Shown here one piece after another: positions 1-64,000 of a stretch of DNA of 64,000 nt. The notes beneath the pieces were generated by a model. It did not search any database. It saw only the letters and a list, made by a program, of their open reading frames with translations, and had not been told where the DNA came from. The stretch lies in NCBI RefSeq assembly GCF_041346945.1, contig NZ_CP166851.1:121873-185872 (forward strand), in the 5' to 3' direction. Made by a program: the position numbers and the translations under genes. How positions within the stretch are numbered: the first letter of the stretch is position 1; every line of letters begins with the position of its first letter. The stretch comes from Amycolatopsis sp. cg9 (lineage in GTDB: Bacteria > Actinomycetota > Actinomycetes > Mycobacteriales > Pseudonocardiaceae).

Positions 1-255
1 GAATGCGGCATCGAGCCGCTGGGCCTCGGTGTCGAGGCGGGACCGCCGGCGATGCTGCGCGTGCACGACTGCGGCGTGTACCAGGGCTGCGACGCCCACG
101 CCTCGACCGAGCACACCATCCCGGCGGATGCGGCCGACCTGGCCGACCTGCTGGACGCCCTGGAGCGCCAGGCCCGTGCCGTCGACCCGGCCGCCGTCGC
201 CGAGTACGTGGTGTTCGGGGCCTGCGGCCGGCGCGGCCGCGAGCGGGCATGGTGA
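1..255 (+). CDS. Unknown protein, 3' end only
   Basis: An open frame enters from the left edge and stops at 253-255, so only the last 84 residues are visible. The visible part has two Cys in a VHDCGVYQGCDAH stretch and an amphipathic Ala/Leu/Asp-rich helix before a basic tail ending GRRGRERAW. I do not recognise the family. It converges on the minus-strand gene ending at 295, leaving a 39-bp gap. Confidence 0.5.
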   Translation, partial: ECGIEPLGLGVEAGPPAMLRVHDCGVYQGCDAHASTEHTIPADAADLADLLDALERQARAVDPAAVAEYVVFGACGRRGRERAW

Positions 256-294
256 ACACCCTGGGCGTGGCACCGCGTGCGCGCCCGGCGAGCA

Positions 295-957
295 TCACCA
301 TTTCGGCCAGCGAGGTTCGATGTGGATTCCCGCTGCTTGCTGGTGGGAGCAGGGGGCTGCCGGTGCCGGCGGCGGTGGTCCGATGCGCGCCCAGAACGCG
401 GCGGAGTCCGGTTCGTCGGGCGGGTTCGCGCTCCAGCGGTATCCGGCGCCTCGGGCCGCTGCCGCGCGGGCCAGGACCCGGCCGACGCCGCGGCGTCGGT
501 GCTGCGGTTCGACGTGGATGCCGAGCAGCAGTCCGCGCCGATCGAGCGGGCACAGCGACAGCTCGACCTGGCCGTAGATCGTGGCGCCCCACCGCAGCTG
601 GATGAGGCCGATCCCCGCGCGGTCGGCGGGCGGGAGGACTACGAGCTGGAGTCGCCGCGACTGGACCTGTTCCTCGGTGACCTGCGCGGCGACCGACGGG
701 TCGACCAGCGCCCATCGTCCACCGGTGCCTGGCTGGTTTTCGCAGTGCCGGCACACGAGCTCGTTGAGCTGGTAGTCCTGGTTCGGGGCCTCCTGCAACT
801 GTCCGGGCCGCAGCCAGTGCCGTGCCGGGCACCACCGGGGCAGGTGCGGCCCGGACTCCGGCCGAGTCCATGGCCAGAGCGGGACGTCGAGGTAGCGTCC
901 CGCTCGCGCCGCCCCCGCGCCGGCGTGGCGGGCTGCTGTCGGGTCAGCGGAAGTCAC
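295..957 (-). CDS. GNAT-like acetyltransferase domain protein
   Basis: A 220-residue protein whose second half carries a GNAT-like acetyl-CoA loop (HVEPQHRRRGVGRVLA) followed by a short helix and a strand with a conserved SAAFW-type ending, as in N-acetyltransferases. The first half is Pro/Trp/Arg-rich and holds a CRHCEN pair that could bind metal. Its start overlaps the 3' end of dnaE2 by 14 bp, so it is the translationally coupled last gene of the dnaE2 unit. The substrate cannot be inferred. The fold call rests on the R-x-x-G-x-G/A motif; the N-terminal region is unrecognised. Confidence 0.6.
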   Translation of the reverse strand: MTSADPTAARHAGAGAARAGRYLDVPLWPWTRPESGPHLPRWCPARHWLRPGQLQEAPNQDYQLNELVCRHCENQPGTGGRWALVDPSVAAQVTEEQVQSRRLQLVVLPPADRAGIGLIQLRWGATIYGQVELSLCPLDRRGLLLGIHVEPQHRRRGVGRVLARAAAARGAGYRWSANPPDEPDSAAFWARIGPPPPAPAAPCSHQQAAGIHIEPRWPKW

Positions 958-3900
958 GGCTCTTGCTGGCCAAAGCGCGCAGGTCCAGCGGGGTGATGTG
1001 GTCTGCGACGAGCGACGCGGTGCCCTGGGAGACTTGGGCTTTCCCGCGGATCACCAGCGCCGAGCAGGTGGAGAGGACTTGCCGGTACCGCGTCCAGGTG
1101 CCGGGGTGGACGATCACGTTGGTCATCCCGGTCTCGTCCTCGAGGTTGAGGAAGGTGATCCCGCCCGCGGTGGCGGGCCGCTGCCGGTGGGTGACCGCGC
1201 CGCCGACCAGGATGCGGGTGCCGTCGGCGACGTCGAGCAGCTGCGCAGCGGGGACGACGCCGAGGCTGTCGAGGTGCTGGCGGACGAACTGGACGGGGTG
1301 CTGGTCGGGGGTGATGCCGGTGGCCCACACGTCGGCGGCCGCGACCTCGAGCGCGGTCATGCCCGGCAGGGCTGGGGCGTCGACGCCGGTGGCGATGCCG
1401 GGCAGGTGTCCGGCGCGGGTGCGGGCGGCGGCGCCGGCGGCCCAGAGGGCTTGGCGGCGGTCCGGGCCCAGCGTGCTGAACGCGCCGCTGGTGGCGAGGG
1501 CTTCGGCGACCGGCTGGGTGAGCTGCACCCGCTGGGTGAGTTCGCCGATGCTGCCGTACGGGCCGTGTAGGGCGCGGTCGGCGACGATCCGCTCGGCGAC
1601 GTCGGCGCCGACGTTGCGGATCGCGGCCAGCCCGAGCCGGACCGCCACGCCGCCGGCGGAGTCGGGGTCGGGCTCGAGGGTGGCGTGCTCGTGGGAGGCG
1701 TTGATGTCGGGTTCGCGGACGCGGACGCCGTGCCGGCGGGCGTCGGCGACCAGCGACTGCGGGGAGTAGAACCCCATCGGCTGCGCCCGCAGCAGTCCGG
1801 CGCAGAACGCCGCCGGGTAGTAGTACTTGAACCAGGCGCTCGCGTAGACCAGCAGCGCGAAGGCCATCGAGTGCGCTTCGGGGAAGCCGTAGCCGGCGAA
1901 GGCGTGGATCTGCTCGAAGATCCGCTCGGCCAGCGGCCGCGGCACGTCGTTGGCGGCGCAGCCGTCGAAGAAGCGGGTCATCAGCGCCCGCATCTTCCGG
2001 TCCGAGCGTTTCGAGCCCATCGCCCGCCGCAGCCGGTCGGCTTCGGCGGGGGTGAAGCTCGCGACGTCGACGGCCATCTGCATCACTTGCTCCTGGAACA
2101 GCGGCACGCCGAGCGTGCGGTCCAGGCTCGGGGCGAGCAGCGGGTGAGCGTGGCGCCAGGTTTCCTCGCCGCGGCGGCGCCGGATGTAGGGGTGCACCGA
2201 GCCGCCCTGGATCGGGCCCGGCCGGATCAACGCGACTTCGACTACGAGGTCGTAGAACTTCCTCGGCCGCAGCCGCGGCAGCGTGCCGAGCTGAGCACGG
2301 GACTCGACCTGGAACACGCCGATCGCGTCGGCGGCGCAGAGCATGTCGTAGACGTTCTTGTCGGCCAGGTCCAGCTCGCCGAGGTCGACCTCGCGGCCGT
2401 GGTGCTCGGCGACCAGGTCGATGCTGAAGCGCAGTGCCGAGAGCATTCCGAGCCCGAGCAGATCGAACTTGACCAGCCCGACGGCCGCGCAGTCGTCTTT
2501 GTCCCATTGCAGCACGCTGCGCCCGGCCATGGTCGCCCATTCGACCGGGACCACTTCGGACACCGGCTGCTTCGAGATCACCATGCCGCCGGAGTGGATG
2601 CCGAGGTGGCGTGGCATGTCCTCCATCTGCGCGGCGAGCTCGCGGACGTCCTCGGGCACGCCGTGGCCGCGTTCGCCCGGTGTCTCGCTGTCGGCGATCC
2701 GGCGCCACCGGTCGACCTGTTTGCCGAACGCGTCCTGCTGGCCCTCGCTGTATCCGAGTGCCTTGGCTGCGTCGCGGACCGCGGACTTCGCCCGGTAGGT
2801 GATCACGTTGGCGACTTGGGCGGCGTGCAGTCGGCCGTGCCGCTGGAAGACGTACTGGATGGCTTCCTCGCGGCGGCCGGACTCGATGTCGACGTCGATG
2901 TCCGGCGGGCCGTCGCGTTCCTCGGACAGGAACCGCTCGAACAACAGGCCCCATCTGACCGGGTCGGCATGGCAGATCCACAACGCGAAGCAGACCGCCG
3001 AGTTCGCGGCGGAACCGCGGCCCTGGGCGAGTATCCGGTTCTCGCGGCAGAACCGGACGATGTCCCAGACGACCAGGAAGTAGCCGGCGAACCCCAGCGC
3101 CTTGATGACGTCCAGTTCGCGCTCGAGCTGCGCGTAGGCGTCCGGTGCCTCGGCGGGGGTGCCGTAGCGGACGGCGGCGCCGTCCATGACCAGGTGGCGC
3201 AGGTAGGCGTCCTCGTCGGCGTGGCCAGGGGGCACCGGGAACGGCGGCAGCGTCGGGGCCACGAGCGTCAGGTCGACCGCGCACTCCTGGCCGAGCTTCG
3301 CCGCGCGGGCGACGGCGCCGGGGTAGCGGCGTTCGAACTGCTGCCGCTGCTCCGCGCCGGAGCGCAGGAACGCCGCGCCGGCTGCGGGAAGCCAGCCCTC
3401 CATCTCCTCGAGCGAGCGCTGGGCCCGGATCGCCGCGAGGGCATCCGCCAGTCGGCTGTCGCGGGGAGCTGCGTAGTGCACGTTGTTCGACACGACCGTC
3501 GGCAGGCGCAGTTCGCGGGCCATGGCGGCCAGGTGGTCGTTGTGTGTGCTGTCCAGCGGCTGGCGGTGGTCGATGAGCTCCACCGCGACGTGCTCGCGAC
3601 CGAACCGGTCGGCCAGCAGGGCCATTTCGTCGGCGGCCGCGGCGGGGCCGCCCTGGGCGAGGGCCTGGCGGACGGCGCCCTTTCGGCAGCCGGTCAGCAC
3701 CTGGACGTGCCCGGCCAGCTCGTCCACAACCTCGGCGAGGTCGTAGACGGGGCGTCCTTTCTCCCCGCCGGCGAGCTGGGCGTGGGAGATCACCCGGCAC
3801 AGCCGGCGGTAGCCCTCCAGGCCGCGGGCCAGGACCAGGAGGTGGGTGCCTTCCGGATCCGGGACGCCGTTCTGCCGGGCGGTCAGCCCGAGCGAGAGCT

Positions 3901-4273
3901 CCGCGCCGTACCCCGCGTCGATTCCGAGTTCGCGGGCGGCCGTGGCGAAGCGGACCGCGCCGTACATGCCGTCGTGATCGGTCAGCATGATCGCGTCCAG
4001 GCCCAGCCGGACGGCCTCTTCGACCAATGCCTCCGGTGAGCTGGCGCCGTCGAGGAAACTGAAGTCGGAGTGCACGTGCAGCTCGGCGTAGGGCACCCGC
4101 TCCTGCTCGGTGCCGTGCCCGGTCGCCAGGTCGGGCGGTGGGCGGTAGCCGTCGCGCTTGCGGCTCCAGGCCGGGGAGTCCCCGCCGTCGCCGTCGATCG
4201 CGGGTTTCCGGCCGGACGCGATGCGCTCCAGCTCCCGCCATGACGTTCGGCTGCCGCCGTCGAAATTGGACAC
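944..4273 (-). CDS. dnaE2: Error-prone DNA polymerase, DnaE2/ImuC type
   Basis: A 1109-residue C-family polymerase that copies damaged DNA in SOS mutagenesis, normally with ImuA'/ImuB. The PHP domain starts near residue 62 (HVHSDFSFLDGA at 66-77). The palm holds GQGRGSAANS near 417 and the metal-binding PDIDVDIE at 457-464. A fingers region, helix-hairpin-helix and OB domain follow (TRILVGGAVTHRQRP near the C-terminus). Length is typical of DnaE2 (about 1050-1100). The start is GTG at 4273 with a weak ribosome site. No imuA or imuB lies beside it, so any partners are elsewhere. The GNAT-like gene overlaps its 3' end. A long open frame on the opposite strand is a GC-driven shadow. Confidence 0.95.
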   Translation of the reverse strand: MSNFDGGSRTSWRELERIASGRKPAIDGDGGDSPAWSRKRDGYRPPPDLATGHGTEQERVPYAELHVHSDFSFLDGASSPEALVEEAVRLGLDAIMLTDHDGMYGAVRFATAARELGIDAGYGAELSLGLTARQNGVPDPEGTHLLVLARGLEGYRRLCRVISHAQLAGGEKGRPVYDLAEVVDELAGHVQVLTGCRKGAVRQALAQGGPAAAADEMALLADRFGREHVAVELIDHRQPLDSTHNDHLAAMARELRLPTVVSNNVHYAAPRDSRLADALAAIRAQRSLEEMEGWLPAAGAAFLRSGAEQRQQFERRYPGAVARAAKLGQECAVDLTLVAPTLPPFPVPPGHADEDAYLRHLVMDGAAVRYGTPAEAPDAYAQLERELDVIKALGFAGYFLVVWDIVRFCRENRILAQGRGSAANSAVCFALWICHADPVRWGLLFERFLSEERDGPPDIDVDIESGRREEAIQYVFQRHGRLHAAQVANVITYRAKSAVRDAAKALGYSEGQQDAFGKQVDRWRRIADSETPGERGHGVPEDVRELAAQMEDMPRHLGIHSGGMVISKQPVSEVVPVEWATMAGRSVLQWDKDDCAAVGLVKFDLLGLGMLSALRFSIDLVAEHHGREVDLGELDLADKNVYDMLCAADAIGVFQVESRAQLGTLPRLRPRKFYDLVVEVALIRPGPIQGGSVHPYIRRRRGEETWRHAHPLLAPSLDRTLGVPLFQEQVMQMAVDVASFTPAEADRLRRAMGSKRSDRKMRALMTRFFDGCAANDVPRPLAERIFEQIHAFAGYGFPEAHSMAFALLVYASAWFKYYYPAAFCAGLLRAQPMGFYSPQSLVADARRHGVRVREPDINASHEHATLEPDPDSAGGVAVRLGLAAIRNVGADVAERIVADRALHGPYGSIGELTQRVQLTQPVAEALATSGAFSTLGPDRRQALWAAGAAARTRAGHLPGIATGVDAPALPGMTALEVAAADVWATGITPDQHPVQFVRQHLDSLGVVPAAQLLDVADGTRILVGGAVTHRQRPATAGGITFLNLEDETGMTNVIVHPGTWTRYRQVLSTCSALVIRGKAQVSQGTASLVADHITPLDLRALASKSRDFR

Positions 4274-4431
4274 ACTTCACCCCGCGCTACCTGGGCGCCG
4301 CGGGAAGGACGGGCCGAACTACACTACTCGAACACCAGTGCGAGCAGCATCGCCATCATGGTCATGGCCAGCGGCGAAAGCAAATTGAGTCCCGCTCGGC
4401 ACGGCCGAATGGGCTACGCGGAGGAGAGGCG

Positions 4432-4713
4432 ATGCCGATGCCGGACATCAGCGATCTCGTCGACGAGGCCGCGGAGCAGATCCGAGCCACGGCCGAAGCC
4501 GACGGGCTGACGGCCGGGACTGCGATCGACGTCGTGCAGGCGATGTACGCCGTCCGCACCCGCAAGGGCGCCGGCGATGTGAACCTGGTCGGCAACCGCC
4601 GACGCCTCGCGCACGTGGCCGGGAGCGCGATGCACGACGCCCGGCTCGATCCCGACCAGCTCCGCCGGGCAGTCATCGCCAAGCTCACGCCGAATCACAC
4701 CGCGTCCACCTGA
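4432..4713 (+). CDS. Small helical protein of unknown function
   Basis: A 93-residue acidic-then-basic protein (MPMPDISDLVDEAAEQIRA...) predicted mostly helical. The start at 4432 is chosen over longer frames because a GGAGGAGAGG ribosome site lies directly upstream; the longer frame runs back through the divergent dnaE2 promoter. Family not recognised. It is divergent from dnaE2 across about 160 bp and is followed by an inverted-repeat-rich gap. Confidence 0.6.
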   Translation: MPMPDISDLVDEAAEQIRATAEADGLTAGTAIDVVQAMYAVRTRKGAGDVNLVGNRRRLAHVAGSAMHDARLDPDQLRRAVIAKLTPNHTAST

Positions 4714-4752
4714 ACAGCTCGCGCCGGGCCGTCGCTTCCCGCCGGCCTGGCG

Positions 4753-4812
4753 CGTTGGCTGTTTCCCGATCATCTGGGAAACGGGAAACACCTGTTCAGG
4801 AGGGGTTTCCAG
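4753..4812. promoter_or_regulatory. GTTTCC/GGGAAAC inverted repeats before the RapZ-C fusion gene
   Basis: GTTTCCC at 4761-4767 faces GGGAAAC at 4776-4782; a second GGGAAAC follows at 4783-4789 and GGTTTCCAG at 4804-4812. The cluster ends 16 bp before the start codon at 4829, where an operator would be expected. The same GGGAAAC word precedes the Nudix genes at 5934 and 22955. Operator function is inferred. Confidence 0.35.
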
Positions 4813-4828
4813 CCATGATCGTTGAGTC

Positions 4829-5785
4829 ATGGACACGACGCCCACCACCCTCACTACTGCCGCCGATTCCGCCGCCCCGGCCGTGCACCTGATCTCGTTC
4901 GGGTTCCTGCACGGCCCGGTCCCGGAGGCAGACCTGGTCCTGGACGTCCGCCGCTGGCTGCACGACCCCGCCGCCGCGAAGGCGATCCTGGACCTCGACG
5001 GCCGCGACGCCCGTGTGCAGCAGACCGTCTACGGCACGCCCGGCGCGGTGGAGCTGGTCGAGCACGCGGTGCACGCCGCCGGCGTCGCGCACCGCGGTGA
5101 ACGCGTGCTGGCCTTCGGCTGTGCAGGCGGCCGGCACCGCAGCGTGGCCCTGGCCGAGCTTGCCGCCGGTCGCCTGGCGCTGCGCGGCTACCGCGTCAGC
5201 CTGGAGCACCGTGACGTCCACCGCCCCCGCGTCCTGCGCGCCGCCACGACGACCACGGAACCGGACCGGCGTGAACCCCGGGACCTGTACTTCGAGGCCC
5301 CGAACTACTACCTGCCCCAGCCCGGCGACGCCCCGGCGGTGTTCCTCGCCGGCGGGATCACTGGCTGCCCGCGCTGGCATGATCACGCCGCCGCGGTGCT
5401 CGCCGCCGCGCCCGAGCCGGTCGTGGTGCTCAACCCCAACCGGGCGGACTTCCCAATCCACGACCCGGCCGCCGGCTGGGAACAGGTCTCCTGGGAGCAG
5501 CACCACCTGCACCTGGCCGAGACCACCACGTTGTTCTGGTTTCCGGCCTGCGACCCGGCGGTGACGGTGCAGCCAATCGCGATGTACGAGCTGGGCCAGG
5601 CCCTCGGCGAAGGCCGCCGGATCGTCGTCGGCGCGGATCCCGGCTATCCGCGCGTGGCCGACGTCCGGATGCTCTGCCAGCTCGCCCAGCCCGGCCTTCC
5701 CGTTCACAGCACCCTTGACGACACCCTCGCCGCGGTCCTGGATGCGTTGCCCCACCCCGCCGAAGCCGCACTCGCCGCCGCGTAG
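4829..5785 (+). CDS. RapZ C-terminal-like domain fused to nucleoside 2-deoxyribosyltransferase-like domain
   Basis: A 318-residue two-domain protein. Residues about 20-135 resemble the C-terminal domain of RapZ, with the hallmark GCAGGRHRSVA at 97-107 (compare GCTGGQHRSV in RapZ). Residues about 168-300 begin VFLAGGITGCPRWHD and look like the deoxyribosyltransferase-like fold, with NPNRADFP, an acidic WEQVSWEQHHL and a MYELGQALGEGRR segment. Deoxyribosyltransferases swap bases on deoxynucleosides; many distant members act as nucleotide-derivative hydrolases or sensors. RapZ-C senses a small molecule and binds RNA. The pairing suggests a nucleotide-signal enzyme, but that is inference. A perfect hairpin follows at 5791. 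Confidence 0.7.
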   Translation: MDTTPTTLTTAADSAAPAVHLISFGFLHGPVPEADLVLDVRRWLHDPAAAKAILDLDGRDARVQQTVYGTPGAVELVEHAVHAAGVAHRGERVLAFGCAGGRHRSVALAELAAGRLALRGYRVSLEHRDVHRPRVLRAATTTTEPDRREPRDLYFEAPNYYLPQPGDAPAVFLAGGITGCPRWHDHAAAVLAAAPEPVVVLNPNRADFPIHDPAAGWEQVSWEQHHLHLAETTTLFWFPACDPAVTVQPIAMYELGQALGEGRRIVVGADPGYPRVADVRMLCQLAQPGLPVHSTLDDTLAAVLDALPHPAEAALAAA

Positions 5786-5790
5786 CCGTC

Positions 5791-5823
5791 GTTGTGGCCG
5801 AGCGCGTGGTGCTCGGCCACAAC
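5791..5823 (+). terminator. Perfect 13-bp hairpin after the fusion gene
   Basis: GTTGTGGCCGAGC and its exact reverse complement enclose a 7-nt loop 6 bp after the stop codon at 5785. The GC-rich stem without a long T tract is typical of actinobacterial terminators. Confidence 0.7.
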
Positions 5824-5933
5824 AGGCGCTGCTGCGGTGAGGGAGGGCATCGGTCACGCGCTGAGGCACAGGAACTCGCCGACCACGCGGACATCGCCGT
5901 GTTGGACCGGCGGCTGCCACACTGGGAAACGTG

Positions 5934-6401
5934 ATGGCCCCGCCACTGCGCGTCGCAGCCCGCGTCGTCGCCCTCGCCCCCGATGACCGGGTCTTGCTGG
6001 TGTACTACGCCGAGAACGGCGGGTTCTGGGCCACACCCGGCGGCCGCATCGAGGACGGCGACGACAACGACCGCGCCGGCGCCCGCCGCGAATTGGCCGA
6101 AGAAGTCGGCATCGACCCCGTCCTCGTCGACCTGCGCGAGCAGGTGGCCGAACGCAGTGAGGAACACGAGGTTGGCGACCAGCTCGTCCGGCAGGTCGAG
6201 CGCTACTTCCTTGCCTACCTCGACCCGGACGACATCAACCCGGCTCGTGCCACGCAACCGGACACCATCCGGGCCACTCGATGGTGGACCGTTCAAGAAC
6301 TGCGCGACACCACCGAGACCGTCTACCCGCCCGGCCTCGCCGACCTCGTCACGAACATCCAGACCACGGGCGTTCCCTCGCATCCGGTCGTGCTGCGATA
6401 G
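5934..6401 (+). CDS. Nudix hydrolase
   Basis: A 155-residue protein with a single Nudix fold. The Nudix box runs from GGRIEDGD through ARRELAEEVGI near residues 39-62, with the metal-binding REL-EE glutamates intact. Nudix enzymes hydrolyse nucleoside diphosphates linked to another group; the specificity is not readable here. A GTG at 5931 is an alternative start. There is no clear ribosome site and CTGGGAAAC directly abuts the start, so a leaderless transcript is possible. The next gene is ligD. Confidence 0.85.
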   Translation: MAPPLRVAARVVALAPDDRVLLVYYAENGGFWATPGGRIEDGDDNDRAGARRELAEEVGIDPVLVDLREQVAERSEEHEVGDQLVRQVERYFLAYLDPDDINPARATQPDTIRATRWWTVQELRDTTETVYPPGLADLVTNIQTTGVPSHPVVLR

Positions 6402-6575
6402 CCACGGGGGATAGCCCAGCAAGCTGAAGTCGATTCCAACCGGCCGCTTCCGGGTGATTACCGCAGGTCACAGGGTGTCATGTGTGGACGGTCGGCGAGC
6501 GCGACCGCGCCGTCCGGGTGACCATGGAACCGGCGGCGGGCCGGTCCCGGCGCGGAGTCGGCGGGAGGTGCGGGG

Positions 6576-8630
6576 ATGGCGCGCACAGCCCGTCGCGACA
6601 GCTCCCGGGTCCCCGGCTGGGTCGAGCCGATGCTGGCCAAGCCCGACGGCGGGCGACTGCGCGAAGGCCCAGATTGGACCTACGAGTACAAGCTGGACGG
6701 CTACCGCGCCTGCATGCAGATCGCCCCGGACGGCACGACGCGGCTGACCAGCCGCGCCGGCAACGACTTCACCGACGAGTTCGCCGAGCTCACCAGCGTG
6801 TTCGGCCCGGCCCTCGAGGGCCGGGCCGCCGTGCTGGACGGCGAGATCGTGGTCTACAACGAGGCCGGCCAGCCTGAGTTCGGCATGTTGCAGGAACGTC
6901 GCGGCCGCTACCAGACCCACCGCAGCTCGATCCGCCGCGGCGAGCCGTTCGAGGGCCTGCCGGTCCGGTTCCTGGCCTTCGACCTGCTTCAGCTCGGCAC
7001 ACGGTCGCTGCTGGGCGCTCCGTACGACGAACGCCGGCAGCAGCTGCTGGCGCTGCCGATGCCGGATCCGTACCGGGTGGCGGTGGTGCGGGGGTTCACC
7101 TTCACCGAGCTCGACGCCGATCGCTGCACGCCCGCGCATCTGCTGGCCCACGTCGCCGCGGCCGGCCACGAGGGTCTGGTTGCGAAGAACCGCCGCGCGG
7201 TCTACACGCCGGGCAAGCGCACCGACGCCTGGCTCAAGCACCCGCTGATCCAGACCACCGAGGTCATCGTGTGCGGCTGGCGCCCGGGACAGGGCAGCTT
7301 CGCCGGGAAGGTCGGTGGCCTGCTGCTCGGCGCGCATGATCCGGACACCGGCGACCTGTGCTACATCGGCGACGTCGGGACCGGCTTCAAGGAAGCCGAA
7401 CGCGACCGCCTGCAAACCCGCCTCAAGCCGCTGGAGCGGTCGCAGCACCCGTTCGCGGTCACGCCGCCGCGGGAGGACGTCGTCCGCGCCCGCTGGGTCG
7501 ACCCGGTACTGGTCGGAGAGGTCCAATACCGGCAGTTCACGCGCGGTGCCGGGCGCCTGCGCCACACCAGCTGGCGTGGCCTGCGTGCCGACCGTGTGCC
7601 CGGCGACGTCCTCGTCCCCCGCACCGAGCCGCGTGTGGCCGCCCAGCTCCCGCCGGTCAACCCGACGGCTTCCGAACCCGCGGCCGCGCCGGCGCAGCCG
7701 ACCGGGGCGAAAATCACGGTGCAGGCCGGGAAACGGCAGATCACCTTGTCCAACCTGGACAAGCCGTTGTACCCGGATGGGTTTACCAAGGCGCAGGTCA
7801 TCCACTACTACTCCCGCATTGCCCCCGTCTTGCTGCCACATCTGGCCGGGCGGCCAGTCACGGTCATCCGGTTCCCCGACGGCGTCGACGGACAGCAGTT
7901 CTTCGAGAAGAACGTCCCCCGCGGCGCTCCGAGCTGGTTGTCCACGGTCCGGCTGCCGAGCACGAGTTCCCGCAGCCGTCACGGCGAGCGCGGTGAACCG
8001 ATCGAGTACCCGCTGCTGGACGAGCTCGCGGCGCTGGTGTGGGAGGCGAACATGGCCGCCCTGGAGATCCACGTCCCGCAGTGCATCGTCGACCTGGGGC
8101 CGCCACCGGCGCGCCGGCCGCCGGACAGGCTGGTGTTCGACCTCGACCCCGGGCCCGGCGCGTCGATCGTGGATTGCTGTCGGGTCGCGGAACGGCTGAA
8201 CGACCTGCTGGCCGCCGACGGGCTGACCGCGTTCGCCAAGACGTCCGGTTCCAAGGGAATGCAGTTGTACTGCGCGATCAGCACCGATGACCCCGCGGCG
8301 CCGTCCGCCTACGCCAAGCGGCTGGCCCGGCACCTGGCGCGGCAGACACCTGAGCAGGTGACCGCAGTGATGGCCAGGGCGCAGCGCGCGGGCAAGGTGT
8401 TCATCGACTGGTCGCAGAACAACCCGGCCAAGACAACCATCGCGCCGTACTCGCTTCGCGGCCGCGACCGGCCAACCGTCTCCACGCCGGTCACCTGGGC
8501 GGAAGTCCGCGCCTCCCGTCACGCGAGCCAGCTGGTCTTCACAGCCGAGGATGTTCTCGACCGCGTCGACGAGCACGGCGACCTCCTCGACACCCTCGAC
8601 AGCACTCGCGCCCCGTTGCCCACCGGCTGA
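6576..8630 (+). CDS. ligD: ATP-dependent DNA ligase LigD, ligase-polymerase two-domain form
   Basis: A 684-residue NHEJ-type ligase. The nucleotidyltransferase domain comes first: EYKLDGYR at 37-44 contains adenylated Lys39, then LDGEIVVY, FLAFDLL, EGLVAKN and DAWLKH, and an OB domain to about 360. A primase-polymerase (LigD_pol) domain starts near 385 (ITLSNLDKPLYPDGFT) with the FDLDPGPG metal site near 520. There is no phosphoesterase domain, and the order is ligase then polymerase, as in Bacillus LigD rather than Mycobacterium. The motif usually read SGSKGLH is SGSKGMQ here, so a conserved His is replaced. No ku gene is in the window. The start follows a GCGGGAGGTGCGGGG ribosome region. 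Confidence 0.95.
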   Translation: MARTARRDSSRVPGWVEPMLAKPDGGRLREGPDWTYEYKLDGYRACMQIAPDGTTRLTSRAGNDFTDEFAELTSVFGPALEGRAAVLDGEIVVYNEAGQPEFGMLQERRGRYQTHRSSIRRGEPFEGLPVRFLAFDLLQLGTRSLLGAPYDERRQQLLALPMPDPYRVAVVRGFTFTELDADRCTPAHLLAHVAAAGHEGLVAKNRRAVYTPGKRTDAWLKHPLIQTTEVIVCGWRPGQGSFAGKVGGLLLGAHDPDTGDLCYIGDVGTGFKEAERDRLQTRLKPLERSQHPFAVTPPREDVVRARWVDPVLVGEVQYRQFTRGAGRLRHTSWRGLRADRVPGDVLVPRTEPRVAAQLPPVNPTASEPAAAPAQPTGAKITVQAGKRQITLSNLDKPLYPDGFTKAQVIHYYSRIAPVLLPHLAGRPVTVIRFPDGVDGQQFFEKNVPRGAPSWLSTVRLPSTSSRSRHGERGEPIEYPLLDELAALVWEANMAALEIHVPQCIVDLGPPPARRPPDRLVFDLDPGPGASIVDCCRVAERLNDLLAADGLTAFAKTSGSKGMQLYCAISTDDPAAPSAYAKRLARHLARQTPEQVTAVMARAQRAGKVFIDWSQNNPAKTTIAPYSLRGRDRPTVSTPVTWAEVRASRHASQLVFTAEDVLDRVDEHGDLLDTLDSTRAPLPTG

Positions 8631-8687
8631 CCGGGATCTGCGCCGATCGGCGCTTGCGCGACGTCCTGGCTCCCCTTGATCAGGGAT

Positions 8688-8870
8688 TCAGGCGCTGATC
8701 GAGCGGCGTCGCTGCCGCCACCAGAACTGCCCGGTGCCTCGGCATCCTCGCCGGCGGGCGGCGACTACGACGGCGACGGCCGCCTCCACGCAGAGCAAGT
8801 CCGGGAACCTCACGCTGTCGATGTCGGCCCTCCATTCGACTAACGCCCGCGTAACCACGTCCTGCTCATG
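8688..8870 (-). CDS. Possible small hypothetical protein
   Basis: A 60-residue frame (MHEQDVVTRALVEWRADIDSV...) with a GAGGTG purine stretch just before the ATG. It has a central Val/Ala-rich helix and an Arg-rich C-terminus. It is the only coding candidate in the 8631-9037 gap and reads opposite to its neighbours. Coding potential is weak; it may be non-coding or a remnant. Confidence 0.25.
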   Translation of the reverse strand, partial: HEQDVVTRALVEWRADIDSVRFPDLLCVEAAVAVVVAARRRGCRGTGQFWWRQRRRSISA

Positions 8871-8999
8871 CATCTGCACCTCACCCCATGTCCTACTTCC
8901 GCGTAGGTCGCGCCGGAAAGCAGCGTCGTTACCGGCCATCACCTGCCGTCGCAGGCAGAGGAGCAGGCCGGCCTGGCGACTCAGAGCCGCCAAGACGAG

Positions 9000-9058
9000 G
9001 ACTGGGCTTTTTCTGGGCATCATGCTTCACTCAGTACATGCCCAAAAAAGGCCCAGTC
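9000..9058. promoter_or_regulatory. Long inverted repeat spanning a start codon
   Basis: Arms at 9000-9020 and 9038-9058 are reverse complements over 21 bp with two mismatches, around a 17-nt loop. The right arm starts exactly at the ATG of the first gene of the three-gene operon, and no Shine-Dalgarno lies before it. As DNA it could be an operator; as RNA it would bury the start codon. No other such site was seen in the window. Confidence 0.6.
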
Positions 9059-9949
9059 GAGGACGAGGTTCGCGCCGCGGTCGCGCGACTGCTGCGGCGG
9101 GGCCTCCCGGTCACGCCGGCCAGCGCCGACACCGCCCTGCTCAACCTCCGCGGAATCGTCGCCAGGGCCGTGGACCCAGCCGACCCGGCGAGCCGCACCG
9201 CTGCGTTGGACGGCACGCTGCGTGGCCTGCTTGCTCGTTTTCCGGATGCCCGCCATGCCGCAGCGGCGCGAGCGCTGTTCGGGCTGCCACCTGCCGAACC
9301 GGGCCAGAACCTGACCGCCCGCCGCGCGCAGGCCGCCACGCTGGCGGGGTACGAAGTACACCACTTCCGCAAGCGGGTCGAGCCGAAGTTGCTCGAGCGG
9401 GTGGCCTGGGAGCTACTGGCCGACGCCGACCGCTTCACGCGGTCACCGATGATCGCGCCCCGGCTCGCTCCGGCCGGCGAGCGCCAACTGGTACTGCCGG
9501 ACCCGTTCGCCTGGGAAGTGACCGAGCACGAGGAGCACCTGTCGCGGTTGTGGTCCGCGCTGTTCGCCGCCCGCGCCGAACTGCTGGCCCTGGAGCGCCT
9601 GATCAGCTTGGAGGCCGAGCGCACGGCCATCGTTCGGGTTGCGGTGACCGCCGCATGGCGCTGGGGCGCGGCTCGCGCCGAAGCGGTCAACTACACCACC
9701 GCGTTCGCCTCAGAGCTGGAGAAGACCTCCGCCGACGAGCTCACCGCGCTGGCCGGCTGGACGCCGCCGCTGACCGACGCGCAGGCGGCCCGCCTGACCG
9801 AAGCCGCGTCCGGCGGTGCCAGCCGCGAGCAATTTGTCCAGGCCCTGCACGACGAGACCGAGCTGGGCAACGCCTGGATCGAGGGTTTCCTCACGCCGTC
9901 GGAACACGACAAGACCACGACCGAGAACAGGAACGGATCACAGCATTGA
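9038..9949 (+). CDS. Helical protein of unknown function, first gene of aaRS-like/ASCH operon
   Basis: A 303-residue, predicted all-helical protein. Residues about 1-130 hold a segment typical of some actinobacterial regulatory proteins (ALFGLPPAEPGQNLTARRAQ, then FRKRVEPKLLERVAWELL), which reads like a helix-turn-helix-type module. The rest is amphipathic helix. I do not recognise a named family. The ATG at 9038 is preferred over upstream frames because the coding-like sequence begins there, immediately after the palindrome loop. The stop overlaps the TTG start of the next gene, so the three genes are translationally coupled. Confidence 0.6.
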   Translation: MPKKGPVEDEVRAAVARLLRRGLPVTPASADTALLNLRGIVARAVDPADPASRTAALDGTLRGLLARFPDARHAAAARALFGLPPAEPGQNLTARRAQAATLAGYEVHHFRKRVEPKLLERVAWELLADADRFTRSPMIAPRLAPAGERQLVLPDPFAWEVTEHEEHLSRLWSALFAARAELLALERLISLEAERTAIVRVAVTAAWRWGAARAEAVNYTTAFASELEKTSADELTALAGWTPPLTDAQAARLTEAASGGASREQFVQALHDETELGNAWIEGFLTPSEHDKTTTENRNGSQH

Positions 9950-10563
9950 GCAGCAACAACCTCACACCCTCACCCGCGCTCACCGCCGCGCTGAAGGCCG
10001 CCGATGACGAGGCTCCCCGCCGGTACGTCATCACCGGCGGCCCCTCGTCAGGCAAGGACGACTTGATCACCGCAGTGCACGCCGCCGGAATTCCCTGCAT
10101 GCAGGACGAGCCCGGCCGAGAGATCTACCGCAAGCACCGCGAACGACTCGGCCGGCATCTGCGCCGCGAAGACCGCCGGGAGTACTCGTTGGAGGTCTTG
10201 GACGCCTTCGTGGCCGAGTACACCGCCCACCAACACGGCGTCCGCTTCTACAACCGCGGCATCCCCGACGGCTACGGCTGGGAGGCGTTCTTCGGCCTGC
10301 GCCCCACCAGCGAGCTGGAAGAGGCGACTCGGCGGTACCGGTACGACACCATCTTCGTCCTCGATCCGCTGGACACCTTCGAGGACCCCGACGACATCGT
10401 CTGGGCCAAGGACCGTGAGATCCGCCGGGTGCACGAGTTGATCGTCCAGGGCTACTTCGACGCCGGCTACGAGCCGGTCTTCGTCGCCCCGGACTCCGCC
10501 GCCGCCCGGCTGGACTTCATCTGCGCCAACCTGCGTCTGCCCAAACCAAGCCGAGGAGCGTGA
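9946..10563 (+). CDS. P-loop NTPase/kinase-like protein (AAA_28 type)
   Basis: A 205-residue P-loop protein. The Walker A is GGPSSGKDD near residues 31-39 and a Walker-B-like IFVLDP lies near 136, followed by a C-terminal REIRRVHELIVQGYFDAGYEPVFV. This resembles the AAA_28 family of small kinase-like NTPases, related to the NadR kinase domain. The start is TTG at 9946, overlapping the upstream TGA, with AGGAACGG as ribosome site. The 3' end touches the start of the synthetase-like gene. Substrate unknown; its neighbours suggest it prepares or removes a nucleotide or RNA-linked group. Confidence 0.7.
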   Translation: MSSNNLTPSPALTAALKAADDEAPRRYVITGGPSSGKDDLITAVHAAGIPCMQDEPGREIYRKHRERLGRHLRREDRREYSLEVLDAFVAEYTAHQHGVRFYNRGIPDGYGWEAFFGLRPTSELEEATRRYRYDTIFVLDPLDTFEDPDDIVWAKDREIRRVHELIVQGYFDAGYEPVFVAPDSAAARLDFICANLRLPKPSRGA

Positions 10564-12044
10564 TGTCGTTGTCCCGCACCGCAAAAGCAGGCACGCCGGG
10601 CCTGCTGCTGTCGCCGAACAGCGTGCTGGCTAACGCGCTGCTGCGCTCGATCGACCTGCTCCGGCCGCGCGTGCTCGCCGCACGACCCTCGCGCATCGAG
10701 TTCGTGGTCGGCACCCAGATCAACGGTGCCCCGCACCTGGGCACCAACCTGGTGCAGACCGCGGCGTTCCTCCTGGCCAAGACCGCCCGCCGCGAGTTCT
10801 CCATCGACACCACGGTGCGGTTCAGCGCGCTGGACAACGCTCCCCACGAGGTCATCCTGGACCCGGAGACCCACCACGCCTATCAGCAGACCTACTTCCA
10901 CGCCTTGGGCAAGGACAAGATCAGCGAACTGATCGAGGGCTACTACCTGTCGTTCTTCGACTCGTTGGCCGAGGCGACCGGCACCGAGTACGCGATCGAG
11001 ACCTACACCGATCAGCAGGCCACGCCCGGTTTCCGCGCCGAGTTCCTGCGCACGCTCGAGCGGATCGAGGACATCCGCTGGTGGATGGCGCCCTCCCACG
11101 GCGTGGTGCACGTGCGCGTTCCGTGTCCGTACTGCGGCTGGGCGGAAAAGCGCGCCGACCGCACCAAGCTCGCCGGCTTGGACGAGGACGGCGCCACCTT
11201 CACCGCCACTTGCTTCGACCACGGCGGCTACGAGGCGCACATCGACCCCGAGGACTCCACGCCCTACCTGGACCTGGCGACGCTGTACCGCAACCTCGTC
11301 AAGGAACGCGCGTTCGGCCGGGACACCGACGTGCTGCACGTGATGATGAAGGGCGGCGACTGGACATTCGGCTGTCAGCTCGTCGACGGCGCCCTCGGCG
11401 CGCTGGGAACGCCGCCGACCGCGATGCCGATGCGGATCTTCACCCCGCAAGTGCTTGCTCCGACCGGCGCGAAGCTGTCCAAGTCGCTCCTGCGCGAACA
11501 AGGCAAAGGCGCCCTTCCCGCCGACGTCGAGCCCTGGATGCTCGACACCACCACCTGGACCGGCGACGTCGACAACTACGTCGACGCGCTGGTGTGGCTG
11601 GTCAGCGAGCTGCTGACCGACCCGAAGCACTTCTTCCGCTCGTTCACCGTCAAGGAGCTCGGCCGCCTGATGACCGCCCGCCCGACCACCATGCCTGTGC
11701 GCGCCCACGAGATGGGCATCTACAAGCGCTACTTCGACCTGATCGCCACTGGACGCAAGACCACTGAGATCCGCGTCAACGACTCCAGCCGTCAGAAGAT
11801 CAAGCAGGGGTCGCTGATCCGGTTCCGCTGCCAGGGTGACGAAGTTCTGACGCGCGTTACCAAGGTGGCCCGCTACGCCTCCTTCGAGGAGATGTTCGAC
11901 CACGAAGCCGTGACGTCGGTCAACCCGTTGGCCACGCGCGAAGAACAGCTGGCCAACATCCGCCAGATCTACCCACCGGAGCGGGAAGCGCTGGGAGTGG
12001 TCGCGATCGGCATCGAGCTGGTCAACCCGCCTCGATCGGCGTGA
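10563..12044 (+). CDS. Class I aminoacyl-tRNA-synthetase-like catalytic domain fused to ASCH domain
   Basis: A 493-residue fusion. Residues about 40-345 resemble the Rossmann catalytic core of class I synthetases, closest in feel to class I lysyl-tRNA synthetase. The HIGH motif appears as HLGTN at 57-61 after GTQINGAP, a CPYC zinc-knuckle candidate sits near 188, and KLSKS (KMSKS) lies at 304-308. The anticodon-binding domain is absent; instead residues about 380-490 form an ASCH domain (MGIYKRYFDLIATGRKTTEIRV...), a PUA-like fold expected to bind RNA or modified nucleosides. It is unlikely to be a housekeeping synthetase. GTG at 10560 is an alternative start. It is the last gene of the operon; a hairpin follows. 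Confidence 0.75.
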   Translation: MSLSRTAKAGTPGLLLSPNSVLANALLRSIDLLRPRVLAARPSRIEFVVGTQINGAPHLGTNLVQTAAFLLAKTARREFSIDTTVRFSALDNAPHEVILDPETHHAYQQTYFHALGKDKISELIEGYYLSFFDSLAEATGTEYAIETYTDQQATPGFRAEFLRTLERIEDIRWWMAPSHGVVHVRVPCPYCGWAEKRADRTKLAGLDEDGATFTATCFDHGGYEAHIDPEDSTPYLDLATLYRNLVKERAFGRDTDVLHVMMKGGDWTFGCQLVDGALGALGTPPTAMPMRIFTPQVLAPTGAKLSKSLLREQGKGALPADVEPWMLDTTTWTGDVDNYVDALVWLVSELLTDPKHFFRSFTVKELGRLMTARPTTMPVRAHEMGIYKRYFDLIATGRKTTEIRVNDSSRQKIKQGSLIRFRCQGDEVLTRVTKVARYASFEEMFDHEAVTSVNPLATREEQLANIRQIYPPEREALGVVAIGIELVNPPRSA

Positions 12045-12067
12045 CCACCGAAGCACGACAACGCACA

Positions 12068-12101
12068 CGCTGGGCCTCGACCAAGGTATCGAGGCTCAGC
12101 G
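12068..12101. terminator. Bidirectional hairpin between convergent genes
   Basis: Thirteen-base arms (CGCTGGGCCTCGA and TCGAGGCTCAGCG, one mismatch) around an 8-nt loop lie between the convergent ends at 12044 and 12125, so the hairpin can serve both transcripts. Confidence 0.6.
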
Positions 12102-12124
12102 TCGTGCTTGTCGAGGTTTCCCGC

Positions 12125-13078
12125 TCAGCTGATCCGGCGGCGCAACCAGGCCAGCGCTGCCATGCCCTTCTCGCGCTGGTGCGCCCGCAGCGTCGGCAGG
12201 CCCGCCGGGGCGGGTAGCAAGGACTGATACAAGAAGTCGCCGGCCACCGCAGCAAGCACCGAGTTCACTTGGCCGGAAGCGGCGGCATGCGCGGGCCGGA
12301 AGTCCTGCCACGCCTGTTCAGGGTCGAGGTCGCTGGTCGCGGCCACCGAGGGCAGGAACAACAGTGCGTCCACCCACGGTGCACCGGTGACGGCGTAAGG
12401 CCAGTCCACCACTATCACCGTGTCGTCGGTGAGCAGCAGGTTGTCCGCCCGCAGATCGGCGTGCAGCAAGGTGTCGCCCCGAGCCGCCGACGCCCAGCCC
12501 GACTCCAGCTCCGCCAGCCGCGTCAAGTTCGCCCGCGCCCACTCGTCCAGCCGGCTGGCGAGCTGCGGGTCGGCCCCGATGGCGTGCCATGACCGGAAGT
12601 TCTCGGCGAGGTCATCCACAATGGACATCGCGGGGACGGGTGCCGGGGTGAGCCCGTCGGCCAACCGCTCCAACGCGGACATCACCCGCGCGAACTGCCC
12701 CGGGCGCCACGGCGTGGCCAGCATCGCGCCGTCGACGTCGTCGAGCACGAGCATGACCCACTTGCCGTCGTCGTAACTCCACCGCAGCCGCGGCGCTGGA
12801 ACCGAAGCCGGAAGAGAGCGCATCACCTCGATCTCGCGCCGATACAGCCTCGGCGCCCGCGGATTCTGGTCGGCGCTGATCGCCTTAGCGAATACCCGGC
12901 GCCCATCGCTAAGAGCGAGCCGGGACGCCAGGCCCGGCGAGAACCCACCGGACTGAGACACGTCGCGCACAACCGGCGCGCCGAGCGCCGATTCTGCGGC
13001 CGCCCGCACCTGCTCGGGCAACTCCTGCCAGCTCAACCGGTGCGGGACGAGCGTGGCCGCCCCCGATGCCGTGTTCAC
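12125..13078 (-). CDS. Aminoglycoside phosphotransferase-family kinase
   Basis: A 317-residue member of the APH/choline-kinase fold. The Brenner-type catalytic motif is LLHADLRADNLLL (catalytic Asp, Mg-binding Asn) followed by VVDWPYA in the DFG-equivalent position. The N-lobe has GGFSPGLASRL and FAKAI as nucleotide loop and ATP lysine. Such kinases phosphorylate antibiotics or metabolites; the substrate is not readable. I place the start at GTG 13078 because GGAAG lies 7 bp upstream; longer frames have no ribosome site and run into the divergent promoter region of the toxin-antitoxin pair. Confidence 0.8.
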   Translation of the reverse strand: MNTASGAATLVPHRLSWQELPEQVRAAAESALGAPVVRDVSQSGGFSPGLASRLALSDGRRVFAKAISADQNPRAPRLYRREIEVMRSLPASVPAPRLRWSYDDGKWVMLVLDDVDGAMLATPWRPGQFARVMSALERLADGLTPAPVPAMSIVDDLAENFRSWHAIGADPQLASRLDEWARANLTRLAELESGWASAARGDTLLHADLRADNLLLTDDTVIVVDWPYAVTGAPWVDALLFLPSVAATSDLDPEQAWQDFRPAHAAASGQVNSVLAAVAGDFLYQSLLPAPAGLPTLRAHQREKGMAALAWLRRRIS

Positions 13079-13264
13079 GCGGGCACTTCCATGCACTGGC
13101 TGGTCAGTGGGCTGTTCACCTGAAAACGATAGAGGACAGCGGTCTTCCGGGCGGCCCGCCGCCAGCATCGCGCCGTGTGGCGAGCGACGCCAGGGCGGTA
13201 CTGCCCGGCTGCCGAACCGTTCGAGGCATTCCTGGCCTCGGCCTGCCCGGCTATCATCGGGGGC

Positions 13265-13552
13265 ATGACTTCGGCGCTCGCGAATCGCTCGCCCGCTGAC
13301 CAGTACCTGGTGCAGCGGATCGCGGCGCGCGACCGGGTTGACGTGGCGTCGCTGGCCGCGCTGCCGGCCCACGAGCTAGACCGGCTTCTTCCCGGCGGCC
13401 GAGCTGCGTTCGAGCATCGCGCGCAGGTCGCCCAGGCGCTGCTGACCCGCAGAGGCATCGACCCGGACTCGGCTGAGTATCAGGCGGCTGACGCGCAGGC
13501 CCGCGACATCCTGGCGCGCGTTGACCAGCTCGGTTCGGACCACGCCGCGTGA
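13265..13552 (+). CDS. Putative antitoxin of PIN-type toxin-antitoxin pair
   Basis: A 95-residue helical, charged protein (MTSALANRSPADQYLVQRI...) lying directly before a PIN-like gene, with its TGA overlapping the downstream GTG. Small size, position and coupling are those of a VapB-like antitoxin, but no DNA-binding family is recognised. It is divergent from the phosphotransferase gene across 186 bp. Role inferred from context. Confidence 0.5.
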   Translation: MTSALANRSPADQYLVQRIAARDRVDVASLAALPAHELDRLLPGGRAAFEHRAQVAQALLTRRGIDPDSAEYQAADAQARDILARVDQLGSDHAA

Positions 13553-13962
13553 CCCTGCCGCGCGCGCTGCTGCTCGACTCGACTTTCTTGATCGCCTACG
13601 AACGTGAGCTGAGTCCCCGGCTGGCGCAGGCCGTGGTGGTTCAGGCGATCACGAGCGGACGGCTGCTGGTCGTGCCTGCCGTGTCCTTGCTGGTCGCCGG
13701 GACCGAGCTGGGCGGGCGTCACCCGGATCTGTCCTGGATGCTCAACGACCCCGCCGGCCCGGTGGAGGTGCTGGCACTGTCGGCGGCTAACGCGCTGGAG
13801 ACCGGCGAGCAGGCCGCCCGCGCCGACGGGCCGGACCTGATCGGCGTCGAGGTGGCGCAGATCGTGGTGGAGGCCGGCGGCAGTCCGATGGCCGTGATGA
13901 CGTACGAGCCGAAGCGGTACTCGGGGCTGTCGTTGCAGGTCATGGATATGCGTCCCCGGTAG
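13549..13962 (+). CDS. PIN-domain-like toxin (VapC-like)
   Basis: A 137-residue protein with a PIN-like layout: LLLDSTFLIAYE at the N-terminus supplies the first acidic residue, and the C-terminal half (LIGVEVAQIVVEAGG, then MTYEPKRYSGL) matches the alpha/beta end of VapC ribonucleases where TSDP is usual. The aspartate of that last motif is Glu here, so activity may be altered. PIN toxins cleave RNA with Mg. The GTG start overlaps the upstream stop. VapC-like is the best call; a non-toxin PIN protein is possible. Confidence 0.55.
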   Translation: MTLPRALLLDSTFLIAYERELSPRLAQAVVVQAITSGRLLVVPAVSLLVAGTELGGRHPDLSWMLNDPAGPVEVLALSAANALETGEQAARADGPDLIGVEVAQIVVEAGGSPMAVMTYEPKRYSGLSLQVMDMRPR

Positions 13963-14128
13963 ACGGCGGAACCAGGTCGGCGCAGCTTCGGGATGATCTT
14001 GAGGGCGCAGGGAGTTGTAAACCCCTTCTGACGGCCTGTAGATGAGGTCTTCGGACCTGCTACCGGCAAGGCGCCTGCGCCAGCCGCCCGTCACAACGGT
14101 ACCGCCACGCGGCAAGTAGTCCCGCGGA

Positions 14129-14488
14129 TCATCCGCCGGGCCGCGCGGGAACCACCGAGACCCGCAGGCCGCTGTCGGTGATCTCCGTCTGGAAACCGTA
14201 GTGGCCGCCGTTGGGCCCGCCCAGTGCGTCGGGCGCCAGCTGCTCCGGCGTGAGTTCGACGCTGCCTCCGGCGCGGACCAGCAGCGCGATCAGCAGGGTG
14301 TGCGCCCAGTCTTCGGGGCTGACCTGTTCGTCGTCGCACCAGGCCGCGTGGTGCAGCGCGGTGTAGAGCTGCCGGCTGGTGACGGCGTCCATCGGCCCGT
14401 CGACGTGCACGGTGATCGGCGTTGCGGCGCCGGGCTCGCGGTGCACCGACCAGCCCGAGCCGGACCAGTCCGTCGTCTCGTCCTTCAT
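14129..14488 (-). CDS. Hypothetical protein
   Basis: A 119-residue acidic protein (MKDETTDWSGSGWSVHREP...). The start at 14488 is chosen for the AAGGAGCAGTG ribosome site just upstream; a longer frame runs into the sigma-factor gene. It has a SPEDWAHTLLIALLVRAGG helix and ends in a beta-rich HYGFQTEITDSGLRVSVV segment. No family recognised. It lies 52 bp downstream of the sigma factor on the same strand, so may share its transcript. Confidence 0.6.
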   Translation of the reverse strand: MKDETTDWSGSGWSVHREPGAATPITVHVDGPMDAVTSRQLYTALHHAAWCDDEQVSPEDWAHTLLIALLVRAGGSVELTPEQLAPDALGGPNGGHYGFQTEITDSGLRVSVVPARPGG

Positions 14489-14540
14489 CACTGCTCCTTC
14501 ATACCGATCATCGTCCGGATCGAGGTCCGGACACGTGCTG

Positions 14541-15401
14541 TCAGGCGGGTAGTTCCTGCCAGAGCTCGGCGGCGACGGCACGGCACGCCGGGCAGGTCTC
14601 CAGGTGGGCGTCGACCTGTGCGGTCTCCCGCTTCGACAGGCCGCCCCGCTGCCACGCCCCCAGCTTTCCGGTGATCACCCGGCAGGCTTCCGGCTGGCCG
14701 TCGGGCTCGGCGACGTATTCCTGGAGGTACGCCTGCCGCAGGGCCTCGCGGGCCCGATAGGCCAGGGCGGACACGCCGTTCGGGGTCAGCCCCATCACGG
14801 GGGCAATCTCGACGGGGGTCATCTCCTCGACCTCGAGCCGCCACAGCACCTCCTGCCACCGTTCGGAAAGGCGGGCGAAGGCCCGTGCGACCAGGCCGCG
14901 TTCCAGCTGCGCGACGGCGGTGTCCTGGAACGGTTCGGCGATCAACTCCGGGTTGTTGGTGTCGATCGCGAAGGTTTCGACATCCTCGGTGAACTCGACC
15001 TTGCGGGCGCGGCGGGTTCGGTCGTAGGCGACGTGACGCAGCGACGTGAGCAGGTAGGCGCGGAAGGTGGCGTGGGGGCCGCCGCCAGCGCGCATGATGG
15101 CGAACACCTTCGCGAACGCCTCCGCCACCAGGTCGTCGGGGTCGATGGCCCGGTTCGTCAGCTGGTTGGCCAGGTTGTAGGCCGCGGGGCGGTGCCGGCG
15201 GAAGAGCACGCCGTACGCCGCGTGCTGCCCGTCGCGCACCGCGGCGATCAGCGCGGCGTCGTCCGGCTCGTCGCCGGCGGGCGGGACCTGGTGGCGGGCT
15301 GGCGAGCCGTCCTGGCGCTGGGAACAGGGAGTCCGGTGAGCCGAGGTGCGCTGGAACGGAACGGTGGCCGGCTGCTCGCTGGTCAACATGGTGGTGGGCA
15401 C
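14541..15401 (-). CDS. ECF-like sigma-70 factor with C-terminal zinc-finger tail
   Basis: A 286-residue sigma factor. Region 2 covers about 47-135 (ALIAAVRDGQHAAYGVLFRR, then DLVAEAFAKVF and LLTSLRHVAYDRTRRARK). Region 4 covers about 165-225 (LSERWQEVLWRLEVEEMTPV, then GLTPNGVSALAYRAREALR). After it comes a tail with VDAHLETCPACRA, the H-x3-C-x2-C zinc signature normally found in separate anti-sigma factors. The fused finger suggests self-regulation, for example redox control. The start is GTG with GGGGAG 8 bp upstream. The 90-nt palindromic repeat lies about 84 bp upstream, in the promoter region. Confidence 0.85.
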   Translation of the reverse strand: MPTTMLTSEQPATVPFQRTSAHRTPCSQRQDGSPARHQVPPAGDEPDDAALIAAVRDGQHAAYGVLFRRHRPAAYNLANQLTNRAIDPDDLVAEAFAKVFAIMRAGGGPHATFRAYLLTSLRHVAYDRTRRARKVEFTEDVETFAIDTNNPELIAEPFQDTAVAQLERGLVARAFARLSERWQEVLWRLEVEEMTPVEIAPVMGLTPNGVSALAYRAREALRQAYLQEYVAEPDGQPEACRVITGKLGAWQRGGLSKRETAQVDAHLETCPACRAVAAELWQELPA

Positions 15402-15484
15402 TGCTGTCTCCCCGCGTGGCGTGGTGCGCGATGTGGACTGCGCGACGTGGGTCTGCGAGGCCCGGCCGGAAACCTCTACAGCGC

Positions 15485-15574
15485 GTCGATCGGCAGTTTC
15501 GGTAGGTTCGGTAGATTCAAGCTACCGAACCTACCGAGACTTTCGCAAGAGGTTCGGTAGGTTCGGGAGGTTCG
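15485..15574. repeat. 90-nt palindromic GGTTCGGTAG element, copy 1
   Basis: Perfect 16-bp arms TCGGTAGGTTCGGTAG (15499-15514) and CTACCGAACCTACCGA (15522-15537) around 7 nt, then further GGTTCGGTAGG and GGTTCGGGAGG direct repeats. A second copy at 25331-25420 matches over the whole 90 nt with about eight changes. It lies upstream of the sigma-factor gene. Shared operator, centromere-like or iteron site; which is unknown. Confidence 0.8.
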
Positions 15575-15640
15575 CCCTTCCGACAGCAGGGTGTGGCGGC
15601 CCCGTGGTGCATGCCCAGCTGGCCGGACTGCCTGAGGCCG

Positions 15641-16717
15641 TCAGTCGCGGCCGGGAGGCAGCTGCGGCTCGGCGCTGAGCCGGACGTGGCGAAACCGCGG
15701 CCGGTAGAGGGTGTCGTCGGCCAGGACGTCCGCCCGCGGCCCGTTGACGCTGTACACCAGCAGGAAGCTGTTGCCGGTCTGGTGCAGGAGGGTCGGGTTG
15801 TAGGCGTAGCGGCCGGCGCTGTTCTCTGGTGGGTCGAGGATCAGCTGGGGCCCGGTCCACGGACCGGCCGGGTGCTGGGCTCGGTAGGCGACGATCGGCC
15901 ACGAACCGTGTGGTCTGCGGGTGTCGGAGGTGACCAGCAGCCACCCGGCATCGTCGGGCAGCGGCAGGACGCTGACCTCGTTGCTCACCCCGGTCAGCAG
16001 CCGTGCCGCGTCGGCTGGCTCGGGCGACCACGTTCCGGCGGCGCTGCGGTAACGCCAGGTTGCCGCGGGCCGCAGCGCCGAGGTGGAGGCCAGCAGCAGG
16101 TGCTTGTGCTTCCCCTCGTCGGCCACGCCGTAGACCAGCAGCTCATCGCCGACCCGGTGGACGGCCGCGCCCCACTGCACTCCGGTACCGTCGGCGATCG
16201 GCGTCCGGCTGAGCACGCGCAGGTCCGGGAGCGTGAGCTCGACCAGAACCGTCTGGCGCCAGGCGAAGTCCCATTCCGTCTTCTGCTCGTCGGGCACCGT
16301 GGCCTGGTACTCCTGGTAGAAGATCCACAGCCGGTGCCGGTCGGCGGGCAGCGCGGGGTCGTCCACCGCGACGCCGTGGCCGGTCCACAGCCATTGGGTC
16401 AGGCCGTCCGGCCCGACCTTGTCGATCGGGGTGACGAGGGCATCGGGCTGGCCCGGCGTTCCGCCGAGGACGGTGCGCAGTCCGCCGGGGGCGACGTCTT
16501 CGACCACGATGCAGTTGTTCACCATGCGGTTGTCGGCCAGCAGGGTGTCGGAGAACAGCCAGAGGCGCTGGCGTCCGTGGGCGAGGTCGATCGCGTAGGC
16601 GGAGTCGCCGCCGCGCCAGCCGTTCTGCGTGGCGGCGAGCACGGCGAACCGGTGCGCGAGCGGATGCGGCGTGGGGTCCAGGACGATGGTCAGGCCGGCG
16701 GCGGGTGGTGCGGGCAC
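15641..16717 (-). CDS. Beta-propeller-like protein (DUF4185-like)
   Basis: A 358-residue protein with repeated strand-turn units typical of five-bladed propellers related to glycoside-hydrolase-like DUF4185 proteins: RLWLFSDTLLADNRMVNNCIV, GVQWGAAVHRVGDELLVYG and GRYAYNPTLLHQTGNSFLLVY. There is no signal peptide, unlike secreted relatives, so it would stay in the cytoplasm. It may bind or cleave a sugar, but no catalytic pair can be assigned. The gene at 16727 ends 9 bp before its start, so the two are probably co-transcribed. Family call is moderate. Confidence 0.55.
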   Translation of the reverse strand: MPAPPAAGLTIVLDPTPHPLAHRFAVLAATQNGWRGGDSAYAIDLAHGRQRLWLFSDTLLADNRMVNNCIVVEDVAPGGLRTVLGGTPGQPDALVTPIDKVGPDGLTQWLWTGHGVAVDDPALPADRHRLWIFYQEYQATVPDEQKTEWDFAWRQTVLVELTLPDLRVLSRTPIADGTGVQWGAAVHRVGDELLVYGVADEGKHKHLLLASTSALRPAATWRYRSAAGTWSPEPADAARLLTGVSNEVSVLPLPDDAGWLLVTSDTRRPHGSWPIVAYRAQHPAGPWTGPQLILDPPENSAGRYAYNPTLLHQTGNSFLLVYSVNGPRADVLADDTLYRPRFRHVRLSAEPQLPPGRD

Positions 16718-16726
16718 GGCGACCGT

Positions 16727-17245
16727 TCAGCGCGGGCCGGCGGCGTCGGTGCTCGCTGCCGCGGTCCGGAGCTTCCGCAGCAGCGTCAGGTAGCCGCCGA
16801 AAGCTTGCGGGCCAAAGGCTTTGACGCCGACGGTCATGGTGAACGAGGCCGCCGCGTGCAGCCACAGTTCCCGGGTCGGCTCGCCTTGGGTCATCGCGAC
16901 GACCTGTGCGCTGCGGCCGGCGAACCATGCCTCGCACACGTCATAGACCTGCTCGGGGGTCAAGGTGAAGGTGTCGCCGCTCATGCGGGCGACGACGCGG
17001 GGGAAGGTTTCGTGGATTTCCTGGGTGGACCAGCCGCGGCTCTCTCGCTCGGCGCGGCTGGCCATCGGGACGTAGATGCCCACCAGGTCCGAGCACACCT
17101 GGTCGCTGGCCGCCGGGTCGAGTGCCTTGATGATCTCGGCCGCGCGGGCGTGATCGGTGACGAGGTAGGCGCGCAACAGCTGGATGGTGTCCAGCCTGGG
17201 GGGCGTGATGCCGTCACGCGCAAGACCTGCCAGCTCGTCGGTCAT
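16727..17245 (-). CDS. Hypothetical helical protein
   Basis: A 172-residue predicted helical protein (MTDELAGLARDGITPPRLD...). It holds an amphipathic LLRAYLVTDHARAAEIIKAL segment and a C-terminal GVKAFGPQAFGGYLTLLRKL. No family recognised. It sits in a three-gene minus-strand run with the propeller-like gene (9 bp downstream) and a similar-sized unknown (38 bp upstream). Confidence 0.6.
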   Translation of the reverse strand: MTDELAGLARDGITPPRLDTIQLLRAYLVTDHARAAEIIKALDPAASDQVCSDLVGIYVPMASRAERESRGWSTQEIHETFPRVVARMSGDTFTLTPEQVYDVCEAWFAGRSAQVVAMTQGEPTRELWLHAAASFTMTVGVKAFGPQAFGGYLTLLRKLRTAAASTDAAGPR

Positions 17246-17283
17246 CCGGTCACCCTAGCGATCAACTCGGGTCGACCGGGCGG

Positions 17284-18087
17284 TCAGCGGGGCGTCCGGA
17301 TCAGCGCGGTCGACGCGATCTCGCCCCAGCTGGTCAACAGGGGCGCCAGCTCGGTGTCGTCGATGTCGGCCAGCAGCGCGTCCACCGCGTCGGCGCCGTC
17401 TCCGGCGGCTTCCGCGATCGCGGCCCGCACGGCGATGATCTGGGCTCGCTGGGCGGGTTCGGTTGCCGTGTCGAGGTCGTGGCCGGCTCGCGCCGTCGTC
17501 TCCTTCGGGACCGTTCCGGCGTCGACCGCGGCCGCGGCCAGCTTCAGCAGGCACCGCGCGACGATTCCGGCGGCACCGTCGACGACGGCGTGGTTGAGCC
17601 CGAGGCGCAGCGGCGGCTGCCAGTCGGTGGCCGCGCCGACGACGATCCGGGCGGCGGCCATCGAGGCGGCGGTGTCACCGCCGGTGAACACCGAACACAG
17701 CTGTTCCAGGGCTTGGATCGCCCGGCCGGGCAGGCGGGGGAGCCGGTCGGTGATCGTGACCGCCGCGGTCATCGCCACCGACAAGGCGAGCTCGACGTCC
17801 GGGGAGATCTGTGCCCACCACTTGGCGCGTGCGGTGGGCGTGCCCGCGCGGCCGAACCCGGCGAGGGCGTGCTGCACCTTCGGGCCCAGCTCGGGCCGGG
17901 TGGCGACGATGGTCAGTGACGCGGCCGCCGGGTTGTCCGTGCAGTAGTTGGCGTTGATGTAGGTCCAGGACGCGAGCACCTGCGGAACCCGACCGTCCCG
18001 GTCGAGCGTGTGCAGCAGCGTGTGGAAGCGGTCCGCGTCGCGGCCGGCGGCCAGCAACGCGTCGCCACGGGTCAGGTCCAGGGCCAT
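17284..18087 (-). CDS. Hypothetical helical protein
   Basis: A 267-residue Ala-rich, predicted all-helical protein (MALDLTRGDALLAAGRDAD...), possibly with TPR- or HEAT-like helix pairs. GTG at 18093 is an alternative start. No catalytic motif or family recognised. It is the first gene of the minus-strand run ending with the propeller-like gene and is divergent from DUF1173. Confidence 0.6.
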   Translation of the reverse strand: MALDLTRGDALLAAGRDADRFHTLLHTLDRDGRVPQVLASWTYINANYCTDNPAAASLTIVATRPELGPKVQHALAGFGRAGTPTARAKWWAQISPDVELALSVAMTAAVTITDRLPRLPGRAIQALEQLCSVFTGGDTAASMAAARIVVGAATDWQPPLRLGLNHAVVDGAAGIVARCLLKLAAAAVDAGTVPKETTARAGHDLDTATEPAQRAQIIAVRAAIAEAAGDGADAVDALLADIDDTELAPLLTSWGEIASTALIRTPR

Positions 18088-18292
18088 GGTCACGGCGGAC
18101 TCGCCTTCGTGTCGGTCGCGGCCTGAACGGAGCGCGCGGCCGCGGCAACGCCGGAGCAGTGTGGCAGCCGGGCCGCTGACACGATCGGGTTACCGGGGCC
18201 CTCCGGCGCGACCGGTGCGCGAAAGAGGCGGCGGGACGGTGCCGTGAACAGGGACAATCGGAAATGGATTGACCCGGCGAAGGGAGGACGCC

Positions 18293-19552
18293 GTGTACTC
18301 AGCAGGCCACCGCCCAGCCGCCGACGCAGGTGCGGCCTCGGAGGCCGCGGGCCAGGTGCGCCTGGCCGACCGGGTCGTCCCGATCGCCGCGGTCCGCGAG
18401 CACCCGGAGCGGTACACCTCGCTGTTCGGGCGGGCGCGCAGCGAGGTCGGGCACGCGGTGTGCTTGTGCCGCACGGATCAGCTGGTGAGGCTGGTGATCC
18501 GCTGCCGCGCCGGGCGCTACCACCTGGCCAACTGGCCGGCGGGCGGGCAGCAGCACGCGCCCGGTTGCCCGTGGTTCCGCAGCCCGTCGGCGATGTCGGG
18601 GCGTAGCGCCTACGCCGAGGCCATCACCGTCGGCGAGGACGGCACGTCGATCCGGCTGTCCACGCCGCTGACCGTTCGCGGCGCGACCGCGGCGCCGTCC
18701 GACACCCCGGCTCCACCGGCCGCGTCGGCTGGGTCGGTCACGACCGCGCGGCGAGCGATGGGCCTGTTGGCGCTGCTGCACTACTTGTGGGAGTCCGCGC
18801 AGCTGAACGTGTGGCACCCACGCGACGGACGCAGAAGCTGGCGCGACTGCCGCGAGCTGCTGAACGAGCAAGCCGGGGACTGCCGGGTCAACCGGCTGGA
18901 GCTGGCGGACGCGCTGTGGGTCGTGCCGGCGTTCCAGCGCGCGCAGGCCGAGAGGATCAACGCCGCGTGGGAGCGGTTCCTGGGCCGGTTGGCCAACTTC
19001 GGGAAGGTCCGCCGGCGTGGCCTGGTACTCGGCGAGCTCCGGGCTGTCGAGGCGACCGACTACGGCGTGCGGATTCGCCTGGCCCACCAGCGCGCCCCGC
19101 TGTTCGCTTCCGCCCAGCTGATGGATCGCGTCCGCCGCTCGTATCCGAGCGCGTTCGGCGCGCAGGCCACCCAGGACGGCCGCCGGCAGGTGGCGCTGTG
19201 CCTGGTCGAGCGCAGCCGCCGCGGCTACCCGACCGTCGTCGACCTGGCCGCGATGCTCACCACCAGCTCGTACCTGCCCGCCGACTCCAGCTACGAAGCA
19301 GCGATGGCCGACGCGCTCGCCGCGGCCGGCCGCGCGTTCCACAAGCCACTGCACTACGACGGCACCGAGGTCTTTCCCGACTTCGTGCTCGTCGACGTCG
19401 ACCCGGAGACCTATGTCGAGGTGTGGGGTGTGCGCGGGCGCGAGAGCTACGAGATGCGCAAGCGCGCCAAGCAGTCCTTCTACCGCGAGTCGGGCCGGAC
19501 GCTGCTGGAGTGGGACGTCCGCGAGCCGATGCCGGTGCTCGCCCGCAGCTGA
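18293..19552 (+). CDS. DUF1173 family protein
   Basis: A 419-residue protein matching the DUF1173 layout: GRYHLANWPAGGQQHAPGCPW near the N-terminus (HLxxWPxxGxxHxxxC), then LLALLHYLWESAQLNVWHP and RRSWRDCRELL. The C-terminus has FPDFVLVDVDPETYVEVWG followed by Lys-rich helices, which resembles the D...ExW core of PD-(D/E)XK nucleases; that reading is mine. DUF1173 genes are common on conjugative plasmids but have no known function. The start is GTG 18293, since AAGGGAGG lies 5 bp before it. Confidence 0.8.
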   Translation: MYSAGHRPAADAGAASEAAGQVRLADRVVPIAAVREHPERYTSLFGRARSEVGHAVCLCRTDQLVRLVIRCRAGRYHLANWPAGGQQHAPGCPWFRSPSAMSGRSAYAEAITVGEDGTSIRLSTPLTVRGATAAPSDTPAPPAASAGSVTTARRAMGLLALLHYLWESAQLNVWHPRDGRRSWRDCRELLNEQAGDCRVNRLELADALWVVPAFQRAQAERINAAWERFLGRLANFGKVRRRGLVLGELRAVEATDYGVRIRLAHQRAPLFASAQLMDRVRRSYPSAFGAQATQDGRRQVALCLVERSRRGYPTVVDLAAMLTTSSYLPADSSYEAAMADALAAAGRAFHKPLHYDGTEVFPDFVLVDVDPETYVEVWGVRGRESYEMRKRAKQSFYRESGRTLLEWDVREPMPVLARS

Positions 19553-19685
19553 CCGCGCCAGCGCGTTCGGGACTCGCGCCGCGCCGAAGACGCCGGGCAC
19601 ACCGTGCTGGCCGGGTTGCGCAGGCCATGATGGGCCAGGAAATGGGGCGCGACCAGCGCCTCGACGATCGACAAAGGGGACTTGA

Positions 19686-20000
19686 ATGGCTCTGCCCACC
19701 CTCACTCCCGAACAGCGCAATGCCGCGCTCGCCAAGGCCGCCGCGGCCCGGACGGCGCGCTCGGAGCTGTTGCGGGCGCTCAAGGCCGGCGAGACGACGC
19801 TCGCCGACGTGCTGGCCAAAGCCGACGCCGACGACGAGATCGTGAAGAAGACCAAGGTGCTGGCGGTATTGAAGGCGCTGCCGGGCATCGGGGATGTCCG
19901 GGCGCGCCAGCTGATCGACGGGGCCGAGATCGCCGAGAGCCGGCGCGTCGGTGGGCTCGGCCAGCGCCAGCGCGAAGCCCTTCTCGCCGCGATCAGCTGA
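19686..20000 (+). CDS. mihF: Integration host factor, actinobacterial type (mIHF)
   Basis: A 104-residue protein that matches mIHF along its length: MALPTLTPEQRNAALAKAAA at the start, then LLRALKAGETTLADVLAKA and the helix-two-turn-helix ALPGIGDVRARQLI, ending SRRVGGLGQRQREALLAAI. mIHF bends and compacts DNA and was found as a co-factor of phage L5 integration. Chromosomes normally carry one gene beside gmk; here it lies with DUF1173 and AlbA_2, so this is probably a second, element-borne copy. A GGGGA ribosome site precedes the ATG. Confidence 0.95.
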   Translation: MALPTLTPEQRNAALAKAAAARTARSELLRALKAGETTLADVLAKADADDEIVKKTKVLAVLKALPGIGDVRARQLIDGAEIAESRRVGGLGQRQREALLAAIS

Positions 20001-20055
20001 TCGGGCTTTCCGCGCCGGCGATGCCCGCGGAGCCGGGGCGCGGGTGGAGCGCGCG

Positions 20056-21909
20056 ATGATGGCGCGCATGACGGCTTCCGGCTTGGAACGTGCTCGGCGG
20101 GCTCTTCATCAGGGCGACGCCGAAGCGCTGCTCGGCGAGCGGGAATGCGCCTGGCTGGATGTGAAAGAGCGCATCTACCCGCTCGACAAGCCCCGAGGGG
20201 CCGAAGAGCTCGCCAAGGACGTGGCGGCGTTCGCGAACACCCTGCACGGCGGCCTGCTGGTGGTGGGGTTCGCCACCAGGAAGGAACACGGCGAGGAGAT
20301 CGTCGACGTCCTGCACCCGGTTCCCCGCACGCTGGTCAATCTCGACCAGTACCGCCAGGTCATCGCCACGCGGGTGCTGCCCGCGTTGCGCGAGGTGACG
20401 GTCGACTGGATCGAGCGCGGGAACGGCACCGGCGTGCTGGTCATCGACATCCCGGCCCAGCCGCGCTCGAGCCAGCTGTTCGCTGTGCCGGCGCCGACCG
20501 GGACCGCCGAGGTGAGCAAGAGCGCCGTCGGTGTCCCGGTCCGCCGCGGCGACGGCACGACGTGGCTGCGGCCGCACGAGATCCAGCATTTCATCGGGCT
20601 GGGCTACGCCAACTCCGGCGACGGGGCCGACAAGCTGGCCGCCGCGCTCGCGGCCATCCAGGCCCCGCGTGAGGAGGAGCCGAAGTACACGGTCGGCGGC
20701 GGTGAACCCGGCTGGACCGAGCCGTTTCAGCAGGCCGTCAGCGACCTCGCCGGGCACGGCGTGACGCTGGGCGAGCCGGTCTCCCTCGCGTCCGCAAGCG
20801 GTCCCGGGGTGGCGCAGCACTTCCGGGCACCGGGACAGCAGACCGGCTGGGTGCTGTGCGCCCGCCCGGGGCGCCGCCCCGTCGCGGTCGCCGGCGAGAT
20901 CTGGCAGGCGTTGCGCGAGCAGGGCAGCGGCGCCCCGGACGGCGACGCGCTTGCCGCGCTCGGACTCCCCGCCGGAGATGCCGGTACCACCCGCGTCGTC
21001 GGCCAGGACGCCACGGAAGTGGCGCTGTCGGGTGGTCACTGGGGTCCCGGCCGACTGCTGCGCGCGGCCGGGCGAGGGTGGCGGTGGGAACCGGACCCGG
21101 TCGTCAGCACGGAAACGTCGGCAGTGACGGGGAACTGGACCGGTGGGCCGAACCCACCGCAGTTGCGGGCGCGGGTGCTGGCGGTTCTGCCGTTGGCCGG
21201 TGCTGACACCGCGAAGATCAGCCCGGACCGGCTGGACGCGGTGCTTCCGCAGCTTCCGTTCAGCGCGCTGGCCGGGATCACCACGGCCTTGTCCCGCGGT
21301 CGCATGTTCGCCGGTAGCTGGGCTCCGGGACGCAACGGCAACGCCAGTGATCGGCTCAGCTACACCTGCGAGATCACCGCTCCGGATGGGCAGCTCGCGC
21401 TGTCGGCCGAGGTCATGATGACGCTGCCGCCGGCGTCACGAGGTTTTGCGGTCGTCACCTGCGCCGAGGTGCGAGTGGAGAACTTTGACGCATGGTCCCG
21501 GGTCCTGGACGATCCGGCAGCCGATCTGCGCTGGTCGGTGGACGACCTGGTCGAGTTCTTCGTGGCGGCCTGGGACACCGCCACCGAGCTGCTGCCCCAG
21601 TTGATCGACGGCGCCGAGGACGGCTCCCCGGCCTCGCCCCGGTGGGCGGGGGTGCCGCGGGTCGAGCTGTCGATCGGCACGGAGTCGCGGCACGACCAGC
21701 AGGCCGGGGAGCAGCTGGTGCTGGCCAACGTCTTCGACCTGGAGCCGTTCGGGCCCGGTGATCGCCGTGACCGGCTGACCGAGCTGTTCGTCGCGGTGCA
21801 CTCGGCGCCGGGGCTGGACGCGGACTCGCGGCGTCGCCTGGTCCGGTCGGTGCTGGTGGAGATGGCGCACCGGTATGGCTTCATGCAGGTCCGCGACCGC
21901 ACGTTCTGA
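20056..21909 (+). CDS. Schlafen AlbA_2-domain putative DNA-binding protein
   Basis: A 617-residue protein. Residues about 25-150 form an AlbA_2 (Schlafen-core-like) domain: ECAWLDVKERIYPL, then GAEELAKDVAAFANTLHGG and LLVVGFATR, a layout seen in bacterial regulators and some RNases. The remaining 450 residues are unrecognised, with a beta-rich centre and a C-terminal ADSRRRLVRSVLVEMAHRYG. The start at 20056 follows GGAG by 6 bp; two further in-frame ATGs lie within 12 bp. It follows mIHF by 55 bp on the same strand. A hairpin ends the unit. Confidence 0.75.
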   Translation: MMARMTASGLERARRALHQGDAEALLGERECAWLDVKERIYPLDKPRGAEELAKDVAAFANTLHGGLLVVGFATRKEHGEEIVDVLHPVPRTLVNLDQYRQVIATRVLPALREVTVDWIERGNGTGVLVIDIPAQPRSSQLFAVPAPTGTAEVSKSAVGVPVRRGDGTTWLRPHEIQHFIGLGYANSGDGADKLAAALAAIQAPREEEPKYTVGGGEPGWTEPFQQAVSDLAGHGVTLGEPVSLASASGPGVAQHFRAPGQQTGWVLCARPGRRPVAVAGEIWQALREQGSGAPDGDALAALGLPAGDAGTTRVVGQDATEVALSGGHWGPGRLLRAAGRGWRWEPDPVVSTETSAVTGNWTGGPNPPQLRARVLAVLPLAGADTAKISPDRLDAVLPQLPFSALAGITTALSRGRMFAGSWAPGRNGNASDRLSYTCEITAPDGQLALSAEVMMTLPPASRGFAVVTCAEVRVENFDAWSRVLDDPAADLRWSVDDLVEFFVAAWDTATELLPQLIDGAEDGSPASPRWAGVPRVELSIGTESRHDQQAGEQLVLANVFDLEPFGPGDRRDRLTELFVAVHSAPGLDADSRRRLVRSVLVEMAHRYGFMQVRDRTF

Positions 21910-21986
21910 CCGGCCTCCAGGTTCCTCGCGGGGAGCTCCCGGCCGCGCCGGGCCGCGGCGAGGTCAGCGGCGGCCCGACCAACGAC

Positions 21987-22026
21987 GCCGGCCCGGCCTC
22001 CCTCGCGTTGGGTGGCCGGGCTGGCG
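21987..22026. terminator. GC hairpin between convergent genes
   Basis: CGCCGGCCCGGCC at 21987-21999 pairs with GGCCGGGCTGGCG at 22014-22026 (one mismatch), between the convergent ends at 21909 and 22059. Confidence 0.6.
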
Positions 22027-22058
22027 TTCGCCTTTTCGTGTCGAGGTCGTCAGGTGGG

Positions 22059-22955
22059 TCAGAGTCCGCGCTGCATCTGGTCGAGGGCGGCGGTCAGGGC
22101 GTTGCGGTGGTCGCCCCACATGTTGGGAAGCACCGCGTCGAGGGTGTCCAGCGGCGTCCATCGAGCGCGGAAGCCGTCGGGGACGGACTGGCGCGTGGGC
22201 AGCACCACCAGCACGGTGTAGACCACGGTCCAGGCGTTGAGGGTGTGCGGGCTGGACACCGGGCGGATTTCCCGGACGATCCGGAGCGTGGATCCGTCCG
22301 GGGTCGCGATCCCGGTCTCCTCGCCCAGCTCGCGTAGTGCGTTGGCGATGATTCCGGCCGGGGTGACCGGCCGGTGCCCGGTGGTCCAGTCCGCGAAGGT
22401 CAGCCCGAAGTCCTGGGGTTCGGCGAAGCCGCCGGGCAGCGCGGGAATGGTGCCGTTGTGCGGGGTGTCGCGGTCGATGAGCGCCACGTGCCCGTCGGCC
22501 ACCGCCACGGCGTCGGTCACGACCTGTTCGCCGTAGCGCCACGAGGGGCCGAGGCCGGTGCACAGCCCGATGCGCGGGTCGGCGAGCAGCGACGCGTACC
22601 GGGGGTTGACCGGACGGCCGTGCTGGTCGGTCGGCCACCCGCGGGCGATGGCCCACGCGGTGATGCCGGGGTGCACGCACCCCACGCCGTCGCGGCGCGT
22701 CGCCACCGCGGCGTCGCGGCTGCCGGGGCCGGGGTCGTTGCGGTGGGCGCGGTCGGCCAGCCAGTCGAAGCCGGGCGGCACCTGGACGATGCCGTCCTCG
22801 GTGACGGCCAGGCCGCCAGGCCCGGTGAACAGGCGGGGAGTGTTGGGGTGGCCGTGCATGGGAGCGACGTTGTCGGCGATGACGTCGAGGTCGGCGGCGG
22901 TGTAGGGGGCGTCACCGGCGCCCTGGCCCCGGGTGAGGGTCGACAAAGTGGTCAT
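22059..22955 (-). CDS. Nudix-domain protein with long N-terminal extension
   Basis: A 298-residue protein. The last 170 residues form a Nudix domain: ALPGGFAEPQ then AGIIANALRELGEETGI, with the REL-EE metal ligands intact. The N-terminal part (YTAADLDVIADNVAPMHGHP...) is unrecognised. The start at 22955 is preferred to 23021 because the longer frame runs through a nested palindrome. No ribosome site is visible, so the message may be leaderless. Substrate unknown. A second Nudix gene lies at 5934 and both have GGGAAA/GTTTCC words upstream. Confidence 0.75.
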   Translation of the reverse strand: MTTLSTLTRGQGAGDAPYTAADLDVIADNVAPMHGHPNTPRLFTGPGGLAVTEDGIVQVPPGFDWLADRAHRNDPGPGSRDAAVATRRDGVGCVHPGITAWAIARGWPTDQHGRPVNPRYASLLADPRIGLCTGLGPSWRYGEQVVTDAVAVADGHVALIDRDTPHNGTIPALPGGFAEPQDFGLTFADWTTGHRPVTPAGIIANALRELGEETGIATPDGSTLRIVREIRPVSSPHTLNAWTVVYTVLVVLPTRQSVPDGFRARWTPLDTLDAVLPNMWGDHRNALTAALDQMQRGL

Positions 22956-22970
22956 GAATTCAGCATCGGA

Positions 22971-23056
22971 GCACCGCTGACCTGGGAAAATGGGTTTCCT
23001 GTTTCGCACAAGATCCGTCAACTCAGGAAACCCGGAAACTGCCAGGTCAGCGGTGC
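22971..23056. promoter_or_regulatory. Nested perfect inverted repeats
   Basis: Outer arms GCACCGCTGACCTGG (22971-22985) and its exact complement (23042-23056) enclose inner arms GGGTTTCCTG (22992-23001) and CAGGAAACCC (23024-23033). The structure starts 17 bp past the stop of the 23073 gene and ends 16 bp before the Nudix start, so it may be terminator, operator or both. Confidence 0.6.
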
Positions 23057-23072
23057 GACGCCCGCGATGCGT

Positions 23073-23780
23073 TCAGGCCGGCGCGGAGCTGGCGGTGGCC
23101 GGCTGCCGCGGGGAGAGCTTTGCCAGCGGCGAGGGCCGCCCGGCCGGAGTGGCGCGTACGGCGTCCCAGTCGATGGCCGGATGGTCGAGAAGGACTTCGA
23201 GATCGGCGGCGCGGAACAGCGGCACCGCCGGGATCGAGCGGCGGCGCTGCCGGCCGCTGCGCACCCAGGTGACCGGCTCCAGCCAGTTCGCGCGGATCAG
23301 GTGCTCGACGTCGGACGCGCGCACGCGCAGGTGCTCGACGACCTCCGTGCGCTGGAGCAGGCGCCCGTCGACGAGGGCCTTCTCCAGTGCGGCGCGGTCG
23401 TCGAAGTGCTCCAGCGCACGGCCGTCGTAGAGCGGGTAGTCCTTGTACTCGCCGACCTCGGGGATGAGTCCGAGGCGATCGAGCTCGAGCAGAACGTCGG
23501 CGGGGACCTCGATGCCGAAGCGCGCGGCCAGCACGTCCGCGGCGCGGCTGGCGCCGACGTCGGGCTGGGAGCCGACCGCGGCCTTGATCTGCTCGATCTC
23601 GGCCAGCGCGGTGTGCACGACCGCGGCGGGCCAGCGGCCGGTAGCGGGGTCCGCGGACGGGATCAGCCCGGCTTTCACCGCGCGCTCGAACTGCCACATC
23701 GGCATCCCGAGCGCGGTGGGCGTCTGGATCGGGCCGTAGTCCTTGGGCGTGCGGGTCCTGGTGTTCTTCGCGGCGGTCAT
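23073..23780 (-). CDS. Hypothetical protein, possible DNA-binding
   Basis: A 235-residue Arg/Ala-rich protein (MTAAKNTRTRTPKDYGPIQ...). It repeats a pattern of short helices with LG-containing turns (LGMPMWQFERAVKAGLIPSA; then VVEHLRVRASDVEHLIRANWL) that read like winged-helix or helix-turn-helix modules. No named family recognised. The gene at 23782 ends 1 bp before its start, so the pair is an operon. Confidence 0.6.
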   Translation of the reverse strand: MTAAKNTRTRTPKDYGPIQTPTALGMPMWQFERAVKAGLIPSADPATGRWPAAVVHTALAEIEQIKAAVGSQPDVGASRAADVLAARFGIEVPADVLLELDRLGLIPEVGEYKDYPLYDGRALEHFDDRAALEKALVDGRLLQRTEVVEHLRVRASDVEHLIRANWLEPVTWVRSGRQRRRSIPAVPLFRAADLEVLLDHPAIDWDAVRATPAGRPSPLAKLSPRQPATASSAPA

Positions 23781-23781
23781 C

Positions 23782-24834
23782 TCAGGCGACCTCCTCGGCG
23801 GTCAGCACGCGGACCGAGCCGACGAGGAACGCGTGGGACTCGACCAGGTCGACCACGTGCTCGGCGGTCAGGTGGCCACAGCCGCACCGGTCCGCGGCGT
23901 CGTCCTCGAGGAGTTCGGCAATCTCGTCGGCCAGGTCCTCGGGCACCGGGGCGTTGTCCCAATGGCGGGTGCAGGGGCCGACGACGACGTCGACGTGGCC
24001 GGCGCCGCGGGCCGCGTCGGCCCAGCCGTCGGGCAGGTCCAGCTGGCACACCAGCAGATGATGGGGCGTGCCGTCGGCGTTCTCGCCGTGTCCGGTCCGG
24101 ATCGCGATCCAGGGCGAGTGGTTGTCGTCGGCGTGCTCGGTGGCGACGCGCAGCGCCCAGCCGGTCTCGTCTTCGTCGTCGAGCTCGTGCACGCGGCCGA
24201 CGCCTTCGCTGCCGAGATACAGCTCGAGTTCGGTCAGCCAGGCGAAGGGTCCCTGGCCGTGGTCCTGGACGACGTGGGCGGTCAGCAGCAGCATCGCGTG
24301 CTGGGTGTCGTCCTCGGGGTCGGTGTCGAGCAGAGCGTGAACCTCGAGCTCGAACTCGCCGACCATGGCGGGCTTGGCGCTGGCCGGCAGGCCGAGGTAC
24401 TGCGGGCCGGCGGGGATGTCCGCGGGGACCGCCCACGCGATCGAGGAGGGCTTGCAGGTCGCGTGGTACTTCTTCGTGCCGATGTGGTGGGTGACCGGGG
24501 AGAGGTCGGGGTCGTAGGCGGTGACGATGAGCGAGAGGCTGGAGTCGTTCTCGCGGGCGTCGCCGGGTTCTCCGCACCAGTCGCAGTCGAAGGTCGGCTT
24601 GACCTCGTTGTCGAGCCAGGCGTAGAGGTCGCCGTAGTTGACCCCGCGCCAGCTCTCGCCGGACAGCCAGGCGCGCACGTCGTCGGTGAGGATCCAGCGG
24701 TGCTGGGGCTCCCAGGGCTCGGCCGCCCGGATGACCTGGCGCAGCGCGCTGGCGTAGGGCATGCCGGTGCGCTTGGCGAGCCGGCGGGCCTGCGCCTTGC
24801 GGGCGTTGGGCCGGTCGGGGTTGGTGGAGGTCAT
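23782..24834 (-). CDS. Hypothetical zinc-binding protein
   Basis: A 350-residue protein starting MTSTNPDRPNARKAQARRLA, a basic leader typical of actinobacterial plasmid proteins, then a CDWCGEPG pair and a C-terminal CGCGH that could hold zinc. Most of the chain is acidic and beta-rich. Start 24834 is chosen because the upstream extension has poor codon use and covers the terminator at 25043. No family recognised; it precedes the 23073 gene in one unit. Confidence 0.6.
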   Translation of the reverse strand: MTSTNPDRPNARKAQARRLAKRTGMPYASALRQVIRAAEPWEPQHRWILTDDVRAWLSGESWRGVNYGDLYAWLDNEVKPTFDCDWCGEPGDARENDSSLSLIVTAYDPDLSPVTHHIGTKKYHATCKPSSIAWAVPADIPAGPQYLGLPASAKPAMVGEFELEVHALLDTDPEDDTQHAMLLLTAHVVQDHGQGPFAWLTELELYLGSEGVGRVHELDDEDETGWALRVATEHADDNHSPWIAIRTGHGENADGTPHHLLVCQLDLPDGWADAARGAGHVDVVVGPCTRHWDNAPVPEDLADEIAELLEDDAADRCGCGHLTAEHVVDLVESHAFLVGSVRVLTAEEVA

Positions 24835-25042
24835 GACGGAAAGTCCCGTTCCCGGCAGGTCCCACGCTCCTGCCGCGGTGGTCTCGTCGCGGCGGAACAC
24901 GTCGTCGAAGGTCGCTGGATCTCGTGCTGCCTGCCCGGTGGGCTTGGCCTGTTCGCCGGGTGTGCGTGGGACACGTCGGCCAGGGCGCGGCCGTGCGCAG
25001 CGACGGCCAGGTGTCACGGTAGCGGAGGCCACCGACAAAGCC

Positions 25043-25074
25043 GTGCGCCGCACCGCAAACGCGGTGCGGCGCAC
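25043..25074 (-). terminator. Perfect 14-bp hairpin with AAAC loop
   Basis: GTGCGCCGCACCGC and GCGGTGCGGCGCAC enclose a 4-nt loop, 36 bp after the stop of the small gene at 25111. Confidence 0.75.
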
Positions 25075-25110
25075 ACGTCAGGTTCGGAGAGCGTCGACTC
25101 GGCCGGAGCC

Positions 25111-25293
25111 CTACTGGGCGTGGTCACCGACGATGCCGTTGATGACCGGCAGGTCGTAGTGGCCGTCGTGGTTGACCGGGCAGTTCGCCGCCGTCACCTG
25201 CCGCACGACACCGCCGGAACCGCGGACGTTGCGGGTGTAGGTGTGGTTGGGGGGCTGGCCGCCGCCGGGGCAGGGCTGGGGGCGCGGGGGCAT
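25111..25293 (-). CDS. Small hypothetical protein
   Basis: A 60-residue protein (MPPRPQPCPGGGQPPNHTYT...) with a Pro/Gly-rich N-terminus and a C-terminal VNHDGHYDLPVINGIVGDHA. The start is supported by GAGAGGAAC before the ATG. It is divergent from the Phd-like gene; the second 90-nt palindromic repeat lies 38 bp upstream and a clear terminator follows. Unrecognised. Confidence 0.55.
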   Translation of the reverse strand: MPPRPQPCPGGGQPPNHTYTRNVRGSGGVVRQVTAANCPVNHDGHYDLPVINGIVGDHAQ

Positions 25294-25330
25294 GGCAGTT
25301 CCTCTCGGGGCCCGTGAAACCGCCGAGGAC

Positions 25331-25420
25331 GTCGATCGGCAGTTTCGGTAGGTTCGGTAGATTGAAGCTACCGAACCTACCGACACGCATGCAAGAGGTT
25401 CGGTACTTTCGGGAGGTTCG
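25331..25420. repeat. 90-nt palindromic GGTTCGGTAG element, copy 2
   Basis: Same element as at 15485-15574, with identical 16-bp arms at 25345-25360 and 25368-25383. It fills the divergent promoter region between the genes starting at 25293 (minus) and 25444 (plus). A TACGGT box at 25431-25436, 7 bp before the GTG at 25444, suggests a leaderless promoter beside it. Confidence 0.8.
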
Positions 25421-25443
25421 GGAGTTCAGCTACGGTAGGCACC

Positions 25444-25866
25444 GTGTTCGACATGACCAGCGAGGGCGTCCGGCGCGCGTGGAGCGAGTTCCTGGACCAG
25501 ATCGAGACCGGCCAGGCCGTGACCGTGAGCCATCGCGGCCGGGCGAAGCTGGTCGCGATGCCGTGGCCGCGCTATGCCGAGCACCGCGCCGAGACCGGCG
25601 CGGCCATGGGTGAGCCGGCGCGCGTGAGCGCGGCCGACGTCGGCGACGCGCAGCCGAGCTGGTGGACCGCGTCGTTGGTTGTGGTGGAGTCGGGGGTGGC
25701 CAAGGACGCGTGGCGCCGCCTTCAGGTGTGGGTCGCGGCGGGCGGGCACGCGATCGTCGAGCGCTACGGCCGTCGTTTGGCCGTGCTGACGCCGGTGAGC
25801 TGGGCGCAGAACGTCACCGCCGCGGACGCGTCCGGCGAAGGATCGACGGCCGGCCAGGCGGACTGA
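25444..25866 (+). CDS. Phd/YefM-like antitoxin-fold protein
   Basis: A 140-residue protein whose first 50 residues (SEGVRRAWSEFLDQIETGQA, then VTVSHRGRAKLVAMPW) match the Phd/YefM antitoxin N-terminal fold, which binds DNA as a dimer. A second, related stretch (AKDAWRRLQVWVAAGGHAIV then ERYGRRLAVLTPVSW) suggests the domain is duplicated. No toxin gene follows on the same strand, so it may be a solitary regulator, possibly of the palindrome in its own promoter. GTG 25444 or ATG 25453 could start it. Confidence 0.65.
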   Translation: MFDMTSEGVRRAWSEFLDQIETGQAVTVSHRGRAKLVAMPWPRYAEHRAETGAAMGEPARVSAADVGDAQPSWWTASLVVVESGVAKDAWRRLQVWVAAGGHAIVERYGRRLAVLTPVSWAQNVTAADASGEGSTAGQAD

Positions 25867-26036
25867 TCGTCATCGCGGGGCGTCAGTCCGACGTCGTCGC
25901 TCAGGGCTCAGGGTCTCCCGAGGATGAGCTCGTAGCGCGGGCCGCAGCTGGCCCGCTCGGCGGATCACGTCGACGCTGCGGCTCCCGAAGCGGTCCGCGG
26001 GGCACGGTCCATCATGGTCGGAGCCACGGCCGCTCA

Positions 26037-26834
26037 TCACGGCGCTTCGCACCGCCGGTCGAACAGGCGCCAGCCTCGGCGCAGCGTGTTCATGGTGAGG
26101 TCGTACCAGCCGGCCAGGTCCCCGAGTTGCCCACCGGCGATGCCGACCGACAGCCCGGTCGTGCGGTCGGCTGGTCCGGCCGCCTGGAAGTCGGCGCGCG
26201 TCGCGATGCTCCACATCAGGACGTGGGCGTCGCTGGACAGGGTGTTCCAGGCCAGGCGCAGACCGCCCTGGCGCACCGTGTCACCGGGGAAGACGATCGG
26301 CCCGATGTCGCGCAGGATGTCGGCGACGTTGACCTTCATCAGCGCCGGCTGCACGGCCGTGAGTGCGTCCAGCCGGCTGGTGATCCAGTCGATCTGGTCG
26401 CGTACCAGCTGTTGCTGGGCGGCAGTGTTTCCGAGGTCGTCGGCGAGGTCGAGTGTGCGGCGCTGGTACTTGCGCAGCTGGTCGTAGGACTCGGCGATCA
26501 CCGAGTGGCCGCGGCGCTGTCGTGTCGCCGCATCGTCGGGCGCGGTGATCCACACCGCCTGGGCGGCGCCGACGAGCGCGCCGCGCACGGCGGTGTGCTG
26601 GGCGGTGGTGTAGAGGTGTTTGCGGTCCAGCGCGTCCCAGACCAGCCGCAGGTGCTCGCCGGCGGAGATGAGGCTGATGCGCGTCATCTCGCTGATCCGT
26701 TGGTAGGGGAAGACCTTGTCGTCCTCGGCGAGGTCGCTGCCGCGCTGGGGTTCTTCGGGCGGGTTGCGCACCTGGCGCTGGCGCCACTGCTCCAGTTCCG
26801 GCTGCGCGGACTCGAAAACCTTCAGGTAGTCCAT
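26037..26834 (-). CDS. Hypothetical helical protein
   Basis: A 265-residue predicted helical protein (MDYLKVFESAQPELEQWRQR...) with regions such as ISLISAGEHLRLVWDALDRK. AGGAAGCGG supports the ATG. A longer frame running back into the relaxase stop region is not coding. It follows the relaxase on the same strand with a 92-bp gap. Family not recognised; a transfer role is only suggested by position. Confidence 0.6.
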   Translation of the reverse strand: MDYLKVFESAQPELEQWRQRQVRNPPEEPQRGSDLAEDDKVFPYQRISEMTRISLISAGEHLRLVWDALDRKHLYTTAQHTAVRGALVGAAQAVWITAPDDAATRQRRGHSVIAESYDQLRKYQRRTLDLADDLGNTAAQQQLVRDQIDWITSRLDALTAVQPALMKVNVADILRDIGPIVFPGDTVRQGGLRLAWNTLSSDAHVLMWSIATRADFQAAGPADRTTGLSVGIAGGQLGDLAGWYDLTMNTLRRGWRLFDRRCEAP

Positions 26835-26926
26835 TCCGCTTCCTCGTCGCCGGCGGGGTAGGGGCCCGCTGATCCTGTCGGACCGCGCACCACGACGGCA
26901 CTCCGGCCCGCTCTCCGCGGGGGTGG

Positions 26927-29900
26927 TCAGTATCCGAACCCGGCGTCGAGGTCGCTTCTCTGGTCGACGTTCTCGGCGTCGTCGTAGCGGTTCAGTTCCT
27001 CGGCGGCCTCGGTGGCGCGGGCGTCGGTGTGCTGTTCCAGTGCTTCGTCGGCGTAGTCGGTCGCCAGCGCCTCGGCGTCGTCGGCGTAGTCCGCGGCGCG
27101 GTTGATGACCTGGTCGCGCAGCGCGTCGATGCGCATCTGGTTGTCCGCGTACGGGTCGGGTGTGGTCACGATGGGCCTCCACTGGTCGGTGAGGTTCTTC
27201 CAGGCACGGGCGCGGGCGTCCTCGCCGCGCGGCTGCGCCCCGAGCGGGACGCGGGGGTCGGCGGTGGTGATCCGGTAGGTCTCGCGGTAGGCCGCGGCCG
27301 TGCCGGCGAGCTCGTCCCAGCGGGTCGCGGCGACCGGGTCGGCGGGACGCGGGCCCAAGCCGGACGTCCAGTCCGGCGTGGTGTCGGCGACCTCGGCGCG
27401 CAACGTGGCGGCGCGGTCGGCGATCGCCTGCCCGAGCTCGTCGAGATGACGGGCGAGGTCGGGCCGGTCGGCCAGCGCGGCGGGATCGGCGGCGTCCAGC
27501 CACGGCAGCGGGCCGCGGTGGTATACCGGCTCGCCGGGTGGGTCGGCGCGCTGGATGCGCTGTTCGACCCGTCGGTACAGCACGGCGGCGGGGTCGCGGG
27601 CGCCCTCGATGCCGACCAGGCTGTCGGCATCGGGCACGGCCTGGGCGATGGTCCAGCCCTGCTCGTGCGCCTGGCGCAGCAGCCAGCGCAGCCCCGGTTC
27701 GGCCTCGCGCCCGAGCACCTGCGGGGCGCGAGCGGTGAGGACGCGGGTGATCTCGGCGTCGAGGTGCTGCTCGTCGGCGAACCGCGCGCCTCGCTCGTAG
27801 CGGCGCGCGAGGTCGGACAGCCGTTCCTCCAGCGGCTGGTGGGCGAGCAGTTCGTCATCGAACGTGGCCAGCAGCTCGTCCGGGTCGATGGTCTCGCGCA
27901 GCCGGTCGGTGCTGTCCTCGCGCGACCCGGCCCTGTCGGCCTGCTCGGCGCCGGCGGTCTCGTCGTCGCCGAGCGGGCTCCACTGGGCCATGAGGTCGCG
28001 CCAGGCGCGGGCGCGCAGGCTGTTGCCCTCGGGTTTCTCGCCGAGCGGGTAGCGCGGGTCCTCACCGGTGACGCCGTAGGTGTCGCGGTAGGCCGCGCCG
28101 AGTCCGGCCAGCCGGTCCCAGCGGTCCGCGGCCGCGGGATCGTCGAGCGGGCGTGCGCCGAGCGCGCCGGTCCAGGCCGGTTCGTCGGCGATAACGGTGG
28201 CGCGCAGCTCGGCGGTACGGGCGCCGATGGCCTGATTCATGCGGTGCAGGTAGTCCAGCAGTTCCGGCTGCTCGGCGAGCTGGTGGTGGTTCGGGTGCGC
28301 CAGCCACGGCAGCGCCGGCTGCCAGCCGCCGCCCTGGGCGCGCTGCCGCGAGAGGGCGTGGTCGAGGGCGTTGGCGGTGAACCGGTAGTCGGGCATGGGG
28401 TCGTTGGTGGGGCGGGCGGAGAGCAGGCGGGCGGCGTCGGTGACCGCGGCGTCGGCGTCCAGGCCCTCGCCGGTGGCCGCGGCCGCGACCTGCCACACCG
28501 GTTCCCAGGTGCTGTCCTCGACCGCCGCGGCGTTGTCGTGGCGTTCGATGATGCTGCGCCACCGGTTGGTCTCGGCGAGCGTGGGCGCGACGGTGCGCGG
28601 GGGCGGAGTGTCGCGCAGGGTGCGCTGCTGGATGCGCCATTGCAGGACCGCGGCCGGGTCGTCGACGTCGTCGACGTCGAGCGGGCCGCTGGCCAGCGCG
28701 GGCGCGACGAGCTGGTCGGCCTGCCAGCCGAGGGCCTGCGCGGTGCGCAGGGTCTGCCGTAGCGCCGGCGCGGCCTTGTTGTCCAGCAGCTCGGGGACGT
28801 GCTCGGCGAGCACGGCGTCGACCTGTTCCTCGGTGCCCAGCAGTGCGACGTAGTCGTGCCGGCCGACCAGGGTGCGCAGCGACTCGGCGGTGACCAGCGC
28901 GTCGCGCAGCTCCTCGTTGGCCGAGGTCTCCGCCGACGAGCGGGTCAGTGCCTTCTCCAGCACGCCGCGCGGGGTCTGCTCGAGCGGGGTCTCCTGGTGG
29001 GAGTCGATGGTGTGCTGGTGGGTCTCGACGTAGACGCGGTTGTCGTCCACGGCGCGGGTGATCAGGGTGTAGAGCTGTTCGCGGGAGATGCCCTGGGTGG
29101 CGATCGCGTGCGCGGATCCGCCGCTGGTCATGCCCTGGACGCGGTTGATGGTGGCCGCGTAGGCGAGTTCGACGTCCTCGCGGACGTAGTCGGCGGGCAC
29201 CACGACGGTGCCGCGGCTGGCCTGGTGGCGCAGCTTCAGCGCGCCGTCCCGGCGGACCGCGGTGACCGTCCAGGTGTCGCCGTTCTTGATGAAGTCCTTG
29301 CCGCCGAACAACGTCTGGAGGCGGTCGTTGCGGCGGGTGACGACCCAGTCGCCCTTGCTGGCGGCGGTGCCGTCGTGCAGCTGTGCGGTGCGGCCGTCGG
29401 CGTCGACGTCGCCGCGGGCCAGGCGCAGTTCGCGGGCTTCGAGGTTGAGCGCGGTGACGTCGACGTTGGTCGGCACGATCAGCAGCGATTGGCGGCCGCG
29501 GTCGAGGTCGGCGCGCCAGGCGCGGTGTGCGGCGTCGCGGATGGTCTCGCGGCTGCCGCCGCTGATCCAGCCCTGATCGAAGTAGTAGTCGAGCCCGGCG
29601 GCGTTGCCGGCGTGCAGATCGAGGGAGGCGGCGCGCTGGTCGGGGTCGCGGAATCGCACGACTTCTTTGAGCCGGTTGGCGCCGTTGATGTGCTCGAACC
29701 ACCGCACGGCGCCGCCGGCTTCGACGGCGGCGAGCTGCTTGTCGTCGCCGACCAGGCGCACGTCGGCGCCGCGGCGCAGCGCGTAGGAGACGACGTCGTG
29801 CAGCGTGTGGGTGCCGGCCATCGACACCTCGTCGATGATCAGCACGTCGCCGCGGCGGAACGGGAACGCCCGCTCGACGCTGCCCATCATCTGCGCGGTG

Positions 29901-31816
29901 GTGACCTGGTGCAGGGTGTGCGGGCGCGCGTCGATCGCCTCGCCGAGCACGTGCGCGGCCCGCGCGCTCGGGCCGAAGGCGTACACGCGGCCGCCTTCGG
30001 CGCGCACGGCGTCGGCGTAGACCTTCATCGCGGTGGTCTTGCCCGCGCCGGCCGGGGCGTAGAGCAGCTGCACCCGGCGGCCGCTGGTGGCGAAGGAGAC
30101 GACGGCGGAACGCTGGCCGTGGTTGAGCTTGCGGGCGCCGGCGAGGGCGGCGTTGACGGTGGCAGGGGCGAGGCGGTGGCCGTCGGTGAGCTTGCCCCAT
30201 GCGGCCAGCGCGGACTCCTCGCGCAGGGTGCGGCCGGTGGTGAAGCGCTGGCTGTTGTGCTCGACGAACACCGACTCGCCGGAGCGCCGTCGCAGCGCGT
30301 TCGGCTCGTCGACGATCGACGGTGCTTCCAGGGCGACGATGTCGGCGGAGCCGAGCACGGTGCCGACGACGTCGGCGATCAGGGCGTCGCGGCCGCCGTT
30401 GACGACGCGCAGGTGCGCGGTCTGCCGGTGCGCCTCGGCCTCGACGTTCCACCGGTTGAAATGGGAGTAGTGGTCCGAGACGGTGGCGAGCGTGGCTTCG
30501 GCGAGCTCGGCGACGTCGACCTCGGACAGCTCCTCGGGTTCGCCGGCGAATACCCGCTGGCCGAGCTCGTCGATGCTCTCGGGCGTGACCATCTGCTCGG
30601 CCTGGCCGCGCCAGCGGCGCAGGTGATCGGCGAACGAGCGCGGCGATTGCTTGGCGTCGCGGGTGCTGTACTGCGCCTGTTTGGAGATCTCCAGGATCTC
30701 CTTGGGGGTGGGCTCGCGGCCGTGCGCGTGGCGGAAGGCGACGATCCGGCGGGCGCGGTCCTGCTCGACCTGCGAGGCGCGCTGGGAGAAGCCGGTCAGC
30801 AGCTCGTTGGACACGCCGTCCAGTTCCCAGGTCGGCCGCTTGTGGTCGAATCCGCCGGCGGGGCGCTCGGTCCAGGAGGCGCCGTTCTCCCTGGCCAGGT
30901 CTCGGATGCGGCTGTTGTAGAACTCCGACAACGTGACGGAGGCGGCCAGGATGGTCCGGCCGTCCAGCGCGGTCCAGCGTCCGTCCGGGCCCTGGACCTT
31001 CGCCGAGATCGTCACGTGGGTGTGCAGGTGCGGGTCGCCGGCGCGGGAGTCCCAGTGTTCGAAGATGGCCGCGGTGATGCCCTTGACGTCGTGCTGGGTG
31101 TAGCCGCCGTCGCCGCGTCGGGTGTACGCGATGTTGTCCTCGGCGTAGGTCAGGGTGTCGCGCACGGCCTGGCGGTGGATGTTCATGGCGAGCTCGCGGC
31201 TGGCGTCGTCGCCGAGTGCCATGAGCACGCTGAGCGACTTGTACGGGGCGAGCACCAGCTCGAAGCCGCTGGTGGCCGACTTCATCGCGCGCTTCTGCTC
31301 GGCCAGCCACTTGGTCAGCTCGTCGGCGGAGGGCTGCTGGCCCTCGTGCGCGTCGGCGTACGCCTGGGCCTGGACGTCGCGGCGGATGCCGGCGCGGGTG
31401 GCGTCGTCGATGGGGGCGCCGATGGGGCGGTTGTGGTCGAGGTTGTGCTGCTTGTAGGCCGCGATGACCTTGCTGCGCAGCTGGTCGAGCCCGTCGTACT
31501 GGTAGAAGCGGTGGCCGAGTTTCGTGGCGGCCAGAGCCTCGGCCTCGGTGTGGCCGGCCGCGATCATCTCCGCCTGAATGCGGTCGGCGTCGGGATGGCG
31601 GCCTTCGCCGAACAGGTTGTTCATCTGCGCGGCGGTGACCTCGCCGGACATGCCGAGTTCGGCGGCGCCGCGGCCGAACCACTGGCCGGGCGGGTAGCCG
31701 TGGGCGATGTAGTAGTCGCTCAGGGACTCGCCGGCGTCGAGTTCGCGGTCTGCGCAGGCCACCGACCCGGTCAGGTACTCGTACCCGCCGGGCGAGAGCT
31801 TGCGCACGCCGATCAC
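26927..31816 (-). CDS. MobF-family conjugative relaxase-helicase (TrwC/TraI-like)
   Basis: A 1629-residue protein that would nick oriT, stay bound to the 5' end and unwind the strand for transfer. The N-terminal relaxase domain has Tyr-rich LSPGGYEYL and LSDYYIAHGYPPGQW, a GFELVLAPYKSLSVLMAL motif and the metal-binding three-His DPHLHTHVTIS near residue 265. A RecD-like helicase follows, with Walker A LLYAPAGAGKTTAM near 585 and DVLIIDEVSMAG. The C-terminal third has two repeats of about 110 residues, each beginning LPWL and ending near AW-[RK]-[DN]-L. I start it at GTG 31816, 7 bp after GGGAGGG; an upstream TTG lacks a site. Confidence 0.9.
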   Translation of the reverse strand: MIGVRKLSPGGYEYLTGSVACADRELDAGESLSDYYIAHGYPPGQWFGRGAAELGMSGEVTAAQMNNLFGEGRHPDADRIQAEMIAAGHTEAEALAATKLGHRFYQYDGLDQLRSKVIAAYKQHNLDHNRPIGAPIDDATRAGIRRDVQAQAYADAHEGQQPSADELTKWLAEQKRAMKSATSGFELVLAPYKSLSVLMALGDDASRELAMNIHRQAVRDTLTYAEDNIAYTRRGDGGYTQHDVKGITAAIFEHWDSRAGDPHLHTHVTISAKVQGPDGRWTALDGRTILAASVTLSEFYNSRIRDLARENGASWTERPAGGFDHKRPTWELDGVSNELLTGFSQRASQVEQDRARRIVAFRHAHGREPTPKEILEISKQAQYSTRDAKQSPRSFADHLRRWRGQAEQMVTPESIDELGQRVFAGEPEELSEVDVAELAEATLATVSDHYSHFNRWNVEAEAHRQTAHLRVVNGGRDALIADVVGTVLGSADIVALEAPSIVDEPNALRRRSGESVFVEHNSQRFTTGRTLREESALAAWGKLTDGHRLAPATVNAALAGARKLNHGQRSAVVSFATSGRRVQLLYAPAGAGKTTAMKVYADAVRAEGGRVYAFGPSARAAHVLGEAIDARPHTLHQVTTAQMMGSVERAFPFRRGDVLIIDEVSMAGTHTLHDVVSYALRRGADVRLVGDDKQLAAVEAGGAVRWFEHINGANRLKEVVRFRDPDQRAASLDLHAGNAAGLDYYFDQGWISGGSRETIRDAAHRAWRADLDRGRQSLLIVPTNVDVTALNLEARELRLARGDVDADGRTAQLHDGTAASKGDWVVTRRNDRLQTLFGGKDFIKNGDTWTVTAVRRDGALKLRHQASRGTVVVPADYVREDVELAYAATINRVQGMTSGGSAHAIATQGISREQLYTLITRAVDDNRVYVETHQHTIDSHQETPLEQTPRGVLEKALTRSSAETSANEELRDALVTAESLRTLVGRHDYVALLGTEEQVDAVLAEHVPELLDNKAAPALRQTLRTAQALGWQADQLVAPALASGPLDVDDVDDPAAVLQWRIQQRTLRDTPPPRTVAPTLAETNRWRSIIERHDNAAAVEDSTWEPVWQVAAAATGEGLDADAAVTDAARLLSARPTNDPMPDYRFTANALDHALSRQRAQGGGWQPALPWLAHPNHHQLAEQPELLDYLHRMNQAIGARTAELRATVIADEPAWTGALGARPLDDPAAADRWDRLAGLGAAYRDTYGVTGEDPRYPLGEKPEGNSLRARAWRDLMAQWSPLGDDETAGAEQADRAGSREDSTDRLRETIDPDELLATFDDELLAHQPLEERLSDLARRYERGARFADEQHLDAEITRVLTARAPQVLGREAEPGLRWLLRQAHEQGWTIAQAVPDADSLVGIEGARDPAAVLYRRVEQRIQRADPPGEPVYHRGPLPWLDAADPAALADRPDLARHLDELGQAIADRAATLRAEVADTTPDWTSGLGPRPADPVAATRWDELAGTAAAYRETYRITTADPRVPLGAQPRGEDARARAWKNLTDQWRPIVTTPDPYADNQMRIDALRDQVINRAADYADDAEALATDYADEALEQHTDARATEAAEELNRYDDAENVDQRSDLDAGFGY

Positions 31817-31831
31817 CGAACGCCCTCCCAA

Positions 31832-31866
31832 ACGTCCATATCAGTTGACGTCCACACTAGTTGACA
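31832..31866 (-). promoter_or_regulatory. Relaxase promoter overlapped by two tandem 16-bp operator-like repeats
   Basis: On the plus strand ACGTCCATATCAGTTG (31832-31847) and ACGTCCACACTAGTTG (31848-31863) lie head to tail. Read on the minus strand they overlap a promoter with TTGTCA, 18 nt, TGATAT, placed 20-50 bp before the relaxase start. A third copy, ACGTCCACATGAGTTG, lies at 34632-34647 before the coiled-coil gene. Repressor binding is inferred. Confidence 0.65.
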
Positions 31867-31938
31867 AATCGCAGCTTCGTCACCAGCTCTTAAACGATTC
31901 AGTACCGGCTCGCATGGCACATGCAAGAGGTGCTGTGT

Positions 31939-32028
31939 GGCAGTAGAGGCGAGCAGAGGGAGGCCGGCGGCCGGGTGAGGGTGCCGAGGGGGCAGGCGGG
32001 GCGGCCGGCAGTAGAGGCGAGCAGAGGG
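31939..32028. repeat. Pair of 22-bp direct repeats upstream of relaxase
   Basis: The same 22-bp sequence beginning GGCAGTAGAGGCGAGCAG occurs at 31939-31960 and 32007-32028, within GC-rich non-coding DNA (31867-32193) between the relaxase promoter and a terminator. Direct repeats beside a MobF relaxase gene are expected at oriT, so this is a candidate transfer origin; no nick site can be assigned. Confidence 0.45.
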
Positions 32029-32193
32029 CCGGCGCGGGCCGGGCGCGGGTGCCGGGCGGGCAGGCGGGCTGTCCGGCCCTGGACGCGCGGCGCGGCCAGG
32101 ATGCGGCGCGGCACGGGCGCGCGCACCAACGGGGCCGCGCCGAAAGAGCTGTCGGCCGCAAGGCCGTCCGATTCGTCGTGCACGCGCACGAAA

Positions 32194-32221
32194 AGGCCCC
32201 CCGGCGGAAACCGGGGGGCCT
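32194..32221 (-). terminator. Perfect 11-bp GC hairpin
   Basis: AGGCCCCCCGG and CCGGGGGGCCT around a 6-nt loop, 19 bp past the stop of the gene at 32240. Confidence 0.75.
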
Positions 32222-32239
32222 GGGCGGCGGGGCGGGCGG

Positions 32240-32410
32240 CTAGTCGGTCCAGCTCTGCCGACGGGCGGCGCGGCGGGCGCGGCGGTTCGCGCGGACCTTC
32301 GCGCGCTTGGCGCGGCCGCGACCGGGCTTGACGTCGCGGCGGTGGTCGAACATGTCCACTTCTTCGCCGTCGTGGCGGGCGCGGCGGCCGGTGCTGGGGT
32401 GGGTGCTCAT
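32240..32410 (-). CDS. Very basic small protein
   Basis: A 56-residue protein, MSTHPSTGRRARHDGEEVDM followed by an Arg/Lys-rich tail (about half of the last 35 residues are basic). AGGAGC lies before the ATG. It is likely to bind nucleic acid. It follows the Cys-rich gene at 32488 and may be co-transcribed with it. Unrecognised. Confidence 0.55.
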   Translation of the reverse strand: MSTHPSTGRRARHDGEEVDMFDHRRDVKPGRGRAKRAKVRANRRARRAARRQSWTD

Positions 32411-32487
32411 CGCGGGGGCTCCTGCGGTTCGGGCGGGCGGCTGGCGGCGGGCGGGGTCCGGCCCGGCGGGCCGGACCCCTGCGCGGA

Positions 32488-33498
32488 CTACGCGGCGGCG
32501 GTCTCGGCGCGGCACTCGGTGCACAGTCCGTCGTCGGCGGACAGCCAACGCACGTCGCGCGCCTTGCGCGTCTCCCCGCACGACCCGCAATCGGCAAGCT
32601 CGGTCACCTCGACGGGCGCGGCGAGACGGTCGAAAGCGTCGGCGTAGAACTGGTGGGCGGTCGCGTAGTCGGCGATCAACCCGCGAACAACGGGGTCGGT
32701 CGCCTCGCGCCACTCCCGGCGCATGGCGCGCATGACGGCGTCCGTAGACATGACCTGGGCGGCGATGAAATCGCATCGCGCGTAGACAGCAGACCGAAGG
32801 CTGTGCACGGCAGGCAGGGCGGGGACCCCGGCGACTCCGGTTTCCCGGCACTCGACACACAGTCCGTCGTCGTTGCGCTCCTCCGCGATGCGTTCGGCGT
32901 TCACCTCGCCCGGCCCTCGGCTGATCCAGCACCCCACACACCGCGTGCCGCCGGTGCCGAACAAGGCGGCGCGGTCGTAATCGAAACCGGAGGCGTAGAC
33001 CTGCGCCGCGCGGGCGGCGTCGTCGCGGTCGCGCAACTGCTCGCCGTCTGCGACCCCGGCGCGCTCGGCCTGGTACTTGGCGAACTCGGCGGCGTCGGCC
33101 TGCTCCTGCCGGGAGCGGCGACGGCGGCGCAGCTCGGCCCGCTGCTCGGTCTTGACGGTGCTCGGAGCCTGGTACTTGTTGCGGCCGTTCCAGCGGGGCG
33201 CGCGGCCGGTGTCGGCCTGCGGGCGGCGGCGCTGCTCGCCGTTCTTGGGCGCGCACGCGGCGATGATCGCGCGGTCGCCTTCACTGGGGGCGCTGGCCCA
33301 CCACTGACGGAGGATGTCAACGGCGGTACGCGGCCGGTTCTCCAACAGGTCGGCGATCCGGGCGATGAGCCACAGTTCGCGGGTCTCGGCGACGTTGAGC
33401 AGCTTCTTTCCCAGCTTGCGGGCGGCGGGAATGTTCCCGGCCTCCACCAGCGCGGTCAGCTCGGAAATGGTCTCCGGAACGGAAGCGATAACAGACAT
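32488..33498 (-). CDS. Hypothetical protein with two zinc-ribbon-like Cys sets
   Basis: A 336-residue protein. The N-terminal 100 residues are helical (MSVIASVPETISELTALVEA...), the middle is highly basic (AELRRRRRSRQEQADAAEF), and there are two C-x2-C pairs per set: CVGCW with CVECRE, and CGSCGE with CTECRAE at the end. This suggests two zinc ribbons. Start 33498 is chosen because the upstream sequence is AT-richer non-coding DNA. Likely nucleic-acid-binding; family not recognised. Confidence 0.6.
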   Translation of the reverse strand: MSVIASVPETISELTALVEAGNIPAARKLGKKLLNVAETRELWLIARIADLLENRPRTAVDILRQWWASAPSEGDRAIIAACAPKNGEQRRRPQADTGRAPRWNGRNKYQAPSTVKTEQRAELRRRRRSRQEQADAAEFAKYQAERAGVADGEQLRDRDDAARAAQVYASGFDYDRAALFGTGGTRCVGCWISRGPGEVNAERIAEERNDDGLCVECRETGVAGVPALPAVHSLRSAVYARCDFIAAQVMSTDAVMRAMRREWREATDPVVRGLIADYATAHQFYADAFDRLAAPVEVTELADCGSCGETRKARDVRWLSADDGLCTECRAETAAA

Positions 33499-33798
33499 GA
33501 AATGAACCCCACTACTGAGTTTTTCCGCTTCACCAGGTCTGGCGTTCCCGGTGTTTCTTACAGGTTTGAGTCTAGTAGCGAAAGGGCTGTTTTGCAAGGT
33601 CAGAGCGGGTTTTTGGCCGACAATTTTCTGTGACTTTTCCCGCCATCTTGACCCCCTGAACAGCGGTTTTACCCCGCGCAAAACCGGAAGCGCACAACAA
33701 AAGCCTATTAGCGCTTAACTGATTGCTGCCCTTTCCTCCCCCTCCCCCCTGCCCCTGCCATCTCTTGTGTCGTGGCAGTCGGGTCAAGGTGGGCCCCG

Positions 33799-33838
33799 AA
33801 AAAGATTTTGTCGGAGCTTGCGGAGACAAAATGTTTTT
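33799..33838. repeat. AT-rich inverted repeat
   Basis: AAAAAGATTTTGTC and GACAAAATGTTTTT pair over 14 bp with one mismatch around a 12-nt loop. It is unusual in this GC-rich window and lies in the AT-rich part of the non-coding region. Confidence 0.55.
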
Positions 33839-34010
33839 TGGGTGCCTTGAGGCGGCTGACGCGACATAAGACGATCGAGGTCAGGGGGGCCCTGGTGACC
33901 ACCCAGTGCCGTCAAGGTGAGTCGCCGGATGCCGGCCGGGACGTGATCGGGTCGCGTCCGGCCCGGCGGGCCGCCGAACCGGCCGACAGGCCGCGGCGTA
34001 CCGGTCACGA

Positions 34011-34157
34011 CTGGGAACCGTCAGGGCGGCCCTGCCGGGGTGGTTGCGCGTCGCGACGGCGCCGCCGGCGGGCGATCCGGCGGCCGCGTCGCGGCCTGCG
34101 GCTGGGAACCGTCAGGACGGGAGCAGCCGCTGCCGAACAGAACCTGACGGTTCCCAG
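34011..34157. repeat. Three copies of a 15-bp sequence, two direct and one inverted
   Basis: CTGGGAACCGTCAGG occurs at 34011-34025 and 34102-34116, and its exact reverse complement CCTGACGGTTCCCAG at 34143-34157. The last two form a 16-bp stem around a 26-nt loop. Iteron- or operator-like. Confidence 0.65.
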
Positions 34158-34506
34158 CTGCCCAGGTCGGCGGCGGTGTCGTTCGTCTCGGTCAGCACTG
34201 AAGTCATGGTGACAACGGACTGCGGGTGAGGCCGCACGCCCCGGTCGTCCACCGTCGTGCGCTGTCTGGGCGCCGCCCGTCGACGGGCTCGCGCTGCCGG
34301 TCCTCCGGCCGACCGGCCGGTGCGGGCGCGACCGGTTGGCGGTTCGCACGCGAGGTGGTGCCGGCGGCGCCGCCCAGCGGCTACACTGGGTGGCGCGCCG
34401 GTCAGGTCCGCTGAGGCCCTCCGCGCCGGCGCACCGTCGATCGCAGTTTCTGGCGAGATCCGCTTCCGGGCGGTGAGCCCTTCGGGGCTTATGCGATCGG
34501 CACCTC

Positions 34507-34544
34507 AAAGGCGTGTCCCAGCCCTCGGGCGGGACACGCCTTTT
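34507..34544 (+). terminator. Strong intrinsic terminator
   Basis: AAAGGCGTGTCCC and GGGACACGCCTTT form a perfect 13-bp stem around an 11-nt loop and end in TTTT. It has no obvious gene upstream, so it may end a non-coding transcript from the 33.9-34.5 kb region. Confidence 0.75.
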
Positions 34545-34631
34545 GCGTTGCGGGGCTGGTTCGCCGCACCGCGCCGGGTGGCAACTGGTCTGGCCGCGTG
34601 TGCCCTGTCGCTGCGTGTCGGTTCCCTCTCG

Positions 34632-34647
34632 ACGTCCACATGAGTTG
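34632..34647. promoter_or_regulatory. Third copy of the relaxase operator-like 16-mer
   Basis: ACGTCCACATGAGTTG matches the tandem pair at 31832-31863 at 13-14 of 16 positions. It lies 63-78 bp before the coiled-coil gene, upstream of a TATGGT box at 34658-34663. Shared control of the two transfer-region units is inferred. Confidence 0.6.
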
Positions 34648-34709
34648 ACGTTCGCGGTATGGTGTCCGACGTCGGAGGAACCGGAACGCAGGTCACAGGG
34701 GGTAGGAAC

Positions 34710-35336
34710 ATGGCCGAGCCGACGAAGCAGACCCGCCGCCGCGGTCGCCGGTCGACCAGGGTCAGCCAGCAACTGGAGGCGGCGCGCAAGCGCAACGCCG
34801 AGCAGCTGGCCAAGCAGCGCCAGCAGGAGGAGGCCGTCGAGGCCGCGCTGGCGAAGTTCTTCGACGCCGGCGACCAGATCGCCGCGGCGGACGCGGACTG
34901 CCAGCGGAAGGTCGAGCCGCACGAGCAAGCCATCGCGCAGCTGCGCACGCAACGGGATGAGCTGGTCGCCGCGCAGGAAGCGGAGCAGGGGCTGGCCGCG
35001 CTGGCGATGCACGAGGCCGACCGGACGGTCGAGCAGGTCGGCGAGCTGCTGGGTCTGGGGGAGAAGGCCACGCGGCGGCTGATCGCGACGGGCCGGGAGG
35101 CCAGGGCGAAGCTGGAGGCGAGCCAGGGCGAGCAGGGCGGCGGCACGCCGCCGTCCGATCCGGCGAACGATCACCGCGGCCGGGGCGCGGACGGCAGTGC
35201 TCGCGGTGAGGACGTCGTGCCGTCGCCGGACGGGGCGGAGGCCGCGCCGGCCGGCGTGCAGGGTTGGCCTGCCGGAGCTGGTGGTGAGGAGGCCGCGCCC
35301 GCGGCGCGGCCGGTGCCCGGCGCGGTCAGCGCATAG
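34710..35336 (+). CDS. Coiled-coil, basic N-terminus protein (possible mobilisation accessory)
   Basis: A 208-residue protein. The N-terminus is very basic (TKQTRRRGRRSTRV), residues about 20-100 form a coiled coil (QQLEAARKRNAEQLAKQRQQ, then VEPHEQAIAQLRTQRDELVA), and the last 70 residues are low-complexity Gly/Ala/Pro. The middle has a DRTVEQVGELLGLGEKATRR segment resembling a helix-turn-helix. Size, coiled coil and shared operator with the relaxase suggest a DNA-binding accessory of the relaxosome. It is the only plus-strand gene here; a bidirectional terminator follows. Confidence 0.6.
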   Translation: MAEPTKQTRRRGRRSTRVSQQLEAARKRNAEQLAKQRQQEEAVEAALAKFFDAGDQIAAADADCQRKVEPHEQAIAQLRTQRDELVAAQEAEQGLAALAMHEADRTVEQVGELLGLGEKATRRLIATGREARAKLEASQGEQGGGTPPSDPANDHRGRGADGSARGEDVVPSPDGAEAAPAGVQGWPAGAGGEEAAPAARPVPGAVSA

Positions 35337-35339
35337 AAG

Positions 35340-35380
35340 ACGGGAAGGGGGCGGACCGATCCGGTCCGCCCCCTTCCCGT
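35340..35380. terminator. Near-perfect bidirectional terminator
   Basis: A 19-bp stem (left arm ACGGGAAGGGGGCGGACCG) around ATC lies between the convergent ends at 35336 and 35396. Confidence 0.85.
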
Positions 35381-35395
35381 GCTTTCGCGCCTGGT

Positions 35396-35842
35396 TCAGC
35401 GGGTGCGGTGTACCTGCCGCGGCCGGGCGGCGTAGGTGCGGGCGCCGGGTGCGGGGTGCGTGGCACGGAACCAGCGCACCCACACCACCGTGGTGGTGAC
35501 CGCGCCGACGAGCATCAGCAGCATGCCGACGGCGAGCAGGTTGCCCAGCTGTCCGATGGCGATGGCCAGCGGCACAACGACGGCGCCGGCCAGGGTGCCC
35601 CACAGCAGGCGGCGGCGGGCGATTGCGGGCAGCAGCCAGAACCGGGTCAGCCTGGCCACGGCGATGCCGACCAGGGCGCCGAACACGATCAGGACCGGCA
35701 GGGCGGTCAGCCACGGGCTGGCGGGGGCGAAGGCCCGGCCGGTCAGCACGGCGATCAGTCCGGCGACGGCGGCTCCGACGCCGGCGCCGATGCCCGCGGC
35801 GCCGATGAATCGCCAGAAGACGACGAACGTGGTGACCCTCAT
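35396..35842 (-). CDS. Small integral membrane protein, about four TM segments
   Basis: A 148-residue hydrophobic protein. Transmembrane stretches are visible at about residues 8-32, 42-62, 78-97 and 100-122, and the C-terminus is basic. The ATG at 35842 begins the hydrophobic part; longer frames upstream are Pro/Arg-rich artefacts. Family not recognised. It heads a set of small envelope genes (35.4-37.4 kb) that may belong to transfer or the cell surface. Confidence 0.6.
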   Translation of the reverse strand: MRVTTFVVFWRFIGAAGIGAGVGAAVAGLIAVLTGRAFAPASPWLTALPVLIVFGALVGIAVARLTRFWLLPAIARRRLLWGTLAGAVVVPLAIAIGQLGNLLAVGMLLMLVGAVTTTVVWVRWFRATHPAPGARTYAARPRQVHRTR

Positions 35843-35994
35843 GTCGTCCGAGGGTAGGGCACCTGCGCGTCCTGGTCTGCGGAAATTCCCGGTCCGGGCG
35901 TGCCGCGGCGGGGGCGGCACGGTGGGCCCGCCGGGTCTGGCGGTGGGGCGGGACAGGCCCGGCCGGTGTCCAGCCGGGCGGCGCTGGGGTGCGG

Positions 35995-36255
35995 TCACCG
36001 CGGCTTCCGCCTGGAGGCCGGGAGCAGCTTGGTGAGCACGTACAGCTGCCCGTGCCGGTAGGCGGCGCGGGCGGTCAGCCCACTGACGAGTGCCGCCGCG
36101 ATCACGGTGACCGCCCCGTTCGGCCAGCACGGGGGTGCCAGCGCGCCGAGGACGAGGCTGGCCAGGGCGGTCGCGATGGCGGCGATCCAGGCGCGCCGTT
36201 CGGAGCGGCGCCAGCGGCGGGCCCGCTCCGCGGTGGTGGTGTCGGGTGTGTTCAC
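35995..36255 (-). CDS. Small membrane protein
   Basis: An 86-residue protein with a basic N-terminus (ERARRWRRSERRAW) and two hydrophobic segments (IAAIATALASLVLGAL and GAVTVIAAALVSGLTA). The GTG start overlaps the upstream gene's stop by 4 bp, so it is translationally coupled to the Cys-rich gene. Unrecognised. Confidence 0.55.
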   Translation of the reverse strand: MNTPDTTTAERARRWRRSERRAWIAAIATALASLVLGALAPPCWPNGAVTVIAAALVSGLTARAAYRHGQLYVLTKLLPASRRKPR

Positions 36256-36677
36256 CGGGCCTCCTGGAGGGCGGCGCGGGCACGGGCGGCGGCGTCGCGC
36301 AATTGCTGGGCCGCGGCGCGGGGGGAACGCAGGGCGAAGCGGAACCAGGCGACGTCCTCGCGCCAGGCTTCGACGCAGGCGTCGCAGGGAACGCGCTGGG
36401 GCGGGCGGCCGGCGCTGAAATCCAGGTAGTCGCGGGAGCCTTCGCACGCATCGCAGTGGGCGCGCCAGTACTTGCAGTGCGGAGGTTGGGCGTACCAACC
36501 CTGGCTGGCGCACGAGGGGCAGGCGCACTTGCCGGGGCCGCTGGCGGCCGGGGGCGGGGTACTCGGGAGGCGGAACCGGTCCGGGCCGCGGCCGAAGAAC
36601 GTCTCGTACCGCAGGCCGCCGTAGTTGACCCGGAGGTCGAAGGCGTCGGTGCCGGCCGGGTAGATGCCGATGCGCAT
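36252..36677 (-). CDS. Cys-rich hypothetical protein
   Basis: A 141-residue protein with eight Cys in the centre: CACPSC, then HCKYWRAHCDACEG and VPCDACVEAW, a pattern suggesting zinc-ribbon or DnaJ-like zinc binding. It starts with a beta-rich IGIYPAGTDAFDLRVNYG. The C-terminus is an Ala/Arg-rich helix. Family not recognised; it is coupled to the small membrane gene downstream. Confidence 0.6.
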   Translation of the reverse strand: MRIGIYPAGTDAFDLRVNYGGLRYETFFGRGPDRFRLPSTPPPAASGPGKCACPSCASQGWYAQPPHCKYWRAHCDACEGSRDYLDFSAGRPPQRVPCDACVEAWREDVAWFRFALRSPRAAAQQLRDAAARARAALQEAR

Positions 36678-36742
36678 GGATGTGGGCTCCTTGCCTGGGG
36701 TGGGTGGTCGGGGACGCCGCGCTCGACGGAGGCCACGCGGTG

Positions 36743-36771
36743 GGGGAGCCGTCCGGGGTGGACGGCTCCCC
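36743..36771 (-). terminator. Perfect 12-bp hairpin
   Basis: GGGGAGCCGTCC and GGACGGCTCCCC enclose GGGGT, 16 bp past the stop of the lipoprotein gene. Confidence 0.8.
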
Positions 36772-36786
36772 TAGGGCTGGGCGGGT

Positions 36787-37386
36787 TCAGCGGGTCCGGG
36801 TCGAGACGCCGAAGCCGCCGCGGGTGATCGCGGGGTTGCGGGTCGGCGCCGCCGCGGTGGTGCGGGCTGCGGAGGTCGGCGGGGCGGTCGTCGCGGCGGG
36901 TTTGGTGCTGGCCGTGGTCGGCGTGGTGGTTCGGGCCGGGACGGTGGCCTGGTTGTGGGCGGCGGCCGCGGAGGCGCGTACGGAGGTGATCGAGCCGCCG
37001 GACGGGGATGCACCGCGGTCGATGACGACCACGGTGGTGGAGGTGGCCACCGGCACGGTGTGGATGATCGGCACGCCGATGACCGGCTGGTTGTAGGCGG
37101 CGATGACGCCGGTGTAGCTGGGCGGGTAGTAGTCCCACAGGTAGCCGGCGCGCGAGAGCGCGGCACCGGTGTAGGGGTCGGCGCCGCCGCAGAAGGTGTC
37201 GGCCACCCGCCAGTGGGTGACCGGGTCGACGCACACGCCCACGTAGGCCACGGTCGGCGCGGCTGGCGGTGCGGCGACCGGGTGGCCGCAGGCGGCCAGC
37301 AGGGCGGCGGCCGTAATGGTGCCGCCGGCCAGGACGGCGGCGACGACGTGGGTCCGGCGGCGGGCCGGTGTCGTGGTCGTGCTCAA
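36787..37386 (-). CDS. Predicted lipoprotein
   Basis: A 199-residue exported protein. After a basic leader (TPARRRTHVV) comes a hydrophobic segment ending in the lipobox LLAAC, so the mature protein would start at Cys near residue 33. The folded part (TVAYVGVCVDPVTHWRVADT, then FCGGADPYTGAALSRAGYLW) is followed by a long Thr/Ala-rich, probably surface-exposed tail and a short GGFGVSTRTR end. I start it at TTG 37386, five bases after AGGAGG. Function unknown; the repeated Thr/Ala tail resembles cell-wall linkers. Confidence 0.7.
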   Translation of the reverse strand: MSTTTTPARRRTHVVAAVLAGGTITAAALLAACGHPVAAPPAAPTVAYVGVCVDPVTHWRVADTFCGGADPYTGAALSRAGYLWDYYPPSYTGVIAAYNQPVIGVPIIHTVPVATSTTVVVIDRGASPSGGSITSVRASAAAAHNQATVPARTTTPTTASTKPAATTAPPTSAARTTAAAPTRNPAITRGGFGVSTRTR

Positions 37387-37601
37387 CGGGACCTCCTCTG
37401 CGTTGCCTGCGGGCGTGGTCGTCCGCAGTGCGGGTGAGCGGGAAGGGGCACGCGGCGGCCCTCGGCCGGGCGCGGGCCGCTGGGTGAGGGCGGCGCGCCC
37501 GGCCGAGGGGTGAGCGGGCAGCAGCGCCGTGGGGGGGTGTGGGCGCGCGCCTCGGCTCGGCCGGATGGCGTGAGGCCGCCCGGTGATGGGCGGCTGGTGG
37601 G

Positions 37602-37684
37602 CCCGCAGGACCGGCTGGGGCGCATACGGTCCATGGCCGACGACTCGCCTCGCGTCCAACGCTTCGGCTAGCCGGTCCTGCGGG
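37602..37684. repeat. 15-bp perfect inverted repeat with 53-nt loop
   Basis: CCCGCAGGACCGGCT (37602-37616) and AGCCGGTCCTGCGGG (37670-37684). Operator pair, recombination site or stem of a small RNA; the sequence does not decide. Confidence 0.5.
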
Positions 37685-37716
37685 TGTTCGGGGCGCGCCC
37701 GGCGGGCGCGGTGGGA

Positions 37717-37763
37717 CAGCGAGGGCCCGCCGGCGTCGGTGCGCTCGGGGCGGGCCCTCGCTG
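37717..37763 (-). terminator. Perfect 15-bp hairpin
   Basis: CAGCGAGGGCCCGCC and GGCGGGCCCTCGCTG around a 17-nt loop, just past the stop of the gene at 37779. Confidence 0.75.
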
Positions 37764-37778
37764 GGTTTGAGGGGCTGG

Positions 37779-38162
37779 TCAGGTGCTGTCGAGGCCGCAC
37801 TGCGGGCACAGCAGGGCGATGCCGTCGGGGGCATCGGGGTCGGTGGCGTCGGTGATCTGGCTGCCGTCGGCGGCGAACCAGATGCCGCGGCCGGAGTCGT
37901 CTGAGCATTCCTCGGGGCGGGCGGCCGGCCAGGTGAGGCCGGGAACCTCGATGACGGTCCGGCCGGGGTAGACCCATTCGCGGTCGAACGGGTCGTCGGC
38001 GCCGCCGTGCCAGCGGACGAGTTCTTCGCGCTGGCGCAGGGCGGTGCCTGCCAGGTCGGGTGCCTCGAACGGCGGGTAGCCGCGGGCGCGGGCGAATTCG
38101 GCGGCCCGTTCGGCGAAGCTGGTCGCCGGCGTGGCGGTACCTGCGGTGGTCGTGGTGGACAA
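37779..38162 (-). CDS. Hypothetical protein with C-terminal CxxC
   Basis: A 127-residue acidic protein (MSTTTTAGTATPATSFAERA...) with an N-terminal Thr-rich stretch, a Trp/Pro-rich centre (EWVYPGRTVIEVPGLTWPAA) and a C-terminal LLCPQCGLDST. Family not recognised. It is flanked by terminators on both sides, so is probably transcribed alone. Confidence 0.55.
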   Translation of the reverse strand: MSTTTTAGTATPATSFAERAAEFARARGYPPFEAPDLAGTALRQREELVRWHGGADDPFDREWVYPGRTVIEVPGLTWPAARPEECSDDSGRGIWFAADGSQITDATDPDAPDGIALLCPQCGLDST

Positions 38163-38196
38163 CGGGTTCCTCCCGGGCGGGGTTGCCGGACAGAAG

Positions 38197-38230
38197 TCGG
38201 GCCCGGACGCGCGATGGCGTCCGGGCCCGA
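38197..38230 (-). terminator. Perfect 14-bp hairpin
   Basis: TCGGGCCCGGACGC and GCGTCCGGGCCCGA around 6 nt, 54 bp past the stop of the gene at 38284. Confidence 0.75.
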
Positions 38231-38283
38231 TGTGCGATGGCTGGGGACGGGGGTTGCGGCTGAAGGCAGCCCTTGCCCGGCGT

Positions 38284-38427
38284 TCAGACGCAGGGCAAGC
38301 CGCAGGGCTCGCCGGCGACCTTCTCGTACCAGCAGAGTCGGCAGATCACGTAGATCTCGTCCTCGAGGGGAAGCGGCGGCGCGGGCGGTGGTGGCGTTTC
38401 GGACGTCCAGACCAGGACTGACGACAT
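38284..38427 (-). CDS. Very small Cys-containing protein
   Basis: A 47-residue protein (MSSVLVWTSETPPPPAPPLP...) whose C-terminus has YVICRLCWYEKVAGEPCGLP, four Cys that could form one zinc site. GGAGGAACCGC precedes the ATG. It follows the 38468 gene by 40 bp. Unrecognised. Confidence 0.45.
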   Translation of the reverse strand: MSSVLVWTSETPPPPAPPLPLEDEIYVICRLCWYEKVAGEPCGLPCV

Positions 38428-38467
38428 GTGTGCGGTTCCTCCGGCACGGGATGAGCGGCAGGGCGGA

Positions 38468-38818
38468 TCAGGCTCCGGGCGTAGGCGCACCGAGTTCGGG
38501 GGCGGGCGCACGCCGGGGCGGTTGGTCAGAACAGGGCCTGGTCGCGGAAGCCGGGGCACCACCGGACGGGCGCACTGCCGGCGGCCAGCCCGCCCGCTCC
38601 ATTCGAGCGCGCACGCTCTCGGGCAGGAAACGGCGGTACTGCGGGGCGACGGTGACGTCGCCTTGGCGCGCCCGTTCTCGCGTAGTGCGCAGCAGGTTCT
38701 GGCGGTGCAGGTCAACTGTCGCCCCGCACCGCTCGTAGTACGCCCGCGCGTCGCGCTTGATGCGGGCAGTCGCGCGACGCTCCATAAGGCTCGCGACGTT
38801 CTTGTGCTGCTTGGTCAT
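38468..38818 (-). CDS. Basic hypothetical protein, possible frameshifted C-terminus
   Basis: A 116-residue protein (MTKQHKNVASLMERRATARI...), helical and basic. The last 30 residues are Pro-rich and read over DNA similar to the 3' end of ssb plus its downstream gap. In a different frame that DNA encodes GFRDQALF and a stop, resembling the SSB tail GFGEQPPF. The C-terminus may therefore be altered by a frameshift or by copied ssb DNA. Family not recognised. Confidence 0.5.
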   Translation of the reverse strand: MTKQHKNVASLMERRATARIKRDARAYYERCGATVDLHRQNLLRTTRERARQGDVTVAPQYRRFLPESVRARMERAGWPPAVRPSGGAPASATRPCSDQPPRRAPAPELGAPTPGA

Positions 38819-38851
38819 GACGACTCCGGACGAAGGCACGAGGTTGGACAG

Positions 38852-38904
38852 CCGGTGGGCGCCCGGCGTGCGCCCACCAGTTCGGGGCGGGCGCACGCCG
38901 GGGC
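38852..38904 (-). terminator. GC hairpin after ssb
   Basis: A GGCGTGCGCCC arm near 38865-38875 pairs with GGGCGCACGCC near 38889-38899, directly after the ssb stop at 38911. A copy of its right arm and the flanking GGTCAGAAC occurs at 38501-38531. Confidence 0.55.
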
Positions 38905-38910
38905 GGTCGG

Positions 38911-39378
38911 TCAGAACGGCGGCTGCTCGCCGAAGCCGTTCTCGCCGGCGGCCGGGGCCGAGCTCCACGGGTCGTCGGCCGGCGTGCCGTTGCCGCCGCC
39001 GTTGCCCTGGCTGCGGGAGACCTTGCTGACCTTCGCCGTGGCGTAGCGCAGCGACGGGCCGATCTCGTCGACCTCCAGCTCCACGACGGTGCGCTTCTCG
39101 CCCTCCTTGGTCTCGAAGGAGCGCTGCTTGAGGCGCCCGGTCACGACGACGCGGGCGCCGCGGGTCAGCGACTCGGCGACGTTCTCGGCGTACTGGCGCC
39201 AGATGTTGCACCGCATGAACAGCGCGTCGCCGTCCTTCCACTCGCCGGACTGCCGGTCGAAGAAGCGCGGGGTCGAGGCGACGGTGAAGCCGGCGACGGC
39301 CGCGCCGGAGGTGGTGAAGCGCAGTTCCGGGTCGGCGGTCAGGTTGCCGACGATGGTGATGACGGTCTCTCCAGCCAT
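38911..39378 (-). CDS. ssb: Single-stranded DNA-binding protein
   Basis: A 155-residue SSB. The OB fold covers residues 1-110: [54 protein letters not shown] and [18 protein letters not shown] Gly/Asn/Ala-rich linker leads to the tip GFGEQPPF, the usual contact for partner proteins although less acidic than DDDIPF. It coats single strands during replication or conjugation. ATG 39378 is preferred over a frame 9 bp longer. It sits beside the prim-pol gene with a large inverted-repeat structure between them. Confidence 0.95.
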
Positions 39379-39465
39379 GGCGAGCACTCCCTTGCAGATC
39401 GGTGATCAGGTCACCGACAGCCCGGTCTCGGCTTTCTGCCTCACCCGTTGGCGGGTTCGGCCCGA

Positions 39466-39612
39466 GGGGGCTGTCGATCTGCGGAGCGGAGATCAGGCCG
39501 TGGCAGGGCCCCGAAGGGGGCGGCGGGGGTTCCGGCCCGTGCTTTTTGGGCCGGGTTCATCGGCGCGGACCCTGCCGCGGCCTGATTCGCTTAGAGCAGA
39601 TCGACAGCCCCC
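39466..39612. repeat. 147-nt nested inverted-repeat structure between ssb and prim-pol
   Basis: Outer arms GGGGGCTGTCGATCTGC (39466-39482) and its exact complement (39596-39612). Inside, ATCAGGCCGTGGCAGGG near 39492-39508 pairs with CCCTGCCGCGGCCTGAT (one mismatch), and CCGGCCC with GGGCCGG around a T-rich loop. The whole folds into one hairpin of roughly 70 bp with bulges. No gene is present from 39379 to 39730. Its position in the replication module suggests a single-strand initiation site or replication origin; that is inference. Confidence 0.65.
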
Positions 39613-39730
39613 GGTCCGAATCCGCTGGCCCCTCCGCCTCCTCCGTTCCTCTGTTTTTGCTTGTGGGCCGGGCTTGCTGAACGGATTTGCTGGGCGGGGA
39701 TGTGCTCGTGCCGGGGCGGGCGCGCGGAGG

Positions 39731-40720
39731 TCAGGCCGCGCGGTCGGCCAGCCGCCGCGGGTAGAGCGCGCCGGCTTCCAGGCCGTCGCTGATCGCGTCG
39801 TCGGCTTCGCCGGTGGGGATGCGGCGTTGCTGCGCGGCGATGTGCAGGGCGGCGCGGGCCTCGTCGTCGGTGAACTCGCCGCCGCCGACCAGGCGGCCCA
39901 GGGTGTAGGCGGCGCGCACGAGGGTGTCGTGGGCGGTGTGCGGGGCGGCGTGGGCGACGGTGTCGGCGACCTTGTCGAGGTAACGCTGGCGGCGGGTGTC
40001 GGACAGTGGGCGGACGTCGCCGAACTCGACCGGCTCGGGCAGCGGTCGCGGCGGCGGGGTGAACAGCGGCACCAGCCAGCCGGGCAGCGGCGCGATCGGT
40101 GCGTGGCGCGCGACGGTGTAGACGCCGTCGCGGCGGACCGAGCCGGGCGCGACGATGAACCCGCCGCGGCCGCGGCTGTCGATGCGCCACCCGGCCCGGC
40201 CGGCGGTGTTGCGCAGCGTGCTGTCCTGGCCGACCCGGAAGTACAGGTGCAGGGACGGACTGGGGCTGCGGCCGGTGAAGGTGTCGCCGGGGTAGGGCTG
40301 GCCGGCCTGCTCGGCCAGGCGGGCGAGGACGTCGCGGCCGTGGCGGGCACCGGCCCATTCCGGCGGCGGGTCCTCGCCGTGGTCGGGGTCGAGGTCGAGC
40401 ACGTAGAGGTTGGAGGGGCCGCAGGCGATGCCGACGTTGCAGGTCGGCGAGGCGCCCCACCAGTAGCGAATCAGGTCTGGGTCGGTGGTGGCGCGCTGTT
40501 CCCAGCCCAGATGCCCGTCGGCGCACACGCCGGTGCCTTGGCAGCGGCGCTTGCCGTGCAGGCAGGGCGTCTTCGAGCGCGGCCAGAGCGGGAACACGTA
40601 CAGGCCCTGGCGGGCGGCGGCCAGGGCGACGCCCATCAGGCGCGGCGCCGGGCGGCGCCGCCAGGTGCGTCCCCTCGTGGTGCGCCGGCGAACCGCGCCG
40701 GCGGGTCGTGGTGCGGTCAT
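39731..40720 (-). CDS. Bifunctional primase-polymerase (Prim-Pol) domain protein
   Basis: A 329-residue archaeo-eukaryotic-type primase. After a basic leader, residues about 30-200 form the Prim-Pol domain: ARQGLYVFPLWPRSKTPCLH, CNVGIACGPSNLYVLDLDPD (catalytic D-x-D) and SPSLHLYFRVG with the following His, then GFIVAPGS. A CLHGKRRCQGTGVC insert may bind zinc. The last 90 residues are helical. Such enzymes prime plasmid and phage replication. There is no helicase domain, so a separate one is needed. I start it at ATG 40720, which lies 6-7 bp after GGGGAG; ATG 40726 abuts the site. Confidence 0.85.
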   Translation of the reverse strand: MTAPRPAGAVRRRTTRGRTWRRRPAPRLMGVALAAARQGLYVFPLWPRSKTPCLHGKRRCQGTGVCADGHLGWEQRATTDPDLIRYWWGASPTCNVGIACGPSNLYVLDLDPDHGEDPPPEWAGARHGRDVLARLAEQAGQPYPGDTFTGRSPSPSLHLYFRVGQDSTLRNTAGRAGWRIDSRGRGGFIVAPGSVRRDGVYTVARHAPIAPLPGWLVPLFTPPPRPLPEPVEFGDVRPLSDTRRQRYLDKVADTVAHAAPHTAHDTLVRAAYTLGRLVGGGEFTDDEARAALHIAAQQRRIPTGEADDAISDGLEAGALYPRRLADRAA

Positions 40721-40820
40721 GGTCATCTCCCCTTGGATCCAGAGTACCCCGGCGTTTTCCCTGTTCAGGGCTCTCAGGTGAGGTGGCGTCGGTGCGCGGG
40801 CGGACGCTCGGGGATGCGGC

Positions 40821-40860
40821 CGCGCGGACCGGCGACGGGTAGTGGTCGCCGGTCCGCGCG
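40821..40860 (-). terminator. Perfect 16-bp hairpin
   Basis: CGCGCGGACCGGCGAC and GTCGCCGGTCCGCGCG around 8 nt, directly after the stop of the gene at 40867. Confidence 0.85.
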
Positions 40861-40866
40861 ACGCGG

Positions 40867-41172
40867 TCAGCTCTCCTTGCGGGCCTGGGTGTCCGGCGCG
40901 TCGAGCGCGGCGTCGACGTCCTGCTGGGCGTTGAGCACGTCGAGCAGCGCGGCGATCGCCTGCTCGATGTCGGCGGACTCCGTCTTCGCCACGACGGTGT
41001 CGCCGGCGCTGACCGCCGCGGCGGCGCCGAACGGCACCTTGAGGGTGACGATCTTGTAGTCGCGGCCGGCGACGCTCACCATCGTGGCGCGTGCGCGCAG
41101 CAGGAACGGAACCCAGATTTTCTTGTGCGGCTTGCTCACGACGACGTCGTCGCGGGTGAGCGCCTGGGACAT
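40867..41172 (-). CDS. Small hypothetical protein, paralog of the 41858 gene
   Basis: A 101-residue protein (MSQALTRDDVVVSKPHKKIW...) with a beta-rich N-terminal half, DYKIVTLKVPFG, and an IEQAIAALLDVLNAQQ helix. The gene at 41858 is a clear paralog (MSQVLTRDDVF at the start, ALLDVLN at the end), so the pair arose by duplication, with one unrelated gene between. A start-associated hairpin lies upstream. Function unknown. Confidence 0.6.
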   Translation of the reverse strand: MSQALTRDDVVVSKPHKKIWVPFLLRARATMVSVAGRDYKIVTLKVPFGAAAAVSAGDTVVAKTESADIEQAIAALLDVLNAQQDVDAALDAPDTQARKES

Positions 41173-41187
41173 GCGGTTCTCCTCATC

Positions 41188-41233
41188 ACTCGGTTTCCGG
41201 AGGCCGGCGGCGGGGTGGTCGGCCCGCCGCCGG
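41188..41233 (-). repeat. Start-associated hairpin element 1
   Basis: ACTCGGTTTCC box at 41188-41198, then CCGGCGGCGGG / CCCGCCGCCGG stem with GTGGTCGG loop at 41204-41233, 16 bp before the start at 41172. Confidence 0.65.
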
Positions 41234-41274
41234 GGATCGGGGGTCACTACGGAGGGGTCTCGGGTGGAGCGGGA

Positions 41275-41787
41275 TCACCGCGCGGTGGCGGGAGCGGCGA
41301 TCCGGCGGAGGTGCAGTCGCACCAGCACGCCCAGGAAGGGCAGCGAGGGCGGGTGGGTTCCGACACCGTCCAGTCGCGGGTCGTCGTCGACCGGGATCTC
41401 GCCGTCGACGGTGAGCTGCCAGTGGTCGCCGCGCGGGCCGTAGGGGGCGGACTCGGTGCGCGAGACAACGGTGATTACCTGGCCGTCGTCGGTGCGCAGG
41501 CGGGCGGTGACCTCGCAGCCGACCGGCAGGTGCTCGGGCACCGTGTCGTCCTCGTGCGGGCCGCGGGCGAGCAGTTCGCGGTAGTGCAGCGACAGCGGGG
41601 TTCCGCCCAGGGCGATGTACAGCTCGACCAGGTGTCCGCGGGCCCAGTTGTGGACGCCCAGGCTGCCGAGGTGGCCGCGGCGCGGGACGTTGGTCTCGAC
41701 CTCGTCGCGCAGGACGTAGCTGCGGCAGGCGTCGTGCGGGGTGAGCCGGTGCGTCCCGGCGGGCCGGATGTCGGTGGCGGACGGCAC
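41275..41787 (-). CDS. Hypothetical protein
   Basis: A 170-residue protein from GTG 41787 (AGGAGG nearby). It has GSLGVHNWARGHLVELYIAL in the middle and a beta-rich C-terminus (CEVTARLRTDDGQVITVVSR, then HWQLTVDGEIPVDDD). No family recognised. It lies between the two paralogs at 40867 and 41858. Confidence 0.6.
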   Translation of the reverse strand: MPSATDIRPAGTHRLTPHDACRSYVLRDEVETNVPRRGHLGSLGVHNWARGHLVELYIALGGTPLSLHYRELLARGPHEDDTVPEHLPVGCEVTARLRTDDGQVITVVSRTESAPYGPRGDHWQLTVDGEIPVDDDPRLDGVGTHPPSLPFLGVLVRLHLRRIAAPATAR

Positions 41788-41857
41788 GGGAACCTCCTGG
41801 TGGGTCGGGTGCGGCAGGGGTCGGGAGGCCGGCGGCTGCGCCGCCGCCTCCCGCGGG

Positions 41858-42127
41858 TCAGTTCTGGTCGGCGGGCTGGGAGTTGAGGACGTCGAGCAGG
41901 GCGGAGACGACCAGTTCGGTGTTGGCGGTGTCCTGCTCGACCAGGGCCTCGGTGGCGGGGTAGACGGTGGTGCGGTCGCCGATCAGCCAGCTCTTGACGG
42001 TCTGCACCTGGTAGCGCTTCCCGGCGACGGTCAGCTGGGTGAGCTCGGCGCGCACGATGCCGGGGATGTGAAAGCTCGTGCGGGGTTCGCTCAGGAAGAC
42101 GTCGTCGCGGGTGAGCACCTGGGACAT
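41858..42127 (-). CDS. Small hypothetical protein, paralog of the 40867 gene
   Basis: An 89-residue protein (MSQVLTRDDVFLSEPRTSFH...), similar to the 40867 product in its N-terminus, central beta segment (KRYQVQTVKSWLIG) and ALLDVLN helix. AGGAGAACCGC precedes the ATG and a start-associated hairpin lies upstream. Function unknown. Confidence 0.6.
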   Translation of the reverse strand: MSQVLTRDDVFLSEPRTSFHIPGIVRAELTQLTVAGKRYQVQTVKSWLIGDRTTVYPATEALVEQDTANTELVVSALLDVLNSQPADQN

Positions 42128-42143
42128 GCGGTTCTCCTTGATT

Positions 42144-42191
42144 ACTCGGTTTCCAGGGGGCCGGCGGCGGGATGGTCGGTCCCGCCGCCGG
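42144..42191 (-). repeat. Start-associated hairpin element 2
   Basis: ACTCGGTTTCC box at 42144-42154 and a perfect CCGGCGGCGGGA stem with TGGTCGG loop at 42161-42191, before the start at 42127. Confidence 0.7.
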
Positions 42192-42200
42192 GGGATCGGG

Positions 42201-42599
42201 TCAGTACAGGGGCGTGGTGCCGGGCGCGGTGATCTGCTTGACCGGCGGTGCCTCGGGCAGTTCGCGCCAGCCGGAGGCGTCGCAGGAGTAGAAGCGGCCG
42301 TCGATGCCGAGGACGTCTCCGATCGACAGGGAGCGGTTGCGGCGGGCGCGGTAGTCCAGCGCCCGGGGGTCCGGGGTGCCGAACTGCGGGTCGTCGCCGA
42401 TGTTGAACAGCTCGAACGCCTCGTCAGCCAGGGTGTGGTCGTGGGTGTCGCCCTGCGGGCGGGTGGTGTAGGTGAAGACCTCGGTGACCGTCTGGCCGGA
42501 CTCGTAGCCGCGCAGGAACTTGTCGTGGGCGTGGTTGTTGTGGAACACCCGCACCCACACCGCGGCGGGCGCGCCGGCGGTGGCCTGGATGGTGGACAT
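42201..42599 (-). CDS. Hypothetical protein
   Basis: A 132-residue protein (MSTIQATAGAPAAVWVRVFH...) with conserved-looking TTRPQGDTHDHTLADEAFEL and a beta-rich C-terminus (SLSIGDVLGIDGRFYSCDAS). AGGAGG lies close to the ATG. Similar small proteins are familiar from actinobacterial plasmids, but none has a known function. It is divergent from the HNH gene. Confidence 0.6.
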   Translation of the reverse strand: MSTIQATAGAPAAVWVRVFHNNHAHDKFLRGYESGQTVTEVFTYTTRPQGDTHDHTLADEAFELFNIGDDPQFGTPDPRALDYRARRNRSLSIGDVLGIDGRFYSCDASGWRELPEAPPVKQITAPGTTPLY

Positions 42600-42692
42600 G
42601 GCCCCTCCTGGAATGCAGAAGGCCCGGCCGGGGCCGGGCCCGGGACGGGCCGCGCACCCGGGGCCGGGCCGTGGTGGAAGCTGGCGGAAACG

Positions 42693-42722
42693 TGGCCAAA
42701 AACTGGCCAAAATTTGGCAAAA
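42693..42722. promoter_or_regulatory. Three direct repeats of TGGCCAAAA at 11-bp spacing
   Basis: TGGCCAAAA at 42693 and 42704, then TGGCAAAA at 42715, one helical turn apart, in the divergent promoter region between 42599 (minus) and 42796 (plus). AT-rich and phased, as for a repressor or iteron site; no binding protein can be named. Confidence 0.5.
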
Positions 42723-42795
42723 CCGCAGTTCAGGCCACCTGTATGGCGGCGCGGGGGCGCCGGAATTGTCGGTGGGCTCCCTTACGCTGGGGTGC

Positions 42796-43383
42796 ATGAC
42801 GGCGGCCGCGCGGGATGAGGCCGCGGCTGCGCCGCGGCCGCGGCGGCCGCAGCCCGTGCTGTGGGTCGATCCGCAGGTGCACGCCGAGGAGATCGCGCGG
42901 TTCCGGCGCAAGGTGGTGGTGCCGCCGCCGAACGAGGACGGCTCGCCGAGCCCGATGTGCTCGTTGTGGAGCCGTGCGGTGGGCAACGACGGCTACGGCC
43001 GGTTCTCGATCACCCGCGGCGGGCAGGAGATCACGGTGAAGCCGCACCGGTACGCGGTTGCGCTGCGGCTGGGGATCACGGTCGCCTACGGGCAGGTCAT
43101 CGAGCACGTGGTGTGTGACAACCCGTTGTGTTGCCTGGCCGACCCCGACTTGACCGTGGGCCACATCTGGCCCAGCACCCAGGCGGAGAACCTGCGTCGC
43201 ATGGCCGCCAAGGGCCGCGGTGGCGGCCGCTGGTGGCACCGGAAGTGGAGTGGCTTGAACCGGACCGAGCGCGCGGAGCGGTCCCGCCAGCTGCGCGACG
43301 TCGTCGCCGAGCACGGCTGGGACGAGGAACGCATCCGCGCGGTGTTGCTGCGCATCGATCCGGCGCAGACCGTGCTGTTCTAG
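42796..43383 (+). CDS. HNH endonuclease-like protein
   Basis: A 195-residue protein with a homing-type HNH layout: VKPHRYAVALRLGITVAYG, EHVVCDNPLCCLADPDLTVG and HIWPSTQAENLRRMAAKGRG, giving His, paired Cys and Asn-type residues for a metal-bound nuclease site. The N-terminus is Ala/Pro/Arg-rich. It is the only plus-strand gene in 35.4-64 kb, which may mark a separate insertion. Its stop overlaps that of the minus-strand gene at 43380 by 4 bp. Confidence 0.75.
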   Translation: MTAAARDEAAAAPRPRRPQPVLWVDPQVHAEEIARFRRKVVVPPPNEDGSPSPMCSLWSRAVGNDGYGRFSITRGGQEITVKPHRYAVALRLGITVAYGQVIEHVVCDNPLCCLADPDLTVGHIWPSTQAENLRRMAAKGRGGGRWWHRKWSGLNRTERAERSRQLRDVVAEHGWDEERIRAVLLRIDPAQTVLF

Positions 43384-43559
43384 CCGGTGATCACCCCGTC
43401 GGGCACGACGACGTCGCTGGCCAGGATCTGCGCCCACGCGCGGTGATCGGGGCAGGTCAGCGTCTGGCCGACCTCGTAGTCCCCTTCCATGTCGAACAGG
43501 CAGCCGCAGTCGAGTTCGATGGCGGTGACGGTGCGCGCCTTCAGCTCGAGGGAATCCAT
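43380..43559 (-). CDS. Small hypothetical protein
   Basis: A 59-residue acidic protein (MDSLELKARTVTAIELDCGC...) with a CGCLF and a TCPDHRAW motif, three Cys and one His that could bind one zinc. It converges with the HNH gene. A hairpin with TGGTCGC loop and the first 134-nt long hairpin lie upstream. Confidence 0.5.
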   Translation of the reverse strand: MDSLELKARTVTAIELDCGCLFDMEGDYEVGQTLTCPDHRAWAQILASDVVVPDGVITG

Positions 43560-43619
43560 CCCCGTACTCCGTTCGCTTGGTTGTTCACCTCGCGCGGGAG
43601 CTGGTCGCGCTCCAGCGCG

Positions 43620-43753
43620 GTCCCCGCCGTCTCGGTGGGGCGCACTCGGATCGCGCCGGGCGCGGTTCGGGGTCAAGCCGCGGTGCTGTTCCGCGGCTTG
43701 ACCCCGGGGCGTGGCCGGGGCAGAGTGCGGCGCCCCACCGAGACGGCGGGGAC
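43620..43753. repeat. Long-hairpin element, copy A
   Basis: Outer arms at 43620-43647 and 43723-43753 are complementary over about 28 bp (with a small bulge), and the core GGGGTCAAGCCGCGG / CCGCGGCTTGACCCC (43669-43705) is perfect with a 7-nt loop. Three further copies of the layout and core lie at 53038, 61206 and 62972. Confidence 0.8.
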
Positions 43754-43771
43754 GGTGCCGCACTCCCTCCG

Positions 43772-44197
43772 TCACCCCTGCCTCACCGGCATCCCGGCCA
43801 CGGTCGGCACGGTGGTGGCGCGGTGGACGGTGGTCCAGATCCCGGCTCGCCGGGCGAGGCCCGCGGTGTGGGTCGCGCCGGAGGAGCCGTCCAGGATGAA
43901 CGCGAGGCAGCGCTCGGCGCCGAGGTCGACGGCGGCCTGCACCATCTCCTCGTTGCGGCGGAATCCGGCGTCGCGGCGGAAGGTGCCGTCCTGCACCCAC
44001 TGCGCGGGGTAGCGGTCGACGCGGCCGCCCCAGTGGGTCCAGCAGTCCTCGCACAGCAGGTCGGCGCCGCGCGGGCAGGCCCCGGACATCAGGATCGTGT
44101 CCGGGTGCCAGACCTGGGCGAGCGCGTCGCGGATGACGGTGGTGTCGGTCCACAGCTGGGAGCCGGTGATCAGCACCCGCCGGTAGATCTTCTCCAT
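43772..44197 (-). CDS. DUF2493 (YspA-like) protein
   Basis: A 141-residue Rossmann-like protein with the DUF2493 pattern: RVLITGSQLWTDTTVIRDAL, ILMSGACPRGADLL, RYPAQW and a FRRNEEMVQAAVD. The family is distantly related to SLOG nucleotide-binding proteins and is frequent on plasmids and phages; function is not established. A CEDCW pair is extra. GGAGGTGGC precedes the ATG at 44197. Confidence 0.8.
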   Translation of the reverse strand: MEKIYRRVLITGSQLWTDTTVIRDALAQVWHPDTILMSGACPRGADLLCEDCWTHWGGRVDRYPAQWVQDGTFRRDAGFRRNEEMVQAAVDLGAERCLAFILDGSSGATHTAGLARRAGIWTTVHRATTVPTVAGMPVRQG

Positions 44198-44357
44198 CAC
44201 GAGCCACCTCCGATGTCGCTGTCCCGCGGTGCGCGGGGCGGAGGTGGGTGCACGTGGCCGGGTCGGCGGGGTCCAGCGGGGTGTGCTGGAGGCCGTCGAC
44301 CCGGCCACGTACCGTGTGCCGGCCCGCCTGCCGGGAGAGCGGCGGCGAAGGCGGCGT

Positions 44358-44552
44358 TCAGTCGATCCAGTCCTCGTCGTCGCCGAAGATCACCACACCG
44401 AAGTACACGGCGGCGATGGAGATGATGTAGGCGGACCACCAGCCGATGTGGCGGCCGAACAGGGCGACTACGCCGATGATCAGCAGGGCGAGCACGGCGG
44501 CGAACGCCAGCTTGATGACGGTTTTGATCAGGAACTCGACGAACTCGATCAT
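44358..44552 (-). CDS. Small two-TM membrane protein
   Basis: A 64-residue protein (MIEFVEFLIKTVIKLAFAAV...) with two hydrophobic segments and an acidic GDDEDWID end. A start-associated hairpin lies upstream and a strong terminator is located before the next gene. Unrecognised. Confidence 0.55.
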   Translation of the reverse strand: MIEFVEFLIKTVIKLAFAAVLALLIIGVVALFGRHIGWWSAYIISIAAVYFGVVIFGDDEDWID

Positions 44553-44563
44553 GACAGGGCCTC

Positions 44564-44606
44564 ACTCGGTGTCGGGGGCGCAGCGGCGGGTGGTCGGTCC
44601 GCCGGC
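44564..44606 (-). repeat. Start-associated hairpin element 3
   Basis: ACTCGGTGTC box at 44564-44573, then a CGGCGGG / TCCGCCGG stem around TGGTCGG, before the start at 44552. Confidence 0.55.
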
Positions 44607-44628
44607 GGGCGCGGGGCAGGTAAAAGGG

Positions 44629-44674
44629 CGAAGGCCCGGACGCCTCCTGGTGCGGGGAGGTGTCCGGGCCTTCG
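44629..44674 (-). terminator. Strong terminator hairpin
   Basis: GAAGGCCCGGACGCCTCC and GGAGGTGTCCGGGCCTTC (one mismatch) around TGGTGCG-type loop, 25 bp past the stop of the gene at 44699. Confidence 0.8.
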
Positions 44675-44698
44675 GGTCGGGTCTGGAGCCTGGGCGGG

Positions 44699-44917
44699 TT
44701 AGTGCTGGTGGCGGGGCGGGTCGTCGCAGTCGGCCAGGTGGTGGGTCAGCCACCGTGCGGCGGCGTCGGGTCTGCCGTGGGACTCCAGCAACCCGACCAG
44801 CACGTTGACTTCGCGGCAGGCCAGGGCGAAGGCGATGTCGGCGGCGAGGACGGGGTCGGAGAACACGTCGACGAACACGTCGAGCGGGTCGTAGACCAGC
44901 TGCTCGGGTGCAGGCAT
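44699..44917 (-). CDS. Small hypothetical protein
   Basis: A 72-residue acidic helical protein (MPAPEQLVYDPLDVFVDVFS...) ending in a His-rich HHLADCDDPPRHQH. AGGAGGTGC before the ATG supports the start. Unrecognised. Confidence 0.5.
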   Translation of the reverse strand: MPAPEQLVYDPLDVFVDVFSDPVLAADIAFALACREVNVLVGLLESHGRPDAAARWLTHHLADCDDPPRHQH

Positions 44918-44972
44918 GGCGCACCTCCTCTCGAGGGGTCGGGCAGCGGCGGGCGCGCTGCCGGGGGGCGGG

Positions 44973-45434
44973 TTAGTGCACGCGGAAGCCGCCGTAGCGG
45001 GCGGCGGTGCGCAGGAACGGGATGACGTCGTCGGCGAAGGCGGCGGGGTGGTCCGCGCCGGCGGCGAGGGCGATCTCGTAGGCGGCCAGGGCCTCGGCGC
45101 ACTCGTCGCCGGTGACGTGCCAGCCGTCGCCGCTGGCCAGCTTGTGCCAGGGGATGCCGGGCAGCCGGGCGGCGCCGTGTGTGCCGTGGTCGGCCTGGAC
45201 CTGGGTCAGGGCCTGCATGTAGGCGCGGGCGCGGTCGGTGACCGGCTGCTCGCCGTCGAAGTCGTGCCGGTCGAGGTGGTCGCTGGCGGGGAAGTCCGGG
45301 ACCGGGCTCGGGTGGGCCATGTCCAGCTCGGCCATCGCCTGGCACAGGCTGGTGGTGCCGTGGGCGAACCCGCGCTCGATGCGGGTCGTGGTCTCGAAGT
45401 CGGGGGCGCTGGGGACGTGCATCTCGTAGCCCAC
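44973..45434 (-). CDS. Hypothetical protein
   Basis: A 153-residue protein from GTG 45434 (GGAG five bases upstream; ATG 45422 is an alternative). It opens GYEMHVPSAPDF and has a HKLASGDGWHVTGDECAEAL centre with an Ala-rich helix after. Family not recognised; start-associated hairpin upstream. Confidence 0.55.
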   Translation of the reverse strand: MGYEMHVPSAPDFETTTRIERGFAHGTTSLCQAMAELDMAHPSPVPDFPASDHLDRHDFDGEQPVTDRARAYMQALTQVQADHGTHGAARLPGIPWHKLASGDGWHVTGDECAEALAAYEIALAAGADHPAAFADDVIPFLRTAARYGGFRVH

Positions 45435-45447
45435 CTGGGCTCCTTCC

Positions 45448-45489
45448 GCTCGGTGTTGCGTGGCGGCCCGGGGTGGTCGGTCCCGGACC
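45448..45489 (-). repeat. Start-associated hairpin element 4
   Basis: GCTCGGTGTT box at 45448-45457 and GGCCCGGGG / TCCCGGACC stem around TGGTCGG at 45465-45489, before the start at 45434. A second GTGCCGCG-type hairpin follows at about 45491-45558 and is probably the terminator of the gene above. Confidence 0.65.
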
Positions 45490-45578
45490 TGGGTGTGCCG
45501 CGGCGGCCACGCCGCGCTCCCGTCCGGCAGGGCGGGGCGTGGCCGGCCGCGGCACCGGCAGTGCTCAGCTGCGGTGGC

Positions 45579-46460
45579 TCAGCCGGTGATGAACTCGTTG
45601 TCCTCGTAGGCGGCGAAGCAGCCGCGGATCCGCGCGGCGGCGTTCGGGCTGGCCTTGTCGGCCAGGCCGCGGCCGGTCTCGCGCCAGTCGGCAAGCCGGT
45701 GCCCGGCGCCGGGGTCGACGACGGTGACCTCGGCGGGGTGCGGGACGCCGTCGAGGAAGGCGGCGACCTCGGTCCCGGCGTCGGGGTCGCGGTCGACCAC
45801 GACTTCCAGCCGGAGCCGGTGCTGTTCGGTGATCGCCGCGTGCTCCAGTTCGGCCACGGCGGCGGAGATCTCGTCGATGACCGTGGCGGCCCCGGCCGCG
45901 CGGTCGCGGCGGCGGGCCGAGTGGCGGGTGCGTATCCGGTCGAGGTGGTCGCGCAGCCGTCCCAGCACCTCGATGTGGCTCAGGACGTCGCTGCATCGGG
46001 CGGCGGCCTCGGCGGCACCACTGGTGAGCCGGCCGAGGTCGCCGGGCGCGGGCAGCGTGACCCGGTAGACGTTGTCCGTGAGCTGTTCCCAGAACCGGCG
46101 TGGGTCGTTGTCGCCGACCAGGGCGTCCAGCTCCGACTCGATGTCCTCGACCAGCTGGTCGAGGGTGGCTCCGTCGGTGGTGCGGTAGTCGTCGGGGCAG
46201 GTGGACACGCCGCCGTCGTCGGTCCACCGGTGGCCCTCGGTGTCCTTGACCGCGGTGAGGGCGAGCTCGCCGTCGACCTCGCCCATGGTGACGATCAGTT
46301 CGGTGGCGCCGGGGAACGGGCCGGACACCCAGTAGGCGACCCGCAGGAGGCGGGCGCGGCGCATCGCCGCGCCCGCGGCGTCGTGGAATTCGAAGGCGCG
46401 GCGCAGAAACACCGCCTGCGGGGTGGCCGGGTCCGGGACGCGGCGGATCGGCACGGTCAT
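45579..46460 (-). CDS. Hypothetical protein
   Basis: A 293-residue protein (MTVPIRRVPDPATPQAVFLR...). The first half is mixed alpha/beta (GATELIVTMGEVDGELALTA), the middle holds a helical ARCSDVLSHIEVLGRLRDHL and the end is ARIRGCFAAYEDNEFITG. No family recognised. Its start overlaps the stop of the small membrane gene by 4 bp (translational coupling). Confidence 0.6.
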   Translation of the reverse strand: MTVPIRRVPDPATPQAVFLRRAFEFHDAAGAAMRRARLLRVAYWVSGPFPGATELIVTMGEVDGELALTAVKDTEGHRWTDDGGVSTCPDDYRTTDGATLDQLVEDIESELDALVGDNDPRRFWEQLTDNVYRVTLPAPGDLGRLTSGAAEAAARCSDVLSHIEVLGRLRDHLDRIRTRHSARRRDRAAGAATVIDEISAAVAELEHAAITEQHRLRLEVVVDRDPDAGTEVAAFLDGVPHPAEVTVVDPGAGHRLADWRETGRGLADKASPNAAARIRGCFAAYEDNEFITG

Positions 46461-46741
46461 GCCGCGGCCGCGGTCGTGGTCTTCGCCGCCGGCCTGGTGG
46501 CCGGCTTGGTGGCCGCGGTGGTCTTGCCGGTCGCGGCGGTGGGCTTGGCCGGAGTCTTCGTGGCCGCGGCCGGCCGGACGGCGGTCTCGGGCTCGTCCTC
46601 GGCGGTCTCCTCCACATCGTCGACCGGGGTCTGGATGCCGTAGCGGATGCGGTCGCACACGGCCTCGACCAGGCGGGAGGCGTTCGCGCAGAGAACGACC
46701 ATGGCCAGGATGGTCAGGGCACCAAGAATCTCATTCCACAT
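46457..46741 (-). CDS. Membrane-anchored protein with Ala/Lys/Thr tail
   Basis: A 94-residue protein: one N-terminal transmembrane segment (ILGALTILAMVVLCANAS), an acidic stretch (VDDVEETAEDEPETAV) and a tail of Lys/Ala/Thr/Pro repeats like histone-H1-type tails. I start it at ATG 46741, since GAGGAG lies 9 bp before it; ATG 46750 abuts the site. The tail could bind DNA at the membrane; that is inference. Confidence 0.55.
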   Translation of the reverse strand: MWNEILGALTILAMVVLCANASRLVEAVCDRIRYGIQTPVDDVEETAEDEPETAVRPAAATKTPAKPTAATGKTTAATKPATRPAAKTTTAAAA

Positions 46742-46925
46742 TGGACACATCTCCTCGCGTCGTGGGTGCTGCTCCGCCGGTGGTGGAGCGCGGCCCGTAC
46801 GCGCGGCCGGGCGCGTGGGGGCAAGCCCGCTTTTGGCTTGCCCTCACGTGGCTGGTCGTGCAGGGTCGTAGCGGTCCACCAGCGGCGGAGCTGCGCGCGG
46901 GGAACTCCCCGCCAGGCCCCTCGGC

Positions 46926-48317
46926 TCAGAACTCGCCGTACAGCTCGGGCACGTAGTGGCCGAGCCCGCGGCGGTCGAGCTCGTCGAAGTCCAGTTCCAG
47001 CGAGTCGGCCAGGTGCCGCAGATCGGCGAGCAGGTCGCCGATCACGGTGGCCGGGTCCTCGTCGTTGCGGTCGTTGATCGCGCCGACGCGGTAGGCGAAG
47101 GCCAGCACGGCCAGCGCGGCGAACCCGGCGCGGCGGCCGTTGTCGTGGCGCCCGTCTTCGACGATGTCGCCGTAACGCATCTCGCCGTCGCCCTCGTACC
47201 ACGGCAGCAGGTTCTTCAGCTGGCTCGTCAGCGTGACCGGGACGTCCGGGGTGGGCGCCGGTCGGGCGATTCGCTGCGGCGCGGGGGCGGCCGGATCCGC
47301 GGAGCTCGCGAGGACCAGCTCGGTGCCCGGACCGGTGTCGCCGTCGCGCTCGCCCTGTTCGGCGGCGTAGATGCGGTCGGCGCAGTTACCGCAGCGTCCG
47401 TCCCAACCTTCGCCGTCGTCGAGGCGGCCGTCGCAGCCTTCGGTGGCGCAGACCTCGTCCTCGCCCTCGTCGCCGTCCTCAGCGTCCGGGCCGACGGTCG
47501 CAGCGGCCGGTGCGGGCACGGCGGTGTCGGCGAGCCGGACGCGAATCACGGTGCCGGGACCGGCGGGCCGCATCATCTTCGGGTCCGTCTTCGCCGGGTC
47601 GATCTCGACGGTGAGCACGTCGTCGTCGGCGACGCTGGCGGTGATGGCCACGCCCGCGACGGCCAGCATCGGGCGCGTGGTCTGGCTGGAGAACCACATC
47701 GGCGCCCACGGACGCGGGTCGTCCTCGGTGAGGTAGGCGTCCAGGTGCCGTGGTTTCCGGGCCTGGACGTCGGCGACGTCGGCGGCGGTGGGCAGCTTGC
47801 ACCAGAAGACGGTGTTGCCGTCCTCGGTCCACGGCTCCCACCACATCCCGGCACGCTCGGTGCCGATCGCCATGGTGAGCAGCTGTTCGATGTGCTCGAC
47901 GACCTTGGGCCACGGGGCGTCGTCGCCCGTGCGGTACTCGGCCAGCGCGGCGCCGGGTTGCTGCTCCGGAGCCTGCGGGTCGGGCGATTCCGGGCCGGCG
48001 GCCGGCGACAGGGTCACCCGATACGGCGGCTGGCAGTGCTGGACCGGCGCGGCGCTGGGCTGCTGGTCCCGGGCCCACAGCGCGGGGTTATCCCGGCTGG
48101 TGATCCGCCGCAGGCCCACCCGGTAGGGCGGCTGGTCGTAGTGGTGCTGGTCGTTGACCTCGAGCACGAGGTAGGTGGCCGTGGGCAGGGCGTCGCGCAC
48201 GATGCGCGCCACGTCGTGCAGCAGCGCGTCGTACAGGTGCTCCTGGGCGACGTCGACAGTCTGGCGGGCGAGGTACTGGCGCCGTTGCAGCGCGCCCTCG
48301 GGTTGGAGGGTGATCAC
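46926..48317 (-). CDS. Hypothetical protein with zinc-finger-like motif
   Basis: A 463-residue protein from GTG 48317. The N-terminal part (QTVDVAQEHLYDALLHDVAR...) and centre are mixed alpha/beta. A DGDEGEDEVCATEGCDGRL stretch followed by GRCGNCADR gives four Cys as a zinc finger. The C-terminus is helical (VIGDLLADLRHLADSLELDF). Pro-rich linkers separate the parts. No family recognised. A start-associated hairpin lies upstream. Confidence 0.6.
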   Translation of the reverse strand: MITLQPEGALQRRQYLARQTVDVAQEHLYDALLHDVARIVRDALPTATYLVLEVNDQHHYDQPPYRVGLRRITSRDNPALWARDQQPSAAPVQHCQPPYRVTLSPAAGPESPDPQAPEQQPGAALAEYRTGDDAPWPKVVEHIEQLLTMAIGTERAGMWWEPWTEDGNTVFWCKLPTAADVADVQARKPRHLDAYLTEDDPRPWAPMWFSSQTTRPMLAVAGVAITASVADDDVLTVEIDPAKTDPKMMRPAGPGTVIRVRLADTAVPAPAAATVGPDAEDGDEGEDEVCATEGCDGRLDDGEGWDGRCGNCADRIYAAEQGERDGDTGPGTELVLASSADPAAPAPQRIARPAPTPDVPVTLTSQLKNLLPWYEGDGEMRYGDIVEDGRHDNGRRAGFAALAVLAFAYRVGAINDRNDEDPATVIGDLLADLRHLADSLELDFDELDRRGLGHYVPELYGEF

Positions 48318-48332
48318 GGGCAGGGTCCTTCC

Positions 48333-48387
48333 GCTCGGTTTCGCGAGGTGGGCGGCGGGCGCGGGTGGTCAGTCCGCGCGCGCCGCG
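48333..48387 (-). repeat. Start-associated hairpin element 5
   Basis: GCTCGGTTTC box at 48333-48342, then GGCGGCGGGCGCGGG and its near-complement around TGGTCAG at 48351-48387, before the start at 48317. Confidence 0.65.
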
Positions 48388-48471
48388 GTCGCCGCAACGG
48401 GGTGCGGCGGGAACTGGGGATTGCGGCAGCAGCCGGTGCCGCCCGGCGGCGGCTGGCCGACGAGGGGCCGA

Positions 48472-49284
48472 CTACGCGGTGGCCCTGGCCTCGGCGACGA
48501 TCTCGGCCATGCTGAGACCGGGCTTGAAGGTGTGGCCGATGCGGGCTTCCAGCCGCACGTAGTTCTGCGCCAGCCGGGGGTTGAGCCTGGCGGCGAGGAC
48601 GAGTTCCTTGCGGCCGGCCAGCACGCAGAACACGCACGACAGGCGCGGCATCCCGGCCGCGTAGGCCGGGTGGTACGGCACCCCGGATCGGCCGATGGTT
48701 TGCCAGACGTCGACCTCGGTCCAGTCGAAGATCGGCAGCCATCGCGTCACGTCCCGGCGGCCGTTGCTGGCGGGATCGGGGCCGAGCGGGGACTTCTTCG
48801 CGCGCGCCGGTGACTCCTCGGCGCGCAGCCCGAGGCAGTTGAGGATCCGGATCGGGCGGTCGTGGCCGCGGCCGCGGAAGGCGGCCGCTTCCCGGGTCAT
48901 CAGCTTGACCACCTGGGATGTCTTCTGGTCGCTGGTGCAGTAGCGCGCGGTCGAGGACGGGAACTTGCGGCGGGCCTCGATCTGCTCGAGCAGGTCGCCG
49001 CGTTCGCGGCGGACCTCCTCGAACCGGATGCTGTAGTGCTCGGCCTGCCGCTCGGCGAGCTCGCGGGTGCCGGGCCACTCGACACGGTCGCCGAGGTTCG
49101 CGTGCACGGCCAGGAAGTGGTGGCGCGGGTAGCGCTGGGCGTCGGCCAGCTCGACCACGTGCGTGATCATGGCTTGGGAGTCTTTGCCCGCGGAGGTGTT
49201 GAGCAGGACCAGGTCGTAGTCGTGCAGGTTCACCTCCGGCGCCGGGCTCGCGGTGGTCGCGAGCGCGGGTGTCCGGCAGCGCAC
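48472..49284 (-). CDS. PAPS-reductase-family ATP-pyrophosphatase (DndC/CysH-like)
   Basis: A 270-residue member of the adenine-nucleotide alpha-hydrolase superfamily. The PP-loop is NTSAGKDSQAM near residues 30-40. ARYCTSDQKTSQVVK and RLSCVFCVLAGRKEL provide Cys residues where DndC-type proteins hold an Fe-S cluster or bind sulfur. WLPIFDWTEVDVWQTI is typical of CysH relatives. DndC acts in DNA phosphorothioation, but no dndB, D or E lies nearby. A stand-alone sulfotransferase or regulatory role is as likely. GTG 49284 follows AAGGAGCC. Confidence 0.8.
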   Translation of the reverse strand: MRCRTPALATTASPAPEVNLHDYDLVLLNTSAGKDSQAMITHVVELADAQRYPRHHFLAVHANLGDRVEWPGTRELAERQAEHYSIRFEEVRRERGDLLEQIEARRKFPSSTARYCTSDQKTSQVVKLMTREAAAFRGRGHDRPIRILNCLGLRAEESPARAKKSPLGPDPASNGRRDVTRWLPIFDWTEVDVWQTIGRSGVPYHPAYAAGMPRLSCVFCVLAGRKELVLAARLNPRLAQNYVRLEARIGHTFKPGLSMAEIVAEARATA

Positions 49285-49297
49285 GGTGGCTCCTTCC

Positions 49298-49351
49298 GCT
49301 CGGTGTCGTGAGGTGGGCGGCGGGCGCGGGTTGTCGGTCCGCGCCCGCCGC
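49298..49351 (-). repeat. Start-associated hairpin element 6
   Basis: GCTCGGTGTC box at 49298-49307 and a perfect GCGGCGGGCGCGG / CCGCGCCCGCCGC stem (49317-49351) with loop GTTGTCGGT, before the start at 49284. Confidence 0.7.
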
Positions 49352-49389
49352 GGTCGCCGCAGCGGGGTGCGGCGGGGGGAGGCGCCCGG

Positions 49390-49821
49390 TCAGGCGCGGG
49401 TGAGGTGGTCGGCGGCGTTCTCGACGACGACGCCGGCGCTGGGGGCGAGCGCGGCGTAGACGTCGGGGGCCAGGCCCCAGCCGGGCATCGCCGTCCACTG
49501 CTCGCCGGCGTGGCGGCGGGGCTCGCCCAGCCGCGGCCGGACTTGGCCGGGGCGCAGGTTGGTGTCCCAGGTCGGGCCGCCGGCGAGGTGGGCGAAGTAG
49601 AAGTCGTCGCCGGTGAGGTCCAGGCGGATCAGCGGGGTGGGGTCGGGGACGTCGTGGTTCGGGCGGGCCAGGAATTCCGCCAGCGGGGTGTCGCTGATGA
49701 CGGTCCAGGTGGTGCCCCGCATCGCGCCGTCGAGCTGGGTGGCCGCGGCGGAGACGTTGCCGGCCAGGCCGACCTGCACCAGCAGGAGGCGGTTGCGGTG
49801 CCGGTCGGGGATCAGGCCCAC
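49390..49821 (-). CDS. Hypothetical protein
   Basis: A 143-residue protein (GLIPDRHRNRLLLVQVGLAG...) from GTG 49821, overlapping the upstream gene by 10 bp. It has a TGDDFYFAHLAGGPTWD centre and a C-terminal VVVENAADHLTRA. Family not recognised; coupled to the gene at 49812. Confidence 0.55.
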   Translation of the reverse strand: MGLIPDRHRNRLLLVQVGLAGNVSAAATQLDGAMRGTTWTVISDTPLAEFLARPNHDVPDPTPLIRLDLTGDDFYFAHLAGGPTWDTNLRPGQVRPRLGEPRRHAGEQWTAMPGWGLAPDVYAALAPSAGVVVENAADHLTRA

Positions 49822-50300
49822 GGCGGCACCTCCCCGGCGGTCAGCGGCTCGCTGGTCAGCTGCGCGGGGCCGGGTTCGGCGTCGAGCACCAGCGGGAGGT
49901 CGGTGTCCTCGTCGCCGTCGAGGGTCCAGGCCCGGCCCTGGTGGCGGCGGACGAGTTCGTCGACGATGGCCTGCCCGTCGCGGGCGAGGAACCAGCGCTC
50001 GAACTCGCTCTGGGTGCCCAGGGTTCCGCCGTCGGGGTAGCAGGGCTGCCCGTCCAGCACCTCGCAGCCGGGCAGGGCGCTGTCCGCGCCGGGCATGGGC
50101 TGGCGGGAGTGGTACTCGACCGACATGCCGCCGCCGAGCGTGGCCACCAGGGCCGGCCGGATTTGCAGCTCGACCGCGCCGGGCGGGCCGTCGACGATCA
50201 CGCTGTGGACGCTGTTGAACGGGCAGCGCCGCAGGCGCAGCGACAACGGGGCGGGCACGGTGAGTCCGCCGTCGAACAAGACGAGGTCGTTGCCGGACAT
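49812..50300 (-). CDS. Hypothetical beta-rich protein
   Basis: A 162-residue protein (MSGNDLVLFDGGLTVPAPLS...) with beta-rich SVHSVIVDGPPGAVELQIRP in the first half and DELVRRHQGRAWTLDGDEDT near the end. No family recognised. A GC hairpin at about 50355-50405 upstream probably ends the preceding transcript. Confidence 0.55.
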   Translation of the reverse strand: MSGNDLVLFDGGLTVPAPLSLRLRRCPFNSVHSVIVDGPPGAVELQIRPALVATLGGGMSVEYHSRQPMPGADSALPGCEVLDGQPCYPDGGTLGTQSEFERWFLARDGQAIVDELVRRHQGRAWTLDGDEDTDLPLVLDAEPGPAQLTSEPLTAGEVPPWA

Positions 50301-50425
50301 GAGGTTTCTCCCTTGCGCGAGAACGGGTTGCGGGCTGGTGATGGGCGCGGCGAAGCGACCGCGGCGGCCGCCCCCGGTCGTTGTCGGGGCGGCCGCCGTG
50401 GTCGCGGGGCGTGCGGGGATCGGGG

Positions 50426-50998
50426 TCAGGACACCCGGTGGGTCTGCTCGAATCCGCCGGGCTGGAAGGGGTCCTCGAGGCGGACGGTGACCGGCAGCCC
50501 GGACATGTGCGCTTCCGGGGTGATCAGCACGGTCGGGTGGCCGTCGGGGCCGGGGAACACCGCGACGGTGAGCCCGTCGGCGTCCAGGCAGTAGGTGAGC
50601 TCGGGGACGTCGGGGTCGGCGGGGTCGCCGTCCAGGACGCGCAGGGTGCCCAGCCGCAGCGAGACCGCTGCGGGTTCGGGGCCGGCGACGACGTCTTCGC
50701 TGATCACGAATCCGGCGTCGAGCGACATTCCGAAGGTGGGCGCGTCGGGGCCTCCGCTGCCGCCGTTGCCGCCGAAGTAGGCGAGGACGGCCTCGGCGTC
50801 GCTGAGCCCGTCGGGGCTGGCGGGGACGTCGTCGCGGTAGGTGATGCTGGACCAGTCGGCGCGGACGGCCGTGGCGAGCGCGGCCAGCGCGGCGGGGTAG
50901 CTGTGGTACAGGCTGATCTCGCTGTCGCGGCCGAACCGGTGCAGCACGTGAACGTGGGTTCCGACCGGCGCGGTGGGCGCTTCGGGCGTGGTGGACAT
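50426..50998 (-). CDS. Hypothetical protein
   Basis: A 190-residue acidic protein (MSTTPEAPTAPVGTHVHVLH...). The segment GRDSEISLYHSYPAALAALA looks conserved and is familiar from actinobacterial plasmid and phage proteins. The rest is beta-rich. No function known. Upstream lie a start-associated hairpin and the 59-bp tandem repeat. Confidence 0.6.
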   Translation of the reverse strand: MSTTPEAPTAPVGTHVHVLHRFGRDSEISLYHSYPAALAALATAVRADWSSITYRDDVPASPDGLSDAEAVLAYFGGNGGSGGPDAPTFGMSLDAGFVISEDVVAGPEPAAVSLRLGTLRVLDGDPADPDVPELTYCLDADGLTVAVFPGPDGHPTVLITPEAHMSGLPVTVRLEDPFQPGGFEQTHRVS

Positions 50999-51014
50999 GC
51001 GGATGCTCCTCGTC

Positions 51015-51057
51015 GCTCGGGGTGGGACCGCGGCGCGGGTGGTCAGCCCGGGGCGGT
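51015..51057 (-). repeat. Start-associated hairpin element 7 (variant)
   Basis: GCTCGGGGTG box at 51015-51024 and CCGCGGCGCGGG / CCCGGGGCGG stem around TGGTCAG, before the start at 50998. It merges into the tandem repeat. Confidence 0.5.
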
Positions 51058-51273
51058 GGCGCTGCGGGGAAGCTCTGGTCAGGACGCTGCGGCGGGGGTG
51101 GTCAGCCCGGGGCGGTGGCGCTGCGGGGAAGCTCTGGTCAGGACGCTGCGGCGGGGGTGGTCAGCCCGGGGCGGTGGCGCTGCGGGGAAGCTCTGGTCAG
51201 GACGCTGCGGCGGGGGTGGTCAGCCCGGGGCGGTGGCGCTGCGGGGAAGCTCTGGTCAGGACGCTGCGGCGGG
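51038..51273. repeat. Four perfect tandem copies of a 59-bp unit
   Basis: Units begin GGTGGTCAGCCCGGGG at 51038, 51097, 51156 and 51215 and are identical. Each contains the last five codons and stop of the gene at 51256 plus part of a start-associated hairpin, so the array arose by repeated copying of the gene-end junction. The identity implies a recent event. Confidence 0.9.
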
Positions 51274-51723
51274 GGCGACCCGCGGGGAGCCGTCGGCCTG
51301 GGCGCGGGCCTCGACGCCGGCGATGATCTCCGCGGCGATCACCGGCCAGGCGCGGCCGTAGCCGTAGTGCTGGGCGCCGGCGAGGACGTCGTCGGCGACG
51401 TTGAAGGCGAGGCCGCCGCAGATTCCGGCCCGGCAGGCGGCGACGAACTGGGCGGGGCCGTCGGCGTCGCCGTGGGCCTCGGTGAGGTAGTCGCGGACCG
51501 CGACCATGCCCAGCGCCGGGATGGTCTCGGGTTCGGTGTCGGGCAGCACGCGGGTGCGGCAGTTCTCGCACCGTTCGGCGCTGCCGGGGTTGTACCAGCC
51601 GCACCCGTGCAGGCGCAGCAGGCCGGCGCGGAGGGCGACGCCGCGGATCACCGTGTCCTCGCGGGCGGTTGACGCGCTGAGCAGGACGTCGAGCGTGGTC
51701 TTGGCGTCGGCGGGATCGGGCAT
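51256..51723 (-). CDS. Hypothetical zinc-finger-like protein
   Basis: A 155-residue protein (MPDPADAKTTLDVLLSASTA...) with a CGWYNPGSAERCENC rubredoxin/zinc-ribbon-like motif and a second CRAGIC pair. The C-terminal half is helical. Its final codons and stop lie in the last copy of the 59-bp tandem repeat. No function known. Confidence 0.6.
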   Translation of the reverse strand: MPDPADAKTTLDVLLSASTAREDTVIRGVALRAGLLRLHGCGWYNPGSAERCENCRTRVLPDTEPETIPALGMVAVRDYLTEAHGDADGPAQFVAACRAGICGGLAFNVADDVLAGAQHYGYGRAWPVIAAEIIAGVEARAQADGSPRVAPAAAS

Positions 51724-51752
51724 GGCGGCTCCTTCGGGGCGGTGGCGGGAGT

Positions 51753-51791
51753 GCGCTGGCCGGGACGTGGCTGGGGCGTCCCGGCCAGCGC
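51753..51791 (-). terminator. Perfect 15-bp hairpin
   Basis: GCGCTGGCCGGGACG and CGTCCCGGCCAGCGC around a 9-nt loop, between the DUF932 gene and the gene below. More GC inverted repeats follow to 51955. Confidence 0.75.
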
Positions 51792-51961
51792 GGTCTGCGG
51801 AGGCGACGTGGTCGCGGGTGGGTCGCTACGCTGCTGCGGTCGGGCCCTGGCGTCGGGTATCCGCTCGGTATCGGTGGCGACGCCGGGCCCGCCTGGCCGG
51901 TGGGTGCCCCTGGTCCGGGCACGCGCCCCTCGCGGGGCGCAGCCCACCGGCCTCCCTCAGC

Positions 51962-52963
51962 TCAGGCGGCGAGCAGGTCGTAGGCGGCCTGCTTGCGCTT
52001 GGCCACGTCTTCGCTGACCAGGACCCGGTTCGCGCGGACCTCGATGTTCTTGGCCGGGGCGAAGTGGTCCAGGTACTCGGTGACGGCCTGGAACGCCGCC
52101 CACCGGGTGCCGCGGATGTGGGCCTGGGTCTCGGCCGAGGTCCACAGGCCGGTGAGCAGGTCGTTGCGCCGGCGGGCGTTGTTCAGCGTCCGCGCCGAGG
52201 CGTTGGCCTTGACCGGCCACACCTCGCGGATCAGGTCGTCGAACTCGCGGTTGGTCATCTCGGTGCGGATCAGCTTCTTCGCCTCGGATTCGAAGGCGGT
52301 GCCGTAGTCGTAGAGCAGGCCGAGCTTGGAGCGGATCTCCTCGGTGTTGATCTCGGACTTGCTGGTGTGCCGGATCGACACGCAGGAGACGTGGTTGGCG
52401 ATGGCGACGGGCAGCTGGTTGGCGCAGAAGGGCCGGAACGGCACGATCATCACTCGGAACGCCGTCTCGCCGTCGTGGCTGTTGAACACCACCAGGTGCA
52501 GCTGGATGGCGTCGTGGCCGTCGACGTACATCGTGGTCGGCAGCTCGATGGTGACGAAGGTTTTGCGGCCGCCCTCGAGCTGGCCGGCGTAGCCGGTGCC
52601 GCGGGCGCCGGACTCGGCGACGAGGGTGTCCAGCACCGCGGCGCCGGCCTCGTTCTGGTGCACGCCGTACTTCGTGCCGACGGTGGACAGGTAGCGGGTG
52701 GCACCGGTGGCCGGGTCGGTGTAGACGAGCATCACCTTCTCGGGGTTGTCGATCGTGGTGACGCCGTCGCGGGAGATGTCGGAGCCCGACATCGGGACCT
52801 TGCGGATCCTCCAGCCGGCCAGGCCCGCGGTGACCAGCGCCTGCTGGGCGCTGCCGGTGCCGGTCACGTCGGTGCCCAGCTGGGCCCAGGCGCTGCGGCG
52901 GGACGGTTCGACGGGGGCGAGCAGGTTGGCCGGCCCGGCGATGAGGGTGCTGGCGTAGGACAT
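51962..52963 (-). CDS. DUF932 phage/plasmid-like protein
   Basis: A 333-residue DUF932 protein: AWAQLGTDVTGTGSAQQALV, GWRIRKVPMSG, a long beta-rich centre (GYAGQLEGGRKTFVTIELP) and FRPFCANQLPVAIANHVSCV, SIRHTSKSEINTEEIRSKL, which are family hallmarks. DUF932 proteins are widespread on plasmids and phages, with no proven function. A CTCGGTTTC box lies upstream without the hairpin; the second long-hairpin element follows it. Confidence 0.85.
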   Translation of the reverse strand: MSYASTLIAGPANLLAPVEPSRRSAWAQLGTDVTGTGSAQQALVTAGLAGWRIRKVPMSGSDISRDGVTTIDNPEKVMLVYTDPATGATRYLSTVGTKYGVHQNEAGAAVLDTLVAESGARGTGYAGQLEGGRKTFVTIELPTTMYVDGHDAIQLHLVVFNSHDGETAFRVMIVPFRPFCANQLPVAIANHVSCVSIRHTSKSEINTEEIRSKLGLLYDYGTAFESEAKKLIRTEMTNREFDDLIREVWPVKANASARTLNNARRRNDLLTGLWTSAETQAHIRGTRWAAFQAVTEYLDHFAPAKNIEVRANRVLVSEDVAKRKQAAYDLLAA

Positions 52964-53037
52964 GGCTTGTGTTGCCTCCACTCGGTTTCTGCCGTCCACC
53001 CGGACTCCGTTGGTCCCTTGTGGACAAGAAGGTGGTG

Positions 53038-53171
53038 CCGCCCCGGTCTCGGTGGGGCGCGCTCGGGTGGCGCCGTCGCCGGGGAAAGGGGTCAAGCCGG
53101 GCGCTTTTCCCGGCTTGACCCCGGCCCGGTGCCGGCGCACCGTGCGAGCGCCCCGCCGGGATCCGGGGCGG
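53038..53171. repeat. Long-hairpin element, copy B
   Basis: Core GGGGTCAAGCCGGG (53088-53101) and CCCGGCTTGACCCC (53109-53122) with a 7-nt loop; outer CCCCGG-TCTCGGTGGGGCGC and GAGCGCCCCGCCGGG arms. It lies in the gap before the gene ending at 53176. Confidence 0.8.
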
Positions 53172-53175
53172 CAGT

Positions 53176-53595
53176 TCAGCGCGCCGACCTCGCCGCGACC
53201 TGCACTCGTTCCAGGATTTGGTCGCCGCGGCGCTCGACGACGGTGCCGACGGGGAAGGCCGCGGCGATGCGGGCCATGTCGCGGGCGGCCTCTTCGGCCC
53301 AGCCGCGCACCTCGTCGGTGTCGGGCAGCCCGGCGCGGATCAGGCTGGCCTGGTGGGCCGCGACGTAGTCGGCGAAGGTCATCTGCCGTTCGACTACCTC
53401 GGCGGTGGTGGTGGCCTTGCGGGAATCCAGGCCGGTGAAGGAGCGGCAGCAGCCGCAGCCGCCGTCGGGCCTGCCGCGGTCGCGGTCGCAGGAGGAGGTG
53501 ATGTCGACCAGCTCGTCGGGCGAGCAGGCGAGGAAGTCGTTGCCACGCTGTTTCTGGGTGCGGGCGGTGGCGACGAGCACGGCGAGGGTGGGCAC
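53176..53595 (-). CDS. Hypothetical Cys-rich protein
   Basis: A 139-residue protein from GTG 53595 (AAGGAGCC upstream). It has a CDRDRGRPDGGCGCCRSF cluster and a helical C-terminus with RGWAEEAARDMARIAAAF. No family recognised. Confidence 0.55.
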   Translation of the reverse strand: MPTLAVLVATARTQKQRGNDFLACSPDELVDITSSCDRDRGRPDGGCGCCRSFTGLDSRKATTTAEVVERQMTFADYVAAHQASLIRAGLPDTDEVRGWAEEAARDMARIAAAFPVGTVVERRGDQILERVQVAARSAR

Positions 53596-53627
53596 GAGGG
53601 CTCCTTCGGTTGCAGGAAAGGGAAAAG

Positions 53628-53674
53628 CCGCCGCCCCTGGCTCCCGCGCGGGATGCGGGCGCCAGGGGCGGCGG
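53628..53674 (-). terminator. Perfect 14-bp hairpin
   Basis: CCGCCGCCCCTGGC and GCCAGGGGCGGCGG around 19 nt, past the stop of the gene at 53694. Confidence 0.7.
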
Positions 53675-53693
53675 AAAGGGGGGCGGTCTGCGG

Positions 53694-54677
53694 TCAGGTC
53701 ACGGGCCGGGCGGCGTCGGCGGAGACCGCGACGGCGACGGCGAAGATCTGGTCTCCGGGATCCGCGGACAGCTCGGCGAGGCCGCGGCTGCCGAACGGGG
53801 CGGTCGCCAGCGCGGCGTCACGGTTGGGGCCGGCGAAGAACAGCTCGATCTCGACGGGCGCGGCCGGAGGCTGCGGGTCCGCGCCGAGGCATTCGGCCAG
53901 GGCGAGGTCGCGGGGGTGCGCGAGTCGGCCGGTGACGTCCAGGCCGTGCTCGGTCTGGCTGTCGCGGTAGTCGAGGTAGTCCTCGATCAGCTCGCGGTTG
54001 TCGGCCAGGTACTCGCCAGCGAAGTAGTCCGGGTCCATCAGCAGCTCGTTGAGCTCGTCGACGGACACCGGGATCGCCACGGTGAGTTCCCAGTAGATGT
54101 CCTCGCTGGCCTGGATCTCCATCGGCACGGCGACGTCGTCGGCGCCGTCGCGGGCGGTGGCGGTGACCTGGAGCCGGGTCCGCGGGCGCGCGTCGGTGCC
54201 GTCCAGGGACCGGCAGGGCTGGTCGATCAGCCGCGGCATCGGGTACTCGGCGCTGGGCACCGGGTCGTGCAGCAGGTGGCTGGTGTAGTAGCGCAGCGAC
54301 TCGGGGCCGACCTTGGCCAGCGCGCCGGCGTCGCCGTGCAGGCACAGGTAGACCACCAGCTCGACCACGCGCATCGCCGGCAGCGCGGCGAACTCCGCCG
54401 CGTGCTCGGGGTCGACGTACGGGCTGGTGATCCAGTCGATGAGGGTGAGCGCGGTGGCGCGGATGCCGGGGGCGACGGCGGGCTGGTCGGGGTAGATCTC
54501 GCCGGTGAGGTCCCGGCGGGCCAGCGCGGACAGCGCCAGGTGGGCCGGGGTGCCGGTGTAGGTGACGCCGTAGGCGTCAGTGAACTGGTAGCCGGTGTCG
54601 GCGGTGACGCCGATCGCGGCGGCGACCTGGGCCGGGTCGATGTCCAGCCGGGGGTCGGCGATGGTGGTGACGGGCAT
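53694..54677 (-). CDS. Hypothetical protein
   Basis: A 327-residue acidic protein (MPVTTIADPRLDIDPAQVAA...) with an alternating alpha/beta pattern, RVVELVVYLCLHGDAGALAK, and a C-terminal beta-rich FFAGPNRDAALATAP. No family recognised. A 14-bp CGGCCCGCCGGCGC hairpin lies upstream at 54706-54739. Confidence 0.55.
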   Translation of the reverse strand: MPVTTIADPRLDIDPAQVAAAIGVTADTGYQFTDAYGVTYTGTPAHLALSALARRDLTGEIYPDQPAVAPGIRATALTLIDWITSPYVDPEHAAEFAALPAMRVVELVVYLCLHGDAGALAKVGPESLRYYTSHLLHDPVPSAEYPMPRLIDQPCRSLDGTDARPRTRLQVTATARDGADDVAVPMEIQASEDIYWELTVAIPVSVDELNELLMDPDYFAGEYLADNRELIEDYLDYRDSQTEHGLDVTGRLAHPRDLALAECLGADPQPPAAPVEIELFFAGPNRDAALATAPFGSRGLAELSADPGDQIFAVAVAVSADAARPVT

Positions 54678-54762
54678 GGCGGGGCTCCTTCGGGCAGCAC
54701 GACGCGGCCCGCCGGCGCGGGGTGCGCCGGCGGGCCGGAGGGCGGGGCGTGCGAGCTGGTGG

Positions 54763-55302
54763 TTATGCCTCGGTGGCGGGGTGGACGATGTGGGCGATCT
54801 GGTCGCCGGCGAGGTCGAACACCGAGGCCGAGGTCTCCTCGCCCAGGCCCCAGACCAGCGCGGCCAGGTAGGCGCGGGTGGGCTCCAGCGGCTGGTGGTG
54901 GCCGGTGCGCACGTGGATGACGAGGCTGGACTCGTCCAGCGACGGCGTGGTGAGCGCGCGGGCCAGCCAGGCGGGAACGCGCAGCGCCTGGGCGGCGGTC
55001 ACCTCGTCGGCGTCGATGTTGATGCCGAATTCGGCGAACCACGCGTCCAGCGCCTGGACGGTGTCGCCGCCTTCCCAGCTGCCGTCGCCGCGCTCGAGCC
55101 GCTTGAGCCGTCCGAACAGGGCGAGGACCACGGCGGCGGTGGCGAGGTCGTCGGCGCCGCGGGGTTCGGGCACCGCGGCGGTGGTGGCGGCACCCGCGTC
55201 GGCGGGCGGCGCTGGGGTGGCGTAGGCGTCGGCGAGCTGGTCGTAGATCGGGGTGCCGGGATCTCGTGCCGGCACGTGCCGATCGGGGTTGTCGCTGTTC
55301 AT
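54763..55302 (-). CDS. Hypothetical protein
   Basis: A 179-residue protein (MNSDNPDRHVPARDPGTPIY...). The N-terminus is Pro/Ala-rich, then a helical AAVVLALFGRLKRLERGDGS and DTVQALDAWFAEFGINIDAD look conserved. A start-associated hairpin lies upstream. No function known. Confidence 0.55.
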   Translation of the reverse strand: MNSDNPDRHVPARDPGTPIYDQLADAYATPAPPADAGAATTAAVPEPRGADDLATAAVVLALFGRLKRLERGDGSWEGGDTVQALDAWFAEFGINIDADEVTAAQALRVPAWLARALTTPSLDESSLVIHVRTGHHQPLEPTRAYLAALVWGLGEETSASVFDLAGDQIAHIVHPATEA

Positions 55303-55313
55303 CGGGCTTCTCC

Positions 55314-55380
55314 GCTCGGTTTCGCAGGTGGGCAGCGGAGGCCCGCGGCGGGGGTGGTCAGTCCCGTGGTGCCGCGGGCC
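55314..55380 (-). repeat. Start-associated hairpin element 8
   Basis: GCTCGGTTTC box at 55314-55323 and GGCCCGCGGC / GCCGCGGGCC stem at 55340-55380 with GGTGGTCAGTCCC in its loop, before the start at 55302. Confidence 0.6.
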
Positions 55381-55393
55381 TGACCGGGCTGCG

Positions 55394-55822
55394 TCAGGCG
55401 TGGTCGCCGGGTTCGGCGGGGGTGGCCAGGGTCAGCGGGATGTCGGGGCCGATCTCGGCGACCAGGCCGCGGGTGCGGGCGGCCTCGTCGAGCAGCGCTT
55501 CGAGCTCGGCGACGATGCCCTGCTTCTGCACGCAGCGGGATCCGAAGCCGTGGCTGAAGCCGGGGTATCCGTTGGCGCCGAAGACGGCGTCCTGCATCCA
55601 GCACTGCTCGCCGATCAGCCGCGACAGGAAGTAGGTGTTCGGCTCGGTGCGGCCGGGCAGGACGACGGCGAGCTGGGCGTCGAGCCCGACCATGGGGCCG
55701 AAGATGCCGGGCTCGGCCCGGCGTTCGACGCTGACGACGGTGGCGGTCACGGTCACCGGGGTGTCGCCGGCGAGCACGACTTCGCGGGCGGGGATGACGG
55801 GGGCGTTGCTGGTGCTGGGCAT
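55394..55822 (-). CDS. Hypothetical protein
   Basis: A 142-residue protein (MPSTSNAPVIPAREVVLAGD...) with a beta-rich first half (TVTATVVSVERRAEPGIFGP) and GFSHGFGSRCVQKQG. No family recognised. It follows the gene at 55882 by 60 bp. Confidence 0.55.
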   Translation of the reverse strand: MPSTSNAPVIPAREVVLAGDTPVTVTATVVSVERRAEPGIFGPMVGLDAQLAVVLPGRTEPNTYFLSRLIGEQCWMQDAVFGANGYPGFSHGFGSRCVQKQGIVAELEALLDEAARTRGLVAEIGPDIPLTLATPAEPGDHA

Positions 55823-55881
55823 GGTGAATCTCCACGTGGTTCGACGGTGGGGGCGTGGCCTGATCGCGCCGGTGGGGCTGG

Positions 55882-56535
55882 TCAGGCGGCGAGGGCGGCG
55901 AGCAGGGGCGGCAGTGCGGCGCGGGCCTGCGCGATCGCCTCGTCGAGCAGCGCGTACTCGTCGATGACCTCGGCCATCGCGGCGTCGGGGTCCTCGTCGG
56001 GGCTGAAGACGGTGGGGGTGCCGGCGTCGCCGAGCAGGACCCCGGCTTTGCGGACCTCGACCCGGACGTAGCGGGCTTCCAGCCGCCGGGCCGCGCGGGC
56101 GTCCTCGCGGGCTTGGCGTAGTGCGAGCTCGTGGGCCGGGCCGCGGGCGTAGCCGCGGCGGGTGAGGTCGGCGCGGCGCTGGGCGAGGGTGTAGCTGGGG
56201 CGGAAGTACTCGTAGCGGTTCTCGGCGGAGAGGTAGACGGGGATGGTGTCCTCGCCACGGGTGTCGCTGAACTCGCCCAGCCCGAACAGGTCGGGGTCCT
56301 CGTGGTACTCGGCGACCGCGGTGGCGGTGAAGCCAGCCAGCTCGGGCCGGTCGTCGAGCAGCAGGGTGATCGCCTCGCCGGGGCCGCCGCGGTAGGGCAG
56401 GGATCGGGTCGCGGAGGTGGTGGCGCAGCGGTAGGCGTGCGCGGCGGGCAGGCCGTCGCGGCGCAGCCGCAGGTAGCGGTGGGTCGTGTCCGTGCGCGGC
56501 GAGGTTGCCGGCGGCGTGGATGAGGGTGCGGGCAT
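55882..56535 (-). CDS. Hypothetical protein
   Basis: A 217-residue protein (MPAPSSTPPATSPRTDTTHR...). The centre holds YLRLRRDGLPAAHAYRCA and a basic helical LRQAREDARAARRLEARYVR. ATG 56535 follows GGGAGGACG. No family recognised. Confidence 0.55.
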   Translation of the reverse strand: MPAPSSTPPATSPRTDTTHRYLRLRRDGLPAAHAYRCATTSATRSLPYRGGPGEAITLLLDDRPELAGFTATAVAEYHEDPDLFGLGEFSDTRGEDTIPVYLSAENRYEYFRPSYTLAQRRADLTRRGYARGPAHELALRQAREDARAARRLEARYVRVEVRKAGVLLGDAGTPTVFSPDEDPDAAMAEVIDEYALLDEAIAQARAALPPLLAALAA

Positions 56536-56642
56536 GACGTCCTCCCTGGTCGTGAAACGGGTGAGGTGCCGGGAATGCGGGCGGCGAGGCGGCCCGCCTG
56601 GCCCCGCCGGCTTCCGGCCGGGCGGGGCGCCCCGCCGCCAGG

Positions 56643-57020
56643 TCAACTGGTGGGCTGGCTGGCCTCGCGGGCGAGTTCGGCGGCGCAGGGCGCCTGCTCG
56701 CGGGTGCCGTGATGGCGGGAGCCGACGCACCAGTGCAGGCCGGCGAACGTGACCCCGCCGGGCTGGTGGGCCAGCACGGCCAGGGCGCGGGCCAGGGCGG
56801 CGAACGCCGCGGCGGTGTGCTTGCCGCCGAACATCAGGTCGTCGCCGTGGGAGCCGATGGTGGTGGCGGCCTCGGCGGCCAGACGCTGCCGTTCGGTGGT
56901 GGTGAGGTGGCTAATCTCCTCCAGCGCGGTCAGCACCGCGACGGGCAGCATCGCTTCCAGCAGCGGGTGGTCTGCGAGCGGATCGTGGGCCGGGGGCATG
57001 CCGGTCCTTGGCCGGCTCAT
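56643..57020 (-). CDS. Hypothetical helical protein
   Basis: A 125-residue protein (MSRPRTGMPPAHDPLADHPL...), mostly helical, with MLPVAVLTALEEISHLTTTE and FAALARALAVLAHQPGG. Its ATG overlaps the stop of the GNAT gene by 4 bp. No family recognised. Confidence 0.55.
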   Translation of the reverse strand: MSRPRTGMPPAHDPLADHPLLEAMLPVAVLTALEEISHLTTTERQRLAAEAATTIGSHGDDLMFGGKHTAAAFAALARALAVLAHQPGGVTFAGLHWCVGSRHHGTREQAPCAAELAREASQPTS

Positions 57021-57418
57021 CGGGGCGCGGTCCGGCGCAGCACGCCGTCCGGTCCGGCGGGGACGAACCCGAAGCGGCCGTACCAGGCGGCAAGGGCCGC
57101 GGTGGGCGCGGCGAGGCCGATGGTGCGGCCGGGATGCAGGTCGAGCGCCAGGGTGAGCAGCCGGGTGCCGAGCCCGTTGCCGCGCAGGCCCGGGACGACG
57201 CGGATGGTGTCGATCCACACGCTGTCGTCGGCGCAGTCGATGAACAGCAGGAATCCCGCCTCGCGGTCGCCTTCGGCGAGGGCGATGCGTCCCTCGTTGT
57301 CCTGCTCGCGGTGGGGCGGGTCGAGGATCACCGTCCAGGTGCCGGTGGCCGCAGCGGCGGGTGTGATCCGGTCGGGGGCCGCAGGCGTGGCAGGGCGGGA
57401 CGCGACGAGCGTGGGCAT
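57017..57418 (-). CDS. GNAT acetyltransferase
   Basis: A 133-residue GNAT-fold protein. The acetyl-CoA loop is VVPGLRGNGLGTRLL, preceded by beta strands (AGFLLFIDCADDSVWIDTIR) and followed by WYGRFGFVP, the typical last strand. It transfers acetyl from acetyl-CoA to an unknown amine. It is short but complete. Coupled to the 56643 gene. Confidence 0.8.
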   Translation of the reverse strand: MPTLVASRPATPAAPDRITPAAAATGTWTVILDPPHREQDNEGRIALAEGDREAGFLLFIDCADDSVWIDTIRVVPGLRGNGLGTRLLTLALDLHPGRTIGLAAPTAALAAWYGRFGFVPAGPDGVLRRTAPR

Positions 57419-57543
57419 GGAGCGTCAGCTCCCTTCGTGCGTGAGGTGGATGTCGGCCCAGGTGCGGCGCAGGCCGCGCCGGCGTGGGGTCTGGCCGGGC
57501 GGCCCGCGCCGCGGGCGAGGCGGAACCGGGAACGGTGCGCAGG

Positions 57544-57774
57544 TCAGAAGGGCGCTATCCAGATCCGGGTGCCGGGGTGGTGCTCGTCGAGGTAGGGGCG
57601 GGACAGCTCGACGACGCGCTCGGCTTCGGTGCGGGTGAGGATCGCGGCGTGGACCTTGCGGTTGGTGGTGCCGCCGTCGGCGGTGGCGCGCAGCGCACGC
57701 GGCAGGTCGGGGAAGCGCACGAACACCGTGTAGCGGCGGTCGTCGCGCTGCTCCGGATCAGTAGCGCCGGGCAT
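57544..57774 (-). CDS. Small hypothetical protein
   Basis: A 76-residue protein (MPGATDPEQRDDRRYTVFVR...). ATG 57774 is preferred to GTG 57789 because GAGGAAG lies 8 bp before it. It overlaps the upstream gene by 17 bp. No family recognised. Confidence 0.5.
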   Translation of the reverse strand: MPGATDPEQRDDRRYTVFVRFPDLPRALRATADGGTTNRKVHAAILTRTEAERVVELSRPYLDEHHPGTRIWIAPF

Positions 57775-58267
57775 AAGCGGCTTCCTCACGAGCGCTCAGG
57801 TCTGCCTGGTCGAGGCCCTTGAGGTCGATGGCGCTGAAGTCGCCGAAGTGCTCCCAGCGGCCGTTGACGGGGTAGTAGGCGCGGACCTGGTCGCCGGCCA
57901 CGAGGTATAGCCACTCGATCCCGCCGCCGGCGTCCTCCTCGTCGAGGGTGCCGGTGCTGGGCTCGGGGTCCTGGTGGTCGGTGTAGTGGTAGCCGACGCC
58001 CGCGGTCGGCTGCACGTGGTCGGGGCGGTACTTGCTGCGGGTGGCGGCGTCGGCCGCCTCCGCGGTGGCCTCGCTCGCGGCGATGAAGGACCAGTCGTGC
58101 TCCAGGATCTTCGCGGCGAGCCGGTCCAGGTCGCCGTCGTGGTGCTCGTGCAGGGCCTCGCCGAGAGCGGGCAGCTGGTGGGTCGGGTAGCCGTCGCTGT
58201 GGCAGTAGCGGGCGCGGTAGGTGCGGCCGTCGGCGTCCAGGACGCCGATGAGGGATCGGGTGGACAC
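57758..58267 (-). CDS. Conserved phage/plasmid hypothetical protein
   Basis: A 169-residue protein whose start, MSTRSLIGVLDADGRTYRAR, then YCHSDGYPTHQLPAL, is a recognisable family widespread in actinobacterial phages and plasmids, of unknown function. The C-terminus is acidic. GTG 58267 is the start, and a start-associated hairpin lies upstream. Confidence 0.65.
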   Translation of the reverse strand: MSTRSLIGVLDADGRTYRARYCHSDGYPTHQLPALGEALHEHHDGDLDRLAAKILEHDWSFIAASEATAEAADAATRSKYRPDHVQPTAGVGYHYTDHQDPEPSTGTLDEEDAGGGIEWLYLVAGDQVRAYYPVNGRWEHFGDFSAIDLKGLDQADLSAREEAAYARRY

Positions 58268-58278
58268 GGGTTCTCCTT

Positions 58279-58333
58279 GCTCGGTGTGGCGGGGTGGCCG
58301 CGCGGGCTCGGGTGGTCGGCCCGGTCCGCGCGG
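58279..58333 (-). repeat. Start-associated hairpin element 9
   Basis: GCTCGGTGTG box at 58279-58288 and CCGCGCGGGCTCGGG with its near-complement around TGGTCGG, before the start at 58267. A further terminator (about 58347-58386) follows. Confidence 0.6.
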
Positions 58334-58393
58334 GGAAAGAAGGCCCGGCCGGCGCCGCCGGGGTTCGGGGCGGCGCCGACCGGGCGGGCCAGA

Positions 58394-59365
58394 TCAGATG
58401 TGGCAGTCGACGATCGCCAGCCACAGCTCGCCGGACAGGCCGTCGAGGTAGGTGTTGGCCTGCTCCAGGTAGGCGTTGGTCGAGTCGTGGGTCTTGTCGG
58501 ACAGCCCGAACCAGCCCATCCGGCCCTTCTCGATCCACTGGCCCTGGTGGGTGAGGGTGGCGTAGCCGGGGATGGCCTGGGCTCGCTCGAGTGCGACGTA
58601 CTCGTCGCGGTCGAGGTGGTCGAAGGTGTCCTCCGGCCCGTCCCACAGGAACTGCTTGTAGCCCGCGTGGGCGCGCAGCGCGGCGATGCGCGGCTGGGCG
58701 GCGTAGTCGGTGCGGGCCTGCTGGATGGTGTAGGTGCTGGCCGCCCAGGCGGCGTCGACGGCCTCCAGCTCCTTGCGGGAGCGGGCGAGGAAGTGGGTGT
58801 GCGCGTCCGGGTCGGAGGTCTTGAGCGCGTCGGCCGCGTCGATGTCGGCCAGGCCGAGGTCGGCCAGCACCGCGTCCAGGGCCTCCTTCTCCAGCTCCTG
58901 CTTGGGCCGGGGCGCGTCCTTCTCGGCGTTCTTCACGCGGTCGACGAACATCTGCCACGGCAGGTGCTGCGGGGTGCCGTGCACGACGGAGGCGTACTCG
59001 TTCCAGTCGTCGACGGCCTTGGTGGCCGCGGCCTCGCGCATCCCCTCCAGGTCCAGCGCCCTGATCCGCGCGAGGTCGCACCGGCCGGGCGTGGCCAGCT
59101 TGTTCTCGTTGGTCCAGGAGCGCTCGCCGCGGGCGTAGTCGCCGTCGGCGGCGTCGGTCCGCAGCTGGAGCTCATCGGACCAGCGGCCACCGATCTGGTA
59201 CCAGTCCCACTTGGCGTTCGGGTTGTACCACCAGGTCTCGCCGTCCTCGGTGCGCTGCGCGACCTCCAGGTTCTCGTCGAACGGGGCGAGCAGGGTGTTG
59301 ATGTTCTCGCGGGCGGCGTCGACGTCCTCGCCGGACACCGCGACGGTCACGCTGAAGTGCGACAT
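58394..59365 (-). CDS. Conserved phage/plasmid hypothetical protein
   Basis: A 323-residue protein. The first 65 residues (MSHFSVTVAVSGEDVDAARE, then LAPFDENLEV and NPNAKWDWYQIGGRW) match a widespread phage/plasmid family with the invariant KWDWYxxGGR motif and unknown function. The rest is helical. The start is supported by CTCCTT opposite (AAGGAG). A start-associated hairpin lies upstream. Confidence 0.7.
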   Translation of the reverse strand: MSHFSVTVAVSGEDVDAARENINTLLAPFDENLEVAQRTEDGETWWYNPNAKWDWYQIGGRWSDELQLRTDAADGDYARGERSWTNENKLATPGRCDLARIRALDLEGMREAAATKAVDDWNEYASVVHGTPQHLPWQMFVDRVKNAEKDAPRPKQELEKEALDAVLADLGLADIDAADALKTSDPDAHTHFLARSRKELEAVDAAWAASTYTIQQARTDYAAQPRIAALRAHAGYKQFLWDGPEDTFDHLDRDEYVALERAQAIPGYATLTHQGQWIEKGRMGWFGLSDKTHDSTNAYLEQANTYLDGLSGELWLAIVDCHI

Positions 59366-59386
59366 GGCTGGGTACTGCTCCTTTGT

Positions 59387-59437
59387 GCTCGGTTTCAGTG
59401 GCGCCGCGCGGGCGGGATGGTCGGTCCCGCCCGCGCG
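59387..59437 (-). repeat. Start-associated hairpin element 10 (type example)
   Basis: GCTCGGTTTC box at 59387-59396 and perfect 13-bp arms CGCGCGGGCGGGA / TCCCGCCCGCGCG around TGGTCGG at 59405-59437, before the start at 59365. Confidence 0.75.
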
Positions 59438-59460
59438 AGGTGTGGTGGGGTCGTGGGCCG

Positions 59461-60144
59461 TCAGCGCGAGGTGGCCGCGGGCAGCGCCGGGGTCCCGGCA
59501 GTGACGGCGAGGCGTTCGTCGCCGGGCTGGTCCATGCGGGTCGCCGTAACCCGGATCGGCGCGGAGGTGTCGTCGCCGAGCACGGTCTCGTCGGCGAAGG
59601 TGATCTGTCCGGACTGCACCGACACCACGTTGTCGCGGACCACCAGCCGCCAGATGTCATCGGGTGCTTCACCGCTGGCGTCGATTGCGCCGTTGACGAT
59701 GTGGTCGAACGTGAAGGCCGCGAACTCCGGCGGGTAGACCCATCCGTGTTCGGGCTGCCGCAGCGCGGGCACGCCGGTACCGCCGGCGGCCAGTGCGCGC
59801 AGTTCCTGCTGCACGGTGGCGCCGGGCTGGAGGAACGTGGTGATGAGGTAGGCCATCCATTCGGCCGAGTCGTAGAACTTCTCGGCGCCGTCCCAGCAGA
59901 TCGCCGAGCCGTCCTCGGTGGGCACCCAGTGGCACCACAGGCCGGGCTGCTGCTGCGGGGGCTCGTTGTAGTTGAGGATTCCGGTGCCGCTCTGGCCCCA
60001 GTCGTTGCCGGGGTTGGCGTAGTAGGGGCCTTGGCTCCGGTGCATCCGCCGGGAGTCGGAGAACCGTTGCAGGTAGGCGATTTCCTGCGGGTTCAGCGGC
60101 GGGTCGATGGTGACTTCGCCGTAGAAGTCGGTGGTGTAGCCCAC
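59461..60144 (-). CDS. Conserved phage/plasmid hypothetical protein
   Basis: A 227-residue protein whose N-terminus (GYTTDFYGEVTIDPPLNPQE, then IAYLQRFSDSRRMHR) matches a family familiar from actinophages and plasmids. The centre has GPYYANPGND and WCHWVPTEDGSAICWDGAEK, also typical. Function unknown. GTG 60144 start; start-associated hairpin upstream. Confidence 0.7.
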   Translation of the reverse strand: MGYTTDFYGEVTIDPPLNPQEIAYLQRFSDSRRMHRSQGPYYANPGNDWGQSGTGILNYNEPPQQQPGLWCHWVPTEDGSAICWDGAEKFYDSAEWMAYLITTFLQPGATVQQELRALAAGGTGVPALRQPEHGWVYPPEFAAFTFDHIVNGAIDASGEAPDDIWRLVVRDNVVSVQSGQITFADETVLGDDTSAPIRVTATRMDQPGDERLAVTAGTPALPAATSR

Positions 60145-60157
60145 GGGGGTGCCTTTC

Positions 60158-60210
60158 GCTCGGTGTCATCGGTGGCCGCGCGGGCGGGGTGGTCGGTCCC
60201 GCCGGCGCGG
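60158..60210 (-). repeat. Start-associated hairpin element 11
   Basis: GCTCGGTGTC box at 60158-60167 and CCGCGCGGGCGGGG / TCCCGCCGGCGCGG around TGGTCGG (60176-60210), before the start at 60144. Confidence 0.65.
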
Positions 60211-60232
60211 AAGGCGTGGGGCTGAGGCGCTG

Positions 60233-61081
60233 CTACAGGGCCAGCAGGGCGAGCTGACCGGCCGGGTTCTCGACGGCGGCCGGTGGCACGTCGTGGTCGC
60301 GGCGGCCAGTCGGTCCGGCGGCCGGTTCTCGCGTGGTGAAGTCGGCGCGGACGATCTCCACCAGCGGGTCGACGTCGTGCCAGTCCTGCTGGTACTGGGT
60401 GGTGTCGATGCCGCAGTTGGCCTCGAGCTCGATGCCCGTCGCGGCGACGAACTTGCGGTACTCGGCATCGCCGGCGTCGGTCTCGTAGCGCGGGACGCCG
60501 GAGTACCGGAACGGGGCGGCGACCTGCGGGATGAGGAACACGCCGCGGCGGGCGACCATCGCGGCCAGGGCGATGGCGTGGTACTCGAACCGGCGGCCGC
60601 GATAGCCGCTGGTCGCCTCGACCGCGCGCGGGATGGGGCCGTAGGGCGGGTTGGAGATCGCGTAGTCGAACTCGCCGATGTCCTCGCGCAGGGCCGGGAG
60701 GGTCATGATGTCCGCGCAGATCCAGCGGGCCTCGGGCATGACGCGGCGGCCGACGCGCACGTACTCGGGGTTGCGCTCGATGCAGACGAGCTCCGGACCG
60801 GTGTGCGGCCAGCGCGCCCACAGGTCGCGGCAGTGGAACGCGAGCCGGCCGATGCCGGCGGCCAGGTCGATGATCCGGTCCCCGCCGACGTGAAGGGACA
60901 GGTCCCGGGCCAGCCCGGCCGGGGTGAAGTGCGCCCGGTCCGACGCCGAGCGGGCGGTGGACGACGCCCGCCAGTGGTCGAGGACGAACGCCCGCTCCTC
61001 TTCGGTGAGGTCGCGATCGAGGTCGATCAGCTGGCACGCCTGGGCGTGCAGGCGTTCCTGCTCGTAGGTCAGCTTGGCCAC
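60233..61081 (-). CDS. N6-adenine-type DNA methyltransferase-like protein
   Basis: A 282-residue SAM-dependent methyltransferase. Motif I is IIDLAAGIGRLAFHCRD near residue 70, and the catalytic motif IV NPPYGPI near 142 is that of amino-methyltransferases acting on adenine in DNA. An 80-residue helical leader precedes it. No restriction gene is adjacent, so it is probably an orphan methylase that may protect the element. I start it at GTG 61081, after AAAGGGGG. A CTCGGTTTC box lies upstream. Confidence 0.75.
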   Translation of the reverse strand: MAKLTYEQERLHAQACQLIDLDRDLTEEERAFVLDHWRASSTARSASDRAHFTPAGLARDLSLHVGGDRIIDLAAGIGRLAFHCRDLWARWPHTGPELVCIERNPEYVRVGRRVMPEARWICADIMTLPALREDIGEFDYAISNPPYGPIPRAVEATSGYRGRRFEYHAIALAAMVARRGVFLIPQVAAPFRYSGVPRYETDAGDAEYRKFVAATGIELEANCGIDTTQYQQDWHDVDPLVEIVRADFTTREPAAGPTGRRDHDVPPAAVENPAGQLALLAL

Positions 61082-61384
61082 GGCGAAGCCCCCTTTCGTG
61101 CTCGGTTTCGGGCGCGCGGGCGATCCCGCGGCGCGACGTGCTGGCGCGGATGCGCCGGGCCGGTCCCGCGTGGGGATCTGCTTGGCCCTGGTCACCGGGT
61201 GGTGCCGCCCCGTTCGGTGGGGCGCGCTCGGGTGGCGCCGGCGCCGGGGAAAGGGGTCAAGCCGGGTGCTGTTCCCGGCTTGACCCCGGCCCGGCGCCGG
61301 CGCACCGTGCGAGCGCCCCACCGGGCGGGTCGGCAGCGCCGAACTCCCTTGTTGTTGCTGGGGTTCGGGTGCCGATCAGGTGGA
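61082..61384. other. 303-bp non-coding gap
   Basis: No gene is evident. It holds a CTCGGTTTC box near 61099 and the third long-hairpin element. The rest is GC-rich with no clear motif. Confidence 0.5.
61206..61332. repeat. Long-hairpin element, copy C
   Basis: Core GGGGTCAAGCCGGG (61253-61266) and CCCGGCTTGACCCC (61274-61287) around TGCTGTT; outer GCCCCGTTCGGTGGGGCGC and GAGCGCCCCACCGGGCGGG arms. It shares an extra CACCGGGTGG lead-in with copy D. Confidence 0.8.
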
Positions 61385-62263
61385 TCAGGCGTGGGGGAAC
61401 TGGAGGAGGTCCAGGCCCGGGATGGGGATGTCGGCCAGGGCGCGCAGCGTCTGCTCGTTCTCGTCGTGCAGGACGAGGTCGGTCTCGGGGGCGATCTCCA
61501 GCAGCGAGGCCCTGTTCTCTCGCGCGGTGTCGGCCAGGGCGCGCAGCCTCCCCGGCAGATCGGGGTCGCCGTCGTGCGGTCCCGAGCCCGACGGGTACAG
61601 CCAGCGGCTGCGGGTCTTCCAGTACCGCAGTCCTTCGCTGGGCGTGGGGCGCTGCATGCACGCCCACTCCGCGCGTTCGGCCCGGCTGGCGTGTGCCCAT
61701 TCGTAGTCGTGCAGGACGTCGGCGAGCTGGAGCAGCATCGTGTTGAGCTGCCGGGGCCGGCGCAGGTGTGTGCGGAAGTCCGGTGCCATCCTGTCCAGCT
61801 GGTCGCGGCGGCCGGTTTCGGCGTCCATCCGCAGGTAGAGGTAGTCGAGGTAGGCGTGGCCGAAGGCGAACAGGGTGGCTTCGGTGAAGTGCGGGAGAGC
61901 GGCGGTGGGGAACGCCTCGGTCGAGCCGTGGACGGCCTTGTGGACCCAGGGCAGGACGCCGTAGCTCCAGGGCTGGATTCCGTCGGTGGTGGTCAGGATC
62001 AGCCACCTGCGTGCGACGTCGTCTTCGTCGGCCGGGTCGGTGGGGCTGGTGCTGGCCCACAGGTGGGCGGTCCCGGCCGGGGTGTGCAGGACCCAGGTCT
62101 CGGTCACGCCGTCCGGGGCGTGCCCGAGCTGGGACGGGCCGAGCCGGTCGCGCAGCTGGTGGACGCTGCTGGTCAGGTACCCGACACCGATCAGGCCGGT
62201 GGTGGGCGGTGTTTCCGGGGCGTCGCTCGTGTCGACGGACAGGTCGGGATTCAGGACGGCCAT
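61385..62263 (-). CDS. Hypothetical protein
   Basis: A 292-residue protein (MAVLNPDLSVDTSDAPETPP...). The centre (ATLFAFGHAYLDYLYLRMDA) and C-terminal helices look globular. No family recognised. ATG 62263 is used; GTG 62284 is an alternative, and neither has a strong ribosome site. Confidence 0.55.
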   Translation of the reverse strand: MAVLNPDLSVDTSDAPETPPTTGLIGVGYLTSSVHQLRDRLGPSQLGHAPDGVTETWVLHTPAGTAHLWASTSPTDPADEDDVARRWLILTTTDGIQPWSYGVLPWVHKAVHGSTEAFPTAALPHFTEATLFAFGHAYLDYLYLRMDAETGRRDQLDRMAPDFRTHLRRPRQLNTMLLQLADVLHDYEWAHASRAERAEWACMQRPTPSEGLRYWKTRSRWLYPSGSGPHDGDPDLPGRLRALADTARENRASLLEIAPETDLVLHDENEQTLRALADIPIPGLDLLQFPHA

Positions 62264-62408
62264 GGGTGATCCGTTCGTCGGCACCGCGCGGCGATGGCGG
62301 TGGCCGCGAACCGGCGTGCGGCGGCGCGGCGCGGATCCGCCGGACGCCGGCGCGGTGAGGTGGTTGCCGTGGTGCGGGCCGCCGGTAGCGCGGCGGCCCG
62401 CGGGCCGG

Positions 62409-62870
62409 TCAGGCCGGCACGGGGATGGCGTCTTCGAGCACGTCGATGCCCCAGGGCGCGCTCTCCCAGGCAGGAAGAGTGCGGTAGCGGTAGGTCTCGC
62501 CGAAGTGCCCGTTCACCCGCTCGCCGAGCTCCGGGTGCCGGGCGAGGACCGCGGTGTGCAGCGCCTCCATGAGCTTGTGGGCCTCGCTATCGGGCCAGCC
62601 GGGGTGCTCGCAGGACTGGTAGTCGAAGCAGGCCATCGCCTTGAGCACCACGATCGGGTCGAGGGTGGCCTCGGTGGTGCGCAGCTGGTAGCGCGGGGCT
62701 TCGGTGAGTTCGCTGTAGCGGTAGTTGACCGACGTGTGGTTCTCCTGCCACAGCTTCTGGCCCAGCGCGCGGAATCCTTCGGCGCCGAGGTCGGGGGCGA
62801 CGACCTCGTACTGGGCCAGGGCGTGCACGAGGACGTCGATGTGGCCGCTGGACACGATCCATGCAGACAT
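62409..62870 (-). CDS. Conserved phage/plasmid hypothetical protein
   Basis: A 153-residue protein whose start, MSAWIVSSGHIDVLVHALAQ, with GFRALGQKLWQENHTSVNYR, matches a family common on actinobacterial phages and plasmids, of unknown function. It also has CFDYQSCEHPGWPDSEAHKL. GGAAGGC before the ATG supports the start at 62870. Confidence 0.65.
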   Translation of the reverse strand: MSAWIVSSGHIDVLVHALAQYEVVAPDLGAEGFRALGQKLWQENHTSVNYRYSELTEAPRYQLRTTEATLDPIVVLKAMACFDYQSCEHPGWPDSEAHKLMEALHTAVLARHPELGERVNGHFGETYRYRTLPAWESAPWGIDVLEDAIPVPA

Positions 62871-62971
62871 GCGAAAGAAAGCCTTCCTGGACAAGGGAAA
62901 GAGCACGCGGCGCGGTGCCGGTGTCCGGGCTCTGGGCGGCCCTGGAATTTCGTGATCACCGGGTGGCGCCG

Positions 62972-63090
62972 GCCCCGTTCGGCGGGGCGCGCTCGGGTCG
63001 AGCCGGCGCCGGGCAACGGGGTCAAGCCGGGTGCTGTTGCCGGCTTGACCCCGGGCGGCGCGGGCGCACCGTGCGAGCGCCCCGCTGGGC
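62972..63090. repeat. Long-hairpin element, copy D
   Basis: Core GGGGTCAAGCCGG (63018-63030) and CCGGCTTGACCCC (63040-63052) around a loop that includes GTGCTGTTG; outer GCCCCGTTCGGCGGGGCGC and GAGCGCCCCGCTGGGCGGG arms. It lies in the gap before the gene ending at 63113. Confidence 0.8.
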
Positions 63091-63112
63091 GGGCGCGGCC
63101 GGGTCGCCTCGG

Positions 63113-63508
63113 CTACTGCTGGCCGGGCGGGAGTTGGCCGAACGGGAAGGGGTCGTGATTCACGGCGATGACTTCGCCGTCGAGGACGTCGTCACCCGGC
63201 TCGCCGTCGGCCTCGTCGCCGAGGTCGTCGGGGTCGTCCTCGTCGTCGAGGTCGTCGACGGCGCCGTGCTCGGCGGTCTGGTCGGCCCACCGGCGGATCA
63301 GCTCGGCCGCGGCAGGGGACGCGGCGTCCGCGAGGTCGTGCTGGCGTTGCAGCCACTCCGCGGACCGGCCGCGGCGAAGCATCCGGTCGTCGGGGTCGAG
63401 TTCGTAGCAGGTGACCTGCCGGACTTCGACGCCGTCGAGGAACAGCACCTCGAGGGCGTGGCCGTCGCCGTTGTAGCCCAGGACGCGTTCAACCAGCACG
63501 GCGCTCAC
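63113..63508 (-). CDS. Hypothetical acidic protein
   Basis: A 131-residue protein from GTG 63508 (SAVLVERVLGYNGDGHALEV...) with a beta-rich start, a helical middle and an Asp/Glu-rich end (DDLDDEDDPDDLGDEADGEP). It overlaps the ArdC-like gene by 20 bp. The start is not certain. Its position suggests a partner of the ArdC-like protein. Confidence 0.5.
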   Translation of the reverse strand: MSAVLVERVLGYNGDGHALEVLFLDGVEVRQVTCYELDPDDRMLRRGRSAEWLQRQHDLADAASPAAAELIRRWADQTAEHGAVDDLDDEDDPDDLGDEADGEPGDDVLDGEVIAVNHDPFPFGQLPPGQQ

Positions 63509-64000
63509 CGACCAGCGCCAGTGCGGGGGTCGCCCCGCAGACCAGGGCATGCGCCAGAGCGGGGATGAGCACACGCACCGCGGACTCCGGATCGCCGCGC
63601 CAGGTCGGCTCGGCGATGGTGATCAGCTGCGCGTCGTGGTCGACCGCGGTGGCGGCGCCGGGTGCGACGCGGTAGCCGTGCTTGCCGAGTTGCCCGATCA
63701 GGTTCTGGGCGAACTCGGCGGGATCACCGGCGGCCGCGGGCGTGGCCTGGGGCGGCACATCTCCCTCGGCTGGGTCGGTCTGGGCGAACTCCCAGCGGTA
63801 GGAGACCCGGAATTCGCGGCGGCCGCGGCGGCCGCCCGGCTGGTCGTGCGGGCGGACGACCTTCAGGCCCGTCTGGCTGGGCACACGGCCGCGGCGGGCC
63901 CAGCCGGCTTCGGTGTCGACATCCCGCAGCGGGATCTGCTGTTCACCGGCTTGCACGAGCAGAGTGATCTGGTTGCGCAGGCTCAGGTGCTGGACGCTGC
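63489..64000 (-). CDS. ArdC-like N-terminal-domain protein, 3' part
   Basis: The frame stays open to the right edge, so only the last 170 residues are visible. HLSLRNQITLLVQAGEQQIP, then WARRGRVPSQTGLKVVRP and FRVSYRWEFAQTDP follow the layout of the ArdC N-terminal (DUF1738) single-strand-binding domain, where N-x-LL-x-Q, a W-x-x-x-G-R-x-V-x-x-G stretch and a D/E-x-S/A-Q-T ending are typical. ArdC proteins protect incoming single-stranded plasmid DNA from restriction. A GTG at 63956 could be an internal start. The call is moderate because the domain's start is missing. Confidence 0.5.
   Translation of the reverse strand, partial: SVQHLSLRNQITLLVQAGEQQIPLRDVDTEAGWARRGRVPSQTGLKVVRPHDQPGGRRGRREFRVSYRWEFAQTDPAEGDVPPQATPAAAGDPAEFAQNLIGQLGKHGYRVAPGAATAVDHDAQLITIAEPTWRGDPESAVRVLIPALAHALVCGATPALALVGERRAG

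Follow-up and report, generated by a model that had tools for sequence, protein, structure and literature searches.

A mobile three-gene cassette of soil bacteria encodes a predicted class I aminoacyl-tRNA synthetase fold joined to an ASCH domain

What do three overlapping genes accomplish when one of them joins a synthetase-like core to an ASCH domain? The window (the whole stretch of DNA analysed, 64,000 nucleotides, C2:121873-185872) forms the end of a 185,872-base contig in the 10.6-Mb, two-contig genome of Amycolatopsis sp. cg9. Its three plus-strand open reading frames, A, B and C, overlap at both junctions, as a sequence-only reading of this DNA had described: A and B share 4 nt, and the stop of B and the start of C share position 10563 (ORF list and sequence).

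9038..9949, + strand: gene A, ATG start; 303 aa, all-helical, with a conserved HTH-like segment at about residues 92-115
9946..10563, + strand: gene B, TTG start, 4-nt overlap with A; 205 aa, AAA_28 P-loop NTPase, probable kinase
10563..12044, + strand: gene C, ATG start (alternative GTG at 10560); 493 aa, predicted class I synthetase core plus ASCH

This cassette travels among soil bacteria on transposons and plasmids, and its main enzyme has relatives in phages. It looks like a new accessory function, possibly a defence, in which C is probably an aminoacyl-tRNA synthetase (aaRS) paralog of the sort that serves a non-canonical acceptor; synthetase paralogs charging non-tRNA targets have repeatedly been a source of new chemistry. 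The literature that we searched, mostly open-access, describes neither the trio nor the synthetase-ASCH fusion, which agrees with the earlier statement that no such system was known, although silence there is not proof of absence. We rate as new the architecture of C and its mobile, self-regulated setting.

The identity of C is central to this question, and its features are as follows.

10638..11705, + strand: synthetase core of C, LysRS-I-like in predicted fold, residues 26-381
10734..10748, + strand: HLGTN, the HIGH motif of C by alignment, residues 58-62
11124..11222, + strand: zinc-ribbon-like insert of C, with C188, C191, C217 and H220 by alignment
11472..11486, + strand: KLSKS, the KMSKS motif of C by alignment, residues 304-308
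11712..12023, + strand: ASCH domain of C (PF04266), residues 384-487

At E <= 10, C of the window matches no aaRS family in Pfam, and neither it nor any of 35 family members matches PF01921 (class I LysRS) at that threshold; one of the 35 matched tRNA-synt_1c at E 0.17, a profile search with C reached GluRS at only E 0.29, and hhalign of C against one LysRS-I gave 57% probability. We therefore rejected an aaRS assignment by sequence only, and since this sequence evidence is weak, the fold comparison carries the argument. The predicted model of C has the class I (Rossmann) catalytic fold and is closest to LysRS-I, with PDB 1irx (class I LysRS) aligned over 3-362 of 507 only. Both class I signature motifs are present (PHLGT and KLSKS), and they are conserved in an alignment of 129 sequences: H58 and G60 in each of the 123 sequences not gapped at these positions (six are gapped), and K304, S306 and K307 in 129 of 129. 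The four insert residues are likewise present in 129 of 129, and by analogy with LysRS-I the insert may bind zinc. The predicted fold of C is thus that of a class I aaRS, which is what the proposed structural check against LysRS-I had been meant to establish, and the two motifs named from the letters, together with the claim that ASCH replaces an anticodon domain, have held up. Two other matches were set aside: a solute-binding protein (phmmer against PDB, E 0.0095), which appeared beside three ASCH proteins and was taken as chance, and TIGR03850, a weak match at 20.3 bits against a cut-off of 299.

The ASCH assignment rests on a PF04266 match over residues 384-487 (55.5 bits; cut-off, 21.2) and on the predicted ASCH fold, a fold known to bind RNA or modified nucleosides. 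C shares it with the archaeal single-domain proteins PH0355, PF0455 and PF0469 and with E. coli YqfB, an N4-acetylcytidine amidohydrolase, although C scores only 13.6 bits against the NCBIfam equivalog cut-off of 93 for that enzyme; the K of the YqfB GRKT aligns with K399 of C, whereas the second T of GRKTITIR, which we take to be catalytic, is E402 in C. GluQ-RS/YadB is also a synthetase core without an anticodon domain; unlike C it has no ASCH, and it is not the closest fold (1nzj ranks 23 in the comparison with C). In all 91 loci that we read, the synthetase core is paired with this RNA- or modified-nucleoside-binding fold.

The P-loop NTPase reported from the sequence proved to be an AAA_28 protein, since B scores 84.6 bits against the PF13521 family cut-off of 27 and carries a Walker A motif.

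10036..10056, + strand: Walker A of B by alignment, residues 31-37

Walker A (GGPSxGK), R104 and D108 are invariant in 17 sequences, and phmmer found no solved relative at E <= 1. We consider B a probable P-loop kinase.

We examined how constant the trio is among relatives of C, for which the best 120 of 660 were listed. The 91 loci comprise 79 from named genomes (drawn from the best 80 of 112 relatives), 11 viral contigs and the window, and include some duplicates (L094 and L030 are the same contig, L100 matches L082, L039 and L040 come from one genome, and L019 and L020 from subspecies). C is at least 60% identical to that of the window in 39 of the 91, and A, B and C stand in order in 38 of these, the last (L054) retaining fragments only (tblastn). 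Within this close clade C is 76-90% identical across actinobacterial genera, though its occurrence is patchy. More widely, C matched 4 of 396 phylum genomes, including the window's own and one matching by ASCH only. The A profile matched seven of 197 class genomes. Three matches are full-length (the window's genome, G915 and G869), all with B and C; one (G821) ends inside A at a contig end; and three are weak (E 1.7e-5 to 6.6e-4), covering about the first 130 residues with no B or C adjoining.

The claim that the three genes form a unit thus stands for the close loci and fails beyond them. One unclassified, AT-rich metagenome-assembled genome (L045), which is probably not from an actinobacterium, has overlapping B and C; nothing in it matches A, and the 600 bp before B hold no ORF of at least 90 aa; C matched one of 296 genomes in its phylum, namely L045 itself. 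The remaining 51 loci, mostly Streptomyces and including nine viral contigs, have neither A nor B (tblastn), so that homologs without the NTPase and helical genes, which had been named as grounds for abandoning the proposal, do occur. Of these 51, 47 encode the synthetase (about 370 aa) and the ASCH protein (about 118 aa) in two neighbouring genes, and four have them fused. Within five genes of the loci without A and B (52 when L054 is included and L045 is not) lie a HATPase_c_2 protein (21 of 52), an approximately 450-aa Pfam-less protein (21 of 52) and a methyltransferase (20 of 52). Thus, synthetase plus ASCH is the invariant unit; B often accompanies it, and A is specific to a lineage. In a tree of 131 sequences (without the duplicates L020, L040, L094, L098 and L100, without P0241 and P0250, and without copies of C shorter than 300 aa or with stops), the split forms make one clade with support 1.0, which includes phage Picard and the fused L051. 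Because this clade sits among fused forms, the fusion looks ancestral and splitting secondary, although several deep branches have support below 0.2. Directly after C, L046, L049 and L090 carry a gene of the LMW-phosphatase family, and so does L050 of the trio lineage (PF01451 was tested on L046 only); present in two different lineages, this gene is perhaps a functional counterpart of B.

The cassette is mobile. C occurs in six of 36 genomes of its own genus, broken in two (G001, G008), and over at least 80% of its length in nine plasmid records and in three phage records representing two isolates, Picard and Mojorita; one plasmid carrying C is NZ_CP024896.1 of Amycolatopsis sp. AA4. In the Picard genome the two genes have lysis genes on one side and a serine integrase on the other, and their annotations read 'tRNA synthetase' and 'RNA binding protein'. 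Actinomadura violacea (L039/L040) has two 8,097-bp copies of an element, 99.99% identical and bounded by 42-bp terminal inverted repeats. Each carries a resolvase gene, the trio in the order A-B-C, a 127-aa ORF and a Tn3 transposase gene, which one of the copies has split in two; the trio is almost the sole cargo of this small Tn3 transposon. The 5-bp target repeats at the flanks, read with GGGG as the first bases of the terminal repeat, are crossed (GATTC/GCAAC), which gives the copies a cointegrate-like pattern. The two copies are direct and about 153.6 kb apart on one contig, and look like an unresolved cointegrate. Terminal repeats of 30 to 41 bp also surround the trio in L033, L022 and L052, with Tn3 transposase and/or resolvase genes. 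In several trio loci tblastn finds C in at least two pieces; given these broken copies the cassette seems dispensable, and some breaks in draft genomes could be sequencing errors.

Our best explanation, to which we give a probability of about 45%, is a self-contained, autoregulated mobile cassette in which C acts as a class I aaRS-derived ligase. With its HIGH and KMSKS motifs intact, C would spend ATP to convert an amino acid or other carboxylic acid to an acyl-adenylate and would then pass the acyl group on to an acceptor of nucleotide type, which could be a modified base, the end of an RNA or a derivative of a free nucleotide; the ASCH domain would position this acceptor, a tRNA anticodon would not be what is recognised, and B would phosphorylate the acceptor or its precursor. 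By our own judgement rather than by computation, it is very likely that C activates a carboxylate with ATP and likely that its acceptor is not selected by an anticodon; repression by A through the element described below is probable, binding of the acceptor by ASCH is mildly favoured, and B has about even odds of being a kinase in the same pathway as C. The benefit to carriers may be defence or chemical tolerance. A bolder version, which we regard as doubtful, is that a tRNA-synthetase core has become the basis of a mobile system for immunity or tolerance, in which C adds an amino acid to a (modified) base or to an RNA end that ASCH reads, B phosphorylates the acceptor to prime or reset it, and A senses its state and switches the operon on. 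If true, transposons, plasmids and temperate phages would use aminoacyl tagging of nucleic acids or nucleotides against rivals or toxins, and the operator of A's operon would lie across A's own start codon.

We considered that C might instead be a small-molecule ligase like BshC/MshC, the ligases of thiol biosynthesis that join cysteine to an aminosugar, such that the cassette makes or detoxifies a metabolite, B is a metabolite kinase, and ASCH binds the molecule. Distant core-only relatives lie near ATP-grasp or nucleotide-handling genes on Macrococcus-group and Pantoea plasmids, and small-molecule chemistry, if unlikely, therefore stays a serious rival. In contrast, the 8.1-kb transposon holds beyond its resolvase and transposase only the trio and the 127-aa ORF, with no recognised transporter or pathway gene; BshC/MshC, which C resembles in predicted fold, stand in other gene contexts and are not known to carry an ASCH. 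In the Macrococcus-group plasmids (L129, L130) the core-only relative adjoins two ATP-grasp genes, an HTH regulator and an MFS transporter, a candidate small-molecule cluster; the row in Pantoea plasmid pJZ29-01 (L131) runs methyltransferase, synthetase-like gene, TIGR00730 protein, DMT transporter and purine NTP pyrophosphatase.

The sequence-only reading had suggested RNA or metabolite modification, perhaps for defence or host take-over, and any of these may be what the cassette does. PADLOC 2023 has no family matching A, B or C at E <= 1. A scan of 144 of 177 listed neighbour genes from 26 of 31 trio loci, made with no background set and omitting the L033 Tn3 transposase and the window's own neighbours, found one complete, located defence system (PADLOC, E <= 1e-10), a pPIWI-RE system directly upstream of the trio in Crossiella (L021:1073-8375). 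The scan also found mad3 matches in three genes (E <= 1e-10, over only about 70-115 residues), mad2 in two, DISARM DrmD in two (best 3.3e-57), an IetA/TRIP13-type ATPase and WYL regulators; the genes matching DrmD and mad2 were not among 20 neighbour genes rescanned. The neighbourhood result therefore speaks only weakly for or against defence, and may make defence look scarcer than it is. These data bear on whether the trio is a toxin-antitoxin or abortive-infection module, with C (or B) harmful and A an autoregulating antitoxin. Consistent with such a module are the overlap of the genes, an element that looks autoregulatory, carriage on plasmids and transposons, the existence of several broken copies and the Crossiella system, but we think it improbable, since the products of the trio are three, all large and conserved, and not a small pair, PADLOC has no match for them, and the 26 neighbourhoods yielded a single complete system.

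In the autoregulated cassette that we favour, A would repress its own operon by binding the pairs of TGGGC half-sites that lie across the promoter and start codon. Pfam gives no match for A at E <= 1 and Foldseek no usable one; A is a candidate DNA-binding autoregulator.

9000..9020, + strand: left arm of palindrome, two TGGGC half-sites in direct orientation, 11 bp apart
9026..9031, + strand: TTCACT, palindrome centre, -12 to -7 before A
9038..9058, + strand: right arm of palindrome, the half-site pair in inverted copy within the opening codons of A

This start-codon palindrome, whose left arm begins at the very position (9000) where the earlier reading had opened its operon, pairs 19 of 21 arm positions and scores 15, whereas 30 composition-preserving shuffles reached 8 at most. 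A comparison of loci (without L020, L040 and L094 among trio loci, L098 and L100 among the others, and the window itself) shows it to be conserved across genera, and codons 2-6 of gene A end in the base A in 65 of 110 cases from 22 loci, compared to 6.4% in the rest of the gene (omitting L020, L040 and the L037-type trio loci without an A start, L094 and L095). No sigma-70 consensus promoter was found; TTCACT would occupy a -10-like position if the mRNA is leaderless, and similar hexamers are seen by eye in many relatives. The exact motif occurs once in the 10.6-Mb genome, and no regulon was found elsewhere in the genomes searched, with a pattern that misses some trios (G869 has A, B and C without it). 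Such a conserved, cassette-specific element predicts a regulator and offers a reporter for the inducing signal, and hence for function. The palindrome might also act in RNA, as a hairpin that hides the A start codon (attenuation or riboregulation by ASCH) rather than as a DNA operator. The RNA folds at -37.1 kcal/mol (z -5.4) with the start codon inside the stem, yet trio loci L034, L039, L042, L043 and L050 have the half-sites only as upstream direct repeats, none in the coding start, and we give the hairpin poor odds.

That C is a minimal tRNA-charging synthetase, for instance an inhibitor-resistant spare LysRS on mobile DNA, is very unlikely: LysRS-I is the closest fold and has a similar zinc-type insert and motifs, but C has an ASCH where LysRS-I has its C-terminal helical anticodon-binding part, KLSKS where the compared LysRS-I has KMSGS, no aaRS match in Pfam, and apparently other invariant residues (Q52, W267) at what we take to be the lysine-contact positions.

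The window around the cassette holds several further features. Just 3' of C, at 12048-12115, a long imperfect inverted repeat is seen by eye, a possible transcription terminator with no T-run. Overlapping small genes at 13175-13962, the second of which (13549-13962) is PIN-like by eye with no Pfam match, are a possible toxin-antitoxin pair. On the other side of the trio lie a DNA polymerase III alpha-type gene (944-4273), a RapZ C-terminal domain fused to a nucleoside deoxyribosyltransferase-like domain (4829-5785) and a LigD polymerase/ligase gene (6576-8630).
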